A stretch of DNA of 64,000 nucleotides from Candidatus Liminaster caballi (GTDB taxonomy: Bacteria > Bacteroidota > Bacteroidia > Bacteroidales > UBA3663). The stretch is from NCBI GenBank assembly GCA_018065085.1, contig JAGHUA010000039.1, positions 1 to 64,000 on the forward strand, given 5' to 3'. A program made the position numbers and the translations under genes. This document shows, piece by piece, positions 1-64,000 of the stretch. The number at the start of each line of letters is the position of its first letter. The first letter of the stretch is position 1. The notes under the pieces were generated by a model. The model made no database searches. It was not told the origin of the DNA and was given only the letters and a program-made list of their open reading frames with translations.

Positions 1-114
1 ATTTTCAAAACCACCGCGGTATATTTTCGATCGTCAATTTAAATAATATCAATAGTTTAACATTAATAATTTTGTCCGTTTATTGGACAGCAGTGATTTG
101 CATAAATTGCGGTG

Positions 115-122
115 CAAAGGTA
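115..122 (-). promoter_or_regulatory. leftward -7 promoter element
   Basis: TACCTTTG on the minus strand, followed by GCACC, matches the Bacteroidetes TAnnTTTG consensus. No gene lies downstream inside the window, so its target is off the left edge. Confidence 0.5.
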
Positions 123-253
123 CATACATTATTTATATTATGCCATACCTGAATTTGGGGAAAGATAACCACTTTTTAGGATTCTACTGGTTCTGTACTC
201 CTACCAGTGCTGACAACCTTTCCGCCAACAGTCATAATTCCATATTCAGGGTG

Positions 254-261
254 CAAATATA
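254..261 (-). promoter_or_regulatory. second leftward -7 promoter element
   Basis: TATATTTG on the minus strand followed by CACCC. It lies about 140 bp upstream of the other leftward element and could drive the same off-window gene or a short RNA. Confidence 0.45.
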
Positions 262-453
262 CTCACTATTTTTATTAACTATGTATTTTCTCATTAGAAA
301 ATCATCAGAATAGTGAAATACATCATATAATTCGCACAGAAACAAGCCCTCATCATTAACTATTGAGCAAAGCAGATACCAACAAATGAGTAAAAACAAC
401 AAGAATCGAGCACTTTGCAGTACCTAATTCTTGCATATTTGGTGAAAAGTCAG

Positions 454-461
454 TACCTTTG
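454..461 (+). promoter_or_regulatory. -7 promoter element of the hemerythrin-LuxR gene
   Basis: TACCTTTG followed by CAGC on the plus strand. The distance to the ATG at 525 gives a leader of roughly 60 nt, and bases 481-524 of that leader contain no G at all. The longest open frame starts with a TTG inside this element, so the upstream start is rejected. Confidence 0.6.
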
Positions 462-524
462 CAGCACGAAAATCTGGATATACCTCATAACCTCACAACC
501 CACAATCACACAACCTCACAAACA

Positions 525-1484
525 ATGAAGAATATAAAAATGTATGAGGCCGACGACAAGATGATCTCCCTCATTCGTGACGACCATAGCCTTCTGCACA
601 TGCTTAGTGCCTTCGGTATTAAGTTAGGTTTTGGCGACAAGACCGTCCGTGAGGTGTGCGAGGGGCAGGAGGTCGATACCTACACCTTCTTGACCGTTGT
701 CAACTTTGCCATCAATGGTCATCTTAGCAACAGATCCATTGGCCAACTCTCGGTCATCACTCTGTTGCGCTATCTGCGTGCGGCTCACGTCTTCTTCCTC
801 GACTTCGAACTCCCATTCATCCGCAAGGAGCTGAAGGATGCTCTCGACGAAAACGACAATCTCGCACAGCTTATCCTGAAACTCTATGACGGCTACGCCC
901 ACTCATTGCGTTCGCACATGAACTATGAGGAGAAGACGCTTTTTCCCTATGTTGAGAAACTGATTGATGGCAAGGTGGCTAATGATACTATCGTCGAGAC
1001 CTTCTCAAAGCATCATGACCAAACAGACCATCTACTTACCGAACTCAAGGACATCATTATCAAGTATCTGCCTTCTGACAATCTGCGCAATAATCAGCTC
1101 AGCGCCACACTCTACGATATTTTCAACTCCGAGCGAATGCTCTATCAGCACGTTGAGATCGAAGAGCGCATCTTCCTGCCTGCCATCCGTCTGCTCGAAC
1201 AGCAATGTCGGCAGAATGATGTATCACAGCGTATAACTAATATGATTACAGGAGGCGATGAAGCCTCTCAGGAAGCACTCTCTGAGCGTGAGAAGGAGAT
1301 TATCGTCTGTGTCGTCCAGGGTATGTCAAACAAGGAAATTGCCGACCATCTCTTCATTGCCACAAATACGGTCACAACTCATCGTCGAAACATTGCACGC
1401 AAGTTGCAGATCCACTCTCCAGCAGGTCTCACAATCTATGCGATCGTAAATAATCTGGTGGATATCTCAACCGTTAAACTGTAG
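525..1484 (+). CDS. hemerythrin-domain LuxR-type transcriptional regulator
   Basis: A 319-residue cytoplasmic regulator. The first ~80 residues resemble the ScdA/DUF542 N-terminal region seen in iron-centre repair proteins. The middle (about 80-235) is a four-helix HHE region whose ligand-type residues are visible in RAAH, RSHMNYEE, KHHDQTDH and QHVEIEE, so a diiron site is likely. Residues 252-319 form a LuxR/GerE helix-turn-helix (LSEREKEI, MSNKEIADHL, TVTTHRRNIARKL). The family relation suggests that it senses oxygen, nitric oxide or iron status and controls transcription, but that is inference. The start at 525 was chosen because the longer TTG frame begins inside the promoter. The gene is monocistronic, and its end faces the acetyltransferase gene 11 bp away. 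Confidence 0.8.
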   Translation: MKNIKMYEADDKMISLIRDDHSLLHMLSAFGIKLGFGDKTVREVCEGQEVDTYTFLTVVNFAINGHLSNRSIGQLSVITLLRYLRAAHVFFLDFELPFIRKELKDALDENDNLAQLILKLYDGYAHSLRSHMNYEEKTLFPYVEKLIDGKVANDTIVETFSKHHDQTDHLLTELKDIIIKYLPSDNLRNNQLSATLYDIFNSERMLYQHVEIEERIFLPAIRLLEQQCRQNDVSQRITNMITGGDEASQEALSEREKEIIVCVVQGMSNKEIADHLFIATNTVTTHRRNIARKLQIHSPAGLTIYAIVNNLVDISTVKL

Positions 1485-1495
1485 ACTTACTTGTA

Positions 1496-2068
1496 TTATA
1501 CTGATCTACAACTAAATCCAATTATCATTTTCTCGTAATCATGACCGAAGATGAATAACGTCCCCGAAGGTTCGAAACCAAGAGAGCGATAAAGTTTCTT
1601 TGCCCGGTCATTGATAGGGTCAACGGCCAAAGTTATATCAAGACAGAGCGCTTTTCCGTTCTCAATGCCTTGTTGCAACAACTGTCTGCCAATGCCTTTT
1701 CCTCGATATTCAGGCATTACAGCGAGGCTGTCAAGATAATATTCGCCAGCTACAGCTTCGTCCTCCATGCCAGGGAACTCCACTCCGAGATGTTGCTTCA
1801 CAAGGGTCATGGTTCGGATTCGCATCTCATGATAATTCCGTCCGTCATAAGCTGTCAGCATGCCTGCGCACTTGCCGTCAACCTCGGCAATGATTGTGTT
1901 GCGCCAAGAATACAGCACATCCTCGCGAACGCAGATGTTTCGTGCAAAGTTTGATATCTGCTCCTCTGATGCATCGTCATAGAGCATTGCCATGTGAAAG
2001 CCCCTCGCTATGAAACGGGCATCATCGGCTGTGGCATTTCGGAAAGATAAGGATATTGCGTTGTTCAT
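1496..2068 (-). CDS. GNAT family N-acetyltransferase
   Basis: A 190-residue protein of the Gcn5-related acetyltransferase fold. The acetyl-CoA binding motif A is clear at about residues 114-140 (LDSLAVMPEYRGKGIGRQLL), followed by the conserved C-terminal NDRAKKLYRSLGF stretch. The substrate cannot be read from sequence; amino-acid, peptide or small amine acetylation are all possible. It lies 33 bp downstream of the remains of an acyltransferase gene and may be read from the same transcript. It converges with the LuxR-type gene, with only 11 bp between the stops. Confidence 0.85.
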   Translation of the reverse strand: MNNAISLSFRNATADDARFIARGFHMAMLYDDASEEQISNFARNICVREDVLYSWRNTIIAEVDGKCAGMLTAYDGRNYHEMRIRTMTLVKQHLGVEFPGMEDEAVAGEYYLDSLAVMPEYRGKGIGRQLLQQGIENGKALCLDITLAVDPINDRAKKLYRSLGFEPSGTLFIFGHDYEKMIIGFSCRSV

Positions 2069-2101
2069 AAAGCTTTCTTTAGCGAAGTTAACTTCTTGAA
2101 C

Positions 2102-2522
2102 TCATTTAAACAGCTTATTCTTCAGCCACTCACGCACAGGAACATCATATAGTCGGTACGAAGCCCAAGCCATGGCGATGGCAATGCAGAAGATGCTGAT
2201 AGCAACGAAGATGTGCTGATCGAGAGGGGCGTCCTGATGAGTCTCTTTCCAACCCATCTGCATGTAGATAAGAGGATAATGAGTGATCCCAAGTAGTCAT
2301 CTTGCCGCTTGCCAATCGTTCATCGTAGGCATAACCGACGACGAAACCTGAGAGAATAAAGAAGAAATCCACAGCCAGATAACCATGATTGATAATCTGG
2401 TATGGTATTCCTGCCGAATATGTTTCAAACAGATGGAAACACACCACAAGAATGGCTGCTACGCCACGTAGGCCATCCAGAATCTCATATCGAGGTTTCG
2501 AGGCAAGGTAATTATTACTCAT
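2102..2522 (-). pseudogene. acyltransferase family 3 (OafA/YrhL-like) with internal deletion
   Basis: The first ~75 codons give a normal acyltransferase-3 N-terminus (EILDGLRGVAAILVVCFHLF, then HGYLAVDFFFILSGFVVGYAYDERL). After KMTTW the frame drifts into nonsense. In another frame of the same DNA the normal C-terminal end appears (HYPLIYMQMGW, DQHIFVAISI, LYDVPVREWLKNKLFK) and ends at a TGA at 2102-2104. Family members have about 370 residues, so roughly 230 central codons, including most membrane helices, were lost in one out-of-frame deletion near 2295-2300. The product would have O-acetylated a surface sugar. It is not expected to function now. Confidence 0.8.
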
Positions 2523-2614
2523 TGTATTTAAAACTTCTTTACGCGCATGTGACAGTAAGGTTCGCCTCCTGTCAATAAATCTTAATTATGAAGATAGGTT
2601 GCATACAATATTAA

Positions 2615-4993
2615 TTATTGTACCGTAATCTTCTGGATAATCTGGCCGGGATCGACAATCGAAAGAGTAACGAAATGCTCATCCTTCGACTTGTCGAGAG
2701 GGAAGGTAAGGACGAAATCCTTGCGGTTTTCAAGCACCTGTATCTTCCATTCGCGTCCCCATTCCTTGAACTGATTCTCGCATTCTACGGCAGCAGAACC
2801 ATCGACGCTGACTGCGAATTTATTGCTGCGGTCATAAGCCACCGGCCACATCGGCACGACGCTGATGCACACGGATACGGAATCCTGTCCGAGGCAGGCG
2901 TCAGGAAGAGGCAGGTCGATGGAACCGGTTGCCGTGAAGTCGAGCGGCTGACCCATCTGGAGTGCCTGCCAATCGGTGCCGATGCCTTCCAACAGACGGA
3001 AAGGCTCGGAGATCTTTGCCTTGGTTAAGTCAAGCTTATGCAGCAGTTCGGGGTGACGCTGATTGTCTGGCAGACGATAGGCGTCGGTAGGTTTATCGAC
3101 CAAATCAGGCATGTTCTGATAGAGGGCGGTGAAACCTGGACAGATTTCAGAAATCATCTGATCCCACTTGCCGTCGAACAAGGCATGATAGCGGTCAATG
3201 AGCTGCTGGAGCTTGGCGTTGGCATCGCGCGACTGAGCAGCAAACATCTTGTTGCCTGTCTCATGATTGGCTTGGGCATAAAGGAACTTTCGGTTCATCT
3301 GATAGGCAGAGTGTGTCGAATAGCCAAGCATCTCATAGAGCGATGGCTGAAGCTCCGGCTTAACTGCCTGCTCGATGGCATCGTATGCAAAGCAAATATC
3401 CTGATATTCCTGCAGGCGCTTCTGAGCTGCGCCTGTCTCGAACGAAAAGTCTGAGTCGTAGAGACGATAGTATTCAGGTGTGTCCCATTCCATCTCATAA
3501 CCCATGAACTCCGGTTTGCGATCCCACGCAAGGCGGTAGTATTGGTCGAGGATGTATTGGAATGCGTCAAGATGCTCCTCGCCGAAGATGCGAGTCAGCC
3601 ATTGTGCCTGATAGCGGTTGGCATTCTCATAGCTGAAGGCAGGGAAGTTGTAGGCCATGTCCATGAACATCTGCATCTCGATCTCCATCGGTTTGATGTC
3701 GCCGACATTGAGCAACCAATAGCGATCGGCTCCTGCGGTATAGGCCTTGAGCAACTCTTCGTACATCAGCTGAGGTGCGGTGGTCGAAATCCACAGATTG
3801 TCATGTGGCACACCGCAGTAGCTCAGGTGATAATACACACCGCTGCCACCGCTGCGCTTCTGCTCTTCCGTGTTGCTCACGCGCTTCATGTAGCCATAGT
3901 TGTCATCCGGCCAGACGAGAGTGATGTCCTCCGGTACGCGAAGGCCGGCATCATAGATGTCGAGTGTCTCCTTGTAGGGAACGAAGATCTGCTGCAGCTT
4001 GGTTGCCTTCTGTTTCTTATGTTTTTCCAGGATGTTGCGTTGCTGGGCAAATACTTTCTCAAGAGTGCGTGCCCTGTCCTTTGGGTCGGTGCTACCCTTC
4101 ATCGCTTCGTCGTGAAGGCCGCGCATACCCATGGTGTAGATGTTGTCGTATTGTGCTGTCTCGCGAATACGGTCGTCCAGTTTCTTGAGGATGGTTTCCT
4201 TATTGGTTTCATAGTTCCACTCGCCGTCGCGCTCCTTATCCCATTCCGAAGGTGCGGCGTTGTTGAAGAGCAACGGTTCGCAATGGCTGGTGGTGATCAT
4301 GATGCCCCATTTGTCGGCCACTACCTGACTTTCGGGATGGCTATAGAAAGCACCCGTGCAGGTGTGCATGGCCGGAGCCAGCATATTGCCGCGCAGACGC
4401 AGAATGAGCTCACAGACGCGGTCGTAGGTCTTAGGACCGATGTCGCCAAGTTCCTTCTCGAAGTTGCGTTCCGCCCATGTCTTCATGCCCCAATCCTCGT
4501 CGTTGATGAAGATGCCGCGATACTTGATCGTTGGCGACTCGCTGACGTAGTTCTCCTGATAGTCATACGCTTTCGGATTATTTTTGTCAACGGGAACGTC
4601 TGCAAACCAGTACCATGGGTTGACACCAATCTGTTCGCTCACATGAAACACACCGTATGCCAGACCTCTTGCATCCGCCCCCGTGATATAGAGGTTTTCC
4701 TGATCTGTATCAATGGCATAGCGTTCCCATGTGCCTCGCAGTTCCTTATGGCGTGAAGTCTTGCTTTGAGTCGAAAGAATGATGTTCTGTCCTTTGCCTT
4801 TCTTGGTGCTCACTTCCGGCTTGATGCCGGTCACCCTCTCGATGTCTTCCGACAGCACAGTTGCCATCTGACGCACCAGCGGATGGTCATTCTGATTATA
4901 GACAATCGTTGACTTGGTCAGGTCGGTGGCACTCAGCGATTGACCGGCACAGAGCAAGGCGGTTAATGTCAAAAAATGCTTCTTCATAAACAT
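2615..4993 (-). CDS. secreted GH115 alpha-glucuronidase
   Basis: A 792-residue protein with an N-terminal signal peptide (KKHFLTLTALLCAGQSLSA). The body matches glycoside hydrolase family 115, which removes (4-O-methyl)glucuronic acid from xylan side chains and in some members acts on arabinogalactan. Recognisable family blocks are KYRGIFINDEDWG, LRLRGNMLAPAMH, WGIMITTSHCEPLLFNN, YTMGMRGLHDEAM and LVWPDDNYGYMKR. The region after about 640 is the beta-rich C-terminal domain. The first ATG lies 3 bp after the GH97 stop codon; an alternative ATG (MKKHF) at 4987 gives a cleaner signal peptide. It is co-transcribed with the GH97 gene upstream. The exact substrate is not known. Confidence 0.88.
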   Translation of the reverse strand: MFMKKHFLTLTALLCAGQSLSATDLTKSTIVYNQNDHPLVRQMATVLSEDIERVTGIKPEVSTKKGKGQNIILSTQSKTSRHKELRGTWERYAIDTDQENLYITGADARGLAYGVFHVSEQIGVNPWYWFADVPVDKNNPKAYDYQENYVSESPTIKYRGIFINDEDWGMKTWAERNFEKELGDIGPKTYDRVCELILRLRGNMLAPAMHTCTGAFYSHPESQVVADKWGIMITTSHCEPLLFNNAAPSEWDKERDGEWNYETNKETILKKLDDRIRETAQYDNIYTMGMRGLHDEAMKGSTDPKDRARTLEKVFAQQRNILEKHKKQKATKLQQIFVPYKETLDIYDAGLRVPEDITLVWPDDNYGYMKRVSNTEEQKRSGGSGVYYHLSYCGVPHDNLWISTTAPQLMYEELLKAYTAGADRYWLLNVGDIKPMEIEMQMFMDMAYNFPAFSYENANRYQAQWLTRIFGEEHLDAFQYILDQYYRLAWDRKPEFMGYEMEWDTPEYYRLYDSDFSFETGAAQKRLQEYQDICFAYDAIEQAVKPELQPSLYEMLGYSTHSAYQMNRKFLYAQANHETGNKMFAAQSRDANAKLQQLIDRYHALFDGKWDQMISEICPGFTALYQNMPDLVDKPTDAYRLPDNQRHPELLHKLDLTKAKISEPFRLLEGIGTDWQALQMGQPLDFTATGSIDLPLPDACLGQDSVSVCISVVPMWPVAYDRSNKFAVSVDGSAAVECENQFKEWGREWKIQVLENRKDFVLTFPLDKSKDEHFVTLSIVDPGQIIQKITVQ

Positions 4994-4996
4994 AGG

Positions 4997-6997
4997 TCAA
5001 AGTTTGAATATTGCTGTCCATCCACCGGCAGGAGCCAGATGGATGTTGAGTTTCTCGCTTGGAGATACCTTGCGGCACACGTGCTTGAAGTCGGTTGCCT
5101 CACGCTGGGCATTCATGCCGTCGGCAAAGCTGTCCATGTTCATCTCGGTGGTGAGGAATTTTGAGAGGTCGATGGTAAGGTCGCGAGCTGTCCAGTTGTT
5201 CATGGCCGATACGTACCATGTGTTGCCCTTGCGACGGGCAATGGCAACATATTCGCCCATCTCGCCCGCAAGAGGAATTGTCTCGTCGAAGGTCGTAGGA
5301 ACGGCAGCAATGAAGGAAGTGCACTCCTGATTCTGGATATAATGGGTAGGAGAGTCGGCAAGCATCTGAAGTGGCGCTTCGTAGATAGTGTACATTGCCA
5401 TCTGGTGTACGCGTGTACCCTGACTCATTGGGTGACTGTTGTTGCCGAAGAAATGATCGCGTGTGGCATTGAGCATGGCACCAGGTGTATAGTCGAGAGG
5501 ACCAGGGAGCATGCGCAGGTAAGGGATGGAAACATCATAACGAGGCATGTCGTGAACAGGTCCATTGCTGTCGCGCTGTTCCCACTTGCAGTTTTCCAGA
5601 CCTTTCACACCTTCGAAGTTGACAACATTCGGGTAGGCGCGCTGCACGCCGTTAGGTTTCAATCCGTGGTAATCGACCAGCAGATGATGCCTGGCTGCAG
5701 CGGCAGCAATCTCGTAGCACGAGTGAATGACCTCATAGTCATCGCGGTCAAAGAAGTCTATTTTGAAACCTTTCACACCTGCAGCGGCGTAATGGCTCAT
5801 GTTTCGATCCATGTCCTTGATGAGGTTGCGCCATGAGCTCCACAGGATCACACCTACATTCCGTTCCTTGCCGTAAGCCACGAGTTCCGGGATGCTTAGC
5901 TCATCGTTGCTGTACTGCAACAAATCCTCCTGGCTGCTCCAGCCTTCGTCCACGATGATGTATTCAAGGCCGTTCTTCTGAGCAAAGTCGATGTAGTATT
6001 TATAGGTTTGTGTGTTGATGCCGGCATGGAAATCCACGCCCGAGATGTTCCAGTCGTTCCACCAATCCCAAGCCACCTTGCCTGGTTTGATCCATGAGGT
6101 GTCAGCCAGTCGGCAGGCAGGAGCCAGACAGTATGGGGTATTGGTGTCGAGCAATTCTGTGTCGGCAGTGGTGACCAATACCAGTCGCCAAGGCAATGCC
6201 TGCTTCTTCTGGATCTGTGCGATGTAGTCGGCGCGCTTGGTCGGCACGAGGTTAAGTCGGTCGAAACCACCGACAACGGTTTCGAGTGGGAGTGGGGCAA
6301 ACTCGCTCTGCAATGTATTGGCTGGTGAGTTCTTGCCGCGATAGAGGAACATGCCCGGATAATCCTCCACGCTGGTTTCCATCACTACGGCCTTCATGCC
6401 ATTGGGCAGGCAGACGGCAAGAGGGGTGATGGCGATCGAGTCAGGGAACATTGCCGACAGAGGCTGTTCGTCATAGTATGACTCAAAGCTGTAGCAGTAA
6501 CGTTCGCCACCGCGATTGTCGTTGACATAAGGGACGAAAGCCTTGTAGTCGCCCGTGAATGCAAACTCAGGCGATTCGCTGACCACGGTCAGTTCCTTGT
6601 TCGACTTGCTGACAAGGCGATAGGCACAGCCATCATCGTATGCACGCACAATGAGATTAAATTCGCCATTGCAGTCGAGTGTCAGCTCATTGCACTTGTC
6701 GTTCACCACGGCACGCTTGTAAGCCACCGTGTTGATCGTCTCGTCGATGCTGCGCTGTCGAGCCTTCTGGATGCGCGTTTTTGTGCCCCAGCTGCCGGTT
6801 GTTGTCTGTATGCCGATTGCTGATGGGGCAAGTACGGTCACACCATCGTGTGCGATTGTCCATTCGACACGTTCGTTGTCGCTTATTGTGGCTTTCAGAT
6901 GACCATTTGGCGAGGTCACGGTGTAATCTTTAGCTTGTGATGCCAGGCATACGAGTGAGCTGAGGAATAATGCTGCAATACGTTTGTAATTTCTCAT
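4997..6997 (-). CDS. secreted GH97 glycoside hydrolase, retaining alpha-galactosidase type
   Basis: A 666-residue enzyme with a signal peptide (MRNYKRIAALFLSSLVCLASQA). The N-terminal beta-sandwich and the central catalytic barrel of family GH97 are present. GFKIDFFDRDD carries the Asp that is the nucleophile in retaining members, and VNFEGVKGLENCKW carries the likely acid/base Glu. Inverting SusB-type alpha-glucosidases lack that Asp, so alpha-galactosidase (or beta-L-arabinopyranosidase) activity is more likely than starch hydrolysis. The ATG at 6997 is preferred. A longer frame adds 14 residues read from the neighbouring repeat array. The gene leads the GH97-GH115 pair, and its leader region holds the 42-bp repeats. 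Confidence 0.88.
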   Translation of the reverse strand: MRNYKRIAALFLSSLVCLASQAKDYTVTSPNGHLKATISDNERVEWTIAHDGVTVLAPSAIGIQTTTGSWGTKTRIQKARQRSIDETINTVAYKRAVVNDKCNELTLDCNGEFNLIVRAYDDGCAYRLVSKSNKELTVVSESPEFAFTGDYKAFVPYVNDNRGGERYCYSFESYYDEQPLSAMFPDSIAITPLAVCLPNGMKAVVMETSVEDYPGMFLYRGKNSPANTLQSEFAPLPLETVVGGFDRLNLVPTKRADYIAQIQKKQALPWRLVLVTTADTELLDTNTPYCLAPACRLADTSWIKPGKVAWDWWNDWNISGVDFHAGINTQTYKYYIDFAQKNGLEYIIVDEGWSSQEDLLQYSNDELSIPELVAYGKERNVGVILWSSWRNLIKDMDRNMSHYAAAGVKGFKIDFFDRDDYEVIHSCYEIAAAAARHHLLVDYHGLKPNGVQRAYPNVVNFEGVKGLENCKWEQRDSNGPVHDMPRYDVSIPYLRMLPGPLDYTPGAMLNATRDHFFGNNSHPMSQGTRVHQMAMYTIYEAPLQMLADSPTHYIQNQECTSFIAAVPTTFDETIPLAGEMGEYVAIARRKGNTWYVSAMNNWTARDLTIDLSKFLTTEMNMDSFADGMNAQREATDFKHVCRKVSPSEKLNIHLAPAGGWTAIFKL

Positions 6998-7031
6998 TTT
7001 ACTAATAATTTGATGGAATCTTTTGTCAGGG

Positions 7032-7301
7032 TTTCCCAACTCTTAGGAAATGCCAACAAAACTTTTGTTAGGATTTCCCAACTCTTAGGAAATGCCGGCG
7101 AAACTTTTATTTGGATTTCCCAACTCTTAGGAAATGCCGACGAAACTTTTGTTTGGATTTCCCAACTCTTAGGAAATACCGGCGAAACTTTTATTTGGAT
7201 TTCCCAACTCTTAGGAAATACCGGCGAAACTTTTGTCAGGGTTTCCCAAGTCTTAGGAAATACCAACGAAACTTTTTTCAGTATTTCCCAAGACTTAGGA
7301 A
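7032..7301. repeat. seven-copy 42-bp tandem repeat
   Basis: The core TTTCCCAACTCTTAGGAAA recurs at 7032, 7074, 7116, 7158, 7200, 7242 and 7284, an exact 42-bp period. The last copy is degraded. Each core has TTTCC and GGAAA arms that could pair. The period is a multiple of three, so every frame stays open on both strands, which creates repetitive false open frames. The array lies upstream of the GH97 start and downstream of the small gene at 7338-7559. Confidence 0.9.
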
Positions 7302-7337
7302 TAGGATTTGCTTCCTCAAAAGGTTGCTGAGTAAGGT

Positions 7338-7559
7338 TTACATCTCGTAATCGTCAGGATTATGAGAGTAATGTTCGTGATGAGAATCGTGACGATGAAC
7401 AATATGACGGTCAAGCAGGTCATGCATTATCTCGCTGTCCTTTGAACTGTGTGCAGAGGCTCCATGAGCAAGAGCATAGACTCTTGTCGGCCAAACCCAG
7501 TATTTGAAGGCAAGCTTGAAATAAACGTTGCGATGACGAGCAAATAAAACTTTGAGCAT
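7338..7559 (-). CDS. small conserved-looking hypothetical protein
   Basis: A 73-residue frame, 22 bp downstream of the SGNH-GH105 gene on the same strand. It starts with a basic, aromatic segment (MLKVLFARHRNVYFKLAFKYW) and ends in a histidine-rich, acidic tail (HRHDSHHEHYSHNPDDYEM). No signal peptide, membrane helix or known domain is seen. The composition looks like a real protein rather than a shadow, and no gene lies opposite. The His-rich tail could bind metal, but that is only inference. It could still be non-coding. Confidence 0.45.
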   Translation of the reverse strand: MLKVLFARHRNVYFKLAFKYWVWPTRVYALAHGASAHSSKDSEIMHDLLDRHIVHRHDSHHEHYSHNPDDYEM

Positions 7560-7580
7560 TTGACGTACAGTTATTTAAGG

Positions 7581-9575
7581 TTATTCGATTAGAAGTGATG
7601 TCATGATATAAGGACCGACACCCTTAGGGTCGTTGTCGCGGATGATCTCGTTGATGTAGTAGTCGAACGTGCCGCTACGGTAAGGAGTGCCGCCAAGACC
7701 TGCCACACCGCATACGCGAGTCAGCGAAATGGTGCCGTCGGCATCGTGGCGGATGAAGTGTTTGTTAAGGCCGTTGAAGGCTTCAAGGCCGTAGGTCATG
7801 AACGACTGTGGCAGCCAGCCGTTCATAGCACCCTTGATGAAGGTGTAGGCAAACATGGCTGTGCATGAAGTTTCGAGATAGTTGCCTTCGCGCTGACCCT
7901 GATCCATGACCTGATACCAAGCCTTGTATTCAGGATCCTGAATGGCGCGGATATTCTCGCAAAGAGGCTGGAGAACGGACATGATGGAGTCGCGTCCGGG
8001 ATGACCGGCAGGAAGCTGTTCGAGAACATCGACCATCGCCATGCAATACCAACCCAAGGCACGACCCCAGACGTGAGGTGCCTGACCTGTGGCTGGATCG
8101 CACCATGGCTGGGCATGAGCTTCGTCCCAGGCATGACGATAGAGGCCGTTCTGCGGGTCGTAGGTGTGGCGTGCGATGACCATAATCTGGTTTACAACAT
8201 CATTGAATGCAGCTGCCTGTGTGTCGCCCTCAAGGAACATGCGGGCATATTGGCAATAGTATGGAGAACCCATATAGATGCCGTCGAGCCACATCTGATG
8301 AGGATAGACCTTCTTGTGCCAGAAACCGCCTTCTGCAACACGCGGATGTGAGAGAAGCTGGGTGTAGAGCGAATCGAGCGCACGGCGATAACGTGGCTGA
8401 GGGTCGAGCGTATAGGCATGTGCCAGCATCTTGCCGGCGTTGATGTGGTCGAGCGAGTAGTTGGTAGTCTTGTATTTATAAATGAATCCGTCGGCATCGA
8501 TCACAGCCTTGAGATACTGGTTGACGTAGTCGTGGATCGTAGCTGCCATGTTAGGGTAGCGGTCGGCACATTGGAGCATCGACTGCAGTTCAAGGCCATG
8601 TGTATAGTTCCACTTGAGCTGAGTGTTGTAGTCGATCATCGAAGGCTCTGGCATACGTGTGATCTCACTTTTGACCATCTGGATGGACATCGGTTCGTCT
8701 TTGCCCATTGGCTTAAGGACGTATGGACGAAGGGCAGGAGCAGCTTCGCAGATGGCTGGCAGAGTGGCAAGACACATCTGGTTGGCGCCATAGATGCAGA
8801 GATGTGTGTCATCCTCGCGACCCTTCGGCGCTGCCTTGTTGGTGCCGGCAGGAATCCAGCAGAACAGACGCTTGGAACCTTCTGCACCATAGCCCTGAAT
8901 GACTTCCTTGCTGATGGCATTCATATCGACGAAGGCAATGCCGAGTTCGTTGGCAATACGGCGCGGAGCGTTCACATAGTCATCGACTGTGCCGTCTGAG
9001 CGTGTGATAATATGTGTCTCGACGAGCTGGGTGCCTTCTTTCTGACGGGTTGTGCCCTTGCCGAAGAGATCGTCTTCCTCGGCAGCGTTGGCATTCTGGA
9101 AGAAACTGCGACGGGCGATGGCATTGAACAGCACAGGAATGCCGCCCTTCTCTAACGTCTGGCGCACATAGAGGCGGAGCATGTCGTCGTATGAGTAGGT
9201 GACTTCGCTCTGCTGTTCAGAGCAACGGGCAGGAGCCGGAGTGCCTGGGCGTGTGCCTCGCTTGGCGTCCTTGATCTTCTCGTCGTTGTGTCCGAACTGG
9301 ATGAACACATAGTCGCCTGGCTGAATCTGATCATAGACGGTTTTCCATACGCCCTCGTCATAGAAACTTTTGCTTGAGCGGCCGTTGATGGCATAGTTGC
9401 GGATGGTCACATCGTCTGAGAAGAACGAACTGAGAACCTGACACCAGCCGCGTTCCTGGTTGTCGTCTTTCAGTGGCTTGTTGGCCATGGTGCTGTCGCC
9501 GATGGTGTGGACGGTGATGGCGTCGCACATGTTCACGGCCAGCAAGGTGAGGATCAGAGTGAGAATCTTTTTCAT
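7581..9575 (-). CDS. secreted SGNH esterase fused to GH105 unsaturated glycuronyl hydrolase
   Basis: A 664-residue two-domain enzyme with a signal peptide (MKKILTLILTLLAVNMCDA). Residues ~20-260 form an SGNH hydrolase of the rhamnogalacturonan acetylesterase type: block I GDSTM, the block with NGRSSKS, FGHND and the C-terminal DDTHLCIYG carrying the Asp-His pair. Residues ~300-664 form a GH105 (YesR-like) alpha/alpha barrel with MWLDGIYMGSPYYCQYA, WGRALGWYCMAMVDVLEQLP and LGGTPYRSGTFDYYI. GH105 enzymes hydrate and release the unsaturated uronic acid left by lyases on rhamnogalacturonan oligosaccharides. The fusion would deacetylate and then trim the same pectic fragments in the periplasm. Confidence 0.88.
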   Translation of the reverse strand: MKKILTLILTLLAVNMCDAITVHTIGDSTMANKPLKDDNQERGWCQVLSSFFSDDVTIRNYAINGRSSKSFYDEGVWKTVYDQIQPGDYVFIQFGHNDEKIKDAKRGTRPGTPAPARCSEQQSEVTYSYDDMLRLYVRQTLEKGGIPVLFNAIARRSFFQNANAAEEDDLFGKGTTRQKEGTQLVETHIITRSDGTVDDYVNAPRRIANELGIAFVDMNAISKEVIQGYGAEGSKRLFCWIPAGTNKAAPKGREDDTHLCIYGANQMCLATLPAICEAAPALRPYVLKPMGKDEPMSIQMVKSEITRMPEPSMIDYNTQLKWNYTHGLELQSMLQCADRYPNMAATIHDYVNQYLKAVIDADGFIYKYKTTNYSLDHINAGKMLAHAYTLDPQPRYRRALDSLYTQLLSHPRVAEGGFWHKKVYPHQMWLDGIYMGSPYYCQYARMFLEGDTQAAAFNDVVNQIMVIARHTYDPQNGLYRHAWDEAHAQPWCDPATGQAPHVWGRALGWYCMAMVDVLEQLPAGHPGRDSIMSVLQPLCENIRAIQDPEYKAWYQVMDQGQREGNYLETSCTAMFAYTFIKGAMNGWLPQSFMTYGLEAFNGLNKHFIRHDADGTISLTRVCGVAGLGGTPYRSGTFDYYINEIIRDNDPKGVGPYIMTSLLIE

Positions 9576-9626
9576 GAATATGGATGGTTAGTGTTATTAT
9601 ATATATTAATAAGGTATAGAGAGGTG

Positions 9627-10208
9627 TCAGTTGATGAGCAGGGCGATGTTGCCAACGAAGAGCTTGACCGCAATGGCAAGAAGAATGATGCCGAAGAATT
9701 TGCGAAGCACGTAGATGCCACCCTGTCCGAGCACTCGCTCAAGGAAATGCACGTTCTTCAGGACGAGATAGACAATGATGATATTGGCAATAAGGCCGAG
9801 CAGGATGTTCGTGACGTGGTATTCGGCGCGAAGGGAGAGCAGGGCAGTGAATGTGCCAGCGCCGGCAATAAGCGGGAACACGACAGGCACGAGTGTGGTG
9901 GAGCCTTTAGGTCCGTCGCTGTATCGGAAGATCTCGATGCCGAGAGTCATCTCGATGCCCAACAGGAAGATGATGAAACCACCTGCCACGGCAAACGAAT
10001 GGATATCAACAGAGAAGAGTTCGAGAATAAGATTGCCGGCAAAGAGAAACAACACAAGGATGGCCAGCGAATAGATGGCAGCTTTGGCTGCGTTGACAGG
10101 TCCTGATTTCTGTTGCAGGTCAATGACCACAGGTGTGAGTCCTGTGACATCGATCATCGCAAAGATAACAATGAAAGCGGAGATAAATTCTTTTATGTCG
10201 AAGCTCAT
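9627..10208 (-). CDS. MarC family inner membrane protein
   Basis: A 193-residue protein made of about six hydrophobic helices, starting with FISAFIVIFAMIDVTGLTPVV and ending with FFGIILLAIAVKLFVGNIALLI. The pattern, including GIEMTLGIEIFR and VPVVFPLIAGAGTFT, matches the MarC/UPF0056 family. Function is unresolved in this family; an early link to multiple antibiotic resistance was not upheld. It stands 51 bp upstream of the SGNH-GH105 gene and about 100 bp downstream of the S41 peptidase gene on the same strand, so it could belong to either transcript. Confidence 0.85.
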   Translation of the reverse strand: MSFDIKEFISAFIVIFAMIDVTGLTPVVIDLQQKSGPVNAAKAAIYSLAILVLFLFAGNLILELFSVDIHSFAVAGGFIIFLLGIEMTLGIEIFRYSDGPKGSTTLVPVVFPLIAGAGTFTALLSLRAEYHVTNILLGLIANIIIVYLVLKNVHFLERVLGQGGIYVLRKFFGIILLAIAVKLFVGNIALLIN

Positions 10209-10315
10209 GGGTTATAGGTTGAAAGTTATTAGCAAAATCAGTTAATTGTTATTTGTTAATTGTTTTTTTTTGTGCCAGTTCTTTTGCCAGTTATTGGCGC
10301 AAGTTTTTTTGCCTG

Positions 10316-11902
10316 TTATCGGTTGTTGTTCAATATTTCACTGTATCGCTTCTCGTCGAGAATGAGGTCGAGCGCTGCCTTGAACGTGTTCTGGCGTGTG
10401 TTCATGATGCGCGAGTACGAACCGTTCTCATACATGTCGTTGGCGATGTAGGCCTTGAACTGGAGTTTGATGAGGTCGATGTCGCTGGCTGTGAATGTGG
10501 TGTCGCTTATCGTGATGCTGTCTTTGCGAGCAGCGTCGAAGAGATCGTTCATGATATGGTCAGAGACGGTGAAGCTTCTGTTGAACGATTCAAAGTCCTT
10601 GTACTTGCGATGGAGCGACTTCTGGTTGTTGCGGAAATAATCGAGCACGAAGCGGTTGAGTGTGCCGCGTGCAATAAGTGAGCGATGTGTCTTGGAAATC
10701 TTTGTGGTGTCGAGCGGCACGAAGACATCCGGCATGATGCCGCCACCGCCATAAACCTTGCGACCGCCATTGGTATGGTAGATCAGCGAGTCGGCAAAGT
10801 GAATTGAATCGGCAGAGAAAAATTCACCGCGGTCATAGCGCTGGCGAATGTCCTTGGCATAGTCATCCTTCTCGCCTTTGACGTATGGCTTCTGAATGCA
10901 GCGCCCGCACGGAGTATAATATTGAGCGATGGTCAGACGGATCATTGCTCCGCTTGGCAGTTCCACAGGCATCTGTACCAAACCCTTGCCAAACGAACGG
11001 CGACCGACGACCACGGCTCTGTCCCAATCCTGCATCGCGCCTGTAAAGATTTCGCTTGCCGATGCGCTTTCCTCGTCGATGAGCACCACGAGGCGGCCGC
11101 CGAACGGACGATGTTTCTTGGCAAAGCTGTTCTTTCGCGGATCTTTCAAACCTTCGGTATAGACGACGAGATTGTTGTGGTCAAGGAATTCGGATGCCAT
11201 ATCTACGGCAATCTGAAGATAACCGCCGCCGTTGCCCTGAAGGTCGATGATAAGATCGGTCATGCCCTGAGCCTTAAGTTCGTCCATGGCTTTGATGAGC
11301 TCGTCGGCTGTGGTCGTGGCAAATCGGGAAATCTTGATGTAACCGACCGACTTATCGACCATGTATGAGGCATCGATGCTATAGACGGGAATCTTGTCGC
11401 GTGTGATGTGGAAGTCGATCATCTCGTTGTCGCGCATCACAGACACCTTTACCTTTGTGCCTTTAGCGCCGCGCAGACGTTTCTGAATGTCCTTGGTGGT
11501 CATCTTCACACCAGCTATGGTCGTGTCATTGACCAGGATGATGCGGTCGCCGGCTTGAATGCCTACTTTCTCGGAAGGACCTCCGATGACGGTGCTGATA
11601 ACCAGCAGCGTGTCACGTTCCATCTGATATCTGACGCCGATGCCTTCGAAGTTGCCGCCAAGGTCTTCGTTCATGGCTTTGACCTCATCTGCTGTGAGAT
11701 AGGTGGTGTGGGGATCGAGTTCCTTGAGCATACTGCGGATGGCTGTCTCGGCCAGATGATCGACGTTGAGAGTGTCGAAATAACGGTAGTCGGCCATCAG
11801 CAGGGTGTACTGAAGGTCGCTAACCGCAGTGCGTACGTCAGCCATCATCCTGAAGACAGGCAGCATGGCAAGAATCAGTATGGGGAGAATGCGCTTGATC
11901 AT
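10316..11902 (-). CDS. S41 family C-terminal processing peptidase
   Basis: A 528-residue periplasmic serine protease with an N-terminal signal or anchor segment (MIKRILPILILAMLPVFRMM). An N-terminal helical domain (DPHTTYLTADEVKAMNEDLGG) is followed by a PDZ domain (about 95-175, with GPSEKVGIQAGDRI) and the S41 catalytic domain. The nucleophile Ser is in DEESASASEIFTG and the general-base Lys in RRSFGKGLVQ. Such enzymes trim C-termini of envelope proteins or degrade faulty ones. The ATG lies 3 bp after the coaD stop, so it is the last gene of the argS-parE-coaD operon. Confidence 0.92.
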   Translation of the reverse strand: MIKRILPILILAMLPVFRMMADVRTAVSDLQYTLLMADYRYFDTLNVDHLAETAIRSMLKELDPHTTYLTADEVKAMNEDLGGNFEGIGVRYQMERDTLLVISTVIGGPSEKVGIQAGDRIILVNDTTIAGVKMTTKDIQKRLRGAKGTKVKVSVMRDNEMIDFHITRDKIPVYSIDASYMVDKSVGYIKISRFATTTADELIKAMDELKAQGMTDLIIDLQGNGGGYLQIAVDMASEFLDHNNLVVYTEGLKDPRKNSFAKKHRPFGGRLVVLIDEESASASEIFTGAMQDWDRAVVVGRRSFGKGLVQMPVELPSGAMIRLTIAQYYTPCGRCIQKPYVKGEKDDYAKDIRQRYDRGEFFSADSIHFADSLIYHTNGGRKVYGGGGIMPDVFVPLDTTKISKTHRSLIARGTLNRFVLDYFRNNQKSLHRKYKDFESFNRSFTVSDHIMNDLFDAARKDSITISDTTFTASDIDLIKLQFKAYIANDMYENGSYSRIMNTRQNTFKAALDLILDEKRYSEILNNNR

Positions 11903-11905
11903 GGT

Positions 11906-12373
11906 TTACTTGAGCGAGAGTTTAGGGAATCCGTCGGGCATGAAGTCAGAGACATCCTTGCCGAAGGTGAGAAGTTCGCGTACGGTTGTGGAGGTGATGT
12001 GTGCCATGGCAGGTTCGTTGAAGAGCAGAACTGTCTCGATGCCCGTGAGGTGCCGGTTGACGTCGGCCAGTTGTCGTTCGTACTCGAAGTCGATGACCGT
12101 ACGCACACCACGAAGGATGTGGGTGCAGCCGAGTTTAGATGCAATGTCGGTGGTAAGCGTCGAGTATGCGATGACCTCGATACGCGGTTCGTTGGCATAG
12201 AAGTCGTGTATCATATTCACACGCTGTTCGGTAGGGAACATGCCGTTGTTTTTCTTCTGGCCGTTATAACCTACGGCAATGACGATGCTGTCGGCAAACT
12301 CAAGTGCACGGCGCACCACGCTTTCGTGTCCTTTGGTGAACGGATCGAACGATCCTGGGAATATCAGTTTCAT
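11906..12373 (-). CDS. coaD: pantetheine-phosphate adenylyltransferase
   Basis: A 155-residue cytoplasmic enzyme that adenylates 4'-phosphopantetheine, the penultimate step of coenzyme A synthesis. The nucleotidyltransferase signature GSFDPFTKGH (a TxGH variant of HxGH) is at the start, ILRGVRTVIDFEYE is in the middle, and ITSTTVREL is near the C-terminus, all typical of CoaD. A frame seven codons longer (MKKRKGF) exists, but family alignments begin at MKLIFPGSFDP, so the start at 12373 is preferred. The gene lies between parE (39 bp gap) and the S41 peptidase (3 bp gap). Confidence 0.93.
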   Translation of the reverse strand: MKLIFPGSFDPFTKGHESVVRRALEFADSIVIAVGYNGQKKNNGMFPTEQRVNMIHDFYANEPRIEVIAYSTLTTDIASKLGCTHILRGVRTVIDFEYERQLADVNRHLTGIETVLLFNEPAMAHITSTTVRELLTFGKDVSDFMPDGFPKLSLK

Positions 12374-12412
12374 GAAACCCTTTCGTTTTTTCAATGCATG
12401 GATGGCGCAGGT

Positions 12413-14314
12413 TTAGGCTTCGTCAAGTTCGACCACAAGGTTGTTGATGATGAACTCCTGTCGTTCCATGGTGTTTTTGCCCATATAGTATTCGAGCATT
12501 TCGTGTACGGCATCTTCCTTGCGCAGCATCACGGTGTCGAGGCGCATGTCCTTGCCGATGAAGTTCTTGAACTCGTCAGGTGAGATTTCGCCAAGACCTT
12601 TGAATCGTGTGATCTCGGCGGTCGAACCGCATTCCTTGATTGCCGATTCACGTTCTTCGTCGCTGTAGCAATAACGTGTGAGCTTCTTGTTGCGCACACG
12701 GAAAAGCGGTGTCTGCAGGATATAGACGTGACCTCTGCGGACAAGTTCGGGGAAGAACTGGAGGAAGTATGTCATCATGAGCAGGCGGATGTGCATGCCA
12801 TCGACATCTGCATCGGTAGCGATGATCACCTTGTTGTAGCGAAGACCGTCGAGGCCATCCTCTATGTTGAGAGCTGCCTGAAGCAGGTTGAACTCCTCAT
12901 TCTCGTAACATACCTTCTTGGTCATGCCGAAGCAGTTGAGGGGTTTGCCTCGCAGCGAGAATACTGCCTGTGTCTCTACGTTGCGGCTCTTGGTGATCGA
13001 ACCAGAGGCAGAGTCGCCCTCGGTGATGAAGATACATGAGTCATCGCGATGGTCATCGTCCTTGTTCTTGCCCTTGAAGTCGTCGTTGTAGTGAACGTGG
13101 CAGTCGCGCAACTTGCGGTTGTGCATGTTCACCTTCTTGGCGCGTTCCTTCGCCTGCTTGCTAAGGCCTGCCAGTTCCTTGCGTTCCTTCTCGCTCGATT
13201 GTATCTTCTGGAGCATGATCTCGGCAGTTTCTGCGTCACGGTGGAGATAGTTGTCGAGTTCGCGCTTCAGGAAGTCGCCCACAAACTTCTGGACGGTGAT
13301 GGCATCCTGATCGGGAGCCATGCGGGTGGAACCGAGCTTTGTCTTGGTTTGTGCCTCGAACACAGGTTCCTGCACCTTGATGCTGATGGCCGCCACCATG
13401 CCGTTGCGTATGTCGCTGTACTCAAAATTCTTCTGTGCGAAGAACTCCTTGATGACGCGAGCCGATGCCTCCTTGAACGCAGCAAGGTGCGTGCCGCCAA
13501 GGCTGGTGTATTGGCCGTTGACGAACGAGTAATACTCTTCGCCGTACGACTTGCCGTGAGTCAGCACCACCTCGATGTCCTCGCCTGTGAGGTGAATCGG
13601 TGTGTAGATCGGATCGGAATCCATGCGGGCGTTAAGAAGGTCGGCAAGGCCGTTCTTCGACATAAAGCGCTTGCCGTTGAGCGTGAGCGTCAAACCTGTG
13701 TTGAGGTATGAATAGTTGCTCAGCAGAGTTTCGACAAATTCCATGCGGAACTTGTAGTTTTCGAAAATCAGGGCATCCGGCACGAATTCGACGTAAGTGC
13801 CGTTCGGCTCGTCTGTCGGTTCGATGTCTCGCTCCTCGATCTTCTTTGCTGCCTCGTAGATGATCTCCTTCTTCTGTCCTTCGCGACAGGCACGGACAAA
13901 GAAATACTTAGACAAGGCATTGACAGCCTTCAAACCTACACCGTTGAGGCCTACGCTCTTCTTGAACACTGAAGTGTCGTACTTGCCGCCTGTATTGATC
14001 TCGCTCACACAGGCATCGAGTTTGCCGAGCGGAATGCCGCGTCCGAAATCGCGGACACAGACACGTCCGTCCTCGTCAATGCGCACGTCGATGCGTTTGC
14101 CGAAGCCCATGGCGTATTCGTCAATACTGTTGTCAATGACTTCCTTCAGCAGGATGTAAATGCCGTCATCAGAGTGGCTGCCGTCGCCTTGCTTGCCAAT
14201 ATACATACCCGGACGGCGACGGATATGCTCCGTCCATTCGAGGTGTTGTATCTTGTCATCGCCATATTCGGCAATGGCTTCGGCGACTGCCATCTGTTCG
14301 TCTAAGTTGCTCAT
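12413..14314 (-). CDS. parE: DNA topoisomerase IV subunit B
   Basis: A 633-residue type IIA topoisomerase ATPase subunit. The GHKL ATP site shows [23 protein letters not shown] and [14 protein letters not shown]. The TOPRIM domain shows [11 protein letters not shown] and [12 protein letters not shown], the Mg2+-binding acidic residues. The C-terminal [13 protein letters not shown] block contacts the partner subunit. Length and lack of the GyrB insertion favour ParE over GyrB, although the two are close relatives. The ParC/GyrA-like partner is not in the window. It lies 17 bp downstream of argS in the same operon. Confidence 0.9.
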
Positions 14315-14331
14315 GTTTAAGGTGTGATATT

Positions 14332-16167
14332 TTACATTCTCTCAGGCACATCGATGCCGAGGAGTCGCATAGCTGTCTTGATGACACGTGCCACACAGGC
14401 CGAGAGCATCAGTCGGAGGTTGCGCTTCTGTTCGTCTTCCTCCTTGAGGATTGAGGTATCGTGATAGAACTGGTTGTATTCCTTTGCCAGGTCGTATGCG
14501 TAGTTGGCAATCTGAGCAGGGCTGTATTCCTTGCCTGCACGAAGCACTACACCCTCGAAATCGACGAGTTTCTGGATCAGTGTCTGTTCCTTCTCTGAAA
14601 TCTCCACGGAGTTGTCGATTGTCAGGGTTGAGCTTGCGTCGATGCCTGCCTTGCGGAGGATTGAGCAGATGCGGGCATGGGTGTATTGGATGAAAGGACC
14701 GGTGTTGCCGTTGAAGTCGATTGACTCGGCAGGGTTGAACACCATGTTGTTGACAGGGTTCACCTTGAGGAGGAAGTATTTCAATGCACCAAGGCCGATG
14801 ATGCTGAATACGCGCTCCTTCTCCTCGTCGCTCATGTCGGCAAGACGGTCGCCTGACACCTCGCGTGCATCGTTGATCATGCTTGCCATAAGGTCGTCAG
14901 CATCTACAACTGTACCCTCGCGGCTCTTCATGCGGCCGTTAGGAAGCTCCACCATGCCGTATGAGAAGTGGACGAGATCCTTGCCCCACTTAAAGCCGAG
15001 GCGGTCGAGGAGAAGCGAGAGAACCTGGAAGTGATAGTTCTGCTCGTTGCCCACAACGTAGATCATCTTGTCGATAGGGAAATCCTGATAGCGCAGCTTG
15101 GCTGTGCCGATGTCCTGTGTCATGTAAACCGAAGTGCCGTCCTTGCGGAGAAGGAGCTTCTGGTCGAGGCCTTCGTTGGTGAAATCTGCCCAAACAGAAC
15201 CATCGTCCTTGCGGAAGAACTTGCCCTGCTCAAGACCTTCGAGTACGAGATCCTTGCCTTCGAGGTAGGTATTTGATTCGTAGTAGATCTTGTCGAATCC
15301 GACGCCCATCTGCTTGTATGTCTCATCGAAACCGGCATAAACCCACTCGTTCATCTTTGCCCACAGAGCACGAACGTCAGGGTCGGCAGCTTCCCATTTG
15401 CGGAGCATGGCGCGTGCTTCCTGCATGAGTGGCGACTTGGCTTCGGCTGCTGCCTTGCGAGCCTCTGCCTGTTTCTCGGGATCGTCATTGACAATGGCCT
15501 GAATCTCTGGGTCGTTCTCAAGGATTTCCTTTACTTCGGCCTTGAAATGCTTGTCGAAAGCCACGTAGCAGTCGCCAATGAGGTGGTCGCCCTTCTTGCC
15601 GGCGCTCTCAGGTGTTGCTCCGTCGAACCACTTCTGCCAAGCCAGCATCGACTTGCAGATGTGAATGCCGCGGTCGTTCACGATGTTTGTCTTCACCACG
15701 CGATTGCCGCATGCCTCCATGATCTGGCTGAGCGACCAGCCGAGAAGGATGTTGCGGAGGTGACCGAGGTGAAGCGGCTTGTTGGTGTTAGGCGATGAAT
15801 ATTCGATCATCACGAGAGGCGAGCTCTCGGTCACTGGCTGCAGGCCGTATGAGTTGTTGCTATAGATTGCCTGAAGCTTGTCGAGCCATGACGAGGCGTT
15901 GATGCTGATGTTGAGGAAGCCCTTTACCACATTGAACTTGCCGACCAGTGGCAGATTTGCTACGAGCCAGTCGCCGATCTCAGTGCCCAGCTCCACAGGG
16001 TTGCGCTTGCCTGTCTGCTTCATGAATGGGAATACCATGACGGTCAGATGTCCCTCAAATTCCTTGCGGGTAGGAGACACCTGCACCATCTCTTCGCTTA
16101 TCTCGACGTCATATAGACTTTTAACGGCAGCGATAACGCCTGCTGCCAACTGCTGTTCGATTTCCAT
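14332..16167 (-). CDS. argS: arginyl-tRNA synthetase
   Basis: A 611-residue class I synthetase that charges tRNA-Arg. The N-terminal Add1 domain is followed by a HIGH-type signature ([10 protein letters not shown]) and a degenerate KMSK-type loop ([18 protein letters not shown]). The C-terminal DALR anticodon domain ends with [11 protein letters not shown]. The frame is open for 20 more codons upstream, but these run through the TATCTTTG promoter at 16206-16213. The ATG at 16167 gives the family N-terminus ([10 protein letters not shown]) and a leader of about 35 nt. It is the first gene of the argS-parE-coaD-S41 operon. Confidence 0.95.
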
Positions 16168-16205
16168 TTTGATGTATTTTCCTATATAATATATAAAAAT
16201 CGGTG

Positions 16206-16213
16206 CAAAGATA
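16206..16213 (-). promoter_or_regulatory. -7 promoter element for the argS operon
   Basis: TATCTTTG on the minus strand followed by CACC. It forms a divergent pair with the element at 16256-16263, 42 bp away. Confidence 0.7.
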
Positions 16214-16255
16214 ATAAAAAATGGCATAAGTTGTACAAATATTCAAAAAAAAACG

Positions 16256-16263
16256 TATCTTTG
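16256..16263 (+). promoter_or_regulatory. -7 promoter element for the SufT-like gene
   Basis: TATCTTTG on the plus strand. A TTG at 16231-16233 lies at a plausible -33 distance. The leader to the ATG at 16284 is about 16 nt. Confidence 0.7.
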
Positions 16264-16283
16264 CACCCAAAATCAAGCATAAA

Positions 16284-16604
16284 ATGACAGAAAACGAAGT
16301 TTTAGCAGTGCAAAAAGAGATTGTTGACGTCTGCCGTCTGGTTTATGACCCTGAGATTCCAGTGAATATCTACGACCTCGGGCTTATCTATGGAATAGAC
16401 GTCAGGGACGGCGGCCATGTCCATATCACCATGACGCTGACAGCTCCGTCATGCCCTGAGGGCGACTTCCTGATGGAGGATTTGCGCATGAAGGTTGAGG
16501 GATTGAGAGAGGTTTCGTCATGCGAGGTCGAGCTTGTGTTCGAACCTGAGTGGAACCAGGATATGATGACCGAGGAGGCAAAGCTCGAACTTGGTTTCCT
16601 TTGA
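16284..16604 (+). CDS. SufT/MIP18-like iron-sulfur assembly protein (DUF59)
   Basis: A 106-residue protein consisting of one DUF59 (MIP18) domain. The family hallmarks DPEIPVNIYDLGLIY and TAPSCPEGD, with the reactive Cys, are both present, and the C-terminus (FEPEWNQDMMTEEAKLELGF) is typical of the PaaD/SufT branch. Members help mature or deliver Fe-S clusters. No suf genes are adjacent, so this is a stand-alone carrier. It has its own promoter divergent from argS, and lpxH follows after 98 bp of repeat-like spacer. Confidence 0.85.
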   Translation: MTENEVLAVQKEIVDVCRLVYDPEIPVNIYDLGLIYGIDVRDGGHVHITMTLTAPSCPEGDFLMEDLRMKVEGLREVSSCEVELVFEPEWNQDMMTEEAKLELGFL

Positions 16605-16632
16605 TTTGATTCCACGTTCAATGGCAATAGCC

Positions 16633-16690
16633 GTTTTTCCAATCATAGCAATCGTCATTTCTCACCAATAGCAAACTCCATTGCCCCAAT
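16633..16690. repeat. degenerate CAATAGCA-type word repeats before lpxH
   Basis: Variants of GGCAATAGC (CAATGGCAATAGCC, AATCATAGCAATCG, CCAATAGCAAACTCC) are strung together. The same word family fills the spacer on the other side of lpxH (17514-17590), so the gene is bracketed by related low-complexity sequence. Confidence 0.55.
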
Positions 16691-16702
16691 AGGAGTCACG
16701 TT

Positions 16703-17506
16703 ATGAGCAAAGTCTATTTTATCAGCGACCTTCACCTTGGCGCCATCACATTCGATAATCCTCTTGACTACGAGAGGCGCGTCTGCCGTTTCCTCGATTC
16801 TATCAAGAACGACTGTTCGGAGCTGTATCTGCTCGGCGATATTATCGATTACTGGTTTGAATATAAAAGAGTGGTGCCCAAAGGGTTTACACGTTTTCTT
16901 GGCAAGCTTGGCGAGTTTACGGATGCCGGCATAAAGGTTCATTGGTTCACTGGCAATCATGACATCTGGATCTTCGGCTACATACAGGAAGAGACGGGTG
17001 CTGAGGTTCATACCGAAGGCGGAATGTTCGACATCCAGGGGCGTGCGTGCTATCTGGCTCATGGCGATGGCATCGGTCATGACAGCCCTGCCTATAAATT
17101 CATGACCGGCTTCTTCCACAGCCGTGTGTGTCAGCGTCTGTTCAGCCTTATCCACCCTGATTGGGCAACGTCGCTCGCCCTGCGTTGGAGCCGTCACAGC
17201 CGTCTTGCTGGTCGCGACATGCCTGATTTTCTTGGCGAGGACAAGGAGCATCTCGTTATCTTTGCCAAGCAATATCTTAAGGATCACAAGGACGAAGAAG
17301 CCCCGGATTTCTTCATTTTCGGCCATCGCCACATAATGCTCGATATGATGCTGTCGCGCAAGTCGCGCATCATGATCCTTGGCGATTGGATCACGCACTT
17401 CAGTTATGCTGTCATGGACGAGGGAAATCTTTCGCTCGAACAGTTTGAGGTCGATGACTCGATGTACGAGACAGAAGAGCGTACTGGTGTCTCGATTGCT
17501 TTCTGA
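16703..17506 (+). CDS. lpxH: UDP-2,3-diacylglucosamine diphosphatase
   Basis: A 267-residue calcineurin-like metallophosphoesterase. The metal ligands sit in ISDLHLG, LLGDIIDYW, FTGNHD, HGDGIG and FGHRH, the standard order. In lipid A synthesis it cleaves UDP-2,3-diacylglucosamine to lipid X at the inner face of the cytoplasmic membrane. The match (GDIIDYWFEYK and the C-terminal helix with LDMMLSRKSRIMILGDW) fits the Bacteroidetes LpxH-type family better than a general phosphoesterase. There is no obvious own promoter, so it may be read from the SufT-like gene. Confidence 0.85.
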   Translation: MSKVYFISDLHLGAITFDNPLDYERRVCRFLDSIKNDCSELYLLGDIIDYWFEYKRVVPKGFTRFLGKLGEFTDAGIKVHWFTGNHDIWIFGYIQEETGAEVHTEGGMFDIQGRACYLAHGDGIGHDSPAYKFMTGFFHSRVCQRLFSLIHPDWATSLALRWSRHSRLAGRDMPDFLGEDKEHLVIFAKQYLKDHKDEEAPDFFIFGHRHIMLDMMLSRKSRIMILGDWITHFSYAVMDEGNLSLEQFEVDDSMYETEERTGVSIAF

Positions 17507-17513
17507 ACCGATA

Positions 17514-17590
17514 TAGCAATAGCTTCGGCAATAGCAACAGCATTGGCAATAGTAATAGCTTTGGCGTTGGCAATAGCATTGGCAACAACA
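17514..17590. repeat. GGCAATAGC degenerate tandem words
   Basis: About seven loose copies of a 9-12 bp word (GGCAATAGC, AGCAATAGC, GGCAATAGT) lie between the convergent ends of lpxH and recQ. No hairpin terminator with a T-run is visible. Confidence 0.6.
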
Positions 17591-17595
17591 TTCCG

Positions 17596-19548
<1,953 letters not shown>

Positions 19549-19591
19549 TTGTCTTTACTCATGCACACTGCCTGCGGGATCCTGTCATCTT

Positions 19592-21406
19592 TCATTCATG
19601 CACGTCGGCGAGATCCTGTCCGATGGCCACGGCGTCGTCCTTCGAGCGTATGAGCTGGGCGAGGACGGCGGCGATGTTGTTTGTCTCGCTCATCTTGATG
19701 TCCTTGACCAGCAGCTGGATGTTGCTGTTGTTGTAGGTGTTTTCCTCGATCGAGAACACCACGTCGAACGGCTTGCCGCTCTTCACGATGTCGAGCTTGT
19801 CGGCGAGGTTGAATGCGATGCCGTTGTGGGTGAAGTTCGTCTCCGGATCGACCATTTCGAGGCGGATGTGTTCGTTGTCGCGACCCACCAGGCGGCTGTT
19901 GCCCTGATCCTTGATGCGGCGGGCCACAAAGAGCGGCTTGCTGTTGCCAGGGCCGAACGGAGCCAGTGGCTTGAGGTTGCGGAACAGGCGCGGAGTGACC
20001 TCACGGAAACGCACTTCCATGTCGATGTCGAGATGCTGGCGCTGCTGCTGAGGGGTGATGTGATCCTCCACCCACTTTTCGAAACGGCTGGTCAGCTCGG
20101 GGATGTTGTCTTCGCTGAGGGTAAGGCCTGCGGCATAGGTGTGTCCGCCGAAGTTCTCGACAAGGTCGCGGCAGGAGTCGATGGCGCTATAGACGTCGAA
20201 GCCCTGTATTGAACGTGCCGAACCGCTGGCAAATCCGCAGGCGGTGGTCAATACGACGGCAGGGCGGTAGTAGCGTTCGGTCAGGCGGCTTGCCACGATG
20301 CCGATCACGCCCTTGTGCCATGACGGATTATAGACGAGGATGGATTTCTTGTCCTTGATGTCCATCTTGTCAACCATGTTGAATGCCTCCTCGGTGACGC
20401 GCTTGTCAAGGTCCTTGCGGCTGTCGTTATATCCGGCGATGTTGATGGCAACGCTCTCGGCTGTCTTCATGTCGCGGGCGGTGAGCAGATCGACGGCTTC
20501 CTTGCCGCACATCATACGTCCGGCGGCATTGATGCGAGGGCCGATCTTGAACACGATGTCAGAGTTGGTCAGTTCCTTCTTTTCGAGGCCGCATTGCCTG
20601 ATGATGGCCTTGAGGCCGTAGCATGGCGAGTCGTTGAGGCGGCGGAGGCCGTAGAACGACAGGATGCGGTTCTCGCCTGTCATCGGCACGATGTCGGTGG
20701 CGATGCTTATGGCGCAGAGGTCGAGCAGCGGATAGAGCATCGACATCTCGTTCATGCCGTTGTTGCGGGCGAAGGCCTGCATCAGCTTGAAGCCGACGCC
20801 GCATGCTGAGAGGTGGGGGTAGGGATATTCGTCGTCCGGACGCTTGGGGTCGAGCACGGCTACGGCATCGGGCAGCTCATCGTCCGGCTTATGATGGTCG
20901 CAGATGATGAAGTCGATGCCCTTGTCGCGTGCATAGTCGACCATGTCGTTGGCTTTGATGCCGCAATCTAAGGCAATGATAAGTTTTACGCCGTTGTCAT
21001 AGGCGTAGTCAACACCCTTTTCCGAGATTCCATATCCGTCGTCATAGCGGTCGGGTATGTAGTAGTCGAGGGCAGAGTAGATGCTGCGGAGGAAACGATA
21101 GACAAGCGCCACGCTCGATGTGCCATCCACATCATAATCTCCATAGATCAGGATGCGCTCTTTGCGGCCGATGGCCTGGTTCAGTCTTTTCACGGCCTTG
21201 TCCATGTCCTTCATGAGGAATGGGTCGTGCAATCCGGCTGACAGTTGCGGGCGGAAGAATGTGCGTGCCTCTTCTGCGTTCGTCACTCCGCGCTGAGCCA
21301 GCAGGTGAGCGACGATGGGGTTAAGGTTTTGTTCTGCTATTAGCTCATCCTTGATCTCTTTCTGCTCGTTTGTTAAGGTGCGACAATTCCATTGGTAATT
21401 GGTCAT
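19592..21406 (-). CDS. recJ: single-stranded-DNA-specific exonuclease RecJ
   Basis: A 604-residue DHH/DHHA1 exonuclease that degrades single-stranded DNA 5'-3' in recombination and repair. The catalytic blocks IYGDYDVDG, ALDCG and ICDHHKPDD are in order, and KIGPRINAAGRM and GGHTYAAGLTL mark the DHHA1 and RecJ core. A C-terminal OB region follows. The start codon lies 62 bp inside the end of the upstream SPOR-protein gene, so translation is probably coupled. RecJ and RecQ act together at stalled forks in other bacteria. Confidence 0.93.
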   Translation of the reverse strand: MTNYQWNCRTLTNEQKEIKDELIAEQNLNPIVAHLLAQRGVTNAEEARTFFRPQLSAGLHDPFLMKDMDKAVKRLNQAIGRKERILIYGDYDVDGTSSVALVYRFLRSIYSALDYYIPDRYDDGYGISEKGVDYAYDNGVKLIIALDCGIKANDMVDYARDKGIDFIICDHHKPDDELPDAVAVLDPKRPDDEYPYPHLSACGVGFKLMQAFARNNGMNEMSMLYPLLDLCAISIATDIVPMTGENRILSFYGLRRLNDSPCYGLKAIIRQCGLEKKELTNSDIVFKIGPRINAAGRMMCGKEAVDLLTARDMKTAESVAINIAGYNDSRKDLDKRVTEEAFNMVDKMDIKDKKSILVYNPSWHKGVIGIVASRLTERYYRPAVVLTTACGFASGSARSIQGFDVYSAIDSCRDLVENFGGHTYAAGLTLSEDNIPELTSRFEKWVEDHITPQQQRQHLDIDMEVRFREVTPRLFRNLKPLAPFGPGNSKPLFVARRIKDQGNSRLVGRDNEHIRLEMVDPETNFTHNGIAFNLADKLDIVKSGKPFDVVFSIEENTYNNSNIQLLVKDIKMSETNNIAAVLAQLIRSKDDAVAIGQDLADVHE

Positions 21407-22535
21407 TATCTTTATTTTTTATTATTTGCAGAAGGGATTGGGTGCGCACGGCGAGGAGCCATGCGTCGGAGAACTGTGTTGCCGAACGCAGGTCGTCGAG
21501 GTATGCCTCGGCGTCGGTCTTGATGCTGAATGCGTTGATGAAGATGCGGAAGCGTCCGTCCTTTTCGGCGATGCCGAGCTTGTCGTAGCCCTTGCGTCCA
21601 AGGCGCTGGGTGAGGATTTCGGCTTCCTCCAGGGTCTTGCAGCTGCCCACGATGATGAGATACATCTTCTCGGGCAATGGCTCGGCCGATGCGTCCGCAG
21701 CGGCTGAAGGTTCGGCTGTCTCTGCCACGGCTGTCTCTGCGTCCGCAGCGGTCATGGCGTCGGCCGACGGTGTGGCTGCCGAGAGCATCGAGTCGATCGA
21801 AGCGAGAATCTGACTGTCGTCCTGCTCCCAGCTCTCGTCCCATGACTGAGGATCGAGGTTGTTGAACTGGCGCATCAGCAGGTTGGTATCTACGATGTTT
21901 GCATACTGGCGCCTGCCGGTGCTGTCGGTGCCGGGAATGAGGCTTGCGAAGAAGAACATGACCACGAGCAGGGCAATGGCGGCGCGGCGCAGCCATACCT
22001 TAGGCAGCTCGATGACGTCGGTGCGTCGCTCTGGCTTCAGTTCGATGACCGGAGCCGGCTTCACGCCGCCGGTGGCCGGAGCGAGGCGTTCGTTCTCGAT
22101 CTCCTGCCATGTGCGGAGCTTCAGTGCCTGAAGGCCGTAGTGACACGGATCGTTGTCCATCTGATCGGCAGCGATGAATGCGAGGTGGCACTCCTGGTCG
22201 CAGAACAGATGGCCGAGATGGCCCAACTGGCAGCGGCCTTCGTGCTGCACGCGATCGAGCACATTGCCGACCTGCATGCTGATCACGGCGTTTGCCTCGT
22301 CGAACGAGAGGTGCTCTGCCTGCATGATGACGTTGCAGAGCATGCCGTCGTCATGATCCATGAAGCGGTTGAACTTGAGCATGCGGTGAGGCGGGATCAT
22401 CTGACCGCTGCGCAGAATACGCGAATCTTCCTCCTGAAGCATGAAGCCGCCGATGCCCGGCACAAAAGCGTAGTGACGGGTCATGAGCAGGTATTCGATG
22501 TATGTATTGAGCGCTCTCATATCATGTAATTTCAT
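21345..22535 (-). CDS. HU-CCDC81 and SPOR domain protein
   Basis: A 396-residue membrane protein. The N-terminal ~125 residues (LNTYIEYLLMTRHYAFVPGIGGF, then FDEANAVISMQVGNVLDRVQ) match the bacterial HU-CCDC81 domains. A single membrane helix lies at about 190-205 (AAIALLVVMFFFASLIPG). A low-complexity Ala/Glu linker leads to a C-terminal SPOR domain (KMYLIIVGSCKTLEEAEILTQRL), which binds denuded peptidoglycan at the septum. The start at 22535 was chosen because a longer TTG frame crosses the promoter at 22547-22554. It overlaps recJ by 62 bp. A role in cell division or nucleoid-envelope linkage is inferred. Confidence 0.85.
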   Translation of the reverse strand: MKLHDMRALNTYIEYLLMTRHYAFVPGIGGFMLQEEDSRILRSGQMIPPHRMLKFNRFMDHDDGMLCNVIMQAEHLSFDEANAVISMQVGNVLDRVQHEGRCQLGHLGHLFCDQECHLAFIAADQMDNDPCHYGLQALKLRTWQEIENERLAPATGGVKPAPVIELKPERRTDVIELPKVWLRRAAIALLVVMFFFASLIPGTDSTGRRQYANIVDTNLLMRQFNNLDPQSWDESWEQDDSQILASIDSMLSAATPSADAMTAADAETAVAETAEPSAAADASAEPLPEKMYLIIVGSCKTLEEAEILTQRLGRKGYDKLGIAEKDGRFRIFINAFSIKTDAEAYLDDLRSATQFSDAWLLAVRTQSLLQIIKNKDNDQLPMELSHLNKRAERDQG

Positions 22536-22546
22536 ATTAAACCGCG

Positions 22547-22554
22547 CAAAGATA
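22547..22554 (-). promoter_or_regulatory. -7 promoter element for the SPOR-recJ-recQ operon
   Basis: TATCTTTG on the minus strand followed by CGCGG, 12 bp upstream of the chosen ATG. It would drive the SPOR protein, recJ and recQ as one transcript. Confidence 0.7.
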
Positions 22555-22601
22555 ACATATTTTTTGCGCAATTCCAAATAATTGTCCAAAAAACTTGCGA
22601 A

Positions 22602-23429
22602 TTACCTGTATTTTTCGAGCATTTGGCTCACAATTTGCTGCGAGAGGCCCATTTCGAGTGCCGTATTGATGTCTCGGCGTGCGTATTCCCTGTCGCCCTT
22701 GGCGTATCTGATCTGGGCTCTGAGCACGAACGACATCGGATCCTGGCTGTTGAGCTTTATCGACTCGTTGATGTCGGTGAGGGCTGCTCCCATGCGGTTA
22801 CTGAGATAATAGACCTCGGCTCTGTCGCGCAGGAGGCTCCAGCTCTTCGGGTTGGCTTTGAGCAAGGCGTCATAGAGGTCGGCTGCGAGCGAATACTGGC
22901 GCTGTGCCTTATAGATGATGGCCATGCCGAGGCGCGACTTGGCGCTGTTGGGGTTGAACCTGTCGATGTATTCAAAGTCCTCCTGTGCGCCGATGGTGTC
23001 GCTGCTCATGAAGCGGCACAGGCCGCGTTCGTAGAGCCATGTCTCGTTCATCGGATCGCGCCTGATGAGGGCCGTATAGTCCTCGATGGCGTCCTGATAC
23101 CGTTCCATCTCGGCATAGAGCTGGGCGCGGTTTGCCCTGACCGACGGGATGTCCTCAAGCAGGGCGACGGCGCAGCTGAAGCTGATCTCGGCCTCCTGCA
23201 GCTTGCCCTGACGGCGCTGGAGCGTCCCGAGGTTCGAGAACAGAAGTCCGTTGCCGGGGTTGGCCGGTTCGAGGCGCATCGCCTGCTTCAGGCATTCCTC
23301 GGCCATCGCGATGCTGTCGCTGTCCAGATAGTCGTAGCTGCGTTCGATCCATTGGTCGTATGTCTGCGATTTTGCCAACTGCACACAGAAAACTATGGCA
23401 AGAAAGGCGTGAAAGGTGCGATTTTTCAT
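22602..23429 (-). CDS. secreted tetratricopeptide repeat protein
   Basis: A 275-residue protein with a signal peptide (MKNRTFHAFLAIVFCVQLAKSQ) followed by about six tandem TPR units through the whole length (for example NGLLFSNLGTLQRRQGKLQEAE, RANRAQLYAEMERYQDAIED). TPRs form helical scaffolds that bind other proteins, here probably in the periplasm or at the outer membrane. No partner can be named. The ATG at 23429 is used because the longer frame runs through the TATCTTTG element at 23452-23459. It is divergent from the DUF3298 lipoprotein gene. Confidence 0.8.
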   Translation of the reverse strand: MKNRTFHAFLAIVFCVQLAKSQTYDQWIERSYDYLDSDSIAMAEECLKQAMRLEPANPGNGLLFSNLGTLQRRQGKLQEAEISFSCAVALLEDIPSVRANRAQLYAEMERYQDAIEDYTALIRRDPMNETWLYERGLCRFMSSDTIGAQEDFEYIDRFNPNSAKSRLGMAIIYKAQRQYSLAADLYDALLKANPKSWSLLRDRAEVYYLSNRMGAALTDINESIKLNSQDPMSFVLRAQIRYAKGDREYARRDINTALEMGLSQQIVSQMLEKYR

Positions 23430-23451
23430 CTTTTTTTCTGAATTTTCCGTG

Positions 23452-23459
23452 CAAAGATA
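23452..23459 (-). promoter_or_regulatory. -7 promoter element of the TPR gene
   Basis: TATCTTTG on the minus strand followed by CACGG, 22 bp from the divergent element at 23482-23489. Confidence 0.65.
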
Positions 23460-23481
23460 ACCAATCTTTCCCAAAACTGAG

Positions 23482-23489
23482 TATCTTTG
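23482..23489 (+). promoter_or_regulatory. -7 promoter element of the DUF3298 gene
   Basis: TATCTTTG on the plus strand followed by CGCC, about 32 bp before the ATG at 23522. Confidence 0.65.
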
Positions 23490-23521
23490 CGCCAACTTTT
23501 AAGTATTTTTTGTATAAAACG

Positions 23522-24373
23522 ATGAGAAAATTTGCAGTTTTTCAGTTTTTGCCGCTTGCGTTGGCTGTTCTGCCGATGGTCTTTGGCGGCTTGGTATCGT
23601 GTGTTCCCGGTGTCAGAGGTGCGGAAGGTGAGCTGGTGCTCGACACCCTTCGCCTTGACAGCATTATCCCTCTTTTCGACGATGAGGCAGAACCTGCGCT
23701 TACCCTCGGCTATGAGGTGGAGAGGCCTGTGGGCGGATCTCCGCAGCTGGTCGGGTCGCTCGACCGTATGATCTGCTCGATGGTGGAGAACGGCGCCTAT
23801 CTCGATGCCGACAATGACGTGGCGTGCATGCTCGGCAAGTTTGTCGACTCTCATGCCGGTGCCTATCACGACGAGCTCAACGAGTTCACGAAGGACGAGC
23901 TCCGCAATAATGCGCTGTGGCTTAACTATGAGGCTTCGCTTCGTGGCAGGGTCATAGGCCAATACTGTGATTTCCTGAGCTATGAGGTGGTTTTCTACGG
24001 CTACAACGGCGGTGCTCACGGCCAGACGGTCTGCACGTGCTCGGTGTTCGACATGCGGCAGATGATGCCCCTTCAGCTGTCCAATGTCATCGACGAAGCC
24101 ACGATGCCTGTCGTCTCGCAGCTGTTCCTCGACAGGCTTGCGCTCTTCTTCGACTGTAGCGATTATGCCGACCTCAAGGCCAAAGGCTATCTGTTTGACT
24201 ACTCCGATCCCGGTCCTACGGAGAACTTCTTCTTCGATGAGAAGGGCATCACCTGGGTGTTCAATCAGTATGACATCGCTCCTTATGCCTACGGACAGCC
24301 AACGGTCACCCTCTCATGGGATGAACTCCAGCCGCTCCTCCCGTCCGAGTCGCCTGCGATGCGAGTCTTCTGA
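23522..24373 (+). CDS. DUF3298 (RsiV-like) lipoprotein
   Basis: A 283-residue protein with a lipoprotein signal (LPMVFGGLVSC, Cys at about residue 27). The middle contains FYGYNGGAHGQ, and the end (FNQYDIAPYAYGQPTVTLSWDEL) is the typical DUF3298 C-terminal segment, so it carries the DUF4163/DUF3298 arrangement known from the extracellular part of the anti-sigma factor RsiV. It has no cytoplasmic anti-sigma part and is probably a surface or periplasmic lipoprotein of unknown role. The ATG at 23522 follows directly after its promoter; the longer frame starts inside the TPR gene. Confidence 0.8.
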   Translation: MRKFAVFQFLPLALAVLPMVFGGLVSCVPGVRGAEGELVLDTLRLDSIIPLFDDEAEPALTLGYEVERPVGGSPQLVGSLDRMICSMVENGAYLDADNDVACMLGKFVDSHAGAYHDELNEFTKDELRNNALWLNYEASLRGRVIGQYCDFLSYEVVFYGYNGGAHGQTVCTCSVFDMRQMMPLQLSNVIDEATMPVVSQLFLDRLALFFDCSDYADLKAKGYLFDYSDPGPTENFFFDEKGITWVFNQYDIAPYAYGQPTVTLSWDELQPLLPSESPAMRVF

Positions 24374-24404
24374 ACCGGGCAGGCTTGCAAAACTTTTTCT
24401 ATTC

Positions 24405-24545
24405 TCTCTCCACGCTCAGGCAGGCCGCTGCAGATGCCTCCCCGAGCGATTGCGCGCATCGTCAAATCTCCGGCGCGGCTGTTCCCTGTGTCCCCCAACG
24501 CAGGGTGATTGCCGCCGAATTCGCTGCCTTGAGATTTGACGGTGC
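24405..24545 (-). ncRNA. candidate structured small RNA
   Basis: A minus-strand TATCTTTG element (24545-24552) points into a stretch without a good open frame that can fold strongly. An 11-bp perfect inverted repeat (24460-24470 with 24531-24541) encloses nested GC-rich arms (CCCTG/CAGGG, GGC/GCC). Just downstream is a second hairpin (24413-24425 with 24436-24448) with 11 Watson-Crick pairs, one G-U and one mismatch in 13. The wobble pair is G-U only if the minus strand is transcribed; on the plus strand it would be A-C. No clean T-run terminator is seen, so the 3' end is uncertain. It does not match the SRP RNA, RNase P or tmRNA signatures I know. Confidence 0.4.
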
Positions 24546-24552
24546 AAAGATA
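24545..24552 (-). promoter_or_regulatory. -7 promoter element of the candidate small RNA
   Basis: TATCTTTG on the minus strand followed by CACCGTC. No protein gene lies downstream on that strand before the opposing DUF3298 gene, which is why a non-coding transcript is proposed. Confidence 0.5.
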
Positions 24553-24681
24553 CGACATGAAAAGTGCGGTTTTCGCATTTTGCATTAAAAAAATTAATAA
24601 AAAATTCAATACGTCCGTTTCCGCATTCCTGCCATATCCTACAAACGTCTGATTTCCATACTTTTCCCCCTTTGGACGTTA

Positions 24682-24794
24682 TTCGGGAAAAGACACCTTG
24701 TTCAGGGAAAGACACCTTATTCAGGAAAAGATACCTTGTTCGGGGAAAAAGACACCTTATTCAGGGAAAGACAAACCTTGTTCGGGAAAGACGG
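24682..24794. repeat. six-unit ~20-bp tandem repeat
   Basis: Units of the form TTCAGGGAAAGACACCTT recur with a 19-21 bp period at about 24682, 24701, 24720, 24739, 24760 and 24781. Variable positions are CAGGG/CGGGG and the final TG/TA. Open frames across it are a by-product of the repeats. Confidence 0.75.
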
Positions 24795-24811
24795 TGTGTC
24801 GGTGTTACACT

Positions 24812-24954
24812 GCTACAGTGCTACAGTTCGAAATTTAACAGCAAACATCCAAGATTTATCTTTATATTTATATATATATAAATGTATATATATATAAATA
24901 TAAAAATTCTTTTTTGTTTTTCGCTTCCTTATTTTTCAACTGTAGCGCTGTAGC
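24812..24954. repeat. long inverted repeat around an AT-rich core
   Basis: GCTACAGTGCTACAGTT (24812-24828) is mirrored by AACTGTAGCGCTGTAGC (24938-24954) with a single wobble position. Each arm is itself a direct repeat of CTACAGTG-like words. The ~109 bp between is mostly TATATA-rich and partly palindromic (around 24863-24905). It sits upstream of rsmG, about 145 bp from its promoter. Function unknown. Confidence 0.65.
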
Positions 24955-25097
24955 GCTGCAACACTGCCCGGCGGTGCGGCTTTGGATAGATGGCCGAAAT
25001 TGTACACTGCTGTTTGCAAAACCGGGTAAATTTGGAAGATTTTACCTGCGCGCGTAAATTATTTGCCGAAATCCTTGAAAGTGTCAGAAAAATTGAG

Positions 25098-25105
25098 TAT
25101 ATTTG
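25098..25105 (+). promoter_or_regulatory. -7 promoter element of rsmG
   Basis: TATATTTG followed by CACC on the plus strand, 27 bp before the ATG at 25133. Confidence 0.65.
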
Positions 25106-25132
25106 CACCATATAAAACAAAGCCCCCGACCC

Positions 25133-25747
25133 ATGCAATTGGACCTGACACAATTCCCCCACCTGACCGAGACGCAGCTTGCACAGTTTGAGGCACTCGG
25201 CGACCTCTATACCGACTGGAACTCGAAGATCAATGTCATCTCGCGCAAGGATATTGACAACCTCTACCTGCATCACGTGCAGCATTCATTGGCCGTTGCC
25301 TGCTTCGTCAACTCCAGGATGGGCGGCTGGCGTCCGGGCACAACGGTGGTGGACGTGGGTTGCGGCGGTGGATTCCCGGGCGTGCCTCTTGCCATCATGT
25401 ATCCCGACGTCCGGTTCCTGCTCGTCGATAGGATAGGCAAGAAGGTCAGAGTGGCGCAGGCGGTGGCCGATGCGGTGGGATTGACCAACGTGGAGACGCG
25501 CCATGCCGGCATCGAGGAAGTCCGGCAGACGTTCGACTTCGCCGTGTCGCGAGCTGTGATGGAGCTGCCCGACCTCCTGAAGCTCGTCAGGCGATGCACA
25601 CGCCACGGCCTCATCTGCCTGAAGGGCGGCGACCTTGAGGCGGAACTCTCGCCTGCCATCTGCCGTGGCACGGTGGTCGAGCCGATAAGCCAATGGTTCG
25701 GCGATGAGTTCTTCGTGACAAAGTCGGTGGTCTATACGCCGTTCTGA
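25133..25747 (+). CDS. rsmG: 16S rRNA (guanine527-N7)-methyltransferase
   Basis: A 204-residue class I methyltransferase. The SAM-binding motif I is VVDVGCGGGFPGVPLAI, typical for RsmG/GidB, followed by LVDRIGKKVRVAQAVA and the FAVSRAV segment. It methylates N7 of G527 (E. coli numbering) in 16S rRNA. The upstream in-frame start (MHHIKQ) lies in the promoter region, so the ATG at 25133 is used. A spacer with a C9A8 homopolymer pair separates it from the MBL hydrolase gene. Confidence 0.93.
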   Translation: MQLDLTQFPHLTETQLAQFEALGDLYTDWNSKINVISRKDIDNLYLHHVQHSLAVACFVNSRMGGWRPGTTVVDVGCGGGFPGVPLAIMYPDVRFLLVDRIGKKVRVAQAVADAVGLTNVETRHAGIEEVRQTFDFAVSRAVMELPDLLKLVRRCTRHGLICLKGGDLEAELSPAICRGTVVEPISQWFGDEFFVTKSVVYTPF

Positions 25748-25835
25748 CGACTCGCCGACACACTCCCAGCCTTATAACCCGCAACCTCCAAACCCTCATA
25801 CCCCCCCCCAAAAAAAACTCCAAACCCTCCCAATC

Positions 25836-26483
25836 ATGAACATCAAGACATTTGTCTTCAATCCGTTTCAGGAGAACACCTACCTTGTGTGGGACGACGC
25901 CACACGCGAGGCATTGGCCATCGACCCCGGCATGGGCAGCGAGGCAGAGTGGGAGCGGTTCCGCAGCTTTGTCGATGCCAACGGCCTTGACCTCCGGCGC
26001 GTGCTGCTGACTCATTGCCACATCGATCATCTGATGGGCACGGGCTATGTGAGCGAGGCATGCCATGCTGAGATCTGCGGCCCTGTGGGCGATGAGGCAG
26101 GATTGCCTTCGGCTGTGATGCAGTCGCGTCTGTTCGGTGTGCCGCTGGGCAAAAAGCCTGCCCCGGTGGCGGTGGACATCCGTGAGGGCATGCAGCTGAC
26201 CCTCGGTGGGAGCCGCATCAGGGTCTTTGACATTGCCGGCCACAGTCATCACGGGCTCTGCTATTATTTCGAGGACGACGGCGTGGTGTTCACAGGCGAC
26301 GTGCTGTTTGCAGGCAGTGTGGGACGTTCGGATTTCGGCTCTGCCATGGGCGGCAACCACGAGACGCTCATCGAGGGTATTGTGACAAAGCTGCTGACGC
26401 TGCCCGCCGACGTGAAGGTCTGTCCTGGCCACGGCCTTGCCACGACCATCGGCCATGAGACGGAGCATAACCCCTATTTCTGA
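25836..26483 (+). CDS. MBL-fold metallohydrolase, glyoxalase II-like
   Basis: A 215-residue cytoplasmic hydrolase with the complete dinuclear-metal motif set: THCHIDHLMG, AGHSHHG, TGDVLFAGSVGRSDF and CPGHG, ending in IGHETEHNPYF. This pattern fits the short YcbL-type branch of the glyoxalase II family, which hydrolyses thioester-like substrates; the real substrate is unknown. It opens a run of plus-strand genes. A C9-A8 homopolymer pair lies 19 bp before its start. Confidence 0.87.
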   Translation: MNIKTFVFNPFQENTYLVWDDATREALAIDPGMGSEAEWERFRSFVDANGLDLRRVLLTHCHIDHLMGTGYVSEACHAEICGPVGDEAGLPSAVMQSRLFGVPLGKKPAPVAVDIREGMQLTLGGSRIRVFDIAGHSHHGLCYYFEDDGVVFTGDVLFAGSVGRSDFGSAMGGNHETLIEGIVTKLLTLPADVKVCPGHGLATTIGHETEHNPYF

Positions 26484-26505
26484 CCTCCGGCCATCATCAG
26501 TCACG

Positions 26506-26535
26506 ACAACAAGACAACAGGACAACAAGACAAAC
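26506..26535. repeat. ACAACAAGACAA words before DUF4250 gene
   Basis: Three to four direct copies of GACAACAAGACAACAGG-like words. A related A/G-rich word array follows the small gene at 26721-26795. Confidence 0.5.
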
Positions 26536-26545
26536 ATCTTACAAC

Positions 26546-26722
26546 ATGTATCTGCCATCCGACCCAGACATGCTCTATAGCATGGTGAATATGAAGCTGC
26601 GCGACCGGTACGCCTCGCTCTCCGACCTTTGCGACGATGAGGACATCGATCGCGATGAACTTGAGGCACGTCTCCGCTCGGCCGGCTATGAATACGACGA
26701 AGCCAACAACCGCTTCCACTGA
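26546..26722 (+). CDS. DUF4250 small protein
   Basis: A 58-residue protein (MYLPSDPDMLYSMVNMKLRD at its start, then SLSDLCDDEDIDRDELEARL and SAGYEYDEANNRF). The pattern (L-P-x-D-P-x-M-L, then Y-x-S-L-x-x-L-C, then G-Y-x-Y-D) matches the DUF4250 family of short acidic proteins with a probable helix-turn-helix-like fold. Function is not known. It lies 62 bp after the MBL gene and 76 bp before proA, and is short enough to be missed by simple length filters. Confidence 0.8.
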   Translation: MYLPSDPDMLYSMVNMKLRDRYASLSDLCDDEDIDRDELEARLRSAGYEYDEANNRFH

Positions 26723-26795
26723 CAAAGGACGAAGCGCTGCGCGCTGACGAAGGACGAAAGACGAAGGACAAAGGACAAAGGACGAAAAAAACGAA
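26721..26795. repeat. GACAAAGGACGAA degenerate tandem words before proA
   Basis: About seven copies of a 7-12 bp word (GGACGAA, GGACAAA, AGACGAA) fill the spacer between the DUF4250 gene and proA. The strand bias (A and G on plus) would give an unstructured leader. Confidence 0.6.
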
Positions 26796-26798
26796 ACG

Positions 26799-28058
26799 AT
26801 GATAGAACAACAACTGACCGCCGCACGCGAGGCAAGCTATACGCTGCTCGATATGGATCACGCAGCCATCGACCGGCTGCTGACCGACCTCGCCGACCAG
26901 CTTGAGGCTTCCACCCGTGAGGTGCTCGCTGCCAATGCCCTCGATCTTGAGCGCATGGATCCGACCGACTCGCGCTATGACCGCCTCATGCTCAATGCCG
27001 AACGTATCAGCGGCATCGCGGCAGATACGAGAAACGTGGCCGCGCTGCCGTCGCCACTTGACCGCGTGTTGAGCGAGACGGTGCGTCCAAACGGAATGAC
27101 CATCCGTAAGGTGACGGTGCCGTTCGGTGTGATAGGCGTGATCTACGAGGCGCGACCGAATGTGACCATCGACGTCTTCTCGCTCTGCCTGAAGGCAGGA
27201 AGCGCCGTGCTGCTCAAGGGCGGCAAGGAGGCAGCAGCCGGCAATGCGGCCCTTGTGGATGTCATTCATCGAGTGCTGGAGCGCCATGGCCTGCCGTCGT
27301 CGCTCTGCACCCTCCTGCCCAACGACCGCGAGGCAACGGCTGAGATGCTCGGCGCCGTGGGTAAGGTCGATCTGGTCATCCCGCGTGGCAGCCGCCGCCT
27401 TATCGACTATGTGCGCGACAATGCCCGCGTGCCTGTCATCGAGACGGGAGCAGGAATCTGCCACACCTACATCGACGCCGATGCCGACGTGCAGATGGCA
27501 GCCGACATCGTGAAGAACGGAAAGACACGCCGTGTGTCGGTGTGCAATGCCCTGGATTGTGTGGTGGTGCACCAGGCGCGCCTCGGCGACCTTGCAGCAA
27601 TCTGTCTGCCGATGTCAGTGGCCGGGAGTGGCAGGAAACCGGTCATCATCTATGCCGACGAGCGTGCATACGCTGCCCTTGAAGGCCGCTATCCGAGCCC
27701 ATTGCTCGAACATGCCACCCCCGAGCATTTCGGCTGCGAGTTCCAGGACTTCAAGCTGGCCATCCGCACCGTTGACAGCTTTGACCAGGCAGTGCGCTAT
27801 GTGCAGGCAAATACGAGCCATCACAGCGAGTCGATAGTCAGCCGTGACGCGGGGAACTGCGATCGCTTCGTGCGCCTCATCGATGCCGCGTGTGTCTATC
27901 AGAACCTCCCTACGTCATGGACAGACGGCGCGCAGTTCGGCTTCGGCGCCGAGATCGGCATCAGCACCCAGAAACTCCATGCCCGCGGCCCTATGGCATT
28001 GCCCGAAATCACCACCTACAAGTATGTGATTAGCGGCAACGGACAGGTGAGGAAATGA
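26799..28058 (+). CDS. proA: glutamate-5-semialdehyde dehydrogenase
   Basis: A 419-residue aldehyde dehydrogenase-fold enzyme that reduces gamma-glutamyl phosphate in proline synthesis. ProA landmarks include PFGVIGVIYEARPNVTIDVF, LKGGKEAAAGNAAL, VIPRGSRRLIDYV and ETGAGICHTYID, with the catalytic Cys in VSVCNALDCVVV. The C-terminal FGFGAEIGISTQKLHARGPM is also typical. The partner glutamate 5-kinase gene (proB) is not adjacent. A large antisense frame (25611-27572) covers it but shows no protein features. Confidence 0.95.
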   Translation: MIEQQLTAAREASYTLLDMDHAAIDRLLTDLADQLEASTREVLAANALDLERMDPTDSRYDRLMLNAERISGIAADTRNVAALPSPLDRVLSETVRPNGMTIRKVTVPFGVIGVIYEARPNVTIDVFSLCLKAGSAVLLKGGKEAAAGNAALVDVIHRVLERHGLPSSLCTLLPNDREATAEMLGAVGKVDLVIPRGSRRLIDYVRDNARVPVIETGAGICHTYIDADADVQMAADIVKNGKTRRVSVCNALDCVVVHQARLGDLAAICLPMSVAGSGRKPVIIYADERAYAALEGRYPSPLLEHATPEHFGCEFQDFKLAIRTVDSFDQAVRYVQANTSHHSESIVSRDAGNCDRFVRLIDAACVYQNLPTSWTDGAQFGFGAEIGISTQKLHARGPMALPEITTYKYVISGNGQVRK

Positions 28059-28088
28059 CAAAAAAGAACTTAAAACAAACAACGAGAT

Positions 28089-28643
28089 ATGAAAACATAC
28101 GTATTGCTGGCCGAGGGCTTTGAGATTGCAGAAGCCACCTTGCCAATAGATATCCTGAAGCGTGCACGTGTCGAGGTTGAGACATTGAGCATCAGTGACC
28201 AACTGACCGTCAGCGCAAGCAACGGCGTGAAGGTCGTGGCCGACCGCCTGCTGGCCGACACCGACCTCTCGGACGGCGACATGCTTTTCCTGCCGGGCGG
28301 AATGCCTGGCTCGATGAACCTGCGCGACTCGGAGCCGGTGGCAGACGTCATCCGTCAGTTCGACGCCGCTGGCAAATGGCTCGCAGCCGTGTGTGCCGCC
28401 CCGATGGTTTACGGCCTTATGGGGTTGCTCAGGGGGGAGAAGGCAACGTGCTATCCTGGCTTCGAGAAAGACCTGCTCGGCGCTGAGCCGCAGAAAAAGA
28501 CCTGCGTGCGTTCGGGTCACTTCATCACAGGATGCGGCGCCGGTGCCGGTTTTGCCCTCGGACGTGAGATGGCAGCCGTGCTTGTGGGCGACGACACTGC
28601 CGATGCCGTGCTCCGACAGATGATGTTCCAGGTTTATGAGTAG
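28089..28643 (+). CDS. DJ-1/PfpI family protein
   Basis: A 184-residue protein of the DJ-1/ThiJ/YajL group. The reactive cysteine is in AAVCAAPMVYG and the supporting Glu in LAEGFEIAEA; LPGGMPGS and GCGAGAGFALG are further family marks. Proposed roles of the group are protection against carbonyl or oxidative damage; the exact activity is debated. It follows proA by 30 bp and may share its transcript. Confidence 0.87.
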   Translation: MKTYVLLAEGFEIAEATLPIDILKRARVEVETLSISDQLTVSASNGVKVVADRLLADTDLSDGDMLFLPGGMPGSMNLRDSEPVADVIRQFDAAGKWLAAVCAAPMVYGLMGLLRGEKATCYPGFEKDLLGAEPQKKTCVRSGHFITGCGAGAGFALGREMAAVLVGDDTADAVLRQMMFQVYE

Positions 28644-28689
28644 ATTCCTACCAACCGCAACGACAAAATAAAACAATCAGTTAGATATT

Positions 28690-30825
28690 ATGAAAAAACA
28701 GCTTCTTGCCGCATCGGTCATGGCTCTCGCAACGATGATGACTGCCCAGAATCCGATTGTCAACACATGGTACACCACCGACCCGGCGCCGATGGTTCAC
28801 GACGGAACGATGTATATCTACACAGGCCATGACGAGGATCATGCCGACTTCTTCTGGATGCAGGAGTGGCGTGTCTATTCGAGCCGCGACATGGTGAACT
28901 GGCGCGACCACGGCTCGCCTCTCGCCATCGAGGATTTCTCGTGGGGCGATGACCGCGCGTGGGCTCCTCAGTGCATCGGGCGCAACGGTAAGTTCTATTT
29001 CTACGTGCCCCTCCATTCCAAGCTGTCGGGCACGATGGCCATCGGCGTGGCTGTAGGCCCTTCGCCTGTCGGTCCTTTCAAGGATGCCATCGGCAAGCCA
29101 TTGGCCGACGGTTCGTGGGATTACATCGACCCTACGGTATTCATCGACGATGACGGTCAGGCATGGCTCTACTGGGGCAATCCGCGTCTCTACTATGCCA
29201 AGCTGAACGAGGACATGGTGTCGTTCGTCGATGGCGTTCATCAGATGGACATGACCGGCCTTGACGGCTACACCGAGGGCCCATGGATACAGAAGCGCAA
29301 CGGCATTTATTATATGATGTATGCCTCGCACGGCATTCCTGAGAACATTTCCTATGCCACAGGCCCTTCGCCTGTCGGCCCATGGAGCTATCAGGGCGTG
29401 ATCATGCCAAAGAACGAGCAGGCATCGTTCACCAACCACAGCGGCCTTGCCCACTACAAGGGTCACGACTATTTCTTCTATCACACAGGATGGGCCGACG
29501 GTGGCGGCGGTTTCGCCCGTAGCGTGGCAATCAAGGAGTTCGAGTATAACGCCGACGGCACAATCCCTGAGATGCATGCCGATCATGAGGGCGTTGAACC
29601 GGTGGCTGCGTTCTGTCCGTATGCACGTGTCCAGGCGGAGGTCATGGCTGCCAGCAAGGGCTTGAAGACCCAGCCATGCGGCCACAACAACGTCTATGTG
29701 TCAGATGCCCACAACGGCGACTGGATCAAGCTTCGCAACGTCGATTTCGGCCATGACAAGGCTTCGCGCCTCACCATCCGTGCTGCCTCGGCTCTGCGTG
29801 GCGGTCGGTTCGAGCTTCATGCCGACAGTGTGCGCGGCCAGCTCATCGCTGCCGTCCCTGTGGGTCATACAGGCGGATGGGAGAGCTTCAAGGAGCTATC
29901 GACCTCGGAGATCAACACTCCTGAGGGCGTTCATGACGTGTATGTGGTATTCCGCGGACGCAAGGGCCCTGAACTCTTCACGCTCGACTGGTGGGAACTC
30001 TCGCCTAAGCATCGCGTGGTGGAAGATGGCGGTACGGGCATGTACAAGGCAGTGATGACCGAGGTCGAAGGCTTTGAGGCCCACACGGTGTTCATGCCTC
30101 AGGATCTGAGCCGGTTCAGCGCCGAGAATCCTCTGCCGGTGATGGTTTGGGGCAACGGTGCCTGCCGCAACTCTCCGTGGGAACACTATCTGTTCCTCAA
30201 CGAGATCGCATCGCACGGCTATCTTGTCATCGCCACCGGTTTCTACCCCGGTGAGGGCGATCATCCGGAAGGCCCGATGTCGTCGGCTCAGCAGCAGATC
30301 GAGTCAATCGACTGGGCAATCGCTCAGAACCTGAACCCACAGAGCCCTCTCTATCAGAAGGTCAACACTCAGGCCATCTGTGCTGCAGGCATGAGCTGCG
30401 GCGGCCTTCAGACACTCTATAACTGCGCCGATCCGCGCATCACCACCTACATGATCTGCAACAGCGGCCTCTTCAAGAATCCTGCCATCGCCATGCCTAA
30501 TATGCCGATGCCAAAGAAGGACAAGCTGGAAGATGTGCACGGCCCTATCATCTACATCCTTGGTGGCGAGACAGACATTGCCTACGAGAACGGCATGGAC
30601 GACTTCTCGCGCATCACCAACGTGCCTGCCTATGCCATCAACTATCCTGTCGGACACGGCGGCACCTATGCCCAACCTCATGGCGGTGAGTTCTCAATCC
30701 CTGCCGTGGCATGGCTTGACTGGCAGCTGAAGGGCGACAAGACAGCCGCTAAGATGTTCACCGGCAAGAAGCCGCAGATTCTCAAGCGCAAGGGCTGGAC
30801 GTTCGAGTCGAACAGCAAGAAGTAA
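28690..30825 (+). CDS. secreted GH43-CBM6-esterase multidomain hemicellulase
   Basis: A 711-residue protein with a signal peptide (MKKQLLAASVMALATMMTAQ). Residues ~25-310 are a GH43 five-bladed propeller with the three catalytic acids in TDPAPM, YIDPTVF and YTEGPW (xylosidase/arabinofuranosidase activities). Residues ~315-440 resemble a CBM6 sugar-binding module (RVQAEVMAASKGLKT to FTLDWWEL). Residues ~445-711 are an alpha/beta hydrolase with nucleophile GMSCGG, acid GGETDIAY and histidine VGHGGTYAQPHGG, likely an esterase. It would remove arabinose or xylose and an ester from the same hemicellulose chain. It lies 46 bp after the DJ-1 gene. Confidence 0.87.
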   Translation: MKKQLLAASVMALATMMTAQNPIVNTWYTTDPAPMVHDGTMYIYTGHDEDHADFFWMQEWRVYSSRDMVNWRDHGSPLAIEDFSWGDDRAWAPQCIGRNGKFYFYVPLHSKLSGTMAIGVAVGPSPVGPFKDAIGKPLADGSWDYIDPTVFIDDDGQAWLYWGNPRLYYAKLNEDMVSFVDGVHQMDMTGLDGYTEGPWIQKRNGIYYMMYASHGIPENISYATGPSPVGPWSYQGVIMPKNEQASFTNHSGLAHYKGHDYFFYHTGWADGGGGFARSVAIKEFEYNADGTIPEMHADHEGVEPVAAFCPYARVQAEVMAASKGLKTQPCGHNNVYVSDAHNGDWIKLRNVDFGHDKASRLTIRAASALRGGRFELHADSVRGQLIAAVPVGHTGGWESFKELSTSEINTPEGVHDVYVVFRGRKGPELFTLDWWELSPKHRVVEDGGTGMYKAVMTEVEGFEAHTVFMPQDLSRFSAENPLPVMVWGNGACRNSPWEHYLFLNEIASHGYLVIATGFYPGEGDHPEGPMSSAQQQIESIDWAIAQNLNPQSPLYQKVNTQAICAAGMSCGGLQTLYNCADPRITTYMICNSGLFKNPAIAMPNMPMPKKDKLEDVHGPIIYILGGETDIAYENGMDDFSRITNVPAYAINYPVGHGGTYAQPHGGEFSIPAVAWLDWQLKGDKTAAKMFTGKKPQILKRKGWTFESNSKK

Positions 30826-30899
30826 GCAAGCTAATGACTTGCGCAACTTGAGTTAAAAGACGAATGTATAAAAAATCAAAATAGAAACGAAACAAGACT

Positions 30900-31172
30900 A
30901 TGAACCGTACTATAATCACTGTTGTGGGTCGCGACACCGTCGGCATCATCGCTGCCGTCTGTACCTACCTGGCCGACAAGAAGGTCAATATCCTCGACAT
31001 CTCGCAGACAATCGTGCAGGAATACTTCAACATGATGATGATCGTCGATGTCAAGAACTGCACAGTCGCCTTCGACGAACTCCGCGACTCGCTCAACCGG
31101 ATAGGCGAGGAGAAGGGCGTCCAGATCAAGTGCCAGAAGGAGGAGATCTTTGATAAGATGCATCGCATCTGA
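30900..31172 (+). CDS. ACT domain-containing protein (UPF0237)
   Basis: A 90-residue protein made of one ACT domain (ITVVGRDTVGIIAAVCTYLADKKVNILDISQ) with a C-terminal helix. ACT domains bind amino acids or similar ligands. The family is almost always found next to a PFL/DUF711 gene, as here (76 bp upstream of it), so the two probably act together. The ligand is not known. Confidence 0.88.
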   Translation: MNRTIITVVGRDTVGIIAAVCTYLADKKVNILDISQTIVQEYFNMMMIVDVKNCTVAFDELRDSLNRIGEEKGVQIKCQKEEIFDKMHRI

Positions 31173-31248
31173 TTGCCATTGTCAAAAAAGGCAATTGCAG
31201 ATCCGTTTACAATCGCAGATCCGTTATTAAGAAAGAAAATTGAACACT

Positions 31249-32616
31249 ATGATAAATCTTTCGGAAGTACTCGAAACCAATAAGATGATCGAGCAGGAGA
31301 ACCTCGACGTGCGCACCATCACCATGGGCATAAGCCTCTTGGATTGCGCCACGGATTCGGTTCAGCAAACCTGCCAGAACATCTATCAGAAGATTCTCCG
31401 CCTTGCCTCCAACCTTGTCCGTACGGGTGAGGACATTTCTCGCGAATATGGCATCCCAATCGTCAACAAGCGCATCTCGATCACGCCTGCCGCCATCGTC
31501 GGTGCTTCGTGCTGCAAGACGCCACAGGATTTCGTGCAGATTGCCAAGACCCTTGACCGTGCCGCACATGAGGTGGGAGTGAACTTTATCGGCGGTTACT
31601 CTGCCACCGTGCAGAAAGGCATGACCCACGCCGACGAATTGCTCATCCGAAGCATTCCTCAGGCTATGCGCGAGACGGAGCTGATCTGTTCGAGCGTCAA
31701 TGTGGGCAGCACCAAGACGGGCATTAACATGGATGCCGTGCGCCTTATGGGCGACATCGTGAAGCAGACGGCCGAGGCAACCAGGGATAAGGATTCGCTG
31801 GGTTGCGCCAAGCTCGTGGTGCTCTGCAATGCCCCTGACGACAATCCGTTCATGGCCGGTGCATTCCACGGCGTGAGCGAGGCAGAGGCCATCATCAACG
31901 TGGGCGTCAGTGGCCCTGGCGTGGTGAAGTATGTGCTTGAGAACCTGCCCGAAGGCACCAACTTCGAGGTGCTGTGTGAGACAATCAAGAAGACCGCATT
32001 CAAGATCACGCGCGTCGGTCAGCTCGTGGCTCAGGAGGCTTCACGCCGTCTCGGCATTCCTTTCGGCATCATCGACCTTTCTCTGGCTCCAACGCCTGCT
32101 GTCGGCGACTCGGTGGCCGACATCCTTCAGGCAATAGGCCTTGAACGTACAGGCGCACCTGGCACAACGGCGGCTCTCGCCCTGCTCAACGATCAGGTGA
32201 AGAAGGGCGGCGTGATGGCAAGCTCGTATGTGGGCGGTTTGTCAGGTGCTTTCATCCCTGTCAGCGAGGATCAGGGCATGATCGATGCTGTGCTGGCTGG
32301 CGCATTGACCATCGAGAAGCTTGAGGCAATGACCTGCGTCTGCTCGGTAGGCCTTGACATGATTGCCATCCCTGGCGACACGCCTGCCACAACCATCAGC
32401 GGCATCATCGCCGACGAGGCAGCCATCGGCATGGTCAACCGGAAGACCACGGCCGTGCGAATCATCCCTGTGGTAGGAAAGACCGTTGGCGAAACCGTCG
32501 AATTCGGCGGCTTGCTCGGCTATGCGCCAATCATGCCGGTCAACCGTTTCGACTGCAGCACATTCGTCAACCGTGGCGGCCGCATCCCTGCTCCAATCCA
32601 CAGCTTTAAGAACTAA
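31249..32616 (+). CDS. PFL-like family protein (UPF0210/DUF711)
   Basis: A 455-residue cytoplasmic protein of the UPF0210 family, structurally related to pyruvate formate-lyase-like barrels but lacking a proven activity. Typical segments are [62 protein letters not shown] and the C-terminal [10 protein letters not shown]-type stretch ([20 protein letters not shown]). The ATG at 31249 is preferred over a TTG three codons upstream. It pairs with the ACT protein gene, an old conserved arrangement in bacteria and archaea. Confidence 0.88.
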
Positions 32617-32624
32617 TAATTTTC

Positions 32625-32714
32625 TAATTGGCCTATTGGCCTTATTGGCCTAATAAGCCTAATTGGCCCAATAAGCCTAATTGGCCTAATTGGCCCAATT
32701 CCCCCAATTTTCCC
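32625..32714. repeat. AATTGGCCTAATAAGCC degenerate repeats
   Basis: The spacer before pyrF consists of TAATTGGCC, TATTGGCC and AATAAGCC words in loose tandem order, then CCCAATTCCCCCAATTTTCCCCC. The words are partly palindromic (TTGGCC/GGCCAA). No promoter-like element is visible in it. Confidence 0.65.
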
Positions 32715-32724
32715 CCAAAAAACT

Positions 32725-33558
32725 ATGACACGCGAACAACTTTTCCATCAGATTATGACCAAGCGCAGCTTCCTCTGCGTTGGCCTTGACACAGATATCA
32801 AGAAACTCCCAGAGCACCTCAAGTCTCTGCCTGCTCAGGAGGCAATCTTCACCTTCAATAAGGCAATCATCGATGCCACAGCTCCATACTGCATCGCTTA
32901 CAAGCCAAACCTTGCGTTCTACGAATGCTTCGGCGTGGAGGGTTATGCCGCCTTCGAACATACTTGCCGCTACATCCGTGAGAACTACCCTGACCAGTTC
33001 ATCATTGCCGATGCCAAGCGTGGCGATATTGGCAACACGTCGCAGCTCTATGCACGTTCGTTCTTCGAGCACCTTGACGTCGATGCCGTTACCGTGGCTC
33101 CTTACATGGGCGAGGACAGCGTCAAGCCTTTCCTCGGTTATGAGGGCAAGTGGGTGATCTGCCTTGCATTGACCAGCAACAAGGGGTCGCATGACTTCCA
33201 GCTCTGCACGGTCGATGGCACGGAGCAGCGTCTTTTTGAGCGTGTGCTGACCACTGCCCAGACATGGGGAACTCCCGATCAGATGATGTTCGTGGTGGGT
33301 GCAACTCAGGGTCAGCTCTTCGAGGACATCCGCAAGGTGGCTCCTGAGTCATTCCTGCTCGTTCCTGGCATCGGTGCTCAGGGTGGCAGCCTTCAGGAGG
33401 TCGTTAAGTATGGCATGAACAGCCAGTGCGGCCTTATTGTCAACTCCAGCCGCGCCATCATCTATGCTGACGGTACGGAGAATTTTGCTGCCGTCGCTGC
33501 ACAGAAGGCCAAGGAGGTTGCCGACGAAATGTCGGAGTGCCTCAAGGCTCTTGATTGA
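32725..33558 (+). CDS. pyrF: orotidine-5'-phosphate decarboxylase
   Basis: A 277-residue TIM-barrel enzyme catalysing the last step of UMP synthesis. Length and motifs fit the longer type 2 OMP decarboxylases: [17 protein letters not shown] at the N-terminus and the catalytic [15 protein letters not shown] block with the Lys-Asp pair; [10 protein letters not shown] is the phosphate-binding part. It is set off from the PFL gene by repeat-like DNA and is followed after 47 bp by the alpha/beta hydrolase gene. Confidence 0.94.
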
Positions 33559-33605
33559 TTTGCAAACAGGTTCTGACTAACCGTTAAGCACCTTTTATTT
33601 GTGCG

Positions 33606-34517
33606 ATGAGAAAACCGATTCCTGCCGCTGCGTCGCTGTGCATCTTGGCGACTTCTGTGTTGCTTCTGATTGCCACCTGTGTGGCGTGCACAGAGAGCAC
33701 TCGCTTCGAGCGCGGATTTATTCCTGTCAGCGCAGGCGGACAAATTTATTATGAGGCAGAGGGAGAGGGTCAGCCGCTCCTTCTGCTTCATGGCCATACG
33801 CTCGACCTTCGCATGTGGGATCCGCAGATGAAGGCTTTCACCGATGCCGGCTACCGTGTGATCCGTCCGGAGATGCGAGGTTACGGTCGTTCGTCCAAGC
33901 AGGGCGAAGGCTTGCAGTTTACTCACCTTGATGACATGATGACCGTGCTCGACTCGCTGCATCTCGACCGTGTGCATGTGGTGGGATTGTCAATGGGTTC
34001 GTTTGTGGCAAGCGAGATGGTGGCCATGCATCCCGAGCGTCTGCTCACGGCCACACTCGCATCGGGCAACATACGCAAGCGTCCGGGGCCTTCGGCTCCG
34101 ATCGACAGCACCGAGCAGGCAAAGCTCGCCGCCGAACTTGAGGCAAACCGCGAGAAGGGCGTGGAGCAATGGAAACGTGACTGGATTGAGAAACTCATCG
34201 CCGGTGGCGGCTCGAATGCCGAGGCGATACGCGAGTCGCTCACACGGCAGGTGATGGAATGGGACGGTTGGCAGATTCTTCATGGCGAGGGACGGTTCTA
34301 TTATGCCAATGAGGCATGGGCGTTGCTCAGGGAACGTAAGCCCGAACTGCCCGTGCTGATCATCTCGGGCGAGATGGAGCATAAGTCGCCAAAGAATGCC
34401 ATGATGCCGTATCTGCCAAACAGCCGCAACCAGGTGATTCCCGACTGCGGCCACATGACGAATATGGAAAAGCCGGATGAATTCACCCGGCTTGTACTTG
34501 ATCACCTGAAGCGCTGA
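33606..34517 (+). CDS. alpha/beta hydrolase, probable lipoprotein
   Basis: A 303-residue protein with a lipoprotein-type signal (LLLIATCVAC, Cys at about residue 28). The alpha/beta hydrolase core shows the oxyanion region LLLLHGHTLDLRMW, the nucleophile elbow GLSMGS and the catalytic His in DCGHMTNMEKP. The usual acid position reads GEMEHKSP, so a Glu may replace the common Asp. Substrate unknown; peptidase-like, esterase or haloperoxidase-like activities are all possible. It is probably anchored in the outer or inner membrane facing the periplasm. Confidence 0.82.
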   Translation: MRKPIPAAASLCILATSVLLLIATCVACTESTRFERGFIPVSAGGQIYYEAEGEGQPLLLLHGHTLDLRMWDPQMKAFTDAGYRVIRPEMRGYGRSSKQGEGLQFTHLDDMMTVLDSLHLDRVHVVGLSMGSFVASEMVAMHPERLLTATLASGNIRKRPGPSAPIDSTEQAKLAAELEANREKGVEQWKRDWIEKLIAGGGSNAEAIRESLTRQVMEWDGWQILHGEGRFYYANEAWALLRERKPELPVLIISGEMEHKSPKNAMMPYLPNSRNQVIPDCGHMTNMEKPDEFTRLVLDHLKR

Positions 34518-34541
34518 CCGTTTTTGTGCTGCGCTCAATAA

Positions 34542-34630
34542 ATTCTCCTGTCAGCGTTCCTGCTCAAAAGGTTTCCTGTCAGCGTTCCTGCTCAATAAAT
34601 TTTCCTGTCAGCGTTCCGTCTCAATCAGTT
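34542..34630. repeat. ~29-bp triple repeat covering the mlaF stop codon
   Basis: CCTGTCAGCGTTCCTGCTCA recurs with a 28-29 bp period starting near 34547, 34575 and 34604. The third, diverged unit contains the last codons and stop of mlaF (minus strand), so the array looks like duplications of the gene end. Confidence 0.7.
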
Positions 34631-35363
34631 TCCTGAGCGTAGGCGAGGCAAAAAGGAAATCGCGCAATGGCTGGTTCTGCGTTTGCAGGATGTCGTTTTT
34701 GTTGCCTTGCCACTCCACGTGTCCCTGGTAGAGGAATGTGATGCTGTCGCCGATGCCCAGCACCGAGTTCATGTCGTGCGTATTGACCACGGTCGTGATG
34801 CCGTATTCGCGCGTGATGTCGTCAATCAGTTCGTCGATGCGTATCGATGTGCGCGGATCAAGGCCTGAGTTCGGTTCGTCGCAGAAGAGATACTTCGGCT
34901 TGAGCGAGATGGCACGCGCAATGGCCACACGCTTCTGCATGCCGCCCGAGAGCTCGCTCGGGAATTTCTTCTCAGCATCGTCAAGGCCTACGCGTCCGAG
35001 GCAGAACTTCACGCGTTGCTCGATCTCCATGGCGGTCATTCCTCCGAACATACGAAGCGGGAACGCCACATTGTCGAATACGGGCATTGAGTCGAACAGC
35101 GCCGAACCCTGGAAAAGCACACCTACCTCCTGACGCACCATCTTCATCTCCTTATCGGTGAACGACAGTATGTCGCGGTCATGATAGAGTATCTGTCCGC
35201 TGTCGGCTTTGTGAAGTCCGATCAGGCATTTGAGCAACACGGTCTTGCCCGAACCTGACAATCCGATGATCAGATTGTTCTGACCAGGCAGGAACTGGCA
35301 GTTGATGTCGTAGAGGACATGCTGGTCGCCAAACGATTTGTTCAGGTTCGTAACGGTTATCAC
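34608..35363 (-). CDS. mlaF: MlaF-like ABC transporter ATP-binding protein
   Basis: A 251-residue ABC ATPase of the phospholipid (Mla/Mce) transport type. Walker A is GLSGSGKT, the signature is ELSGGMQKRVAIARA, Walker B is YLFCDEPNSGLDP and the switch is NTHD. It starts with GTG (ITVTNLNKSFGDQ). The gene is 16 bp downstream of the permease gene; together they form the cytoplasmic core that moves lipids between inner and outer membrane. No MlaD/Mce gene is adjacent, unlike in many Gram-negatives. Its end lies within a short repeat array. Confidence 0.88.
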   Translation of the reverse strand: MITVTNLNKSFGDQHVLYDINCQFLPGQNNLIIGLSGSGKTVLLKCLIGLHKADSGQILYHDRDILSFTDKEMKMVRQEVGVLFQGSALFDSMPVFDNVAFPLRMFGGMTAMEIEQRVKFCLGRVGLDDAEKKFPSELSGGMQKRVAIARAISLKPKYLFCDEPNSGLDPRTSIRIDELIDDITREYGITTVVNTHDMNSVLGIGDSITFLYQGHVEWQGNKNDILQTQNQPLRDFLFASPTLRKLIETER

Positions 35364-35379
35364 GGGTGCGTATGTGTTT

Positions 35380-36120
35380 TTACATCAATATTTCGGTCAG
35401 TATGACATCGAACATCAGGATGAAGATCGATGTTGCCACCACGGCTTGGGTCGATGCCTTGCCCACCTGGAGTGCGCCGCCACGGACGTTATAGCCGCAA
35501 TAGCTGGCAATCGATGATATGAGGAAGGCGAAGAACAGTCCTTTCTTGATGCTGAAATAGATGTGGCCTTCTTCAAAGAATGTCTGGATGCCGGTAACGA
35601 ACGATTCGGGTGTGGGGTCGTTGGTCACTACGGCCAGCAGGTACGCTCCGACAAGTCCTGACGAAATCGAGAAGATCACGAGGATGGGCATGAACACCAC
35701 CATGGCGGCAATCTTTGGCAGGATGATGTAGTTGGCCGAGTTGACTCCCATGATGTCGAGCGCGTCGATCTGTTCGGTGATGCGCATCGTGCCAATCTCC
35801 GATGCGATGTTCGATCCCACCTTGCCTGCCAGGATCAGCGAGATGATGGCCGATGAAAACTCGAGCATGAGCAACTCGCGAGTGGTGTAGCCGATAATGT
35901 ACGGAGGCAGGATTGCATCGCCCATATTGAGCACAATCTGAAGTGCGCACAGAGCTCCGATGAACACAGAGATAAGGCACACGATGCCAATCGAATCGAT
36001 GACGAGCTTCTGGGTTTCGAACACAAACTGCCTGCCAAACATCGACCAGCTGTCAGGTTTGGCAAACACACGACCCATCAGGATCATGTAGCGTCCGAGT
36101 GTGGGAATCCATTTATTCAC
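35380..36120 (-). CDS. mlaE: MlaE-like ABC transporter permease
   Basis: A 246-residue membrane permease with five to six helices. LAGKVGSNIASEIGTMRITEQIDALDIMGVNS contains the MlaE family signature. The frame is open further upstream but passes through the promoter at 36125-36132. The GTG at 36120 yields the family-like N-terminus NKWIPTLGRYMILMGRVF but sits only 4 bp after the -7 element, so the mRNA would be essentially leaderless. An ATG at 36084 is the alternative start. Together with the ATPase gene downstream it serves outer membrane lipid balance. Confidence 0.85.
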   Translation of the reverse strand: MNKWIPTLGRYMILMGRVFAKPDSWSMFGRQFVFETQKLVIDSIGIVCLISVFIGALCALQIVLNMGDAILPPYIIGYTTRELLMLEFSSAIISLILAGKVGSNIASEIGTMRITEQIDALDIMGVNSANYIILPKIAAMVVFMPILVIFSISSGLVGAYLLAVVTNDPTPESFVTGIQTFFEEGHIYFSIKKGLFFAFLISSIASYCGYNVRGGALQVGKASTQAVVATSIFILMFDVILTEILM

Positions 36121-36124
36121 GCTG

Positions 36125-36132
36125 CAAAGATA
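36125..36132 (-). promoter_or_regulatory. -7 promoter element of mlaEF
   Basis: TATCTTTG on the minus strand followed by CAGC and the GTG start candidate. It is divergent from the lptB element 95 bp away. Confidence 0.65.
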
Positions 36133-36227
36133 GGCATTTTTTCGGAGTTTGTGCGCAATAGTGGGCGAAATGTTGGCGATTTTCAACAAATTTAGCATTA
36201 TTTGCGGCCTATAAACGAAAAAATGAT

Positions 36228-36235
36228 TATCTTTG
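36228..36235 (+). promoter_or_regulatory. -7 promoter element of lptB
   Basis: TATCTTTG on the plus strand followed by CGCA, 20 bp before the ATG at 36256. Confidence 0.7.
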
Positions 36236-36255
36236 CGCAAAAATATTGGCTAAAT

Positions 36256-37083
36256 ATGGACGAACAGAACAGTGTCATCAAAGAGCATCAGAGCGTGTTG
36301 CGCACCGATAACCTCGTGAAGCGCTACGGCCAGCGTACCGTGGCCAACCATGTGAGCATCGATGTCAGGCAGGGTGAGATCGTAGGTCTTCTTGGCCCTA
36401 ACGGTGCGGGCAAGACCACGACTTTCTACATGACCACGGGCCTTGTGGTGCCCAACGAGGGAAGAATCTTCCTCGACGACAGGGAGATCACAAGCTTCCC
36501 CGTGTATAAGCGTGCTCAGGCAGGCATCGGCTACCTGGCTCAGGAGGCTTCCGTCTATCGCAAGATGACCGTCGAGGACAATCTTCTCTCTACGCTCCAG
36601 ATGACTCCGCTCACCAAGGACGAGCAGCTCGAGAAGCTCGAAAGCCTTATCGCTGAATTCCGTTTGCAGAAGGTGCGCCGCAATCTGGGTGACCGTCTGT
36701 CGGGCGGCGAGCGTCGCCGTTGCGAGATTGCACGCTGTCTTGCCATCTCTCCGAAGTTCATTATGCTCGATGAGCCTTTCGCCGGCGTCGATCCTATTGC
36801 GGTCGAGGACATTCAGTACATTGTCTATAAGCTCAAGGAGAAGAACATCGGCATCCTCATTACCGACCATAATGCGCCTGAGACCCTTTCGATTGTCGAT
36901 CGTGCCTACCTCCTCTTTGAGGGCAGGATCCTCTTCCAGGGCAAGAGCGAGGAACTGGCTTCCAACCAGATGGTGCGTGAGCGCTACCTCGGTCGCAATT
37001 TCGTGTTCATCCGTAAGAATTTCGATCAGCCGAGCACCAGCGAAAGCGTGGCTGGCAAACCTGTCGAGCCTGCCGCTGTCTGA
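36256..37083 (+). CDS. lptB: LPS export ABC transporter ATP-binding protein
   Basis: A 275-residue ABC ATPase that powers extraction of lipopolysaccharide from the inner membrane with LptF/LptG. Walker A is GPNGAGKTTTFYM, the Q-loop region is YLAQEASVYRKM, the signature is RLSGGERRRCEIAR, Walker B is FIMLDEPFAGVDP and the switch is ITDHN; the whole pattern is that of LptB rather than a general importer. A C-terminal extension (after FVFIRKNFDQP) is low in complexity. An upstream in-frame ATG is rejected because it lies across the promoter. Confidence 0.9.
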   Translation: MDEQNSVIKEHQSVLRTDNLVKRYGQRTVANHVSIDVRQGEIVGLLGPNGAGKTTTFYMTTGLVVPNEGRIFLDDREITSFPVYKRAQAGIGYLAQEASVYRKMTVEDNLLSTLQMTPLTKDEQLEKLESLIAEFRLQKVRRNLGDRLSGGERRRCEIARCLAISPKFIMLDEPFAGVDPIAVEDIQYIVYKLKEKNIGILITDHNAPETLSIVDRAYLLFEGRILFQGKSEELASNQMVRERYLGRNFVFIRKNFDQPSTSESVAGKPVEPAAV

Positions 37084-37114
37084 CCCCCCCTTTTTTTTAA
37101 TCGCCCGCTGTCTT

Positions 37115-37915
37115 ATGAAGAATGCACTGATCTTTGCTGCCGGTCTTGGCACCCGTCTCCGTCCTTTGACCAACGACCGCCCGAAAGCTCTCGTCGAGGT
37201 CAATGGCAAACCGTTGCTCCAGCATAATATCGAGAAGCTGCGTGATGCCGGCTTCGACTGCATTGTGGTCAATGTCCATCATTTCGGACAGCAGATCATC
37301 GACTTCCTTCATGCCCACCGCAATTTCGGCATCGACATCCGCGTGTCTGACGAACGCGACCTTCTGCTCGACACGGGAGGCGGTTTGCTGCGTGCCTTGT
37401 CGATGTTCGATGACGACAGTCCCGTGCTCGTCCACAACGTTGACATCGTGAGCCAGGCAGATGTGCGGGCTCTTTACGATGATCATGTCGCGCTCAGCAA
37501 TCGCATGGCACAGAGTGGAGGCGAGCTTGGCGCCTCGCTGATGGTCAACCAGCGGCAGACAAGCCGTTATCTGCTATTCGACGGCGACCTCCGGCTGCGT
37601 GGCTGGAAGAACATCCAGTCGGGCGAGACGCGTGGCGACGGTTCGGCTCCACAGATGCGCGCCTTCTCAGGCATTCATGTCGTCTCACGCGCGCTAATAA
37701 ATTATTTAAAGGAATACAGCTCGACCTGTTCGACCCAAGACAGCTCACGTCCGGCCGGATCCCCCTCGCCAGTCAATCCGTTTGCCATCATACCCTTCTA
37801 TCTCTGGGTGTGCCAGAGGGTCGCTGTGCAGGGCGTCGAGATGCCTCGCGACGTGAAATGGGTGGATTGCGGAAAGGTCGAATCTCTCACCAAGGCAGCA
37901 GAAATTCTGCTATAA
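37115..37915 (+). CDS. sugar-1-phosphate nucleotidyltransferase, MurU-like
   Basis: A 266-residue nucleotidyltransferase. The NTP-binding signature is FAAGLGTRLRPLTNDRPKAL, the metal-binding region is LVHNVDIV, and LDTGGGLLRAL and FSGIHVVS are typical of the short GT-A type sugar nucleotidyltransferases. The closest well-known relatives are N-acetylmuramate-1-phosphate uridylyltransferase (MurU) and glucose-1-phosphate thymidylyltransferase-like enzymes, so peptidoglycan recycling is possible. No AmgK-type kinase lies next to it. It follows lptB by 31 bp and ends before a clear terminator. Confidence 0.82.
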   Translation: MKNALIFAAGLGTRLRPLTNDRPKALVEVNGKPLLQHNIEKLRDAGFDCIVVNVHHFGQQIIDFLHAHRNFGIDIRVSDERDLLLDTGGGLLRALSMFDDDSPVLVHNVDIVSQADVRALYDDHVALSNRMAQSGGELGASLMVNQRQTSRYLLFDGDLRLRGWKNIQSGETRGDGSAPQMRAFSGIHVVSRALINYLKEYSSTCSTQDSSRPAGSPSPVNPFAIIPFYLWVCQRVAVQGVEMPRDVKWVDCGKVESLTKAAEILL

Positions 37916-37930
37916 AACATATCCCGACTT

Positions 37931-37969
37931 TGCGCAATCGGTTTTATTGCGCAGTTTTAGTGTTTTTTT
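37931..37969 (+). terminator. rho-independent terminator after the nucleotidyltransferase gene
   Basis: A perfect 8-bp stem (TGCGCAAT at 37931-37938, ATTGCGCA at 37946-37953) with a short loop is followed by T-rich sequence ending in seven T residues (37963-37969). It closes the lptB-nucleotidyltransferase transcript and insulates ppdK. Confidence 0.75.
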
Positions 37970-38003
37970 CGATAGCAAATTTGGAAGTTGCATAAAAAGC
38001 GAT

Positions 38004-38011
38004 TATCTTTG
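38004..38011 (+). promoter_or_regulatory. -7 promoter element of ppdK
   Basis: TATCTTTG followed by CAGCC. The leader to the ATG at 38109 is about 90 nt and contains a possible hairpin (TGCGG/CCGCA, about 38028-38059). Confidence 0.7.
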
Positions 38012-38108
38012 CAGCCTAATTGAATGTTGCGGCTTTATGGCTGTACGCTCATTCCGCAGAAAATAACGAAACAAACAATAACAAAAACCAAACTCATTTT
38101 TTTAAATT

Positions 38109-40835
38109 ATGGAAAACAAAAAACGTGTTTACACATTCGGCAACGGTAAGGCCGAGGGTAATGCAAACATGCGTAACGAGCTTGGTGGTAAGGGTGCTAA
38201 CCTCGCCGAGATGAATCTTATTGGCGTTCCTGTGCCTCCTGGATTCACCATCACCACCGATGTTTGCAATGAGTATTATCAGATCGGTAAGGACAATGTC
38301 GTTGCAGTTCTCAAGAACGACGTGCTTGCAGCTGTCAAGCACATCGAGGGCTTGATGAACAGCACACTCGGTGACGCCACCAACCCACTTCTCCTCTCTG
38401 TACGTTCAGGTGCCCGTGCTTCAATGCCGGGTATGATGGATACAATCCTTAATCTCGGCCTCAATGACGAGGTTGTCGAGGGTCTCTCAAAGAAGACAGG
38501 CAACCCACGTTTCGCATGGGATTCATACCGCCGTTTCGTTCAGATGTACGGCGATGTCGTTATGGGCCTCAAGCCAGTCAACAAGACCGACATCGACCCA
38601 TTCGAGGCAATCATCGAGAAGGTTAAGGAAGAGTATAACGTAGTGCTCGACAAGGACATCCCTGTTGAGGGCCTCCAGGAACTTGTCACCAAGTTCAAGG
38701 CTATGATCAAGGAGCGCACAGGCAAGGCATTCCCGGTTGACGTTTACGAGCAGCTTTGGGGCGCAATCTGCGCTGTGTTCGATTCTTGGATGAACGAGCG
38801 CGCCATCCTCTATCGTAAGATGGAAGGCATCCCAGCAGAGTGGGGTACAGCCGTTTCCGTAATGGCAATGGTATTCGGCAACATGGGCAACACCTCTGCC
38901 ACCGGTGTTTGCTTCAGCCGTGATGCAGCTACCGGCGAGAACATCTTCAACGGCGAGTATCTTATCAATGCTCAGGGCGAGGACGTTGTGGCTGGTATCC
39001 GCACACCACAGCAGATCACCAAGGAAGGCTCACAGCGTTGGGCTAAGCGTGCTGAGATCTCTGAGGAGGAGCGTCTGGCCAAGTATCCTTCAATGGAGGA
39101 GGCAATGCCTGAGCTCTACAAGGAACTCGACGCTCTCCAGAACAAGCTCGAGAACCACTACCACGACATGCAGGATATGGAGTTCACCGTTCAGGAAGGC
39201 AAGCTCTGGTTCCTCCAGACACGTAACGGTAAGCGTACTGGTACTGCCATGGTCAAGATCGCCATGGATCTCGTCAAGGAGGGTCTCATCGACGAGAAGA
39301 CCGCCCTCCAGCGTTGCGAGCCACAGAAGCTCGACGAGCTGCTCCACCCTGTATTCGACAAGGACGCATTGAAGAAGGCTAAGGTCCTTACCACAGGTCT
39401 TCCAGCATCTCCAGGCGCTGCTTGCGGTCAGATCGTATTCTCAGCCGACGATGCTGAGGTATGGCACAAGAACGGCCACAAGGTAGTCATGGTTCGTATC
39501 GAGACTTCTCCTGAAGACCTCGCCGGTATGGCTGCTGCCGAAGGCATCCTCACATGCCGTGGCGGTATGACCTCTCACGCTGCCGTTGTTGCCCGTGGTA
39601 TGGGCAAGTGCTGCGTATCGGGTGCAGGCGCTCTCCAGGTTGACTATGTTAAGAAGACTGTCAAGATTGAGGACGTTGAGCTCCACGAGGGCGACTACCT
39701 CTCAATCAACGGTTCGACCGGTCAGGTTCTCCTTGGCAAGGTTGAGACCAAGGCTGCTGAGATTTCAGGCGACTTCGCCGAGCTCATGGATCTCTGCAAC
39801 AAGTACACCAAGCTCGTAGTCCGCACCAATGCTGACACACCACACGACGCTCAGGTTGCTCGCGATTTCGGTGCAGTTGGTATCGGCCTCTGCCGTACAG
39901 AGCACATGTTCTTCGAGGGTGAGAAGATCAAGGCAATGCGCGAGATGATCCTTGCCGAGTCGGTTGACGGTCGCAAGAAGGCTCTTGCCAAGCTCCTTCC
40001 ATATCAGAAGGCCGACTTCTACGGCATCCTCAAGGCAATGGACGGCCTCGCAGTCAACATCCGTCTCCTCGACCCACCTCTCCACGAGTTCGTACCACAC
40101 GATCAGAAGGGTCAGCAGGAAATGGCTGAGGCTATGGGCGTTACAATCGACTATATCAAGGCTCGTGTAGCTTCTCTCAACGAGAACAACCCAATGCTTG
40201 GTCACCGTGGCTGCCGTCTTGGCATCACCTATCCAGAGATCACCGAGATGCAGACACGTGCCATCCTTGGCGCTGCCATCCAGCTCAAGAAGGAGGGCCA
40301 CAACCCAATCCCAGAGATCATGGTTCCACTCGTAGGCCGTCACCACGAGTTCGATATGCAGGAGGCCATCATCCGCAACACAGCCGCCAAGCTGTTCGAG
40401 GAGGAGGGCATCGAGCCATTCAACTTCAAGGTAGGCACCATGATCGAGATCCCACGTGCAGCTCTCACCGCTGATGCTGTTGCTGCCCGTGCCGAGTACT
40501 TCTCATTCGGTACCAACGACTTGACACAGATGACCTTCGGTTACTCTCGTGACGATATTGCCAGCTTCCTCCCTGTTTATCTTGAGAAGAAGATCCTCAA
40601 GGTCGATCCATTCCAGGTTCTCGACCAGAAGGGCGTAGGCCAGCTCATCCAGATGGCTGTTCAGAAGGGTCGTTCGGTTCGTCCAGACCTCAAGTGCGGT
40701 ATCTGTGGCGAGCACGGCGGTGAGCCTTCATCAGTTAAGTTCTGCCACCGCGCAGGTCTCAACTATGTCAGCTGCTCTCCATTCCGTGTGCCAATCGCAC
40801 GTCTCGCCGCCGCGCAGGCTGCAGTTGAGGAGTAA
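38109..40835 (+). CDS. ppdK: pyruvate, phosphate dikinase
   Basis: A 908-residue enzyme that interconverts pyruvate, ATP and phosphate with PEP, AMP and pyrophosphate, a main node of anaerobic glycolysis or gluconeogenesis in Bacteroidales. The N-terminal ATP-grasp part begins with FGNGKAEGNANMRNELGGKG. The phospho-carrier His is in CRGGMTSHAAVVARGMGK, and the C-terminal PEP barrel has the catalytic Cys region GICGEHGGEPSSVKF. Codon use is strikingly different from its neighbours (almost only CCA for proline, few rare codons), as expected of a very highly expressed gene. It has its own promoter and terminator. Confidence 0.97.
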   Translation: MENKKRVYTFGNGKAEGNANMRNELGGKGANLAEMNLIGVPVPPGFTITTDVCNEYYQIGKDNVVAVLKNDVLAAVKHIEGLMNSTLGDATNPLLLSVRSGARASMPGMMDTILNLGLNDEVVEGLSKKTGNPRFAWDSYRRFVQMYGDVVMGLKPVNKTDIDPFEAIIEKVKEEYNVVLDKDIPVEGLQELVTKFKAMIKERTGKAFPVDVYEQLWGAICAVFDSWMNERAILYRKMEGIPAEWGTAVSVMAMVFGNMGNTSATGVCFSRDAATGENIFNGEYLINAQGEDVVAGIRTPQQITKEGSQRWAKRAEISEEERLAKYPSMEEAMPELYKELDALQNKLENHYHDMQDMEFTVQEGKLWFLQTRNGKRTGTAMVKIAMDLVKEGLIDEKTALQRCEPQKLDELLHPVFDKDALKKAKVLTTGLPASPGAACGQIVFSADDAEVWHKNGHKVVMVRIETSPEDLAGMAAAEGILTCRGGMTSHAAVVARGMGKCCVSGAGALQVDYVKKTVKIEDVELHEGDYLSINGSTGQVLLGKVETKAAEISGDFAELMDLCNKYTKLVVRTNADTPHDAQVARDFGAVGIGLCRTEHMFFEGEKIKAMREMILAESVDGRKKALAKLLPYQKADFYGILKAMDGLAVNIRLLDPPLHEFVPHDQKGQQEMAEAMGVTIDYIKARVASLNENNPMLGHRGCRLGITYPEITEMQTRAILGAAIQLKKEGHNPIPEIMVPLVGRHHEFDMQEAIIRNTAAKLFEEEGIEPFNFKVGTMIEIPRAALTADAVAARAEYFSFGTNDLTQMTFGYSRDDIASFLPVYLEKKILKVDPFQVLDQKGVGQLIQMAVQKGRSVRPDLKCGICGEHGGEPSSVKFCHRAGLNYVSCSPFRVPIARLAAAQAAVEE

Positions 40836-40866
40836 TCCTACGACATACACATAAATAAATAGACTA

Positions 40867-40901
40867 GGTGCAATCATCCGTGTGGTGGTTGCATCTTTTT
40901 G
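40867..40901 (+). terminator. rho-independent terminator after ppdK
   Basis: TGCAATCATCC pairs with GGTGGTTGCA across a short loop (about 10 bp including two G-U pairs on the plus strand), followed by TCTTTTTG. Confidence 0.75.
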
Positions 40902-41012
40902 TTATGTTCTCCAAATCATAAATCGAAGTGGCAAAAACCTGATTATTCGTTAAAAAACATGTGCTAAATCATACTTTCCCGTACAAAGTTCACACAATTA
41001 AAACATTTTTGG

Positions 41013-41020
41013 TAATTTTG
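41013..41020 (+). promoter_or_regulatory. -7 promoter element of the YczE-like gene
   Basis: TAATTTTG matches TAnnTTTG, within a small palindrome (GGTAATTTTGTACC). The leader to 41076 is about 50 nt. Confidence 0.5.
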
Positions 41021-41075
41021 TACCGTACTCACCGCCCATGATGACGGGAATACTGTAACTAAGGAAATAAAAACA

Positions 41076-41738
41076 ATGGAAAAGAAAACACTGACTAAAA
41101 GAATACTTATGTCCTTGTTTGGTGTGCTAACCGGGGCAGTAAGCGTGGCTGTGTTCAAGATTGCGGCTTTTGGTGTAGATCCATTCCAGACATTTATGGC
41201 TGGTTTGGATGCGCTCGTACCCATCCAGTTCGGAACGCTCTATATGATAGCCAATGCAGCTTTGTTCCTGTTTGCATTGGTTTTTGACCGACACTACATT
41301 GGCATTGCCACGTTTATCAACCTGTTCCTTCTGGGGTATGTTGTAGAGTTCTCGTATGACACACTGCGAATGATACCATTGCTTGCTGACCCAGCCTTGT
41401 GGGTAAGGATCATCTGCATCATTGTCGGCATAGTAGCCATTTGCTTCGGTTCGGCATTCTATATGACCGCAGACTTAGGTGTATCGACATACGATGCCGT
41501 GGCATTGATTATGGCCAACACCTGGAAGTGGTGGAAATTCAAGTATATCCGTATCATTACCGACCTGCTCTGCGTCACTCTCGGCTGTTCGCTTTACTTG
41601 ATGGCAGGCGGCGAATGGTCGATGATCCCAACTATCGCCGGCATCGGAACCATTGTCACAGCTTTCTTTATGGGACCATTGATTGAATTCTTCAACGAGA
41701 AATGCGCCCGTCCTTTCCTTAACGACTTCACTTCATGA
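41076..41738 (+). CDS. YczE/YitT-type integral membrane protein
   Basis: A 220-residue membrane protein with about five helices (LMSLFGVLTGAVSVAVFKIA, FGTLYMIANAALFLFALVF, ATFINLFLLGYVVEF, IICIIVGIVAICFGSAFYM, MIPTIAGIGTIVTAFFMG). The segment GFGVDPFQTFMAGL-like (here AAFGVDPFQTFMAGLDAL) and LGVSTYDAVALIM are reminiscent of the YczE/YyaS group. The transported substance, if any, is unknown. Its stop codon overlaps the end of the opposite-strand gene by 11 bp. Confidence 0.7.
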   Translation: MEKKTLTKRILMSLFGVLTGAVSVAVFKIAAFGVDPFQTFMAGLDALVPIQFGTLYMIANAALFLFALVFDRHYIGIATFINLFLLGYVVEFSYDTLRMIPLLADPALWVRIICIIVGIVAICFGSAFYMTADLGVSTYDAVALIMANTWKWWKFKYIRIITDLLCVTLGCSLYLMAGGEWSMIPTIAGIGTIVTAFFMGPLIEFFNEKCARPFLNDFTS

Positions 41739-43905
41739 CTTTGTCCGGGAAAAGCAGATTGGTAACATCCGTAGGATCCAAAGCCCATGCATAGGTGTAT
41801 GATTCATCGGCTTCGTCGGCAGTGGCGACCTTCTGCAGGTTCTGAGCCTTTGCTTTCATGTCGAGCATTTCTCCTACGGTAAGCTTGGCCTCAAGCTTGC
41901 GGATCAAAGCCTCGGCATTGCCTGTGTCCAATCCCTTGATTGTCCTACCAAATAATGGCATTTCGAGCCAGATAATCTCACGTTTGGCGACATCAAGCAC
42001 ACCGAACACCAATCCCTTTAACGCGTTGGCATCTGAGATGCGAACCATGTGCTGCACGCATGACGGATCGTATGCAACACCGGTCTCCCGAGAGACGGAC
42101 ATCGGATACGCCGAGTTCATCCACCCCACAACAAGGTTCGGGCTGAGCAATCCGTCAGTGTACGCATTGCAGGCAAAGGTCACATACTTGGCTTTCGCAG
42201 CTTCCAACTCGGGCAAAGATAGTTCGATGTATTCTGCTGTGCCAACCATCTCCGGAATGTATCGGATGTCACCCGAGTGCTTTGCTCCGACGCAGGTGAG
42301 GTTGAAGAATGCACACTCCTGTGTTTCACCGTCTTGAAATGTAATCCTGCAGCTCAGATCCATGTCAAGATGCTGTGCATGCAATCCCGTGCCACATTTC
42401 AGGAACAGGCGGACGGCATCGCCCTCCACAGCAAAGCGCGTGCCCATTAAGGCGCAGGAGGTGTCTTGTATGGTTGCTGTTCGATCACTTATGTCGATAG
42501 GAATGCTGTATAGGCGAGGATCGATGAAGATGGTCTTCGAGTCGGTCTTCTGCGCAGCGAAACGACGACCCATGGATGATCTGTAGATGTCCGTCACATC
42601 CCTGGCCATCTGCTTGAGCTCGTCCTCGCTGAAATTGGCAAGCAGTTTGTTCGGTTTGAGGTAAATTATTCTTCCTGTTATAAGAGTCACATCATGATCT
42701 GAGTGAGTGTCGAAGTACAGCTCGGCCGCATTGCCCAACGACACCAATAGGCGCGTAGGCAGTTTGTCTGAAATCTCATCGAAAGCAGCCAAAGTCTTTG
42801 CGCTTCCAAAACGCAACATGGTCGAGAACAGGCATCGCGCAAAAAGTCCAGGCCTCTGCTTGAGCATTGCCAGGGTCTTGTCTGCATCATTCTCACAGCG
42901 TGCCTTATCCACACGGCCCTGCCATGTCGAGTAATCCTGCTTATAGAACACATCAAGGATTTCGGCAAGATGTTCCATGCCTTTCTTGCGCGAGTATTCT
43001 CCAAGGCGCAGGGCTCTGATCATGCGCACCCACATGCCTCGTTTCGGGTGCATGTTCTCAGCTGCCTGTTTTGCTGTCATCGGAATGGCATTCATCCATC
43101 TGGCCACACGCAGACAGTCTCTTCGGCTATACTTCAGCTTTAGCGCCTCCTTTACATCATCTTCAGATTTGGCATTCTTGCACAACTGCTTAGAGATAGT
43201 TCTAAACCTTTTTTTCGAATCTCTGATATAAGTCTTTGGCTCAATGATTTGTGTCCTTTTGGTCTTCTCATACCACAGATAGCGCAGGATGTCAGCAGGT
43301 GTCTTGATCAGCGCGGATGTCTCTTCTTCAATGCCGCTATCTACCAGGTCATACAGCACAATGGCTACGTTTTCCTTAATGGCAATGCTGACATCTTTGG
43401 GCAGACCATAATACGCTAGCAATGTACGGAGACTGTCTTGCTGTGTCTTGCTCAGAGGTGTGGCGGATGATAGGAGAGAGGCAAGCTTCTTTCTCAAGTC
43501 TTCCTCGGTAAAAAGGCCGAGCTCACGTCTGTTATTATGCCTCTCATTGTTAATGACAAAGTCTGAGGTATTAAACTGAGTGCCACAGAAAGGACAGCCG
43601 TTGTAGCGATCAAGGTTGAATGAGCCATTAGGAATAGTCCACCCCTTGACAAGAGGAGTCCAGTTCCTGTCTTCGAGCCATACTTTACGTAAGTAGCTTG
43701 TGATTTCTCTGAGTAGTGTTTGTCTTGAATCTGCATTAAGCGCATGGAGCAGTTCCTCGCTCACTGTGTAACCCATCGAATTCAGTCTTGCCACAAATGC
43801 CAGTACAGGCAGGGTAGCCTTTGATTCCATGTCGATGTACTCTCTCCTGGCGTAGAGGTGGATAGCGCCATAGCGCAAAGCAACTTTTGTCAGATCCTTG
43901 TTCAT
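41728..43905 (-). CDS. large MXAN_6230/SCO0854-like protein with TerD-like C-terminus
   Basis: A 725-residue cytoplasmic protein. The N-terminus (FVARLNSMGYTVSEELLHAL, then WTPLVKGWTIPNGS) and a CPFCGT zinc-type motif near residue 103 resemble the MXAN_6230/SCO0854 family of RING-domain proteins, although the second half of a RING is not evident here. A long helical middle includes RPGLFARCLFSTMLRFG. Residues from about 495 (RLFLKCG, DMDLSCRITF, SGDIRYIPE, VTFACNAYTDG) form a beta-rich part similar to TerD stress proteins. No function is established. Its leader is about 110 nt, and it is divergent from a WYL regulator that may control it. Confidence 0.7.
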   Translation of the reverse strand: MNKDLTKVALRYGAIHLYARREYIDMESKATLPVLAFVARLNSMGYTVSEELLHALNADSRQTLLREITSYLRKVWLEDRNWTPLVKGWTIPNGSFNLDRYNGCPFCGTQFNTSDFVINNERHNNRRELGLFTEEDLRKKLASLLSSATPLSKTQQDSLRTLLAYYGLPKDVSIAIKENVAIVLYDLVDSGIEEETSALIKTPADILRYLWYEKTKRTQIIEPKTYIRDSKKRFRTISKQLCKNAKSEDDVKEALKLKYSRRDCLRVARWMNAIPMTAKQAAENMHPKRGMWVRMIRALRLGEYSRKKGMEHLAEILDVFYKQDYSTWQGRVDKARCENDADKTLAMLKQRPGLFARCLFSTMLRFGSAKTLAAFDEISDKLPTRLLVSLGNAAELYFDTHSDHDVTLITGRIIYLKPNKLLANFSEDELKQMARDVTDIYRSSMGRRFAAQKTDSKTIFIDPRLYSIPIDISDRTATIQDTSCALMGTRFAVEGDAVRLFLKCGTGLHAQHLDMDLSCRITFQDGETQECAFFNLTCVGAKHSGDIRYIPEMVGTAEYIELSLPELEAAKAKYVTFACNAYTDGLLSPNLVVGWMNSAYPMSVSRETGVAYDPSCVQHMVRISDANALKGLVFGVLDVAKREIIWLEMPLFGRTIKGLDTGNAEALIRKLEAKLTVGEMLDMKAKAQNLQKVATADEADESYTYAWALDPTDVTNLLFPDKVMK

Positions 43906-44022
43906 TGTTATAAAAAATCAAAAGGTAATTAATCAGCAAATGCTCATCTATCCAATTTGAAGTATGCCGATTTTGGACCTTGTTGATGTATTGCGAAAAA
44001 GAATTTCATCGAATTCACGGTG

Positions 44023-44030
44023 CAAAGGTA
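44023..44030 (-). promoter_or_regulatory. -7 promoter element of the MXAN_6230-like gene
   Basis: TACCTTTG on the minus strand followed by CACCG, about 118 bp upstream of the ATG at 43905. The opposite element for the WYL gene is 107 bp away, and the intervening DNA is A/T-rich. Confidence 0.65.
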
Positions 44031-44136
44031 TAGGGTCACTGCGCAGTCTTTCTGCGTAATGGAAAAAAAGTTTTAAAAAACAGTAAAAAAAGTGCAATTT
44101 TTGTCGATTTTGCATCGAAATTGGGTAAAAAGTGCG

Positions 44137-44144
44137 TATCTTTG
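44137..44144 (+). promoter_or_regulatory. -7 promoter element of the WYL regulator gene
   Basis: TATCTTTG followed by CGACG on the plus strand. The leader to the ATG at 44212 is about 62 nt. Confidence 0.65.
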
Positions 44145-44211
44145 CGACGTTTTTCAATCAAAAACGTGTGACTTTCTAAAAAAAGTAGAAACTGCAATAA
44201 CCCGATTCATT

Positions 44212-45243
44212 ATGCCGGCTAACAAAAATGCACTCATCCGATACAAGACAATAGACAACTGTCTGCGCAACAAATATCGCCGTTGGACGCTCGAAGACCT
44301 TGTTGAAGCCTGCAGTGATGCCCTCTATGACATGGAAGGCATCAGCAAGGGAATCTCAGTTCGTACCATTCAGGCCGATATTCAGATGATGCGCTCAGAC
44401 AAACTCGGGTACAATGCCCCCATTGAGGTTTACGATCATAAGTATTACAGGTATGCCGAGGAAGGCTATTCGATCACCGACATGCCGATGTCTCAGAATG
44501 ACTACGAGGTGATGCAGGAGGCAGTGGATATGCTTCGTCAGCTGGAGGACTTCGACCAGTTTGCCGAAATGTCTGACGTGGTGAGCCGACTGCAGGACAA
44601 ACTGTCCATATCGCGTCATAACCGAAAGCCGATCATCCATTTTGACAGCGTGCCGCACCTTAAGGGATTGAAGCTCCTTAATCCTTTATATAATTATATA
44701 GCGCATCGGCAAACCCTGCGCATCCTCTATCAGCCCTTCTCTGCGACCCAGCCAAGCGAGTTCATACTCTTTCCATACCTGCTCAAGGAATTCCGAAACC
44801 GATGGTTCCTCTATGGGTCAAGGCCTGGCGACCTGAGGCTCTACAATCTTGCTCTTGACCGAATACAGAGCGTCGAACCTGTGGGCGACGTGCCATACTG
44901 CGAAAACCCGGATTTCGATTCCGAACACTTCTTCGACGATGTTATCGGAGTCAGCAAGAACATTGACCGAACTCCTCGCCTCATTAAGTTCTGGGCGTCG
45001 CCAGATCAGTGTAAGTATATCAAGACCAAGCCCATCCATCAATCTCAGAAGCTCATCCATGAAAACCCGGAAGACGGTAGTTGCATTTTCAGCATCAACG
45101 TCGTCATCAACCTTGAGATGTATTCCGTTTTCATGTCCTACGGTCCTGGCGTAAAGGTTATTTATCCCCGATACGCAATGACCTACATGAGGGAACAGCT
45201 GAAAGAAGCCTTGGACAGGTACGACACCCTTAATGATACCTAA
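44212..45243 (+). CDS. WYL domain transcriptional regulator
   Basis: A 343-residue regulator. Residues ~1-70 form a winged helix-turn-helix (RYKTIDNCLRNKYRRWTLED). Residues ~150-230 form the WYL domain, with FPYLLKEFRNRWFLYGSR in place of the consensus W-Y-L core, and the WCX-type C-terminal extension follows (RLIKFWASPDQCKYIKTKPI). WYL proteins bind nucleic acid or nucleotides and often control defence, DNA damage or RNA repair genes. The frame is open 40 codons further upstream, but that part overlaps the promoter. It is divergent from the MXAN_6230-like gene and stands alone in its own transcript. Confidence 0.88.
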   Translation: MPANKNALIRYKTIDNCLRNKYRRWTLEDLVEACSDALYDMEGISKGISVRTIQADIQMMRSDKLGYNAPIEVYDHKYYRYAEEGYSITDMPMSQNDYEVMQEAVDMLRQLEDFDQFAEMSDVVSRLQDKLSISRHNRKPIIHFDSVPHLKGLKLLNPLYNYIAHRQTLRILYQPFSATQPSEFILFPYLLKEFRNRWFLYGSRPGDLRLYNLALDRIQSVEPVGDVPYCENPDFDSEHFFDDVIGVSKNIDRTPRLIKFWASPDQCKYIKTKPIHQSQKLIHENPEDGSCIFSINVVINLEMYSVFMSYGPGVKVIYPRYAMTYMREQLKEALDRYDTLNDT

Positions 45244-45299
45244 TCAGACCGAAAATTGTTTCTGGTTAGAACCAAGACATTGGAACAATGTGTGGCTGC

Positions 45300-45400
45300 T
45301 TCTAGGTTTCTGGAAATGCTGAGAACAGTGGCGACTTCCAAGGATTTAGGAAATCATCAGAACCGTTTTTTTGTCTTTCTAAGTCTTCGGAAGTGGTTTT
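45300..45400. repeat. degenerate relatives of the 42-bp repeat
   Basis: CTTCCAAGGATTTAGGAAAT (45335-45354) and TTTCTAAGTCTTCGGAAG (about 45376-45393), some 40 bp apart, resemble the core TTTCCCAAGTCTTAGGAAAT of the array at 7032-7301, including the TTCC/GGAA arms and a TTTT-rich linker. Copies here are too diverged for certainty. Confidence 0.4.
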
Positions 45401-45491
45401 GCTTGGTATTTTTGGCATCGTGGAATCGATTTTAATTGCCAAAAATAATTATTTTTTCCCCTTTTTTGCTGTTTTTTTGGCAGAAAATGCT

Positions 45492-45499
45492 TATCTTTG
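45492..45499 (+). promoter_or_regulatory. -7 promoter element of prfA
   Basis: TATCTTTG followed by CGCCC on the plus strand, 20 bp before the ATG at 45520. Confidence 0.7.
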
Positions 45500-45519
45500 C
45501 GCCCATATTCGTAATAACT

Positions 45520-46626
45520 ATGGCAAACTCAACATTATTGGATAAGCTTGAAGGCCTTGTGAGCCGCTTTGAGGAAGTGTCGTTGCTCGTCACCGACCCG
45601 GCTGTCATTGCCGATCAGCAGCGATTTGTCAAGCTGACGCGCGAGTACAAGGAACTGGAGGATATCCTCGCTGCGCGCAAGGAATACATTGCGCTGCTCG
45701 ACGGCGTGGATGAGGCAAAGGCGATGCTCGGCGAGGACGATGCAGAGCTTAAGGAGATGGCACGCGAACAGTTGGCCGAGTGCGAGGCGCGACTGCCTGA
45801 AATGGAGGAGAAGATAAAGCTGCTGCTCGTGCCGAAAGATCCGGAGGACGCACGCAATGCCGTGCTCGAAATCCGAGGCGGTACCGGCGGCGACGAAGCT
45901 GCTCTCTTTGCTGGCGATCTGTTCAAGATGTACCAGCGCTATTGCGAGGGCAAAGGCTGGCAGATCAGCATTCAGAGTGCGTCGGAGGGAGCTGTGGGCG
46001 GCTTCAAGGAAATAATCTGCATGGTGACGGGAGATAGCGTCTATGGCACGTTGAAGTATGAATCGGGTGTGCATCGAGTGCAGCGAGTACCGGTCACCGA
46101 GACACAGGGACGCGTCCACACGTCGGCTGCGACGGTTGCTGTGTTGCCTGAGGCCGACGAGTTTGAGGTGCACATCAACGAGGGTGAGATCAAGTGGGAT
46201 ACCTTCCGTTCGAGCGGAGCCGGAGGACAGAACGTCAATAAGGTGGAGTCGGGTGTGCGTCTGCGTTACATGTGGAAGAATCCTAATACCGGCGTTGTCG
46301 ATGAGATCCTTATCGAGTGTACCGAGACGCGTGACCAGCCTAAGAACAAAGAGCGCGCCCTATCGCGCCTGCGTTCATATATTTATGATAAGGAACATCA
46401 GAAGTATGTCGATGACATTGCCTCGCGCCGTAAGACCCTTGTCTCGACGGGCGACCGTTCGGCCAAGATCCGTACATACAATTTCCCTCAGGGTCGCATC
46501 ACCGACCATCGCATCAACTATACCATCTACAATCTTGCAGCGTTTATGAACGGCGAGATACAGGATTGCATCGACCACCTCATTGTGGCAGAGAATGCCG
46601 AACGACTGAAAGAGAGCGAACTATGA
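45520..46626 (+). CDS. prfA: peptide chain release factor 1
   Basis: A 368-residue class I release factor that reads UAA and UAG. The peptidyl-tRNA hydrolysis motif GGQ is in RSSGAGGQNVNKVESGVRL, and the stop-codon recognition tripeptide region reads RVPVTETQGRVHTSAA, matching the RF1 P-x-T form rather than the RF2 S-P-F. The frame is open for 28 codons upstream, but that part is T-rich and passes the promoter. The stop overlaps the start of the HAD gene (ATGA), implying coupled translation. Confidence 0.95.
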   Translation: MANSTLLDKLEGLVSRFEEVSLLVTDPAVIADQQRFVKLTREYKELEDILAARKEYIALLDGVDEAKAMLGEDDAELKEMAREQLAECEARLPEMEEKIKLLLVPKDPEDARNAVLEIRGGTGGDEAALFAGDLFKMYQRYCEGKGWQISIQSASEGAVGGFKEIICMVTGDSVYGTLKYESGVHRVQRVPVTETQGRVHTSAATVAVLPEADEFEVHINEGEIKWDTFRSSGAGGQNVNKVESGVRLRYMWKNPNTGVVDEILIECTETRDQPKNKERALSRLRSYIYDKEHQKYVDDIASRRKTLVSTGDRSAKIRTYNFPQGRITDHRINYTIYNLAAFMNGEIQDCIDHLIVAENAERLKESEL

Positions 46627-47261
46627 TCAAGAACATTATTTTCGACTTCGGTGGCGTGCTGCTCGACCTCGATCCCGTGCGTTGCAAGCAGCAGTTTGCC
46701 GCCATTGGCTATACACAGATCTACGACGAGCTTGGCACGGCTCATCATAATGGTGTGCTGGGTCGCATGGAGGACGGAGGAGTCACGGCCAGAGAGTTGT
46801 GCGATGCCATTCGCGACGGTGTGCGCCATTCGAATCCCGACATGCCTATGCCCACCGACCGCCAGGTCATCGCAGCCTTCTGCAGCATGGCCGACGGCAT
46901 TCCGTCCTATCGCCTCGACTTTGTGAATGAACTGCGCGAAGAGGGCTATAGGGTCGATGCGCTGTCGAACACCAATCCGATACATTGGGGCTTTTGCATG
47001 CGATATTTCATCGAATGCGGATACGTTCCGTCAGAGCTGTTCGGACACATTTGGCTGTCGTGCGACATGCACATGTCAAAACCCGACCCGGAGATTTTCC
47101 GTGCCGTGTTGCGCGAGTCGGGTTATGAACCTGATGAAACGGTGTTTGTCGATGACAACGAGACCAACTGCCGTGTGGCACAAAGCCTTGGCATTCACAC
47201 CTATTGTCCGCCGGTAAGGACCGACTGGCGAGAGGAGTTCCGAACGTTTTTGCTGACGTAG
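46623..47261 (+). CDS. HAD family phosphatase, YihX-like
   Basis: A 212-residue haloacid dehalogenase-fold hydrolase. Motif I is IFDFGGVLLDLD (first Asp is the nucleophile; the second Asp is replaced, as in YihX-type phosphatases), motif II is LSNTN, motif III Lys is in MSKPDPEIF and motif IV is FVDDNETN. The likely activity is dephosphorylation of a sugar phosphate. It is translationally coupled to prfA, and its last 61 bp overlap the convergent glycosyltransferase gene. Confidence 0.87.
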   Translation: MIKNIIFDFGGVLLDLDPVRCKQQFAAIGYTQIYDELGTAHHNGVLGRMEDGGVTARELCDAIRDGVRHSNPDMPMPTDRQVIAAFCSMADGIPSYRLDFVNELREEGYRVDALSNTNPIHWGFCMRYFIECGYVPSELFGHIWLSCDMHMSKPDPEIFRAVLRESGYEPDETVFVDDNETNCRVAQSLGIHTYCPPVRTDWREEFRTFLLT

Positions 47262-48001
47262 AAGAGTTTCTTCCAGGCATTTCCGCCAACGTTCATGAAT
47301 GTCCAGAACCACGCCACGATAGCAGGCATTCCTTCGCCTATGCGGAACAGAGGGTAGTGGGCTTTGATCTTGCCCCAGATGCTGACTGGAGTGATTGAAC
47401 CCTGACGCCGGCGATAGAGGGCAAGATCCTCACGCAGCAGATAGCACGGAGCCTTGCGTACAGCCTTCAGCCACATGGCCGTGTCGTTGTTCTTGCGTAT
47501 GTCGGCAATCTGAATAAGTCCGATTTTCTCGCGGTCGTACATCACCGACAGACAGCCTGGCCAGCAGCAGGCGAACATGGCAAACTTGCCTACACGACTG
47601 ATTCCGCTCACCTTTACGCCCAATGGCTCTGACTGTTCGTTAATTTCCGTATATTCGTGATATGTAAACGAATAGCCGTGCTCGGTCATAAACTGTAGCT
47701 GATGCTCCAGTTTCTCTGGCAGCCACAGGTCATCGCTGTCGAGAAATGCCACCCATCGGCCTTTTGCCTCACGCAGGGCGCGATTGCGCGTACATGCCGC
47801 ACCGAGGTTCTTTTCGTTAATATAGTAACGGATGCGCGGTTCGCGTCTCATCCATTGTTCCACTACCTGTCGCGTCTCGTCGGTCGAGCAGTCATCGACG
47901 ATGATCATCTCCCAATCTGTGTAAGTCTGGTTGACCACCGATTGGATTGTCTCGCCGATAAAGCGACCGCAGTTGTATGTCGGAGTTATGATTGAAACCA
48001 T
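47201..48001 (-). CDS. family 2 glycosyltransferase
   Basis: A 266-residue GT-A glycosyltransferase without membrane anchor. Typical segments are ITPTYNCGRFIGETIQSV at the N-terminus, IIVDDCSTDET and the DxD-like FLDSDDLWLPEKLEHQL. The acceptor and sugar are unknown; it probably adds a residue to the surface polysaccharide whose assembly genes start on the other strand 204 bp away. The ATG at 48001 is used rather than a start 15 codons upstream because family members begin at the first beta strand. The 3' end overlaps the HAD gene by 61 bp. Confidence 0.87.
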   Translation of the reverse strand: MVSIITPTYNCGRFIGETIQSVVNQTYTDWEMIIVDDCSTDETRQVVEQWMRREPRIRYYINEKNLGAACTRNRALREAKGRWVAFLDSDDLWLPEKLEHQLQFMTEHGYSFTYHEYTEINEQSEPLGVKVSGISRVGKFAMFACCWPGCLSVMYDREKIGLIQIADIRKNNDTAMWLKAVRKAPCYLLREDLALYRRRQGSITPVSIWGKIKAHYPLFRIGEGMPAIVAWFWTFMNVGGNAWKKLFYVSKNVRNSSRQSVLTGGQ

Positions 48002-48204
48002 GTGTGTGAATGTGAATGTCAGGCGGTGGGGCAGTGTTTGCTCCACACATTATAATAACGTCCGGGCGTCCGCTTTATTGCCTAACCCACATATTTTCAT
48101 GCGCGCACACAATAATACGCGACTACAGGCGTTATTCTACATAGATAAAATGGTGCGCACCGATGTGCTGCACGTCATCATCACGTATAAAAACAATCAA
48201 TAAT

Positions 48205-49287
48205 ATGGAAGATAACAGCAAATCGCAGAAACTTATTGACCTGAGAGTCGTGTTTCGCAACGTGTGGGCTCACCGCAGGAAATTCATCAAGGTCTGGATA
48301 TGGACCCTTGTACTCTCATGCATCTGGGTGTTTCCTCAGCCACGCTACTACAAGTGTGAGGTGAAGCTGGCGCCTGAGGCATCGGGTGCCGACATGGGTG
48401 GCCTTGCGTCGATAGCCTCGTCGTTCGGCTTCAACATAGGCGGCATGGCCGGCGGAACAGACGCCATCTATCCGGTGCTCTATCCAGATCTTTTCACGTC
48501 CAATGACTTCATCGTGTCACTGTTCGACATTGAGGTCCACACCATCGACGGCGAGTACAGCGGCGACTACTACACTTACCTGAAGAAGCATCAGAAGAAG
48601 AACTGGCTGACATGGCCTTTCAACGAGGCGATAAAGTGGGTGAAGAAGCTTTTCGTGTCAGACGATGATCCGAACGCAGTGCCTGGCAACGGTAATGGCA
48701 AGCTCGATCCGTTCCGTCTGTCGCGCAAGGACTTCAATCTCGTAGAGAAGGTACAGGGCAAGATTAAGTGCACCATCGACAAGAAGACCGATGTGACCAC
48801 GTTGCTCGTCGAGGATCAGGATCCGCTGGTCTGCGCACAGTTGGCCGACACCGTTAAGTGCCGTCTGCAGGATTTCATCATCCAGTATCGCACCAGCAAG
48901 GCACGCATGGATATGGACTACTATCAGTCGCTTACCGACACCGCTCTGATAGAATACCGTCATGCAGCCGAGGTGTACAGCCGTTATGCTGAGGCTCACC
49001 AGAACATTGCCCTCAAGTCATATCAGGTTGAGGCCGACCGCCTGGAGAACGAGATGAGCGCAAAGCTTACCACGTACAATGCCTTCTACGCCCAGTTGCA
49101 GGCCATGCGCGCCAAGGTTCAGGAGCGCACACCGGCATTCACTACGCTCAAGGCCGCATCCGTGCCGGTCAAGCCTGCCGGACCAAAGCGCATGATCTTT
49201 GTGGCAGCCATGCTCATGCTGGCAACGATAATCACCGTCATGTATGTGAACCGTGATGAAATCTGGGGCAACAACGGACAGCAGTAA
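48205..49287 (+). CDS. Wzz-like polysaccharide chain length determinant
   Basis: A 360-residue inner membrane protein with two terminal helices (KVWIWTLVLSCIWVFP at ~30-45 and RMIFVAAMLMLATIITVMYV at ~330-350) enclosing a large periplasmic helical domain. This is the layout of Wzz/PCP co-polymerases that set O-antigen or capsule chain length. The proline-rich stretch before the second helix (VPVKPAGPKRM) is typical. It is the first gene of the plus-strand polysaccharide locus. The ATG at 48205 is chosen; the upstream extension lacks family features. It overlaps the flippase gene. Confidence 0.87.
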   Translation: MEDNSKSQKLIDLRVVFRNVWAHRRKFIKVWIWTLVLSCIWVFPQPRYYKCEVKLAPEASGADMGGLASIASSFGFNIGGMAGGTDAIYPVLYPDLFTSNDFIVSLFDIEVHTIDGEYSGDYYTYLKKHQKKNWLTWPFNEAIKWVKKLFVSDDDPNAVPGNGNGKLDPFRLSRKDFNLVEKVQGKIKCTIDKKTDVTTLLVEDQDPLVCAQLADTVKCRLQDFIIQYRTSKARMDMDYYQSLTDTALIEYRHAAEVYSRYAEAHQNIALKSYQVEADRLENEMSAKLTTYNAFYAQLQAMRAKVQERTPAFTTLKAASVPVKPAGPKRMIFVAAMLMLATIITVMYVNRDEIWGNNGQQ

Positions 49288-50587
49288 GCAGAGCATCGTA
49301 GGCAATCTGTCGTGGGCTCTTGCCGGCAAGATGACAAACCTCGTGAGTGGTCTTGTCGTCGGCATCATCGTGGCCCGATACCTTGGCCCGGAGAAGTACG
49401 GACTGATGAACTATGTCGTCAGCTTCGTATTCCTTTTCCAGACCATCTCTGTGTTTGGACTTGACAACATCGAGATACGCGAGGAGGCACGCCACGACGT
49501 TGACCACCGCATCGTGATGGGCACGTCGTTTGTGTTGCGCTGTGTGCTGTCGGTGATCTGCATCGCCCTGTGTGTGCTGACCAGCTGGCAGATGGGCGCT
49601 GACCGATACACCATCATGCTCGTGGCTATCTATTCGCTTGTTATCCTGTTCAACACGCTTGTCGTCATCCGCAACTACTATTTTTCGCAGGTTCGCAACA
49701 AGCACATTGTCCAGGCCGAGATCAGCCGTACGCTCATCTGCATCGTCATCAAGCTGGCTTTGCTCATCGGCGGAGCGACGCTCACATGGTTCGTCGTGGC
49801 CAACATGCTCGACATGCTGCTCGTCGGTACAGGCTATGTGATGGCCTATCGCCACGATGTTGGCAGCATGCGCCAGTGGCGGTTTGATGCCGGTTACGCA
49901 CGGTTCCTCTTGCGTGAGTCGTTCCCGCTGCTGCTTACCAATGCTGCCGTCATCGTCTATCAGCGCATCGATCAGGTAATGATAGGCGATATGGTCGATA
50001 AGGAGTCTGTCGGATATTTCAGCGTCGCATCGCGCTTTGTCGAGATACTCATCTACATCCCGATGATCCTCTCGCAGACCATCTCGCCGTTGCTGACACG
50101 TGCGCTGAAGGAAGAGGGCAGGGATGCGTACATCCGCAAGTCCCAGCGTTTCATGAACACATCGTTATGGCTGTCGATTATTGGCGGTGCTGTGATGTCG
50201 GTATTGGCCTATTGGGCTGTCCTTATCCTCTTTGGCGAGACCTATCTTCCTGCCGTTGCCATACTTCAGATCATGGCGTTCAAGGCAGCCGGCGTGGCGC
50301 TTTCCAACACAGCCGGAGCAATGCTTGTCATTGAGGGACTTCAGCGCTATGCCATCTTCCGCGATATGTTCGGCTGTCTGGTATGCGTGGTGCTCAACTA
50401 TCTGCTCCTGCCGCACTATGGCGCTATCGCCGCAGCCTTTGTGACCATCATTGCCAATGTCGCCGCCGGTTATGTGGCCGATGCGTTCATCCCGGCCTAT
50501 CGTCATCTGTTCGTGATGCAGACCAAGGCGCTGTTCACCGGATGGCGCAACCTGAATATTAAAAACCTGCTTGCCGCAACAAAATAA
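49256..50587 (+). CDS. Wzx-like oligosaccharide flippase
   Basis: A 443-residue protein with about 12-14 hydrophobic helices, of the MATE/Wzx polysaccharide transporter superfamily (NLSWALAGKMTNLVSGLVVGI, ARYLGPEKYGLMNYVVSFV). It would turn the lipid-linked repeat unit across the inner membrane. Two start codons are adjacent (GTG at 49253, ATG at 49256); either overlaps the Wzz gene by about 30 bp, so the genes are coupled. Confidence 0.9.
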   Translation: MKSGATTDSSKQSIVGNLSWALAGKMTNLVSGLVVGIIVARYLGPEKYGLMNYVVSFVFLFQTISVFGLDNIEIREEARHDVDHRIVMGTSFVLRCVLSVICIALCVLTSWQMGADRYTIMLVAIYSLVILFNTLVVIRNYYFSQVRNKHIVQAEISRTLICIVIKLALLIGGATLTWFVVANMLDMLLVGTGYVMAYRHDVGSMRQWRFDAGYARFLLRESFPLLLTNAAVIVYQRIDQVMIGDMVDKESVGYFSVASRFVEILIYIPMILSQTISPLLTRALKEEGRDAYIRKSQRFMNTSLWLSIIGGAVMSVLAYWAVLILFGETYLPAVAILQIMAFKAAGVALSNTAGAMLVIEGLQRYAIFRDMFGCLVCVVLNYLLLPHYGAIAAAFVTIIANVAAGYVADAFIPAYRHLFVMQTKALFTGWRNLNIKNLLAATK

Positions 50588-50594
50588 AAAGCAA

Positions 50595-51896
50595 ATGTCC
50601 ATCGTACCGTTTCTTTTCTTCACGTTGCTCACCGTCTATTGGTGGCGTCAGCACAGAGGTCTCGATGTGTGTACCTACATGTCGGGCATGTTTGCCTTCA
50701 CCTCGCTGCTGTCGTTCCTCATCGTGGCGTTCGATCAGACTCAGGGCACAGGCGGATCGGACAGTGGCGGTATGCTCTGGGCAGGATGGGAACCGAAACT
50801 TGGCTTCGTGCCGACAGCGATCTATTGTATTTTCATCGGTGTTGCCATCATGCCGTTCTCGTTCATCCATGTGCGCGACATCAAGCGCATCACGGTCAAT
50901 GCGCCGTGGACACTCCTTGGCATCAGCGCGTTGCTCATAGGCTGTTCGTTAGTCAGTTTCTATTGTGTGGCCGATTCTACGCTCGATATCCTTTCGGGCG
51001 ACCTTGCCGCAGTCCGAACCAGTTCGTATCTGGGCGAACAGACGCCTGCCGATATCAAGGCTGAGGGTCTGCCGTTCCCGTTGGGCTATCTGACCTATCT
51101 TAATTTCTCCACCACGCTTGCCATGCCCATCATGTTCTATAATGTCTGCTATGGCAACAAGCCATGGTGGTGGAACACACTGCTGTTCTTCGCCTCAATG
51201 ACGCCTATCATGGTGGGCATCCAGCGCGTTGACCGTACAGAGCCGGTCTTCTTTGCCATCATGCTCCTGTTCTGCATCGTTTTCTTCCGTCATGCCTTCA
51301 GTCGCAGGTTCCGCATCATCATGCGTCTTGGTATCTTTTTGCTCGCCCTGGTCGGATTTGCCTACATAGCCACGGTATCAATGGCTCGATTTGACGGCAG
51401 CAAGAACGGTGATGCCACGACCAGCGTCTTGCAGTATGGCGGACAGAACTATCTGAACTTCTGCTATTTCTGGGAGAATGCATCATACGATGAGGTCGCC
51501 TCCGAACGTGAGTTCCCTCTCATCAACCATTTTGTCAGTAAGATCGATAGCAATGCCGACCGTCGCGGCGACCGTTCTGCACGCCAGGGATTCTTCATCA
51601 GCGTCTTTGCCTCGTTCATCGGCGACATTCTGCTCGACCTTGGGCCTGTCGGTTTGACCGCATGGATCGTGTTCTACGTCCTGCTCACCCTCGAAGTGAT
51701 CAAATGGCGACGGCGCACCGAGTATGACATCAGCGAGGTGCTCATCATCTTCCTGCTTGCGGCTGTGCCTCTGTTCGGCATCTTCTATTACCGCTACTTC
51801 CAGTGGATGATAGCCATCAACTACGTCGTGCTTATTATCTTCCGCCTTCTGTCGAAATATAAGTTTGTCTATAGCAAAGAGACCGACGATAAGTAA
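50595..51896 (+). CDS. Wzy-like polysaccharide polymerase
   Basis: A 433-residue polytopic membrane protein with about ten hydrophobic segments and a large loop around 290-330 (WENASYDEVASEREFPLINH). Position, topology and low similarity are typical of O-antigen or exopolysaccharide polymerases, which join flipped repeat units. It starts 8 bp after the flippase gene. The sequence itself is too variable for certainty, so the call rests mainly on context. Confidence 0.78.
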   Translation: MSIVPFLFFTLLTVYWWRQHRGLDVCTYMSGMFAFTSLLSFLIVAFDQTQGTGGSDSGGMLWAGWEPKLGFVPTAIYCIFIGVAIMPFSFIHVRDIKRITVNAPWTLLGISALLIGCSLVSFYCVADSTLDILSGDLAAVRTSSYLGEQTPADIKAEGLPFPLGYLTYLNFSTTLAMPIMFYNVCYGNKPWWWNTLLFFASMTPIMVGIQRVDRTEPVFFAIMLLFCIVFFRHAFSRRFRIIMRLGIFLLALVGFAYIATVSMARFDGSKNGDATTSVLQYGGQNYLNFCYFWENASYDEVASEREFPLINHFVSKIDSNADRRGDRSARQGFFISVFASFIGDILLDLGPVGLTAWIVFYVLLTLEVIKWRRRTEYDISEVLIIFLLAAVPLFGIFYYRYFQWMIAINYVVLIIFRLLSKYKFVYSKETDDK

Positions 51897-51926
51897 ACTC
51901 ACAGTCCGCCCATCATTCATTTGCCC

Positions 51927-52808
51927 ATGAACCGCATACTTACCATCATCGTCACATACAACGGCATGCAATGGCTCGACAAGTGTCTGACCATGTTGCG
52001 CCAAAGCACCGAACCCACCGATGTCATCGTCATCGACAACTGTTCGACCGACGGCACACGTGAGTTCGTGCCTTCGCATTATCCTGAGGTTATCTGGCGT
52101 CCGCAGTCGGCTAATCTTGGCTTTGGTCAAGGCAACAATCTCGGCCTTCGCTATGCGCTCGACAATGGCTATGACTATGTGCTCCTTCTCAATCAGGATG
52201 CCTATCTTCAGACTGACGCACTGTCGCATCTTGTGGCGAACTGCGACGGCGAGTCGCTCTATTCGCCCATCCACATGAATGGCGACGGCACGCTCGTTGA
52301 CCACAATTTCCGTCAATATACCCTTCTGCCGGCTCGCAATACGATGATCGACGATCTTGTGAACGGTCAGCCGGCCTCGGTCTATGAGGTGGGAGAGGTG
52401 TGCGCTGCCTGCTGGTTCATGCCCATTGCACTCATACGTAAGGTGGGCGGCTTCAATCCGCTGTTCCTTCAGTATGGCGAGGACAACAACTACTATCAGC
52501 GCCTTGTCTATCATGGCGTCAGAACGTATGTGGTTCCGGCAGCAAGGATGTGGCATTGCCGCAAGGTTCACGGATCGGAGCAGGCATTCAACCGCCGCCT
52601 TGTCGAGCGTCAGATGCTTATCCTTGTCAGCAATCCGAATCCTCGCAGCGTGGGCGGACTTATGGCTGGGCTTGTGCGTCTGCTGATACGTTTCCGTTCG
52701 CATCCCGTGGCGTATGTTCGATCATTGTTCCGCATGCTTGCCATGCGCAGCCGCATACGCCAGAGCATCATCACAGACCGTCGCGCTGATACCAACTGGA
52801 TAAACTGA
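51927..52808 (+). CDS. family 2 glycosyltransferase, rhamnosyltransferase-like
   Basis: A 293-residue GT-A enzyme. IIVTYNGMQWLDKCL, VIVIDNCSTDGTREFV and LLLNQDAYLQTDAL (the last with the metal-binding Asp) match the WcaE/RfbF-type rhamnosyltransferases of GT2. The sugar transferred is not certain. It starts with the ATG at 51927 and ends 9 bp before the GT4 gene. Confidence 0.87.
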   Translation: MNRILTIIVTYNGMQWLDKCLTMLRQSTEPTDVIVIDNCSTDGTREFVPSHYPEVIWRPQSANLGFGQGNNLGLRYALDNGYDYVLLLNQDAYLQTDALSHLVANCDGESLYSPIHMNGDGTLVDHNFRQYTLLPARNTMIDDLVNGQPASVYEVGEVCAACWFMPIALIRKVGGFNPLFLQYGEDNNYYQRLVYHGVRTYVVPAARMWHCRKVHGSEQAFNRRLVERQMLILVSNPNPRSVGGLMAGLVRLLIRFRSHPVAYVRSLFRMLAMRSRIRQSIITDRRADTNWIN

Positions 52809-52817
52809 AACCCGCAA

Positions 52818-53981
52818 ATGAAAGTCGCCTACATACTCAATGACACGATACTGACCAACGGAGCGAACCGATCGTTCCTTGCCATGCTCGAAGGCCTGAT
52901 GCCTTTGGGAGTGGAGCCAATTGTCATCGTGCCTAACCGTTATGAGTTCTGCGACCTTCTTGAACAGCGCGGCATCACCGTGCGCCAGATCGATTTCCGT
53001 CCGGCGGTCTATCCCAACGGCTTTGACTTCGTGCTTGATTATCTGCTGTTCGTGCCCCGACTCGTTGCCCGTGTGTTGCTCAACGGCAAGGCCTCGCGCC
53101 GTTTGACTGCTATGCTTCGTCCGCTTCACATCGACCTCATCCACACCAATGTCGGAGTGATCGATATCGGACTCAAGGCCGCCAAAAGCCTTGGCATTCC
53201 TCATGTCTGCCATATACGTGAATACGCCGACCTCGACTTCGGTCTGCATTTCTATCCCAATAAGGCGCGTTTCCACCGGCTGGTTGCACGGTCATATACG
53301 GTCTGCATCACACGTCTGATACAGGCTCATCGCGGCTTGGACGGCTTGTCCACATCGCGCGTTATCTATAATCCTATTGCCAGCCGAGCAGATGTCATGC
53401 CCCGGCATGTCAGCGGAGATTATTTCCTCTATGCGGGTCGTATTCTGCCGGGCAAGGGCCTTCGCGAGCTTATTGAGGCCTATGCGTCGTATGTCAGAGC
53501 GTCATCACAGCCTCTGCGCCTTGTGGTGGCAGGAAGTGCCGTCGGCTCGAAGTTCGTTGACGAACTCAAGGCCTTTTGTGCCGCCCGTCAGCTCAACGGT
53601 CTTGTAGATTTTATCGGTGCTGTCGATGATGTGCCGACACTGATGCAGCGGGCGAAGGCCACGGTCGTTCCGTCGCGCAACGAAGGCTTTGGCCGCGTGA
53701 TGCCCGAGGCTATGTTCCAAGGCTGTCCGGTCATCGTGCGCGACGTGGCAGGCAGTCACGAACAGCTTGAGAACGGCCTTCAGATTGTTGGTGAGCCAAT
53801 AGCCTTTGCCTACAGCGACGATTCGCAGCTTTCTGCCCTTCTCGCCGAAGTCTCGGCCATGAGCGACAAGCAGCTTGAGCCTGTGTGCCAGCGTGCCTTT
53901 GATGTGGTCAACCGTCTCTACACCACCCAGGGCAATGTTGGGCAGATCATCAACCTTTATAACGAAATCCTAAAACATTGA
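52818..53981 (+). CDS. family 4 glycosyltransferase
   Basis: A 387-residue GT-B glycosyltransferase. The N-terminal acceptor domain is followed by the donor domain with YAGRILPGKGLRELIEAY and VPSRNEGFGRVMPEAMFQGCPVI, which holds the conserved E-x7-E. It builds the repeat unit on the cytoplasmic face of the inner membrane; specificity is not known. It is separated by only 5 bp from the WbsX-like gene. Confidence 0.9.
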   Translation: MKVAYILNDTILTNGANRSFLAMLEGLMPLGVEPIVIVPNRYEFCDLLEQRGITVRQIDFRPAVYPNGFDFVLDYLLFVPRLVARVLLNGKASRRLTAMLRPLHIDLIHTNVGVIDIGLKAAKSLGIPHVCHIREYADLDFGLHFYPNKARFHRLVARSYTVCITRLIQAHRGLDGLSTSRVIYNPIASRADVMPRHVSGDYFLYAGRILPGKGLRELIEAYASYVRASSQPLRLVVAGSAVGSKFVDELKAFCAARQLNGLVDFIGAVDDVPTLMQRAKATVVPSRNEGFGRVMPEAMFQGCPVIVRDVAGSHEQLENGLQIVGEPIAFAYSDDSQLSALLAEVSAMSDKQLEPVCQRAFDVVNRLYTTQGNVGQIINLYNEILKH

Positions 53982-53986
53982 ACGAT

Positions 53987-55141
53987 ATGAATCCCAGAAT
54001 AATTGCACTCTATCTGCCTCAGTACCACCCGATACCAGAGAACGACGAATGGTGGGGACCTGGTTTCACCGAGTGGACCAATGTGGTCAAGGCCAAGCCG
54101 CTCTATCGCGGACACGTCCAGCCACGTATTCCTGCCGACCTTGGCTTTTATGACCTGCGTCTGCCTGAGGTGCGCGAGAAGCAGGCACAGTTGGCGCGCG
54201 AGGCAGGCATCGAAGGTTTCTGCTACTATCATTACTGGTTCGGAGAGGGCAGGGAACTCCTTCAGCGTCCGTTCAACGAGGTGCTGGCATCGGGTAAGCC
54301 TGATTTCCCGTTCTGCCTATGTTGGGCCAATCATGACTGGACCAACAAGACGTGGAAGAAGGGTGCAAGCATGCGCAAGGACTCGATGATCATGCAGATG
54401 CGTTATTCGCGCGAAGATCATATTGCTCATTTCAATGCCCTTCTGCCTGCATTCCGTGACCATCGTTACATCACGGTCGATGGCAAGCCTGTGTTTGCTG
54501 TCTGGGCTCCTCGCGACATCCCTGAGGTGCGTGCGTTTATCGACCTGTGGCAGCAGATGGCTCGCGACAACGGTCTGCCGGGCATCCACTTTGTCGGCTA
54601 TACCACGAATGCGGCTGGCAAGTCGGTCAACAGTAACAGCATGACCATGTGGGACACCGACCATGCTGCCGACTTCTACAACAATATCCTGAATCTCGGT
54701 TTCGATGCCGTGATGTCGAATGGCCTGGCGCGTGCGCAGTCGCTGTGTCATGGCCGGTGGTCGATGCTGAAATACTATATTGGCGGACAGACTTTCCTGC
54801 CTGCCACTCTGCGCACCGACTATGCCAAGGCGATGAGCCACTATTATGTGGAGGAAGACCGATGGGAGAATGTCTATCCGACATTGTTGCCACAGTGGGA
54901 TCGCACTCCGCGTGCAGGCAAGAAGACTGATCCGCTGGTCAACGCTACGCCTGAGAAGTTCCAGCGTTCGGTGGAGGAGGCCATCTCATTGGTCAAGGAT
55001 AAGGCACCCGAGCATCAGATTCTCTTCCTGAAGGCGTGGAATGAGTGGGGCGAGGGCAACTATGTGGAACCAGACCTTCAGTTTGGTCACGGCTGGCTCG
55101 ATGCCATTGCCCATGCCATTGAGAACACCCGCAACAGATAA
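53987..55141 (+). CDS. WbsX/GH99-like polysaccharide biosynthesis protein
   Basis: A 384-residue protein of the WbsX-like family, which shares the GH99 barrel fold (IIALYLPQYHPIPENDEWWGPGFTEW, EGFCYYHYWFGEGRELL, FLKAWNEWGEGNYVEPD). It lacks a signal peptide, so it acts in the cytoplasm. Such proteins recur in O-antigen and capsule loci, and a glycosyltransferase role has been suggested, but it is unproven. The ATG at 53987 is taken; a TTG three codons upstream is possible. Confidence 0.85.
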   Translation: MNPRIIALYLPQYHPIPENDEWWGPGFTEWTNVVKAKPLYRGHVQPRIPADLGFYDLRLPEVREKQAQLAREAGIEGFCYYHYWFGEGRELLQRPFNEVLASGKPDFPFCLCWANHDWTNKTWKKGASMRKDSMIMQMRYSREDHIAHFNALLPAFRDHRYITVDGKPVFAVWAPRDIPEVRAFIDLWQQMARDNGLPGIHFVGYTTNAAGKSVNSNSMTMWDTDHAADFYNNILNLGFDAVMSNGLARAQSLCHGRWSMLKYYIGGQTFLPATLRTDYAKAMSHYYVEEDRWENVYPTLLPQWDRTPRAGKKTDPLVNATPEKFQRSVEEAISLVKDKAPEHQILFLKAWNEWGEGNYVEPDLQFGHGWLDAIAHAIENTRNR

Positions 55142-55181
55142 ATCGATTATTCTTTATAACACATAAAACAATCATTACGCT

Positions 55182-56207
55182 ATGTTCAGTTTGCTGACAC
55201 TTGTTGTTACTGCCGCACAGGCCTTTACGGGCGATGGCAGTTTCGCCTCTTGGCAGATCCGCGAGGCCGATCGTATTGCCGAACTTCCATTGGTGGCTGT
55301 CACCGATAAGGACTCAACCTTTTCGGGCGACAAGCACAACTACGAGAGCCTTGCCATTTATCTCTGGCCTGATCCGCAGAATCCTGGCGGTCCGTACATC
55401 GTGCGCGACGGAGAGGTCAATCCCGAATATCAGAAGTATGACCTTCCTCGTCTCCGTACGATGGCCGAGAACATCGACTATCTGAAGAAGGCTTATCTTG
55501 CTACGGGCAATGAGAAGTACGTACGCCGTTCAAAGCAGATGCTCGACCACTGGTTCATCAACAAATCGACTCGCATGAACCCAAATGCCAACTACGGACA
55601 GGTCTGCCCGGGCAAGAACAACGGCCGCGGCTATCCGGGTGCAATGTCCGAACTTATCGACCTTCGCAAGGTGCTCGATGCTCTCACATGTTTCGATGAC
55701 CACGGACTGATGAAGCGTCGTGAGAACAAGAAGTATAAGAAATGGTTTGGCGATCTCGGCAAGTGGCTGCAGACGAGCGAACTCGGCAAGCGCATCCACG
55801 ACCAGCCGGACAACATCGCCGTGATGCACGATCTGCTCCTTTATCAGATTAGCGTATATACGGGCGACAAGAAGACCTGCCGACGCATTGCCGATGAGTT
55901 TGTCGAACTCCGCATCAACAAGCACATCGCCGAAGACGGTTCGCAGCCTGAGGAACTGAAGCGCACCACGGCCATGTCATATTCGGTCTATAATCTCGAA
56001 CATTTTGCTGAGTTCTTCGAACTGCTCGAGTCTAATGGAGACCACCTCTATCGCCGTAACCCCGAGCGTATTGATGCAGGCGTCAACTTCCTCATGCAGT
56101 ATGTGGGCCATCGCGACAAATTCCCATACCAACAGATCAAGAACGACTGGGAGAGCTGCGAGAAGCGCATCCTCAAGCTTCGTGAGAAGTTCGATGCAAT
56201 GAAATAA
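55182..56207 (+). CDS. alginate-lyase-type (PL5/PL38-like) polysaccharide lyase
   Basis: A 341-residue secreted protein with a short hydrophobic N-terminus (MFSLLTLVVTAAQAF) that lacks the usual basic start. The helical toroid matches the Pfam alginate_lyase family (YLWPDPQNPGGPYIVRDG, NPNANYGQVCPGKNNGRGYP, DQPDNIAVMHDLLLYQI). Relatives in PL5 and PL38 cleave alginate or glucuronan. As the last gene of the surface polysaccharide locus it may trim or turn over a uronate-containing product rather than feed on foreign alginate. The cleaved substrate is an inference. Confidence 0.82.
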   Translation: MFSLLTLVVTAAQAFTGDGSFASWQIREADRIAELPLVAVTDKDSTFSGDKHNYESLAIYLWPDPQNPGGPYIVRDGEVNPEYQKYDLPRLRTMAENIDYLKKAYLATGNEKYVRRSKQMLDHWFINKSTRMNPNANYGQVCPGKNNGRGYPGAMSELIDLRKVLDALTCFDDHGLMKRRENKKYKKWFGDLGKWLQTSELGKRIHDQPDNIAVMHDLLLYQISVYTGDKKTCRRIADEFVELRINKHIAEDGSQPEELKRTTAMSYSVYNLEHFAEFFELLESNGDHLYRRNPERIDAGVNFLMQYVGHRDKFPYQQIKNDWESCEKRILKLREKFDAMK

Positions 56208-56215
56208 AAGAGTAA

Positions 56216-56248
56216 TAAAAAAGGGGGTGACATTCACTCCCCTTTTTG
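56216..56248. terminator. bidirectional terminator between the lyase and tilS genes
   Basis: AAAAAGGGGGTGA and TCACTCCCCTTTTT form a hairpin with a 3-nt loop, with an A-run on one side and a T-run on the other, so it can stop transcripts from both convergent genes. It directly follows the lyase stop. Confidence 0.8.
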
Positions 56249-56251
56249 TGT

Positions 56252-56290
56252 TCTATCCCCTCATTACCCTTTACTCATTACTCATTACCC
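56252..56290. repeat. TCATTACCC/ACTCATTA word repeats at the tilS end
   Basis: The words CTCATTACCCTTTA and CTCATTACTCATTACCCTTT are repeated, and the tilS stop codon and its last codons lie inside the array. Confidence 0.5.
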
Positions 56291-57561
56291 TTTGCCCATC
56301 CTAACTTCAGCACTCTCTTTGTCTCTTCCGTGACCTTACACCAGTCAGCAATACGGAGTGGAGCCACCCAGATGATTCTGCCGGAGGCATCGGTCACGAT
56401 CCATGTGGCGCTCTTGCGAGCAGGTGTGTAATGAGCGTTGGTAAAGAGGTCTGAGACGAGTTTCGAGTTTTTCATGCCCAGCGGCTTGATGCGGTCTTTC
56501 TCAATCCAGTGGCGGAATATTAGCGGCATCTTCACCTTGTCGGCGTCGAACAGTTCGCACACACAGCCCGTTTCCTTGTTTTTCATACCCATGATGTCGA
56601 TTCCCGACTCGGGCACATCCAGAATAGTCTGAGTGATAGGGCATGGCGCCGTCAGTAGGGCTTCGATCTTAGGCATGGTGTAGAAGTATCGATCATTCAT
56701 GTGGGCCCGTTGTGATTTGTTGTCATCCATGTCGGCAGACCTCTTCTCGTAACGCTTTGACCAATAGAAGAACAGCGAGTCGAGTTCGCTAAAATCATAT
56801 TCATCGCTCTTAATCTGCCATTCGTCCCATTCGATGCCGCCAATGTTCACATGCTGCGTATCGGCAAAAATCTCGTCAAGGCGTTCGTCGGCAAGTCGGT
56901 CGGTCATCTGCAGGTGAAGGATTGTCTCGTAGATGCCCTTGCGAGCGTTGGGATTAAGATTCTCCATGTATGGAATCAGCTCATTGCGTATCTTGTTGCG
57001 TATCACGTCATTCTCCATGTTCGTGCTGTCAGTCACATAGCTCAGACCATGGTGCTCGACGTATTCAAGGATGTCTTTGCGCGACAGATGGATGAGCGGA
57101 CGGATTATACGTCCGTTGGAGGATGGGATTCCCTTCAGGCCTTTGATGCCCGTGCCGCGCATGATGTGGAAGAGGAATGTCTCGATGCTGTCATCGCGGT
57201 GGTGTCCCACGGCAATGTTTACCTTGAGACCCTGTGCCTCGTATTCCTTGGCAAGCGAGTCCCACCAGTCGTAACGCAGTTGGCGTGCTGCCATTTCGAG
57301 CGACATGTGTTGGTCTGCCATATAGCGCCTTGTGTCGAAGTCCTTCACGATAATCTCCACACCGAGCTTGTTGCACAGTTCATGGCAGAACCGCTCGTCG
57401 CGCATTGATTCCTCCCCCCTTAGATGGAAGTTGCAGTGGGCGGCAATGATGCGAGTGTTTTTCGCTACAAACGGTGTGTGATGGGTAAGCAGATAGTGTA
57501 GCAGCACTACGCTGTCACTGCCGCCGCTGAGGGCCACGATGATGATGTCGGGAGCTTCCAT
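56278..57561 (-). CDS. tilS: tRNA(Ile)-lysidine synthetase
   Basis: A 427-residue enzyme that modifies C34 of tRNA-Ile2 to lysidine so it reads AUA. The PP-loop is ALSGGSDSVVLLHYL, followed by HCNFHLRGEES, VGHHRDDSIETFLFHIMRG and RPLIHLSRKDI. The C-terminal anticodon-arm-binding region is present (RIKPLGMKNSKLVSDLF, then APLRIADWCKVTEETKRVLKL). An ATG directly before the PP-loop is the only reasonable start. The stop lies inside a repetitive word array. Confidence 0.93.
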   Translation of the reverse strand: MEAPDIIIVALSGGSDSVVLLHYLLTHHTPFVAKNTRIIAAHCNFHLRGEESMRDERFCHELCNKLGVEIIVKDFDTRRYMADQHMSLEMAARQLRYDWWDSLAKEYEAQGLKVNIAVGHHRDDSIETFLFHIMRGTGIKGLKGIPSSNGRIIRPLIHLSRKDILEYVEHHGLSYVTDSTNMENDVIRNKIRNELIPYMENLNPNARKGIYETILHLQMTDRLADERLDEIFADTQHVNIGGIEWDEWQIKSDEYDFSELDSLFFYWSKRYEKRSADMDDNKSQRAHMNDRYFYTMPKIEALLTAPCPITQTILDVPESGIDIMGMKNKETGCVCELFDADKVKMPLIFRHWIEKDRIKPLGMKNSKLVSDLFTNAHYTPARKSATWIVTDASGRIIWVAPLRIADWCKVTEETKRVLKLGWAKGNE

Positions 57562-57632
57562 TATATATATAAATATGTGTGGATTGTCAGAAAACAGGCT
57601 AAAAACGGTGTGTTTTCAGCAAAACTGCGATG

Positions 57633-57640
57633 CAAAAATA
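57633..57640 (-). promoter_or_regulatory. probable -7 promoter element of tilS
   Basis: TATTTTTG followed by CATCGC on the minus strand, about 72 bp upstream of the ATG at 57561. It is weaker than the others because it lies in an A/T-run. Confidence 0.45.
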
Positions 57641-57681
57641 AAAAAAATATCGCAAAGTTTCGTTTATTGTCGGAAATTTCT

Positions 57682-57689
57682 TAACTTTG
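57682..57689 (+). promoter_or_regulatory. -7 promoter element of pheS
   Basis: TAACTTTG followed by CGCAC on the plus strand, 38 bp upstream of the ATG at 57728. Confidence 0.65.
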
Positions 57690-57727
57690 CGCACGAATTT
57701 TATGCAGAATAATATCGAAATTGAAAT

Positions 57728-58747
57728 ATGTTAGAGAAAATTCAACAGTTGATGGCCGAGATTGAAGGCCTCACAGCAAAGAATGCCGAAGAAATCGAAG
57801 CGCTCCGCATCAAGTACCTCAGCAAGAAGGGCGAGATCAGCGCACTGATGAACGATTTCCGCAACGTAGCAGCCGATCAGAAGCGCGAACTGGGTCAGCG
57901 TCTCAACGCTCTCAAGCAGCTCGCCACTGACAAAATCAACTCACTCAAGGATCAGTATCAGAGCGAGGATCATGTCGATGAGAGCATCGATCTCACCCGT
58001 CCTGCCTATCCGGAGGAGGTTGGCACACGCCACCCATTGAGCCTTGTGCGTCAGGAGATCGTCGATATCTTTGCCCGTCTCGGCTTCTCCATTGCCGAAG
58101 GTCCAGAGGTCGAGGACGACTGGCACGTATATGGTGCGCTCAATTTTGCCGACGATCATCCGGCTCGCGACATGCAGGATACATTCTTCATCCAGCAGAA
58201 CCCAATCGTTGTGCTTCGCAGCCATACATCCAGCGTTCAGGTGCGTGTCATGAGCGAGCAGAAGCCTCCAATCCGTGTGGTTTGCCCAGGCCGTGTCTAT
58301 CGTAACGAGGCAATCTCTGCCCGTGCTCACTGCTTCTTCCATCAGATCGAGGGTCTCTACATCGACAAGAACGTAAGCTTTGCCGACCTCAAGCAGGTGC
58401 TGCTCCAGTTCGCTCGCGAGATGTTCGGTGCCGACACACAGATACGTCTGCGTCCGTCATACTTCCCATTCACAGAGCCATCGGCCGAGATGGACGTGAG
58501 CTGCACGCTCTGCAAGGGCAAGGGCTGTGCCATGTGTAAGGGCGCAGGCTGGCTTGAGATTCTTGGCTGCGGCATGGTTGACCCTGCTGTGCTCGAAGCA
58601 TCGGGCATCGACAGCAAGGAATACACCGGCTATGCCTTCGGTATGGGCGTTGAGCGTATTGCCAACCTTAAGTACAGGGTCAAGGACCTCCGTCTCTTCT
58701 CTGAGAACGATCAGCGCTTCCTCGACGAGTTTGAGGCTGCCCACTAA
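57728..58747 (+). CDS. pheS: phenylalanyl-tRNA synthetase alpha subunit
   Basis: A 339-residue class II synthetase subunit. An N-terminal coiled coil (QLMAEIEGLTAKNAEEIEAL) binds tRNA. Motif 2 lies in RAHCFFHQIEGLYID, and FTEPSAEMDVSC and the motif 3 region FGMGVERIANLKY follow. A Cys-rich insert (CTLCKGKGCAMCKGAGW) could bind zinc, as in some bacterial PheS. The beta subunit gene (pheT) is not adjacent. Codon use is biased towards CCA for proline, as in ppdK, indicating high expression. Confidence 0.95.
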   Translation: MLEKIQQLMAEIEGLTAKNAEEIEALRIKYLSKKGEISALMNDFRNVAADQKRELGQRLNALKQLATDKINSLKDQYQSEDHVDESIDLTRPAYPEEVGTRHPLSLVRQEIVDIFARLGFSIAEGPEVEDDWHVYGALNFADDHPARDMQDTFFIQQNPIVVLRSHTSSVQVRVMSEQKPPIRVVCPGRVYRNEAISARAHCFFHQIEGLYIDKNVSFADLKQVLLQFAREMFGADTQIRLRPSYFPFTEPSAEMDVSCTLCKGKGCAMCKGAGWLEILGCGMVDPAVLEASGIDSKEYTGYAFGMGVERIANLKYRVKDLRLFSENDQRFLDEFEAAH

Positions 58748-58786
58748 TCACGATTACTAACCGTCAATAAACGAAACCAATAGGGC

Positions 58787-60109
58787 GTGAAATCCCTATA
58801 TCGCATCATACTGAGTGGTCTGTTCTTTGTGTTGCCTATGGCGATGCTGGGACAGACTCCTTTGTCTAAGCACCAGTCGCAAGGGTGGTGGCCGATGCTC
58901 AAGAATGGCGGAATGGTGCGTACTCGCGGCGCCGACGGACGACGCACGGGCGACCATTATCTCATTCTGGATGATGGCATGGGCAGTATCTTCGGCATGA
59001 ACTTCGTCGATGGTTATCTGGTGGGTCCTGATCTCACGCTCGGCTTCATCGACGATACCTACACGCGATGGGAACTTGATATCGATGCCAAATGGGCATT
59101 CAGCCGCGAGGCTTTTGCCGGTGTTTTGGCATTCCGTTGCATCATGCCGCCGCAGACAGGCACGCGCTTGGAGTTCTTTGGCGGTCAGCAGAGCGTCGAT
59201 TTCGATCCCGAACCACTCATGCCCGTCGGACATCAGGCTTTGGCCGGATCGCTCCTCGGTTGGAACGATGGCAAGCTCTATCTCTCAACCACGGCTGGAT
59301 TCCGTTCGAGCTTTGCAGCCAGTGGCGATGTGCAGCTTGGCATTGGCTTATGGTGGGAGAAACGCGAACGTGAGTGGCAGCACAAATGGCGCAACCTCTT
59401 CCGCACCAAGATGCAGGACAACGTGCCTCGCATCAATGGTCACGACGTTGAGACGTGGCAGGAAGACCCGCTTCTGCATTGGCAGACCGAACGCATCATA
59501 CGCCTTGATGTCGATCTCGAATACACGCCTCAGCGCATGTTCTATATCATCGACGATATGACTGTCATTGAGAAATCAAAGTGGCCAACGTTCGGTGTCA
59601 GCCTCAAGACAGGTGTCGATCATGACTTTTCGCGCGGCTGGCGGAGTCTGCGGTTCCTGAGTCTCGACTTCAGCATGAAGAACACCAAGCAGTGGGCGCT
59701 CCACAACAATCAGTGGCGCTACTACACCAGCATGGGATTCTTCCCCATTCACAGTTGGGTGCATCTTGCTGATATGCGACACTTCGACGCCTCCGACTTC
59801 CAGTGGCAGGTCAATGACGGACTCCGTTGGTTCTCACTGCTCACCAACTATGAGATGTCGTCCAACCGTTCCTGGATCGAAGGCCATGGCGAACTCTCGG
59901 GCGAGAACATCCTGCTTTCCCGACTTAGTTCCAACCGTTCGTTCCGCGAATACATCCAGCTCCATGCCCTACAGACCTATCGTCGCGATCCTCACATTGA
60001 GTTCTCCTACGGCATCGATATCAAGCGCAAGTTCCGTCTTGGCGGCACCGTCGGTCTTGAAGGTCGCTATTACGATGGCACAACCTTTAATGTCATCTTT
60101 GCGCTTTAA
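58787..60109 (+). CDS. DUF5686-like outer membrane beta-barrel protein
   Basis: A 440-residue secreted protein with signal peptide (KSLYRIILSGLFFVLPMAMLGQ) starting at GTG. The C-terminal two thirds consist of alternating beta strands ending with TVGLEGRYYDGTTFNVIFAL, and segments such as DGLRWFSLLTNYEMSSNRSWIEGHGEL and FREYIQLHALQTYRRDPHIEF resemble the C-terminal barrel of DUF5686 proteins. Full DUF5686 proteins are about 800 residues with a carboxypeptidase-like regulatory domain; here only the barrel-side half is present. The function is unknown, though the family is widespread in Bacteroidetes outer membranes. Confidence 0.65.
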   Translation: MKSLYRIILSGLFFVLPMAMLGQTPLSKHQSQGWWPMLKNGGMVRTRGADGRRTGDHYLILDDGMGSIFGMNFVDGYLVGPDLTLGFIDDTYTRWELDIDAKWAFSREAFAGVLAFRCIMPPQTGTRLEFFGGQQSVDFDPEPLMPVGHQALAGSLLGWNDGKLYLSTTAGFRSSFAASGDVQLGIGLWWEKREREWQHKWRNLFRTKMQDNVPRINGHDVETWQEDPLLHWQTERIIRLDVDLEYTPQRMFYIIDDMTVIEKSKWPTFGVSLKTGVDHDFSRGWRSLRFLSLDFSMKNTKQWALHNNQWRYYTSMGFFPIHSWVHLADMRHFDASDFQWQVNDGLRWFSLLTNYEMSSNRSWIEGHGELSGENILLSRLSSNRSFREYIQLHALQTYRRDPHIEFSYGIDIKRKFRLGGTVGLEGRYYDGTTFNVIFAL

Positions 60110-60145
60110 CCCTCTTTCCCCATTCCTTTTCCTTCTTTATCCTTT

Positions 60146-60180
60146 CCTCTTTTCCTCTTTTCCTCTTTTCCTCTTTTCCC
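60146..60180. repeat. CCTCTTTT four-copy octamer repeat
   Basis: CCTCTTTT is repeated with an exact 8-bp period at 60146, 60154, 60162 and 60170 within a pyrimidine-only stretch (about 60110-60205) between the DUF5686 gene and rarA. Confidence 0.75.
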
Positions 60181-60207
60181 ATTACCCATTACTCTCTTCT
60201 CCACCCT

Positions 60208-61491
60208 ATGGCTCCATTAGCAGAAAGAATGCGTCCCCACACCCTCGACGGTTATATCGGCCAGCAGCATCTGGTCGGCGAGGGTCGTGTGCTTCGTCGA
60301 ATGATAACCTCTGGTCATATCTCGTCATTCATCCTTTGGGGACCTCCAGGTGTCGGCAAGACCACGCTTGCCAAGATTATCGCACAGCAGCTCGACCTCC
60401 CTTTCTATACGCTCAGCGCCGTGAGCAGCGGTGTCAAGGAGGTGCGTGAGGTCATCGAACGAGCCAAAAAAGACCGATTCTTCCATCCCGAACATTCGCC
60501 TATTCTTTTCATCGACGAGATACATCGTTTCTCCAAGTCGCAGCAGGATTCTCTTCTCGAAGCCGTAGAGAAAGGCATTGTCACCCTTGTCGGAGCCACC
60601 ACAGAGAACCCCTCGTTCGAAGTCATCCGTCCGTTGCTGAGCCGTTGTCAGGTCTATACGCTCAAACCTATTGAAGAGCGTGACCTGCTGATGCTTCTTG
60701 ACCGTGTTTTGACCACTGATCCCGAACTCAGTCAAAAGAATATCGAGGTTCAGGAGACACAGGCTCTGCTTCGTTTTGCCGGTGGCGACTGCCGAAAGTT
60801 CCTCAACATCCTCGACCTTGTATGCGGAGACCTCGATTCCAACGTCATCACCGACGAAATCGTCATTCGCGCCCTTCAGGAGAATCCTATGGCCTATGAC
60901 AAGGACGGTGAGATGCACTATGACCTTGTGTCGGCCATGATCAAGAGCATACGCGGATCCGATCCCGATGCCGCCGTCTATTATATGGCCCGTATGATTG
61001 AGGGAGGAGAGGATCCTGAGTTCATCGCCCGTCGTCTCATCATCAGCGCGTCTGAGGACATCGGTCTTGCCAATCCCAATGCTCTTCTTCTTGCCAATGC
61101 TGCGTTCGATGCCATCCATAAGATCGGTTGGCCGGAAGGACGCATTCCTCTTGCCGAGGCATGTGTCTATCTTGCTTCCTCGCCAAAGAGTAATGCCTCA
61201 TACAATGCTATTAACTCTGCGCTCGAAAAGGTGCGCGAGACAGGTAATCTTCCTGTTCCTCTCCATCTTCGCAATGCTCCGACCAAACTTCTTGCCAAGG
61301 AAGGCTACGGTGTCGGCTACAAATATGCCCATGACTATCCCGGCCATTTCGCCTATCAGCAGTTCCTTCCAGATGCCCTCGTCAAGGAAGGCGGCATGAT
61401 CCAGAGTCTCTTCTATCATCCTCAGCCCAACGCCCAGGAAGACCGACTCCGTCAGTATCTCTCAGCCTGCTGGGGTGAGAGGTTTAAGTAA
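60208..61491 (+). CDS. rarA: replication-associated recombination protein A (AAA ATPase)
   Basis: A 427-residue clamp-loader-like AAA+ ATPase (RarA/MgsA/WRNIP1). Walker A is LWGPPGVGKTTL, Walker B is ILFIDEIHRF, sensor 1 is VGATTENPSF and the sensor 2 region includes FAGGDCRKFLNIL. The C-terminal tetramerisation domain includes ARRLIISASEDIGLANPNAL and GWPEGRIPLAEACVYLA, which are characteristic. It acts at blocked replication forks. It is the last housekeeping-type gene before the AT-rich accessory end of the window. Confidence 0.93.
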   Translation: MAPLAERMRPHTLDGYIGQQHLVGEGRVLRRMITSGHISSFILWGPPGVGKTTLAKIIAQQLDLPFYTLSAVSSGVKEVREVIERAKKDRFFHPEHSPILFIDEIHRFSKSQQDSLLEAVEKGIVTLVGATTENPSFEVIRPLLSRCQVYTLKPIEERDLLMLLDRVLTTDPELSQKNIEVQETQALLRFAGGDCRKFLNILDLVCGDLDSNVITDEIVIRALQENPMAYDKDGEMHYDLVSAMIKSIRGSDPDAAVYYMARMIEGGEDPEFIARRLIISASEDIGLANPNALLLANAAFDAIHKIGWPEGRIPLAEACVYLASSPKSNASYNAINSALEKVRETGNLPVPLHLRNAPTKLLAKEGYGVGYKYAHDYPGHFAYQQFLPDALVKEGGMIQSLFYHPQPNAQEDRLRQYLSACWGERFK

Positions 61492-61649
61492 GACTGGAAA
61501 CTTTTCAATTTGTGAAACGTATGAACGAACTTTTTCTCCTGCTGCACATTCCGTCCTATAAAAACGGGTATTTGCTATACTGAAATACCAAATTTACATG
61601 GCACCGCAAGAAAATCGGACTAAAATTTGCCTATATATATAATAATGTA

Positions 61650-61657
61650 TATATTTG
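61650..61657 (+). promoter_or_regulatory. -7 promoter element of the GHKL/STAS gene pair
   Basis: TATATTTG followed by CAGCG on the plus strand, 57 bp upstream of the ATG at 61715. It marks the start of a new AT-rich transcription unit. Confidence 0.6.
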
Positions 61658-61714
61658 CAGCGTGAAAATACTGTCTTCAGTTTATTCAGTCTTGTGAAAC
61701 ACTTAAGCAAATCT

Positions 61715-62506
61715 ATGATATATAAGATTCCACATATTCAGAATGAAAGAGAGCGCATCGTTGGAGAAATGATGGCACTTATTGAATTGGTCTCTAAAAT
61801 ACACATAGGCGAAGAAATCATATTTACTAATGATTCTGCACAAAACGGTTTGCTTATATCGCTGATTAGAATTCTAAAAGAATCTTCATATAGCAATATA
61901 GTTTGCGACGATTTATCAAAGTTGTCAGATTTCTATATTGTAGATTTGAAGTCAGAATCATCAAATATCACAGTCAGCAATATTGTAAAATCATTAATCG
62001 ACACAAACGGAGTACCTAAGAATCTCAACATACCTCTTGGATATCTGTTTGACGAACTGGTTTGCAATATGCAACAGCATTCTGGAGTTCAAGAAGGGCA
62101 TATTTATGCATCTGTCAACAAAGGAAGAAATACTATTGACCTTTGTTTTGCAGACTATGGCATCACTATATATGGCAGTTATATTAACACAGGAAAATTT
62201 CTTGATTTCATAGGAACGAGTCATGCCGAAGCAGTCAATATTGCCAAAGAAGGTTATTCTACAAAAAACCGTCCTGATGCAGAAAATCGTGGATATGGAA
62301 TTTCTTCTAATACTAAAATGGTTGTTGATGGATTAAATGGGTCGTTTGCTATTATTTCGGGTACAGGTTTGTTCCATTATCATAAATCTACAGGTCAGAA
62401 TGTGATTGAAATGCCAGATGGATTTGAATGGCAAGGAACAACTATCATTGTTAGGATTCCACTCGAAATACCATCAACATTTAATTTTTATGATTATATA
62501 TCTTAA
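61715..62506 (+). CDS. GHKL-type ATP-binding protein
   Basis: A 263-residue cytoplasmic protein. The C-terminal half carries HATPase_c-like boxes: the N-box in LFDELVCNMQQHSG, the D-containing box in LCFADYGITIYG and the G-rich box in NRGYGISSNTKMVVDGLNG. Box order and an N-box resembling NELVxNxxxHS suggest an anti-sigma/histidine-kinase fold ATPase. The N-terminal ~130 residues show no known domain. The gene lies 6 bp before a STAS-like gene, as in partner-switching modules. Codon use is markedly AT-rich compared with rarA, pointing to recent acquisition. An upstream in-frame start (MQRENTVF) crosses the promoter. Confidence 0.72.
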   Translation: MIYKIPHIQNERERIVGEMMALIELVSKIHIGEEIIFTNDSAQNGLLISLIRILKESSYSNIVCDDLSKLSDFYIVDLKSESSNITVSNIVKSLIDTNGVPKNLNIPLGYLFDELVCNMQQHSGVQEGHIYASVNKGRNTIDLCFADYGITIYGSYINTGKFLDFIGTSHAEAVNIAKEGYSTKNRPDAENRGYGISSNTKMVVDGLNGSFAIISGTGLFHYHKSTGQNVIEMPDGFEWQGTTIIVRIPLEIPSTFNFYDYIS

Positions 62507-62512
62507 CACAAA

Positions 62513-62848
62513 ATGAAACGCATATTAAAAATGTCCAATGTCTGTGGTACCGAGTTACGCACGCGTCTGATGATGGAGCAATTCGTACAAACACTAAATA
62601 GTGAAGACGAATATTTGCTGGACATGCAGGATGTGACGCTCATATCTCGTTCCGCTGCAGACGAACTGTACAATATAACATTGGATAATCCCAAGATTAA
62701 GATTATTCATCTGTCACCATTCGTACAGAAGATGCTTGATGCGGTAATCCTCGGTAGGTTCCAGCCTCGCAATCTGCGTCCAGATGCAACTCCTGTGATT
62801 CATTGTGAGGATTATAACAGCCTTCAAGAAGCTTTGATGGCTTTGTAA
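62513..62848 (+). CDS. STAS-like domain protein (DUF4325)
   Basis: A 111-residue protein. The core (GTELRTRLMMEQF, YLLDMQDVTLISRSAADELYNI) fits the STAS-like DUF4325 family, which resembles anti-sigma-factor antagonists but lacks a conserved phosphorylated Ser in a standard position. It starts 6 bp after the GHKL ATPase gene, and the two are almost certainly co-expressed. The likely role is as a switch subunit binding the ATPase; this is inference from the classic SpoIIAA/SpoIIAB pairing. Confidence 0.72.
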   Translation: MKRILKMSNVCGTELRTRLMMEQFVQTLNSEDEYLLDMQDVTLISRSAADELYNITLDNPKIKIIHLSPFVQKMLDAVILGRFQPRNLRPDATPVIHCEDYNSLQEALMAL

Positions 62849-62991
62849 TATAAGCTGGGTGTATTTATCGATGCAACGAGATTCTATGTAATCAACAATA
62901 AACAAAACTCTAAATCACTAAAATAACATTATAAACAAAACAAACGAAATAACATATTAACAACAACATAAATAGCATCTAGCTATCATTG
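62849..62991. other. A-rich spacer before the structured RNA
   Basis: No open frame of note. It consists of A/C-rich sequence with several AACAAAAC-type words. TATCATTG at 62984-62991 is one mismatch from the -7 consensus but sits too close to the first stem to be a convincing promoter. Confidence 0.4.
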
Positions 62992-63228
62992 TGGTCGTCA
63001 AGAATTGAAGCCTAGGAAACTTACCTTTCTCTGATACATACCACATCAATGATGGTTGGCTTCAGCGTATAGAGGTTCTATGCGTAGGAATTGAGCCAAT
63101 CCGAAATATATTGATAGAAGATGCTTACACCTTTTGGGTGTGGGCATTATTCTTATATTTCGGAGAGGTCAGAGAACATTCCTAGGCTTCAACCTCAGAC
63201 GACCATAAGAAGAAGCTCACGCTCTTTT
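62992..63228 (+). ncRNA. candidate branched structured RNA
   Basis: A non-coding block with a long closed structure. Three consecutive perfect stems nest: 62992-62999 with 63198-63205 (8 bp), 63005-63018 with 63179-63192 (14 bp) and 63027-63034 with 63169-63176 (8 bp). Inside are two hairpins: 63056-63061/63094-63099 carrying 63066-63073/63077-63084, and 63101-63110/63154-63163 (10 bp) capped by an 11-bp stem around 63121-63147. Three pairs are G-U only if the plus strand is transcribed. A hairpin with a T-run (63207-63228) follows, like a terminator. tmRNA, SRP and RNase P signatures are absent. A MITE is the main alternative reading. Confidence 0.6.
63207..63228 (+). terminator. possible terminator of the structured RNA
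   Basis: AAGAAGAAGC and GCTCTTTTT can pair across the loop TCAC with G-U pairs and one mismatch, ending in five T residues. This is a moderate hairpin directly 3' of the structured block and 80 bp before the helicase gene. Confidence 0.4.
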
Positions 63229-63307
63229 TATGTGTCGTTCATTCCAGCATAATACCACGAGCCACACAGATTGATTAGATAGTGCGCGATGCATCATCTA
63301 ATCGACA

Positions 63308-64000
63308 ATGATTACCAGATATCATGCCAAATATTATGCTTACTTGCTTTCCCAACAATCGGTGGGAGAGCAGTTGTCGTCCCTCTCTCAGTCATTGTTG
63401 AATGCTGCAGTTGACATCAATCCACATCAGATTGATGCAGCTTTGTTTGCTTTCAAATCGCCTTTGTCAAAAGGTATAGTACTGGCGGATGAAGTCGGTT
63501 TGGGCAAGACAATAGAAGCAGGATTGGTTTTATGCCAATATTGGTCAACCGGCAAACGCAATATAATTGTGGTATGTCCTGCATCACTTAGAAAGCAGTG
63601 GGAATCAGAACTGCTCGATAAATTTGGATTGAAGAGCGAGATCCTCGATACCAAAAACTACAATGCTCTGCAGAAAGAAGGAAAGAATCCATTTGATCCA
63701 TCACGAATCGTCATCTGTAGCTATACATTCTGTGCCAAACATAAAGGTGAGATTCTGACCCATGGGTTCCAGCTGGCAGTGATTGATGAGGCTCACAAGA
63801 TGCGAAATGTCTATCGCAGCAGTGCCAGAACAATGGCAGAAGTGCGCGATGCTCTTTATGGCTCCAAGAAATTGTTGCTCACAGCAACCCCGTTCCAGAA
63901 TTCATTGCTCGAACTCTATGGACTCACTTCTGTTATTGATGACAAGATTTTCGGAAGCGAGAAATCCTTTCGTGCAGAATATGGCAACGGAACGAACTTA
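63308..64000 (+). CDS. SNF2-type DEAD/DEAH helicase, N-terminal part (runs off the window)
   Basis: The first 231 codons of a helicase with no stop before the window ends. The ATG at 63308 follows an in-frame stop at 63299-63301. Walker A is LADEVGLGKTIEAGL, motif Ia contains VVCPASLRKQW, motif II is VIDEAHKM and motif III is LLLTATPFQNS. This order and spacing match RapA/HepA-like SNF2 translocases, which in accessory regions are often parts of DISARM-like or other anti-phage systems. The domains after the first RecA lobe are unknown. Upstream lies the structured RNA, and before it the GHKL/STAS pair on the same strand. Confidence 0.8.
   Translation, partial: MITRYHAKYYAYLLSQQSVGEQLSSLSQSLLNAAVDINPHQIDAALFAFKSPLSKGIVLADEVGLGKTIEAGLVLCQYWSTGKRNIIVVCPASLRKQWESELLDKFGLKSEILDTKNYNALQKEGKNPFDPSRIVICSYTFCAKHKGEILTHGFQLAVIDEAHKMRNVYRSSARTMAEVRDALYGSKKLLLTATPFQNSLLELYGLTSVIDDKIFGSEKSFRAEYGNGTNL

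Follow-up and report, generated by a model that had tools for sequence, protein, structure and literature searches.

The window, the whole 64-kb stretch of DNA analysed here, carries a DUF3298 gene (PF11738 by Pfam; 23522-24373, plus strand) and, downstream of it on the same strand, rsmG. A spacer of 759 bp (24374-25132) separates the two genes. Within this spacer an extended promoter, TGCGnnnACCGCAnnnnnnATGTCGTATCTTTGC, is predicted on the minus strand at 24544-24577. The DUF3298 gene is convergent with this promoter; a transcript that reads through would be antisense to the gene's 3' end. The predicted non-coding transcript (24405-24539, minus strand), whose 5' end near 24539 is placed by the promoter position, may run into that 3' end. 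A plus-strand box in the same spacer, TATATTTG at 25098-25105, is likely the -7 box of rsmG itself, judging by its sequence.

The spacer is species-specific. Among eleven congener rsmG loci, six have DUF3298 directly upstream, with 0-11 bp between the two genes in the printed sequences. In four of the remaining five, a TPR gene and rsmG are divergent; the fifth has unrelated sequence. The closest congener by rsmG (G003, 78% identity) is likewise without the 759-bp spacer. Hence, this lineage seems to have gained the spacer by insertion or expansion. The congener sets are metagenome-assembled genomes (MAGs) of 63-90% completeness, and ORFs were called by length alone. A phage or plasmid origin was rejected, since the spacer gave no phage or plasmid matches.

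The spacer also contains repeats of its own. About five tandem copies of a 19-bp repeat (AAAGACACCTTGTTCAGGG) lie at 24689-24792, and a similar array occurs at G000:C47:27769-27804 (L028). A 163-bp near-palindrome at 24802-24964 is 76% self-complementary, with 8-bp GTGCTACA/CTGTAGCG units at its ends. It is the strongest fold of the window given GC content, and a piece of it is repeated at G000:C3:3967-4001 (L027). GTAGC units resembling those of the near-palindrome are found just upstream of two promoters of the ACCGCA type described below (L068 and L071).

An initial annotation had noted a -7 element on the minus strand, and this observation holds. The box TATCTTTG (24552-24545, minus strand) has the TAnnTTTG expected of a sigma-ABfr promoter at -7. 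The TTTG expected near -33 is absent; a box containing ACCGCA sits there instead. In Flavobacterium the -33 motif is likewise reported absent. The extended arrangement (aTTCGnnnACCGCAAtgnnaATGTCGTATCTTTGC) is common to the window and 26 other sites, 27 distinct sites in all, spread over this genus and MAGs of other rumen Bacteroidales/Bacteroidaceae; controls with the reversed pattern gave 0. This clade-restricted type strongly supports the minus-strand promoter, more so than the initial annotation knew.

The annotation was also right that no protein gene lies behind the promoter. No sense ORF of at least 60 aa starts within 450 nt of it in the window, and there is no gene of annotated size. 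A small minus-strand protein was considered and rejected: the 106-aa ORF over the locus has no Pfam match. From the promoter sequence we infer that minus-strand transcription is likely.

The promoter type was recovered by several searches. When 24380-24600 was compared by BLAST with 15 congeners, the promoter part alone matched elsewhere. The pattern ACCGCAN6ATGTCGTATCTTTGC with at most two mismatches gave 10 sites in 5 of the 15 congener genomes (reversed control: 0). With at most one mismatch, it gave two sites in 393 genomes of the order, both in this genus. When 84,980 species genomes were scanned for exact matches, 20 stretches came up, all titled as Bacteroidaceae, Prevotellaceae or Bacteroidales MAGs. 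Several come from rumen or reticulum according to their titles, and three are sites of the genus set. Over the 27 sites, conservation reaches beyond the search pattern. It includes T-34 (25/27), G-31 (27/27) and A-21 (25/27), a TTCG at -34 to -31, and an upstream A-tract at -52 to -49 (22-25 of 27). The conserved unit stops at about the start site, which fits a promoter.

In the genus, each of the 10 sites is directed at a convergent ORF, whose 3' end lies 23-252 nt downstream. Five of the 10 copies stem from the same genome, which limits their independence. For comparison, of 27 other sites of the genus with a called ORF and only TATCTTTGCANNGTCAAA in common, 6 face a convergent 3' end (Fisher p = 2.3e-5). 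Four sites were kept out of this comparison: L082 and the second site of L088, which are of the ACCGCA type, and two for which no ORF was called. Outside the genus, placement is mixed. Of 26 sites, the window's excluded, 13 face a convergent ORF, seven a sense ORF and six neither. A sense gene is clearly driven at L061 and L071 and probably at L072, all outside the genus. In L062, L063, L075, L078 and L080 the ACCGCA promoter is followed by another TAnnTTTG, which in L062, L075 and L080 stands directly before the sense gene.

A common RNA family behind these promoters was considered and seems less likely: L044, L045, L063, L069 and L079 share fragments, yet their folds differ. As a side observation, the clade-restricted box (24544-24577, minus strand, in the window; L044-L052 and L061-L080 elsewhere) mostly faces convergent genes within the genus and may mark a regulon. 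A sequence that we take to be boxA-like, GTTCTTTGAcatattg, lies 79-144 nt downstream of the promoter in L050, L051 and L073 and is absent from the window copy. BoxA sequences precede rRNA genes. Its occurrence after these three promoters suggests long non-coding transcripts.

An inverted repeat lies at the predicted start of the RNA. Its arms CGTCAAATCTC/GAGATTTGACG (24460-24470 and 24531-24541) form 11 perfect base pairs; extended to 24456-24470/24531-24545, they pair at 14 of 15 positions. This stem closes hairpin 1 (24456-24545, minus strand). The repeat and the GC-rich nested arms it was said to enclose are both present, the latter in the minimum-energy fold. The 5' arm had also been noted to begin at the expected transcript start. 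The position does coincide, but it is mostly explained by a shared initially transcribed sequence. With at most one mismatch, TCGTATCTTTGCANNGTCAAA occurs at 49 sites in 14 of the 15 genomes (control: 0), and CGTCAAA is by this sequence measure a common predicted transcript start in the genus. Because the 5' arm consists largely of CGTCAAA, finding it at the start site is no independent evidence. When 30 of the 49 sites were taken as loci, giving 31 distinct sites, a sense gene was driven at most of them (21/31). What is peculiar to the window is an 11-bp complement 60 nt downstream; the best of the other 30 sites has 8 bp.

Such a complement might be a DNA-level repeat. The promoter would then be spurious, and the inverted repeat would stem from an inverted duplicate of the initial transcribed bases (GCAnCGTCAAA) or be what is left of promoters placed face to face, without a functional RNA. 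Read on the plus strand, the second arm is GCATCGTCAAATCTC, which fits the promoter-proximal GCAnCGTCAAA found at those 49 sites. Promoter pairs form inverted repeats elsewhere too, divergent at 16202/16257 and face to face in L096, and the entire spacer is a recent repeat-rich insertion on this account. However, the plus strand has no -7 box before the second arm, and the minus-strand promoter has retained its extended box. We consider this origin unlikely. The 64-kb window has five inverted repeats that pair perfectly over 11 bp or more across a gap of 3-100, compared with 0-3 in each of 10 Markov simulations, which averaged about 1. Thus the repeat at the locus is unusual, not unique.

Other repeats of the window deserve mention in their own right. 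Two divergent TATCTTTGCACC-type promoter boxes at 16202-16267 form an 11-bp inverted repeat. A tandem array with a unit of about 40 bp (GAAACTTTTRTTTGGATTTCCCAACTCTTAGGAAATACCGGC) at 7100-7290 has a strong minus-strand fold. At 63100-63164, an 11-bp inverted repeat (TCCGAAATATA) with further pairing gives one of the window's strongest folds on the plus strand.

The locus region ranks among the more strongly folding 150-nt segments of the 64 kb given GC content. On the minus strand, 24395-24545 folds at -69.3 (z -4.5); on the plus strand the same region folds at -67.2 (z -5.0). Both strands fold about equally well, and the fold gives no strand choice. The second hairpin (24413-24448, minus strand) had been described as valid on the minus strand only. 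It is indeed part of the minimum-energy fold, but the plus strand also forms it, with a mismatch. An RNA from the predicted start at 24539 would reach -58.7 kcal/mol over 135 nt, a modest fold (z only -2.6; 3 of 200 shuffles as good). This lies below -0.05 kcal/mol per nt, a very lenient limit given in the excerpts of PMC7366714 used here.

The near-equal plus-strand fold, directly past the DUF3298 stop codon, could instead mean a 3'-end structure of the DUF3298 mRNA that stabilises or ends the transcript. The plus strand lacks a T-tract after the hairpins, however, and the conserved promoter box would be left unexplained. We regard this explanation as very improbable.

The initial annotation had proposed a small RNA. 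Its minus-strand promoter and the missing sense gene stand, but no terminator, Rfam match, sequence or structural homologue, or strand preference of folding accompanies them. Rfam gave no family above the gathering threshold at the locus, and BLAST found no homologue of the RNA body in the 15 congeners or in any of 393 genomes from the order. A covariance model, which has little power when built on one sequence as here, matched only itself in 15 genomes; across 39 sources there was one additional hit, a weak self-match that overlaps on the plus strand (E 0.11). 6S RNA was rejected: nothing was found at the locus, and a weak Bacteroidales-1 match lies elsewhere in the genome (C42:39345-39590, 42.2 bits, below the cut-off). 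Two viral contigs (L121, L122) that share a 17-mer do not resemble the locus past about 25 nt and were taken as chance.

In its strict form, the proposal is a discrete trans-acting sRNA, about 130 nt long, with its 3' end behind hairpin 2. The promoter, two stable hairpins and the lack of a coding gene on the minus strand speak for it, as does the frequent strain specificity of such Bacteroides RNAs (PMC7366714, in excerpt). Yet hairpin 2 is not followed by a U-tract, and 24200-25200 contains no terminator-like site; an intrinsic terminator marks the high-confidence set of sRNAs in the quoted parts of that study. The RNA also shows zero conservation, and its fold is not strand-specific. We do not favour a discrete sRNA, although it is conceivable, and its chances appear low.

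We think it fairly probable that the locus produces a species-specific non-coding minus-strand transcript, probably antisense into the DUF3298 3' end. Transcription from the minus-strand promoter would start near 24539, and the first 130 nt or so would form two hairpins. Since there is no intrinsic terminator, transcription would probably continue, so that from about 165 nt after the start the RNA would be antisense to the 3' end of the convergent DUF3298 mRNA. Any regulatory effect would likely be local, through interference between convergent transcription or a duplex at the DUF3298 3' end. In the same spacer, rsmG would be uncoupled from DUF3298 through its own promoter. Transcription at the locus may equally be without function.

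Transcripts of this kind are already known and have been mapped by the hundreds in Bacteroides thetaiotaomicron (PMC7366714 and PMC10994844, as excerpted). There, 24% of start sites are antisense, and 78 cis-antisense and 124 intergenic sRNAs, many strain-specific, are given in the parts of PMC7366714 that we draw on. Going by the same parts, the window RNA resembles these sRNAs in its sigma-ABfr TAnnTTTG promoter without a sense gene, its antisense placement at a gene, its extensive predicted structure and its narrow conservation. It differs in being predicted from sequence alone, in its variant -33 box, in lacking a terminator and in its GC-rich body (60.5%, compared with means of 38% for antisense and 35% for intergenic sRNAs). 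The PUL-associated cis-antisense RNAs of the DonS family, likened here by their description in PMC7366714, are also encoded opposite a gene; unlike them, the window locus is not at a susC/PUL and has no susC-like partner. Bacteroidales-1/6S-like RNA (RF01693) is likewise a structured non-coding RNA of Bacteroidales, without a match at the window locus. As a single locus, the window thus adds one more plausible, unproven antisense or intergenic RNA candidate in a rumen-type gut bacterium.

The ACCGCA promoter type is the more interesting lead. We found no description of it in print. The second promoter motif of B. thetaiotaomicron, PM2, is associated with some sRNAs and is near-palindromic with -10 and -30 boxes, according to the excerpted text of PMC7366714; it was considered by this description. 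We tentatively suggest, with considerable doubt, that a group of rumen Bacteroidaceae has a dedicated promoter type, in which aTTCGnnnACCGCAAtg replaces the -33 element beside TCGTATCTTTGC, and which mostly starts non-coding transcripts toward convergent 3' ends. The window RNA would then be one member of an antisense regulon. If the box marks a set of non-coding transcripts, it would suggest that rumen Bacteroidaceae have a sigma factor or regulator of their own. It would also provide a sequence tag with which to search for non-coding RNAs where genomes are available from metagenomes alone.

Follow-up and report, generated by a model that had tools for sequence, protein, structure and literature searches.

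The locus

At the end of the window, which is the whole 64,000-nucleotide stretch of DNA analysed, lies an operon with the order HATPase, STAS-like, structured RNA, DrmD-like SNF2 helicase, type III Mod and type III Res. Its promoter and genes within the window are as follows.

61650..61657, plus strand: predicted promoter for the entire operon, TAnnTTTG (-7 type), TATATTTG, from a motif scan
61715..62506, plus strand: HATPase_c-like gene, first in the operon (PF02518, E 0.004, below cut-off)
62513..62848, plus strand: STAS-like gene, 111 aa, without Pfam match
63308..64000, plus strand: DrmD-like SNF2 helicase gene, 947 aa, ATG at 63308, extending past the window

The motif scan used the Bacteroidetes -7 promoter consensus, TAnnTTTG (PMC7366714). 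A TTG at 61655 that could start the HATPase_c-like gene falls inside the promoter, and the first ATG is at 61715. Downstream of the helicase are genes for a type III Mod protein (1000 aa) and then a type III Res protein (1085 aa). Because the predicted operon promoter TATATTTG at 61650 precedes the HATPase gene, we regard the RNA as intercistronic, within a DNA-defence operon. The HATPase-like and STAS-like pair (61715-62848) that heads this operon was not found in orthologous loci and may be a regulatory module; an obligatory link between the RNA and these two genes was rejected, since neither turned up in the orthologous loci.

Fold and covariation of the RNA

The RNA lies where the original prediction placed it, between the STAS-like gene, which ends at 62848, and the helicase gene, which starts at 63308. 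Its elements, and the hairpin that follows it, are these.

62974..62991, plus strand: 5' element, AGCATC (62974-62979) and TATCATTG (62984-62991), with partners at 63120-63125 and 63047-63054
62992..62999, plus strand: P1 5' strand, 8 bp with 63198-63205, covarying
63005..63018, plus strand: P2 5' strand, 14 bp with 63179-63192, covarying
63027..63035, plus strand: P3 5' strand, about 8-9 bp with 63168-63176, covarying
63056..63099, plus strand: P4 hairpin, TTGGCT..AGCCAA, loop variable
63100..63164, plus strand: P5/P6 hairpin, 10- and 11-bp stems in series
63136..63145, plus strand: P6 right arm, GGGTGTGGGC, also a partner of the 3' tail
63165..63196, plus strand: crossing helix GAGGT (63165-63169) / ACCTC (63192-63196), covarying
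63215..63229, plus strand: 3' tail GCTCACGCTC (63215-63224) and U-run TTTTT (63225-63229)
63273..63303, plus strand: second hairpin, GATTAGAT..ATCTAATC, 4 nt ahead of the helicase start codon

The consensus fold is multibranched, with six helices. Nested stems and two further hairpins, one of them with 10- and 11-bp stems in series, had been described from the sequence of the window, and all are present. The extent first assigned to the RNA was too short: the core stems lie at the positions given, but the conserved element starts at about 62974 and measures about 250 nt, and the second hairpin at 63273-63303 follows it. The 3' end had been described as a hairpin with a T-run; the T-run stands, but the local hairpin (AAGAAG../CTTTTT) is weak, and the inner arm at 63136-63145 is the better-supported partner of the tail. 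The assignment of the RNA to the plus strand was borne out by the minimum free energy, which is -106 kcal/mol for the plus strand compared with -62.1 +/- 4.9 kcal/mol for dinucleotide shuffles (z -9.0), and -88.7 kcal/mol (z -7.2) for the minus strand.

Covariation among homologues, the check on which the original prediction was to stand or fall, was found in two sets of relatives and is strong. In a MAFFT alignment of eight sequences that was not fitted to the structure, the nested stems and two hairpins are 95.5% paired, 12 of the 48 pairs show changes on both sides, and the covariation score is 0.272, against 0.03-0.07 when the partners are slid. Fourteen full-length sequences aligned to a covariance model, an alignment that leans towards the structure, give 96.5% pairing, both-side changes in 24/48 pairs and a score of 0.405, compared with 0.03-0.09 for slid partners. 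This is a genuine conserved structured RNA on the plus strand, and in our judgement the covariation settles that its fold is under selection.

Relatives and distribution

Relatives of the window RNA are referred to here as class A. A BLAST search revealed a second copy in the window's own genome (G000:C40, about 73% identical) and copies in G032. In four other genomes (L039-L042) the RNA precedes the orthologous SNF2 helicase, and other copies are found ahead of a type III Mod/Res pair (G547) and of an operon encoding a methylase and a GIY-YIG/helicase protein (G568). A covariance model built from eight relatives found the diverged ones, for which some downstream gene names were read from the sequence rather than taken from library matches. 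Among them is a third copy in the window's genome, found only by the model, which precedes a D12 methylase / HNH / N6_N4 methylase operon. Two diverged relatives precede EcoRI-type methylases, one of them followed by a GmrSD_N/HNH gene, and another lies ahead of a ZorA/ZorB-like pair (MotA_ExbB/OmpA) whose third gene is HNH-like; others precede an acyltransferase gene, a 239-aa gene with an LRR-type gene, and the same operon as in G568. The model matches seven of 247 Bacteroidales genomes sampled across the order, including the three copies in the window's genome, and 2/125 Parabacteroides-family genomes, while BLAST matches occur in three of 399 genomes of the Prevotella family. No relative was found among phages and plasmids by blastn, and the single match of a pattern search in viral contigs was a zinc-ribbon coding sequence and was discarded as false.

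Several copies are altered. The P4 loop is enlarged by about 70 nt or more in L131 (G568:C4, 102563-102892) and L187 (G879), and in G568 a repeat of about 8 bp (GTTGGCTT) stands on either side of the extra stretch, which resembles a small insertion element inside the RNA. Two truncated copies, L037 (G032:C33) and L127 (G404:C104), show clear similarity only in the 5' 35-90 nt and are fused to 3' fragments of coding sequences, the L037 piece being DUF1016-like by eye. At L036 the class A RNA has a class-B-like RNA fragment upstream (8760-8930) and decayed helicase/methylase-like fragments downstream (9530-10430), and the region looks like the remnant of a defence island.

Placement before genes

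Full-length copies lie on the same strand as the downstream gene and at near-fixed spacing from it. Close members have about 76-99 nt between the end of the U-run and the start codon, whatever gene follows, and divergent members about 41-84 nt. A second hairpin stands shortly ahead of the ATG in every class A spacer that was folded or read; these hairpins are unrelated in sequence but self-complementary, and the left arm often contains GATAG. A scan for promoters of the TAnnTTTG type, the only type tested, found none between RNA and gene in the members scanned. The motif does occur upstream of the RNA in five close members (L036, L039-L042) and several diverged ones, and where it is missing the RNA mostly follows a co-oriented gene at short distance, as in the window, L035, L131 and L132. 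Judged by sequence, the RNA thus lies in an untranslated leader or in intercistronic mRNA, with transcription entering from upstream. The near-fixed spacing to the start codon, the lack of a Bacteroidetes-type promoter in the spacer and the location within operons favour a cis-acting leader over a non-coding RNA gene that stands alone.

Competing pairings

Four further helices that cross or compete with the main fold are also kept. These helices join the AGCATC of the 5' element to the left arm of P6, TATCATTG to 63047-63054, GAGGT to ACCTC, and the tail GCTCACGCTC to the P6 right arm. Counted with P4, which both folds contain, they are 98.6% paired, with a covariation score of 0.193 against 0.02-0.08 for slid partners. 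TATCATTG is invariant among the eight sequences and so cannot contribute covariation there. Concerted changes of the 5' element and its inner partner are seen in diverged members (GCATTGACTATT/AGTAGTTAATGT in L181; also L183, L184, L185 and L186); a permutation test of this pairing was not significant. For the tail and inner arm, matches within an RNA far exceed those between RNAs across divergent members (0/20000 permutations). A reading of TTGAC-N19-TATCATTG as a promoter was dropped because conservation does not extend to its -33 part and because the inner-strand partner of TATCATTG varies in step with it in diverged relatives.

In seven of eight sequences the closed state is favoured over the alternative by about 12-34 kcal/mol; L036, the exception, lies ahead of decayed genes and has broken pairs in P1 and P2. 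Given this difference in stability, there may be no second state, the alternative pairings instead being pseudoknots or kinetic intermediates.

Exchange of leaders ahead of one operon

Although the SNF2-Mod operons of the Bacteroidales loci fetched are orthologous, they carry different large structured RNAs at the same upstream place. Class A occurs in L039-L042, a second class, B, in at least ten loci, and other types in L050, L051, L055 and L062. For most helicase relatives from Proteobacteria and other phyla (L067-L117) the upstream region holds no strongly folded RNA; the RNA is thus not obligatory for this helicase family. A further leader type (CCGTCTCTTAGGAAGAGGCG..CTCGACAAAGACC..GGTCGCCTGTCGAGACAC) stands ahead of the same helicase operon in L051, L056 and L059, and the region upstream of the helicase in L062 (745-1175) is strongly folded (z -10.9) into yet another type with two long hairpins.

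Class B (L044-L049, L052, L054, L058, L060 and L136-L165; for example L048:4618-4934) has a covarying 270-nt fold that is absent from Rfam, and it was found in 116 of 301 Prevotella-family genomes, where multiple copies are common. It lies mostly in sense orientation ahead of Hsp70-like, kinase, vWA, dynamin-like, methylase, LRR and lipoprotein genes. In 38 of 40 loci TAnnTTTG is found 65-101 nt upstream of the anchor, where about 0.4 would be expected per 25 nt. The class B tail can pair either with a local GUGGA, which is terminator-like, or with the inner arm, and most spacers, read by eye, contain a GGAGCC-like stretch complementary to the tail. The two classes share a size of about 270 nt, a large closing rod, an inner hairpin, a tail that can pair with an inner arm, a U-run, an upstream promoter and diverse downstream genes, but they differ in sequence and helix lengths, and class B is far more frequent. 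They may form one superfamily, because L055 scores weakly with the class A model (E 2.4e-4) and L185/L186 (G093) show features of both and look intermediate.

Proposed function

We consider it somewhat probable that the RNA is a cis-acting conformational leader, a terminator/antiterminator or translation switch, of its accessory operon. The RNA occupies an untranslated stretch of the operon mRNA, immediately ahead of the SNF2 helicase and type III restriction-modification genes. P1-P6 would be formed in the closed state. In the alternative, the tail ahead of the U-run would pair with the right arm of P6 to give a 10-bp stem with the U residues behind it, in effect an intrinsic terminator whose loop is large. 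The 5' element would then pair with the inner strands. Whichever state prevails would set transcription into, or translation of, the downstream genes, and the second hairpin beside the start codon would presumably be part of the output. Both the cis action and the switch between the closed fold and a tail-paired, terminator-like fold are what we infer from these features; the loop of the proposed terminator is atypically large, which is a point against a switch.

The same RNA might instead act in trans, transcription usually stopping at the U-run to give a stable component of the neighbouring system, for instance a guide, a scaffold or an antitoxin-like inhibitor of the helicase or nuclease. 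Such a role would suit a very stable, discrete fold with a U-run end and neighbours that are mostly restriction-modification or defence-like genes, and it has a precedent in the abiF-motif RNA antitoxin beside an Abi gene (PMC12373285). However, the downstream proteins (SNF2/type III restriction-modification, type II restriction-modification, EcoRI-type methylase, SPFH and acyltransferase) are unrelated to one another and so offer no common protein partner, the start-codon spacing is kept and no promoter of the TAnnTTTG type was seen in the spacer; we therefore think a trans-acting RNA unlikely. The cis-acting leader could also work by processive antitermination or mRNA stability rather than as a ligand-controlled switch, in the manner of the EAR element. 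The position of a large RNA between genes of a long operon would fit this, as would alternative pairings that were just pseudoknots of one fold, but the RNA also precedes apparently short transcription units (L182) and the alternative pairings conserve a tail abutting the U-run, and this mode of action seems improbable to us.

That the element is a mobile repeat (MITE), a risk foreseen in the original prediction, or an invertible promoter is very improbable. Its long inverted repeats and few copies per genome would be compatible with either, yet the copies are diverged, those of full length read in the sense direction and keep a near-fixed spacing, the interior is structured and covarying, and no target-site duplications of the element were recognised. 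The three copies in the window's genome are likewise diverged and give no evidence of a MITE.

Significance

To our knowledge, few structured RNA leaders that regulate restriction-modification or other immune operons have been described, and RNA-level regulation in Bacteroidales is poorly understood. We tentatively suggest that the conformational leaders belong to an undescribed superfamily of large, interchangeable RNAs that might act as a shared on-off control for the expression of anti-phage operons, and of other accessory operons, in Bacteroidales, such that one RNA-sensed signal, possibly infection or translation stress, would turn on unrelated immune systems. A leader family that recurs ahead of unrelated immune systems, and is swapped at the same operon, would point to shared regulatory logic, and it supplies concrete sequences for reporter work.

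Relation to known RNA classes

The window RNA had been said to match no recognised class such as tmRNA, SRP RNA or RNase P, and a search of Rfam 15 (4227 families) agrees, giving no match anywhere in the window at the gathering cut-off and none convincing for this RNA at permissive thresholds. No description of the RNA was found in the literature; an unnamed entry is possible among the thousands of microbiome RNA candidates of Fremin and Bhatt (2021; PMC8040213), whose tables lay outside the search. The earlier doubt about 6S RNA was justified, as 6S RNA requires a single long hairpin with a central bubble, the consensus here is multibranched with six helices, and Rfam gives no 6S match. A type III toxin-antitoxin RNA was rejected on the lack of tandem repeats in the aligned element and on the SNF2/restriction-modification neighbours, and a retron or DRT non-coding RNA on the lack of an adjacent reverse transcriptase in an operon of HATPase, STAS-like, SNF2, Mod and Res genes.

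The EAR element is a processive antitermination leader of exopolysaccharide operons, and the window RNA is like it in being a structured RNA inside or before long operons, but unlike it in having no Rfam match, in possessing its own U-run end and in being Bacteroidales-specific as far as searched. Like the abiF RNA and the type III toxin-antitoxin RNAs (ToxI), it is structured and directly precedes a defence gene (PMC12373285; PMC8040213), but it lacks tandem repeats, has no ToxN or AbiF downstream and precedes proteins that are mutually unrelated. Compared with riboswitches and attenuators such as the T-box and SAM leaders it is larger, multibranched, without an Rfam match and followed by functionally diverse genes, but like them it is found 5' of a start codon in an mRNA and has competing, covarying pairings, one of which abuts a U-run.
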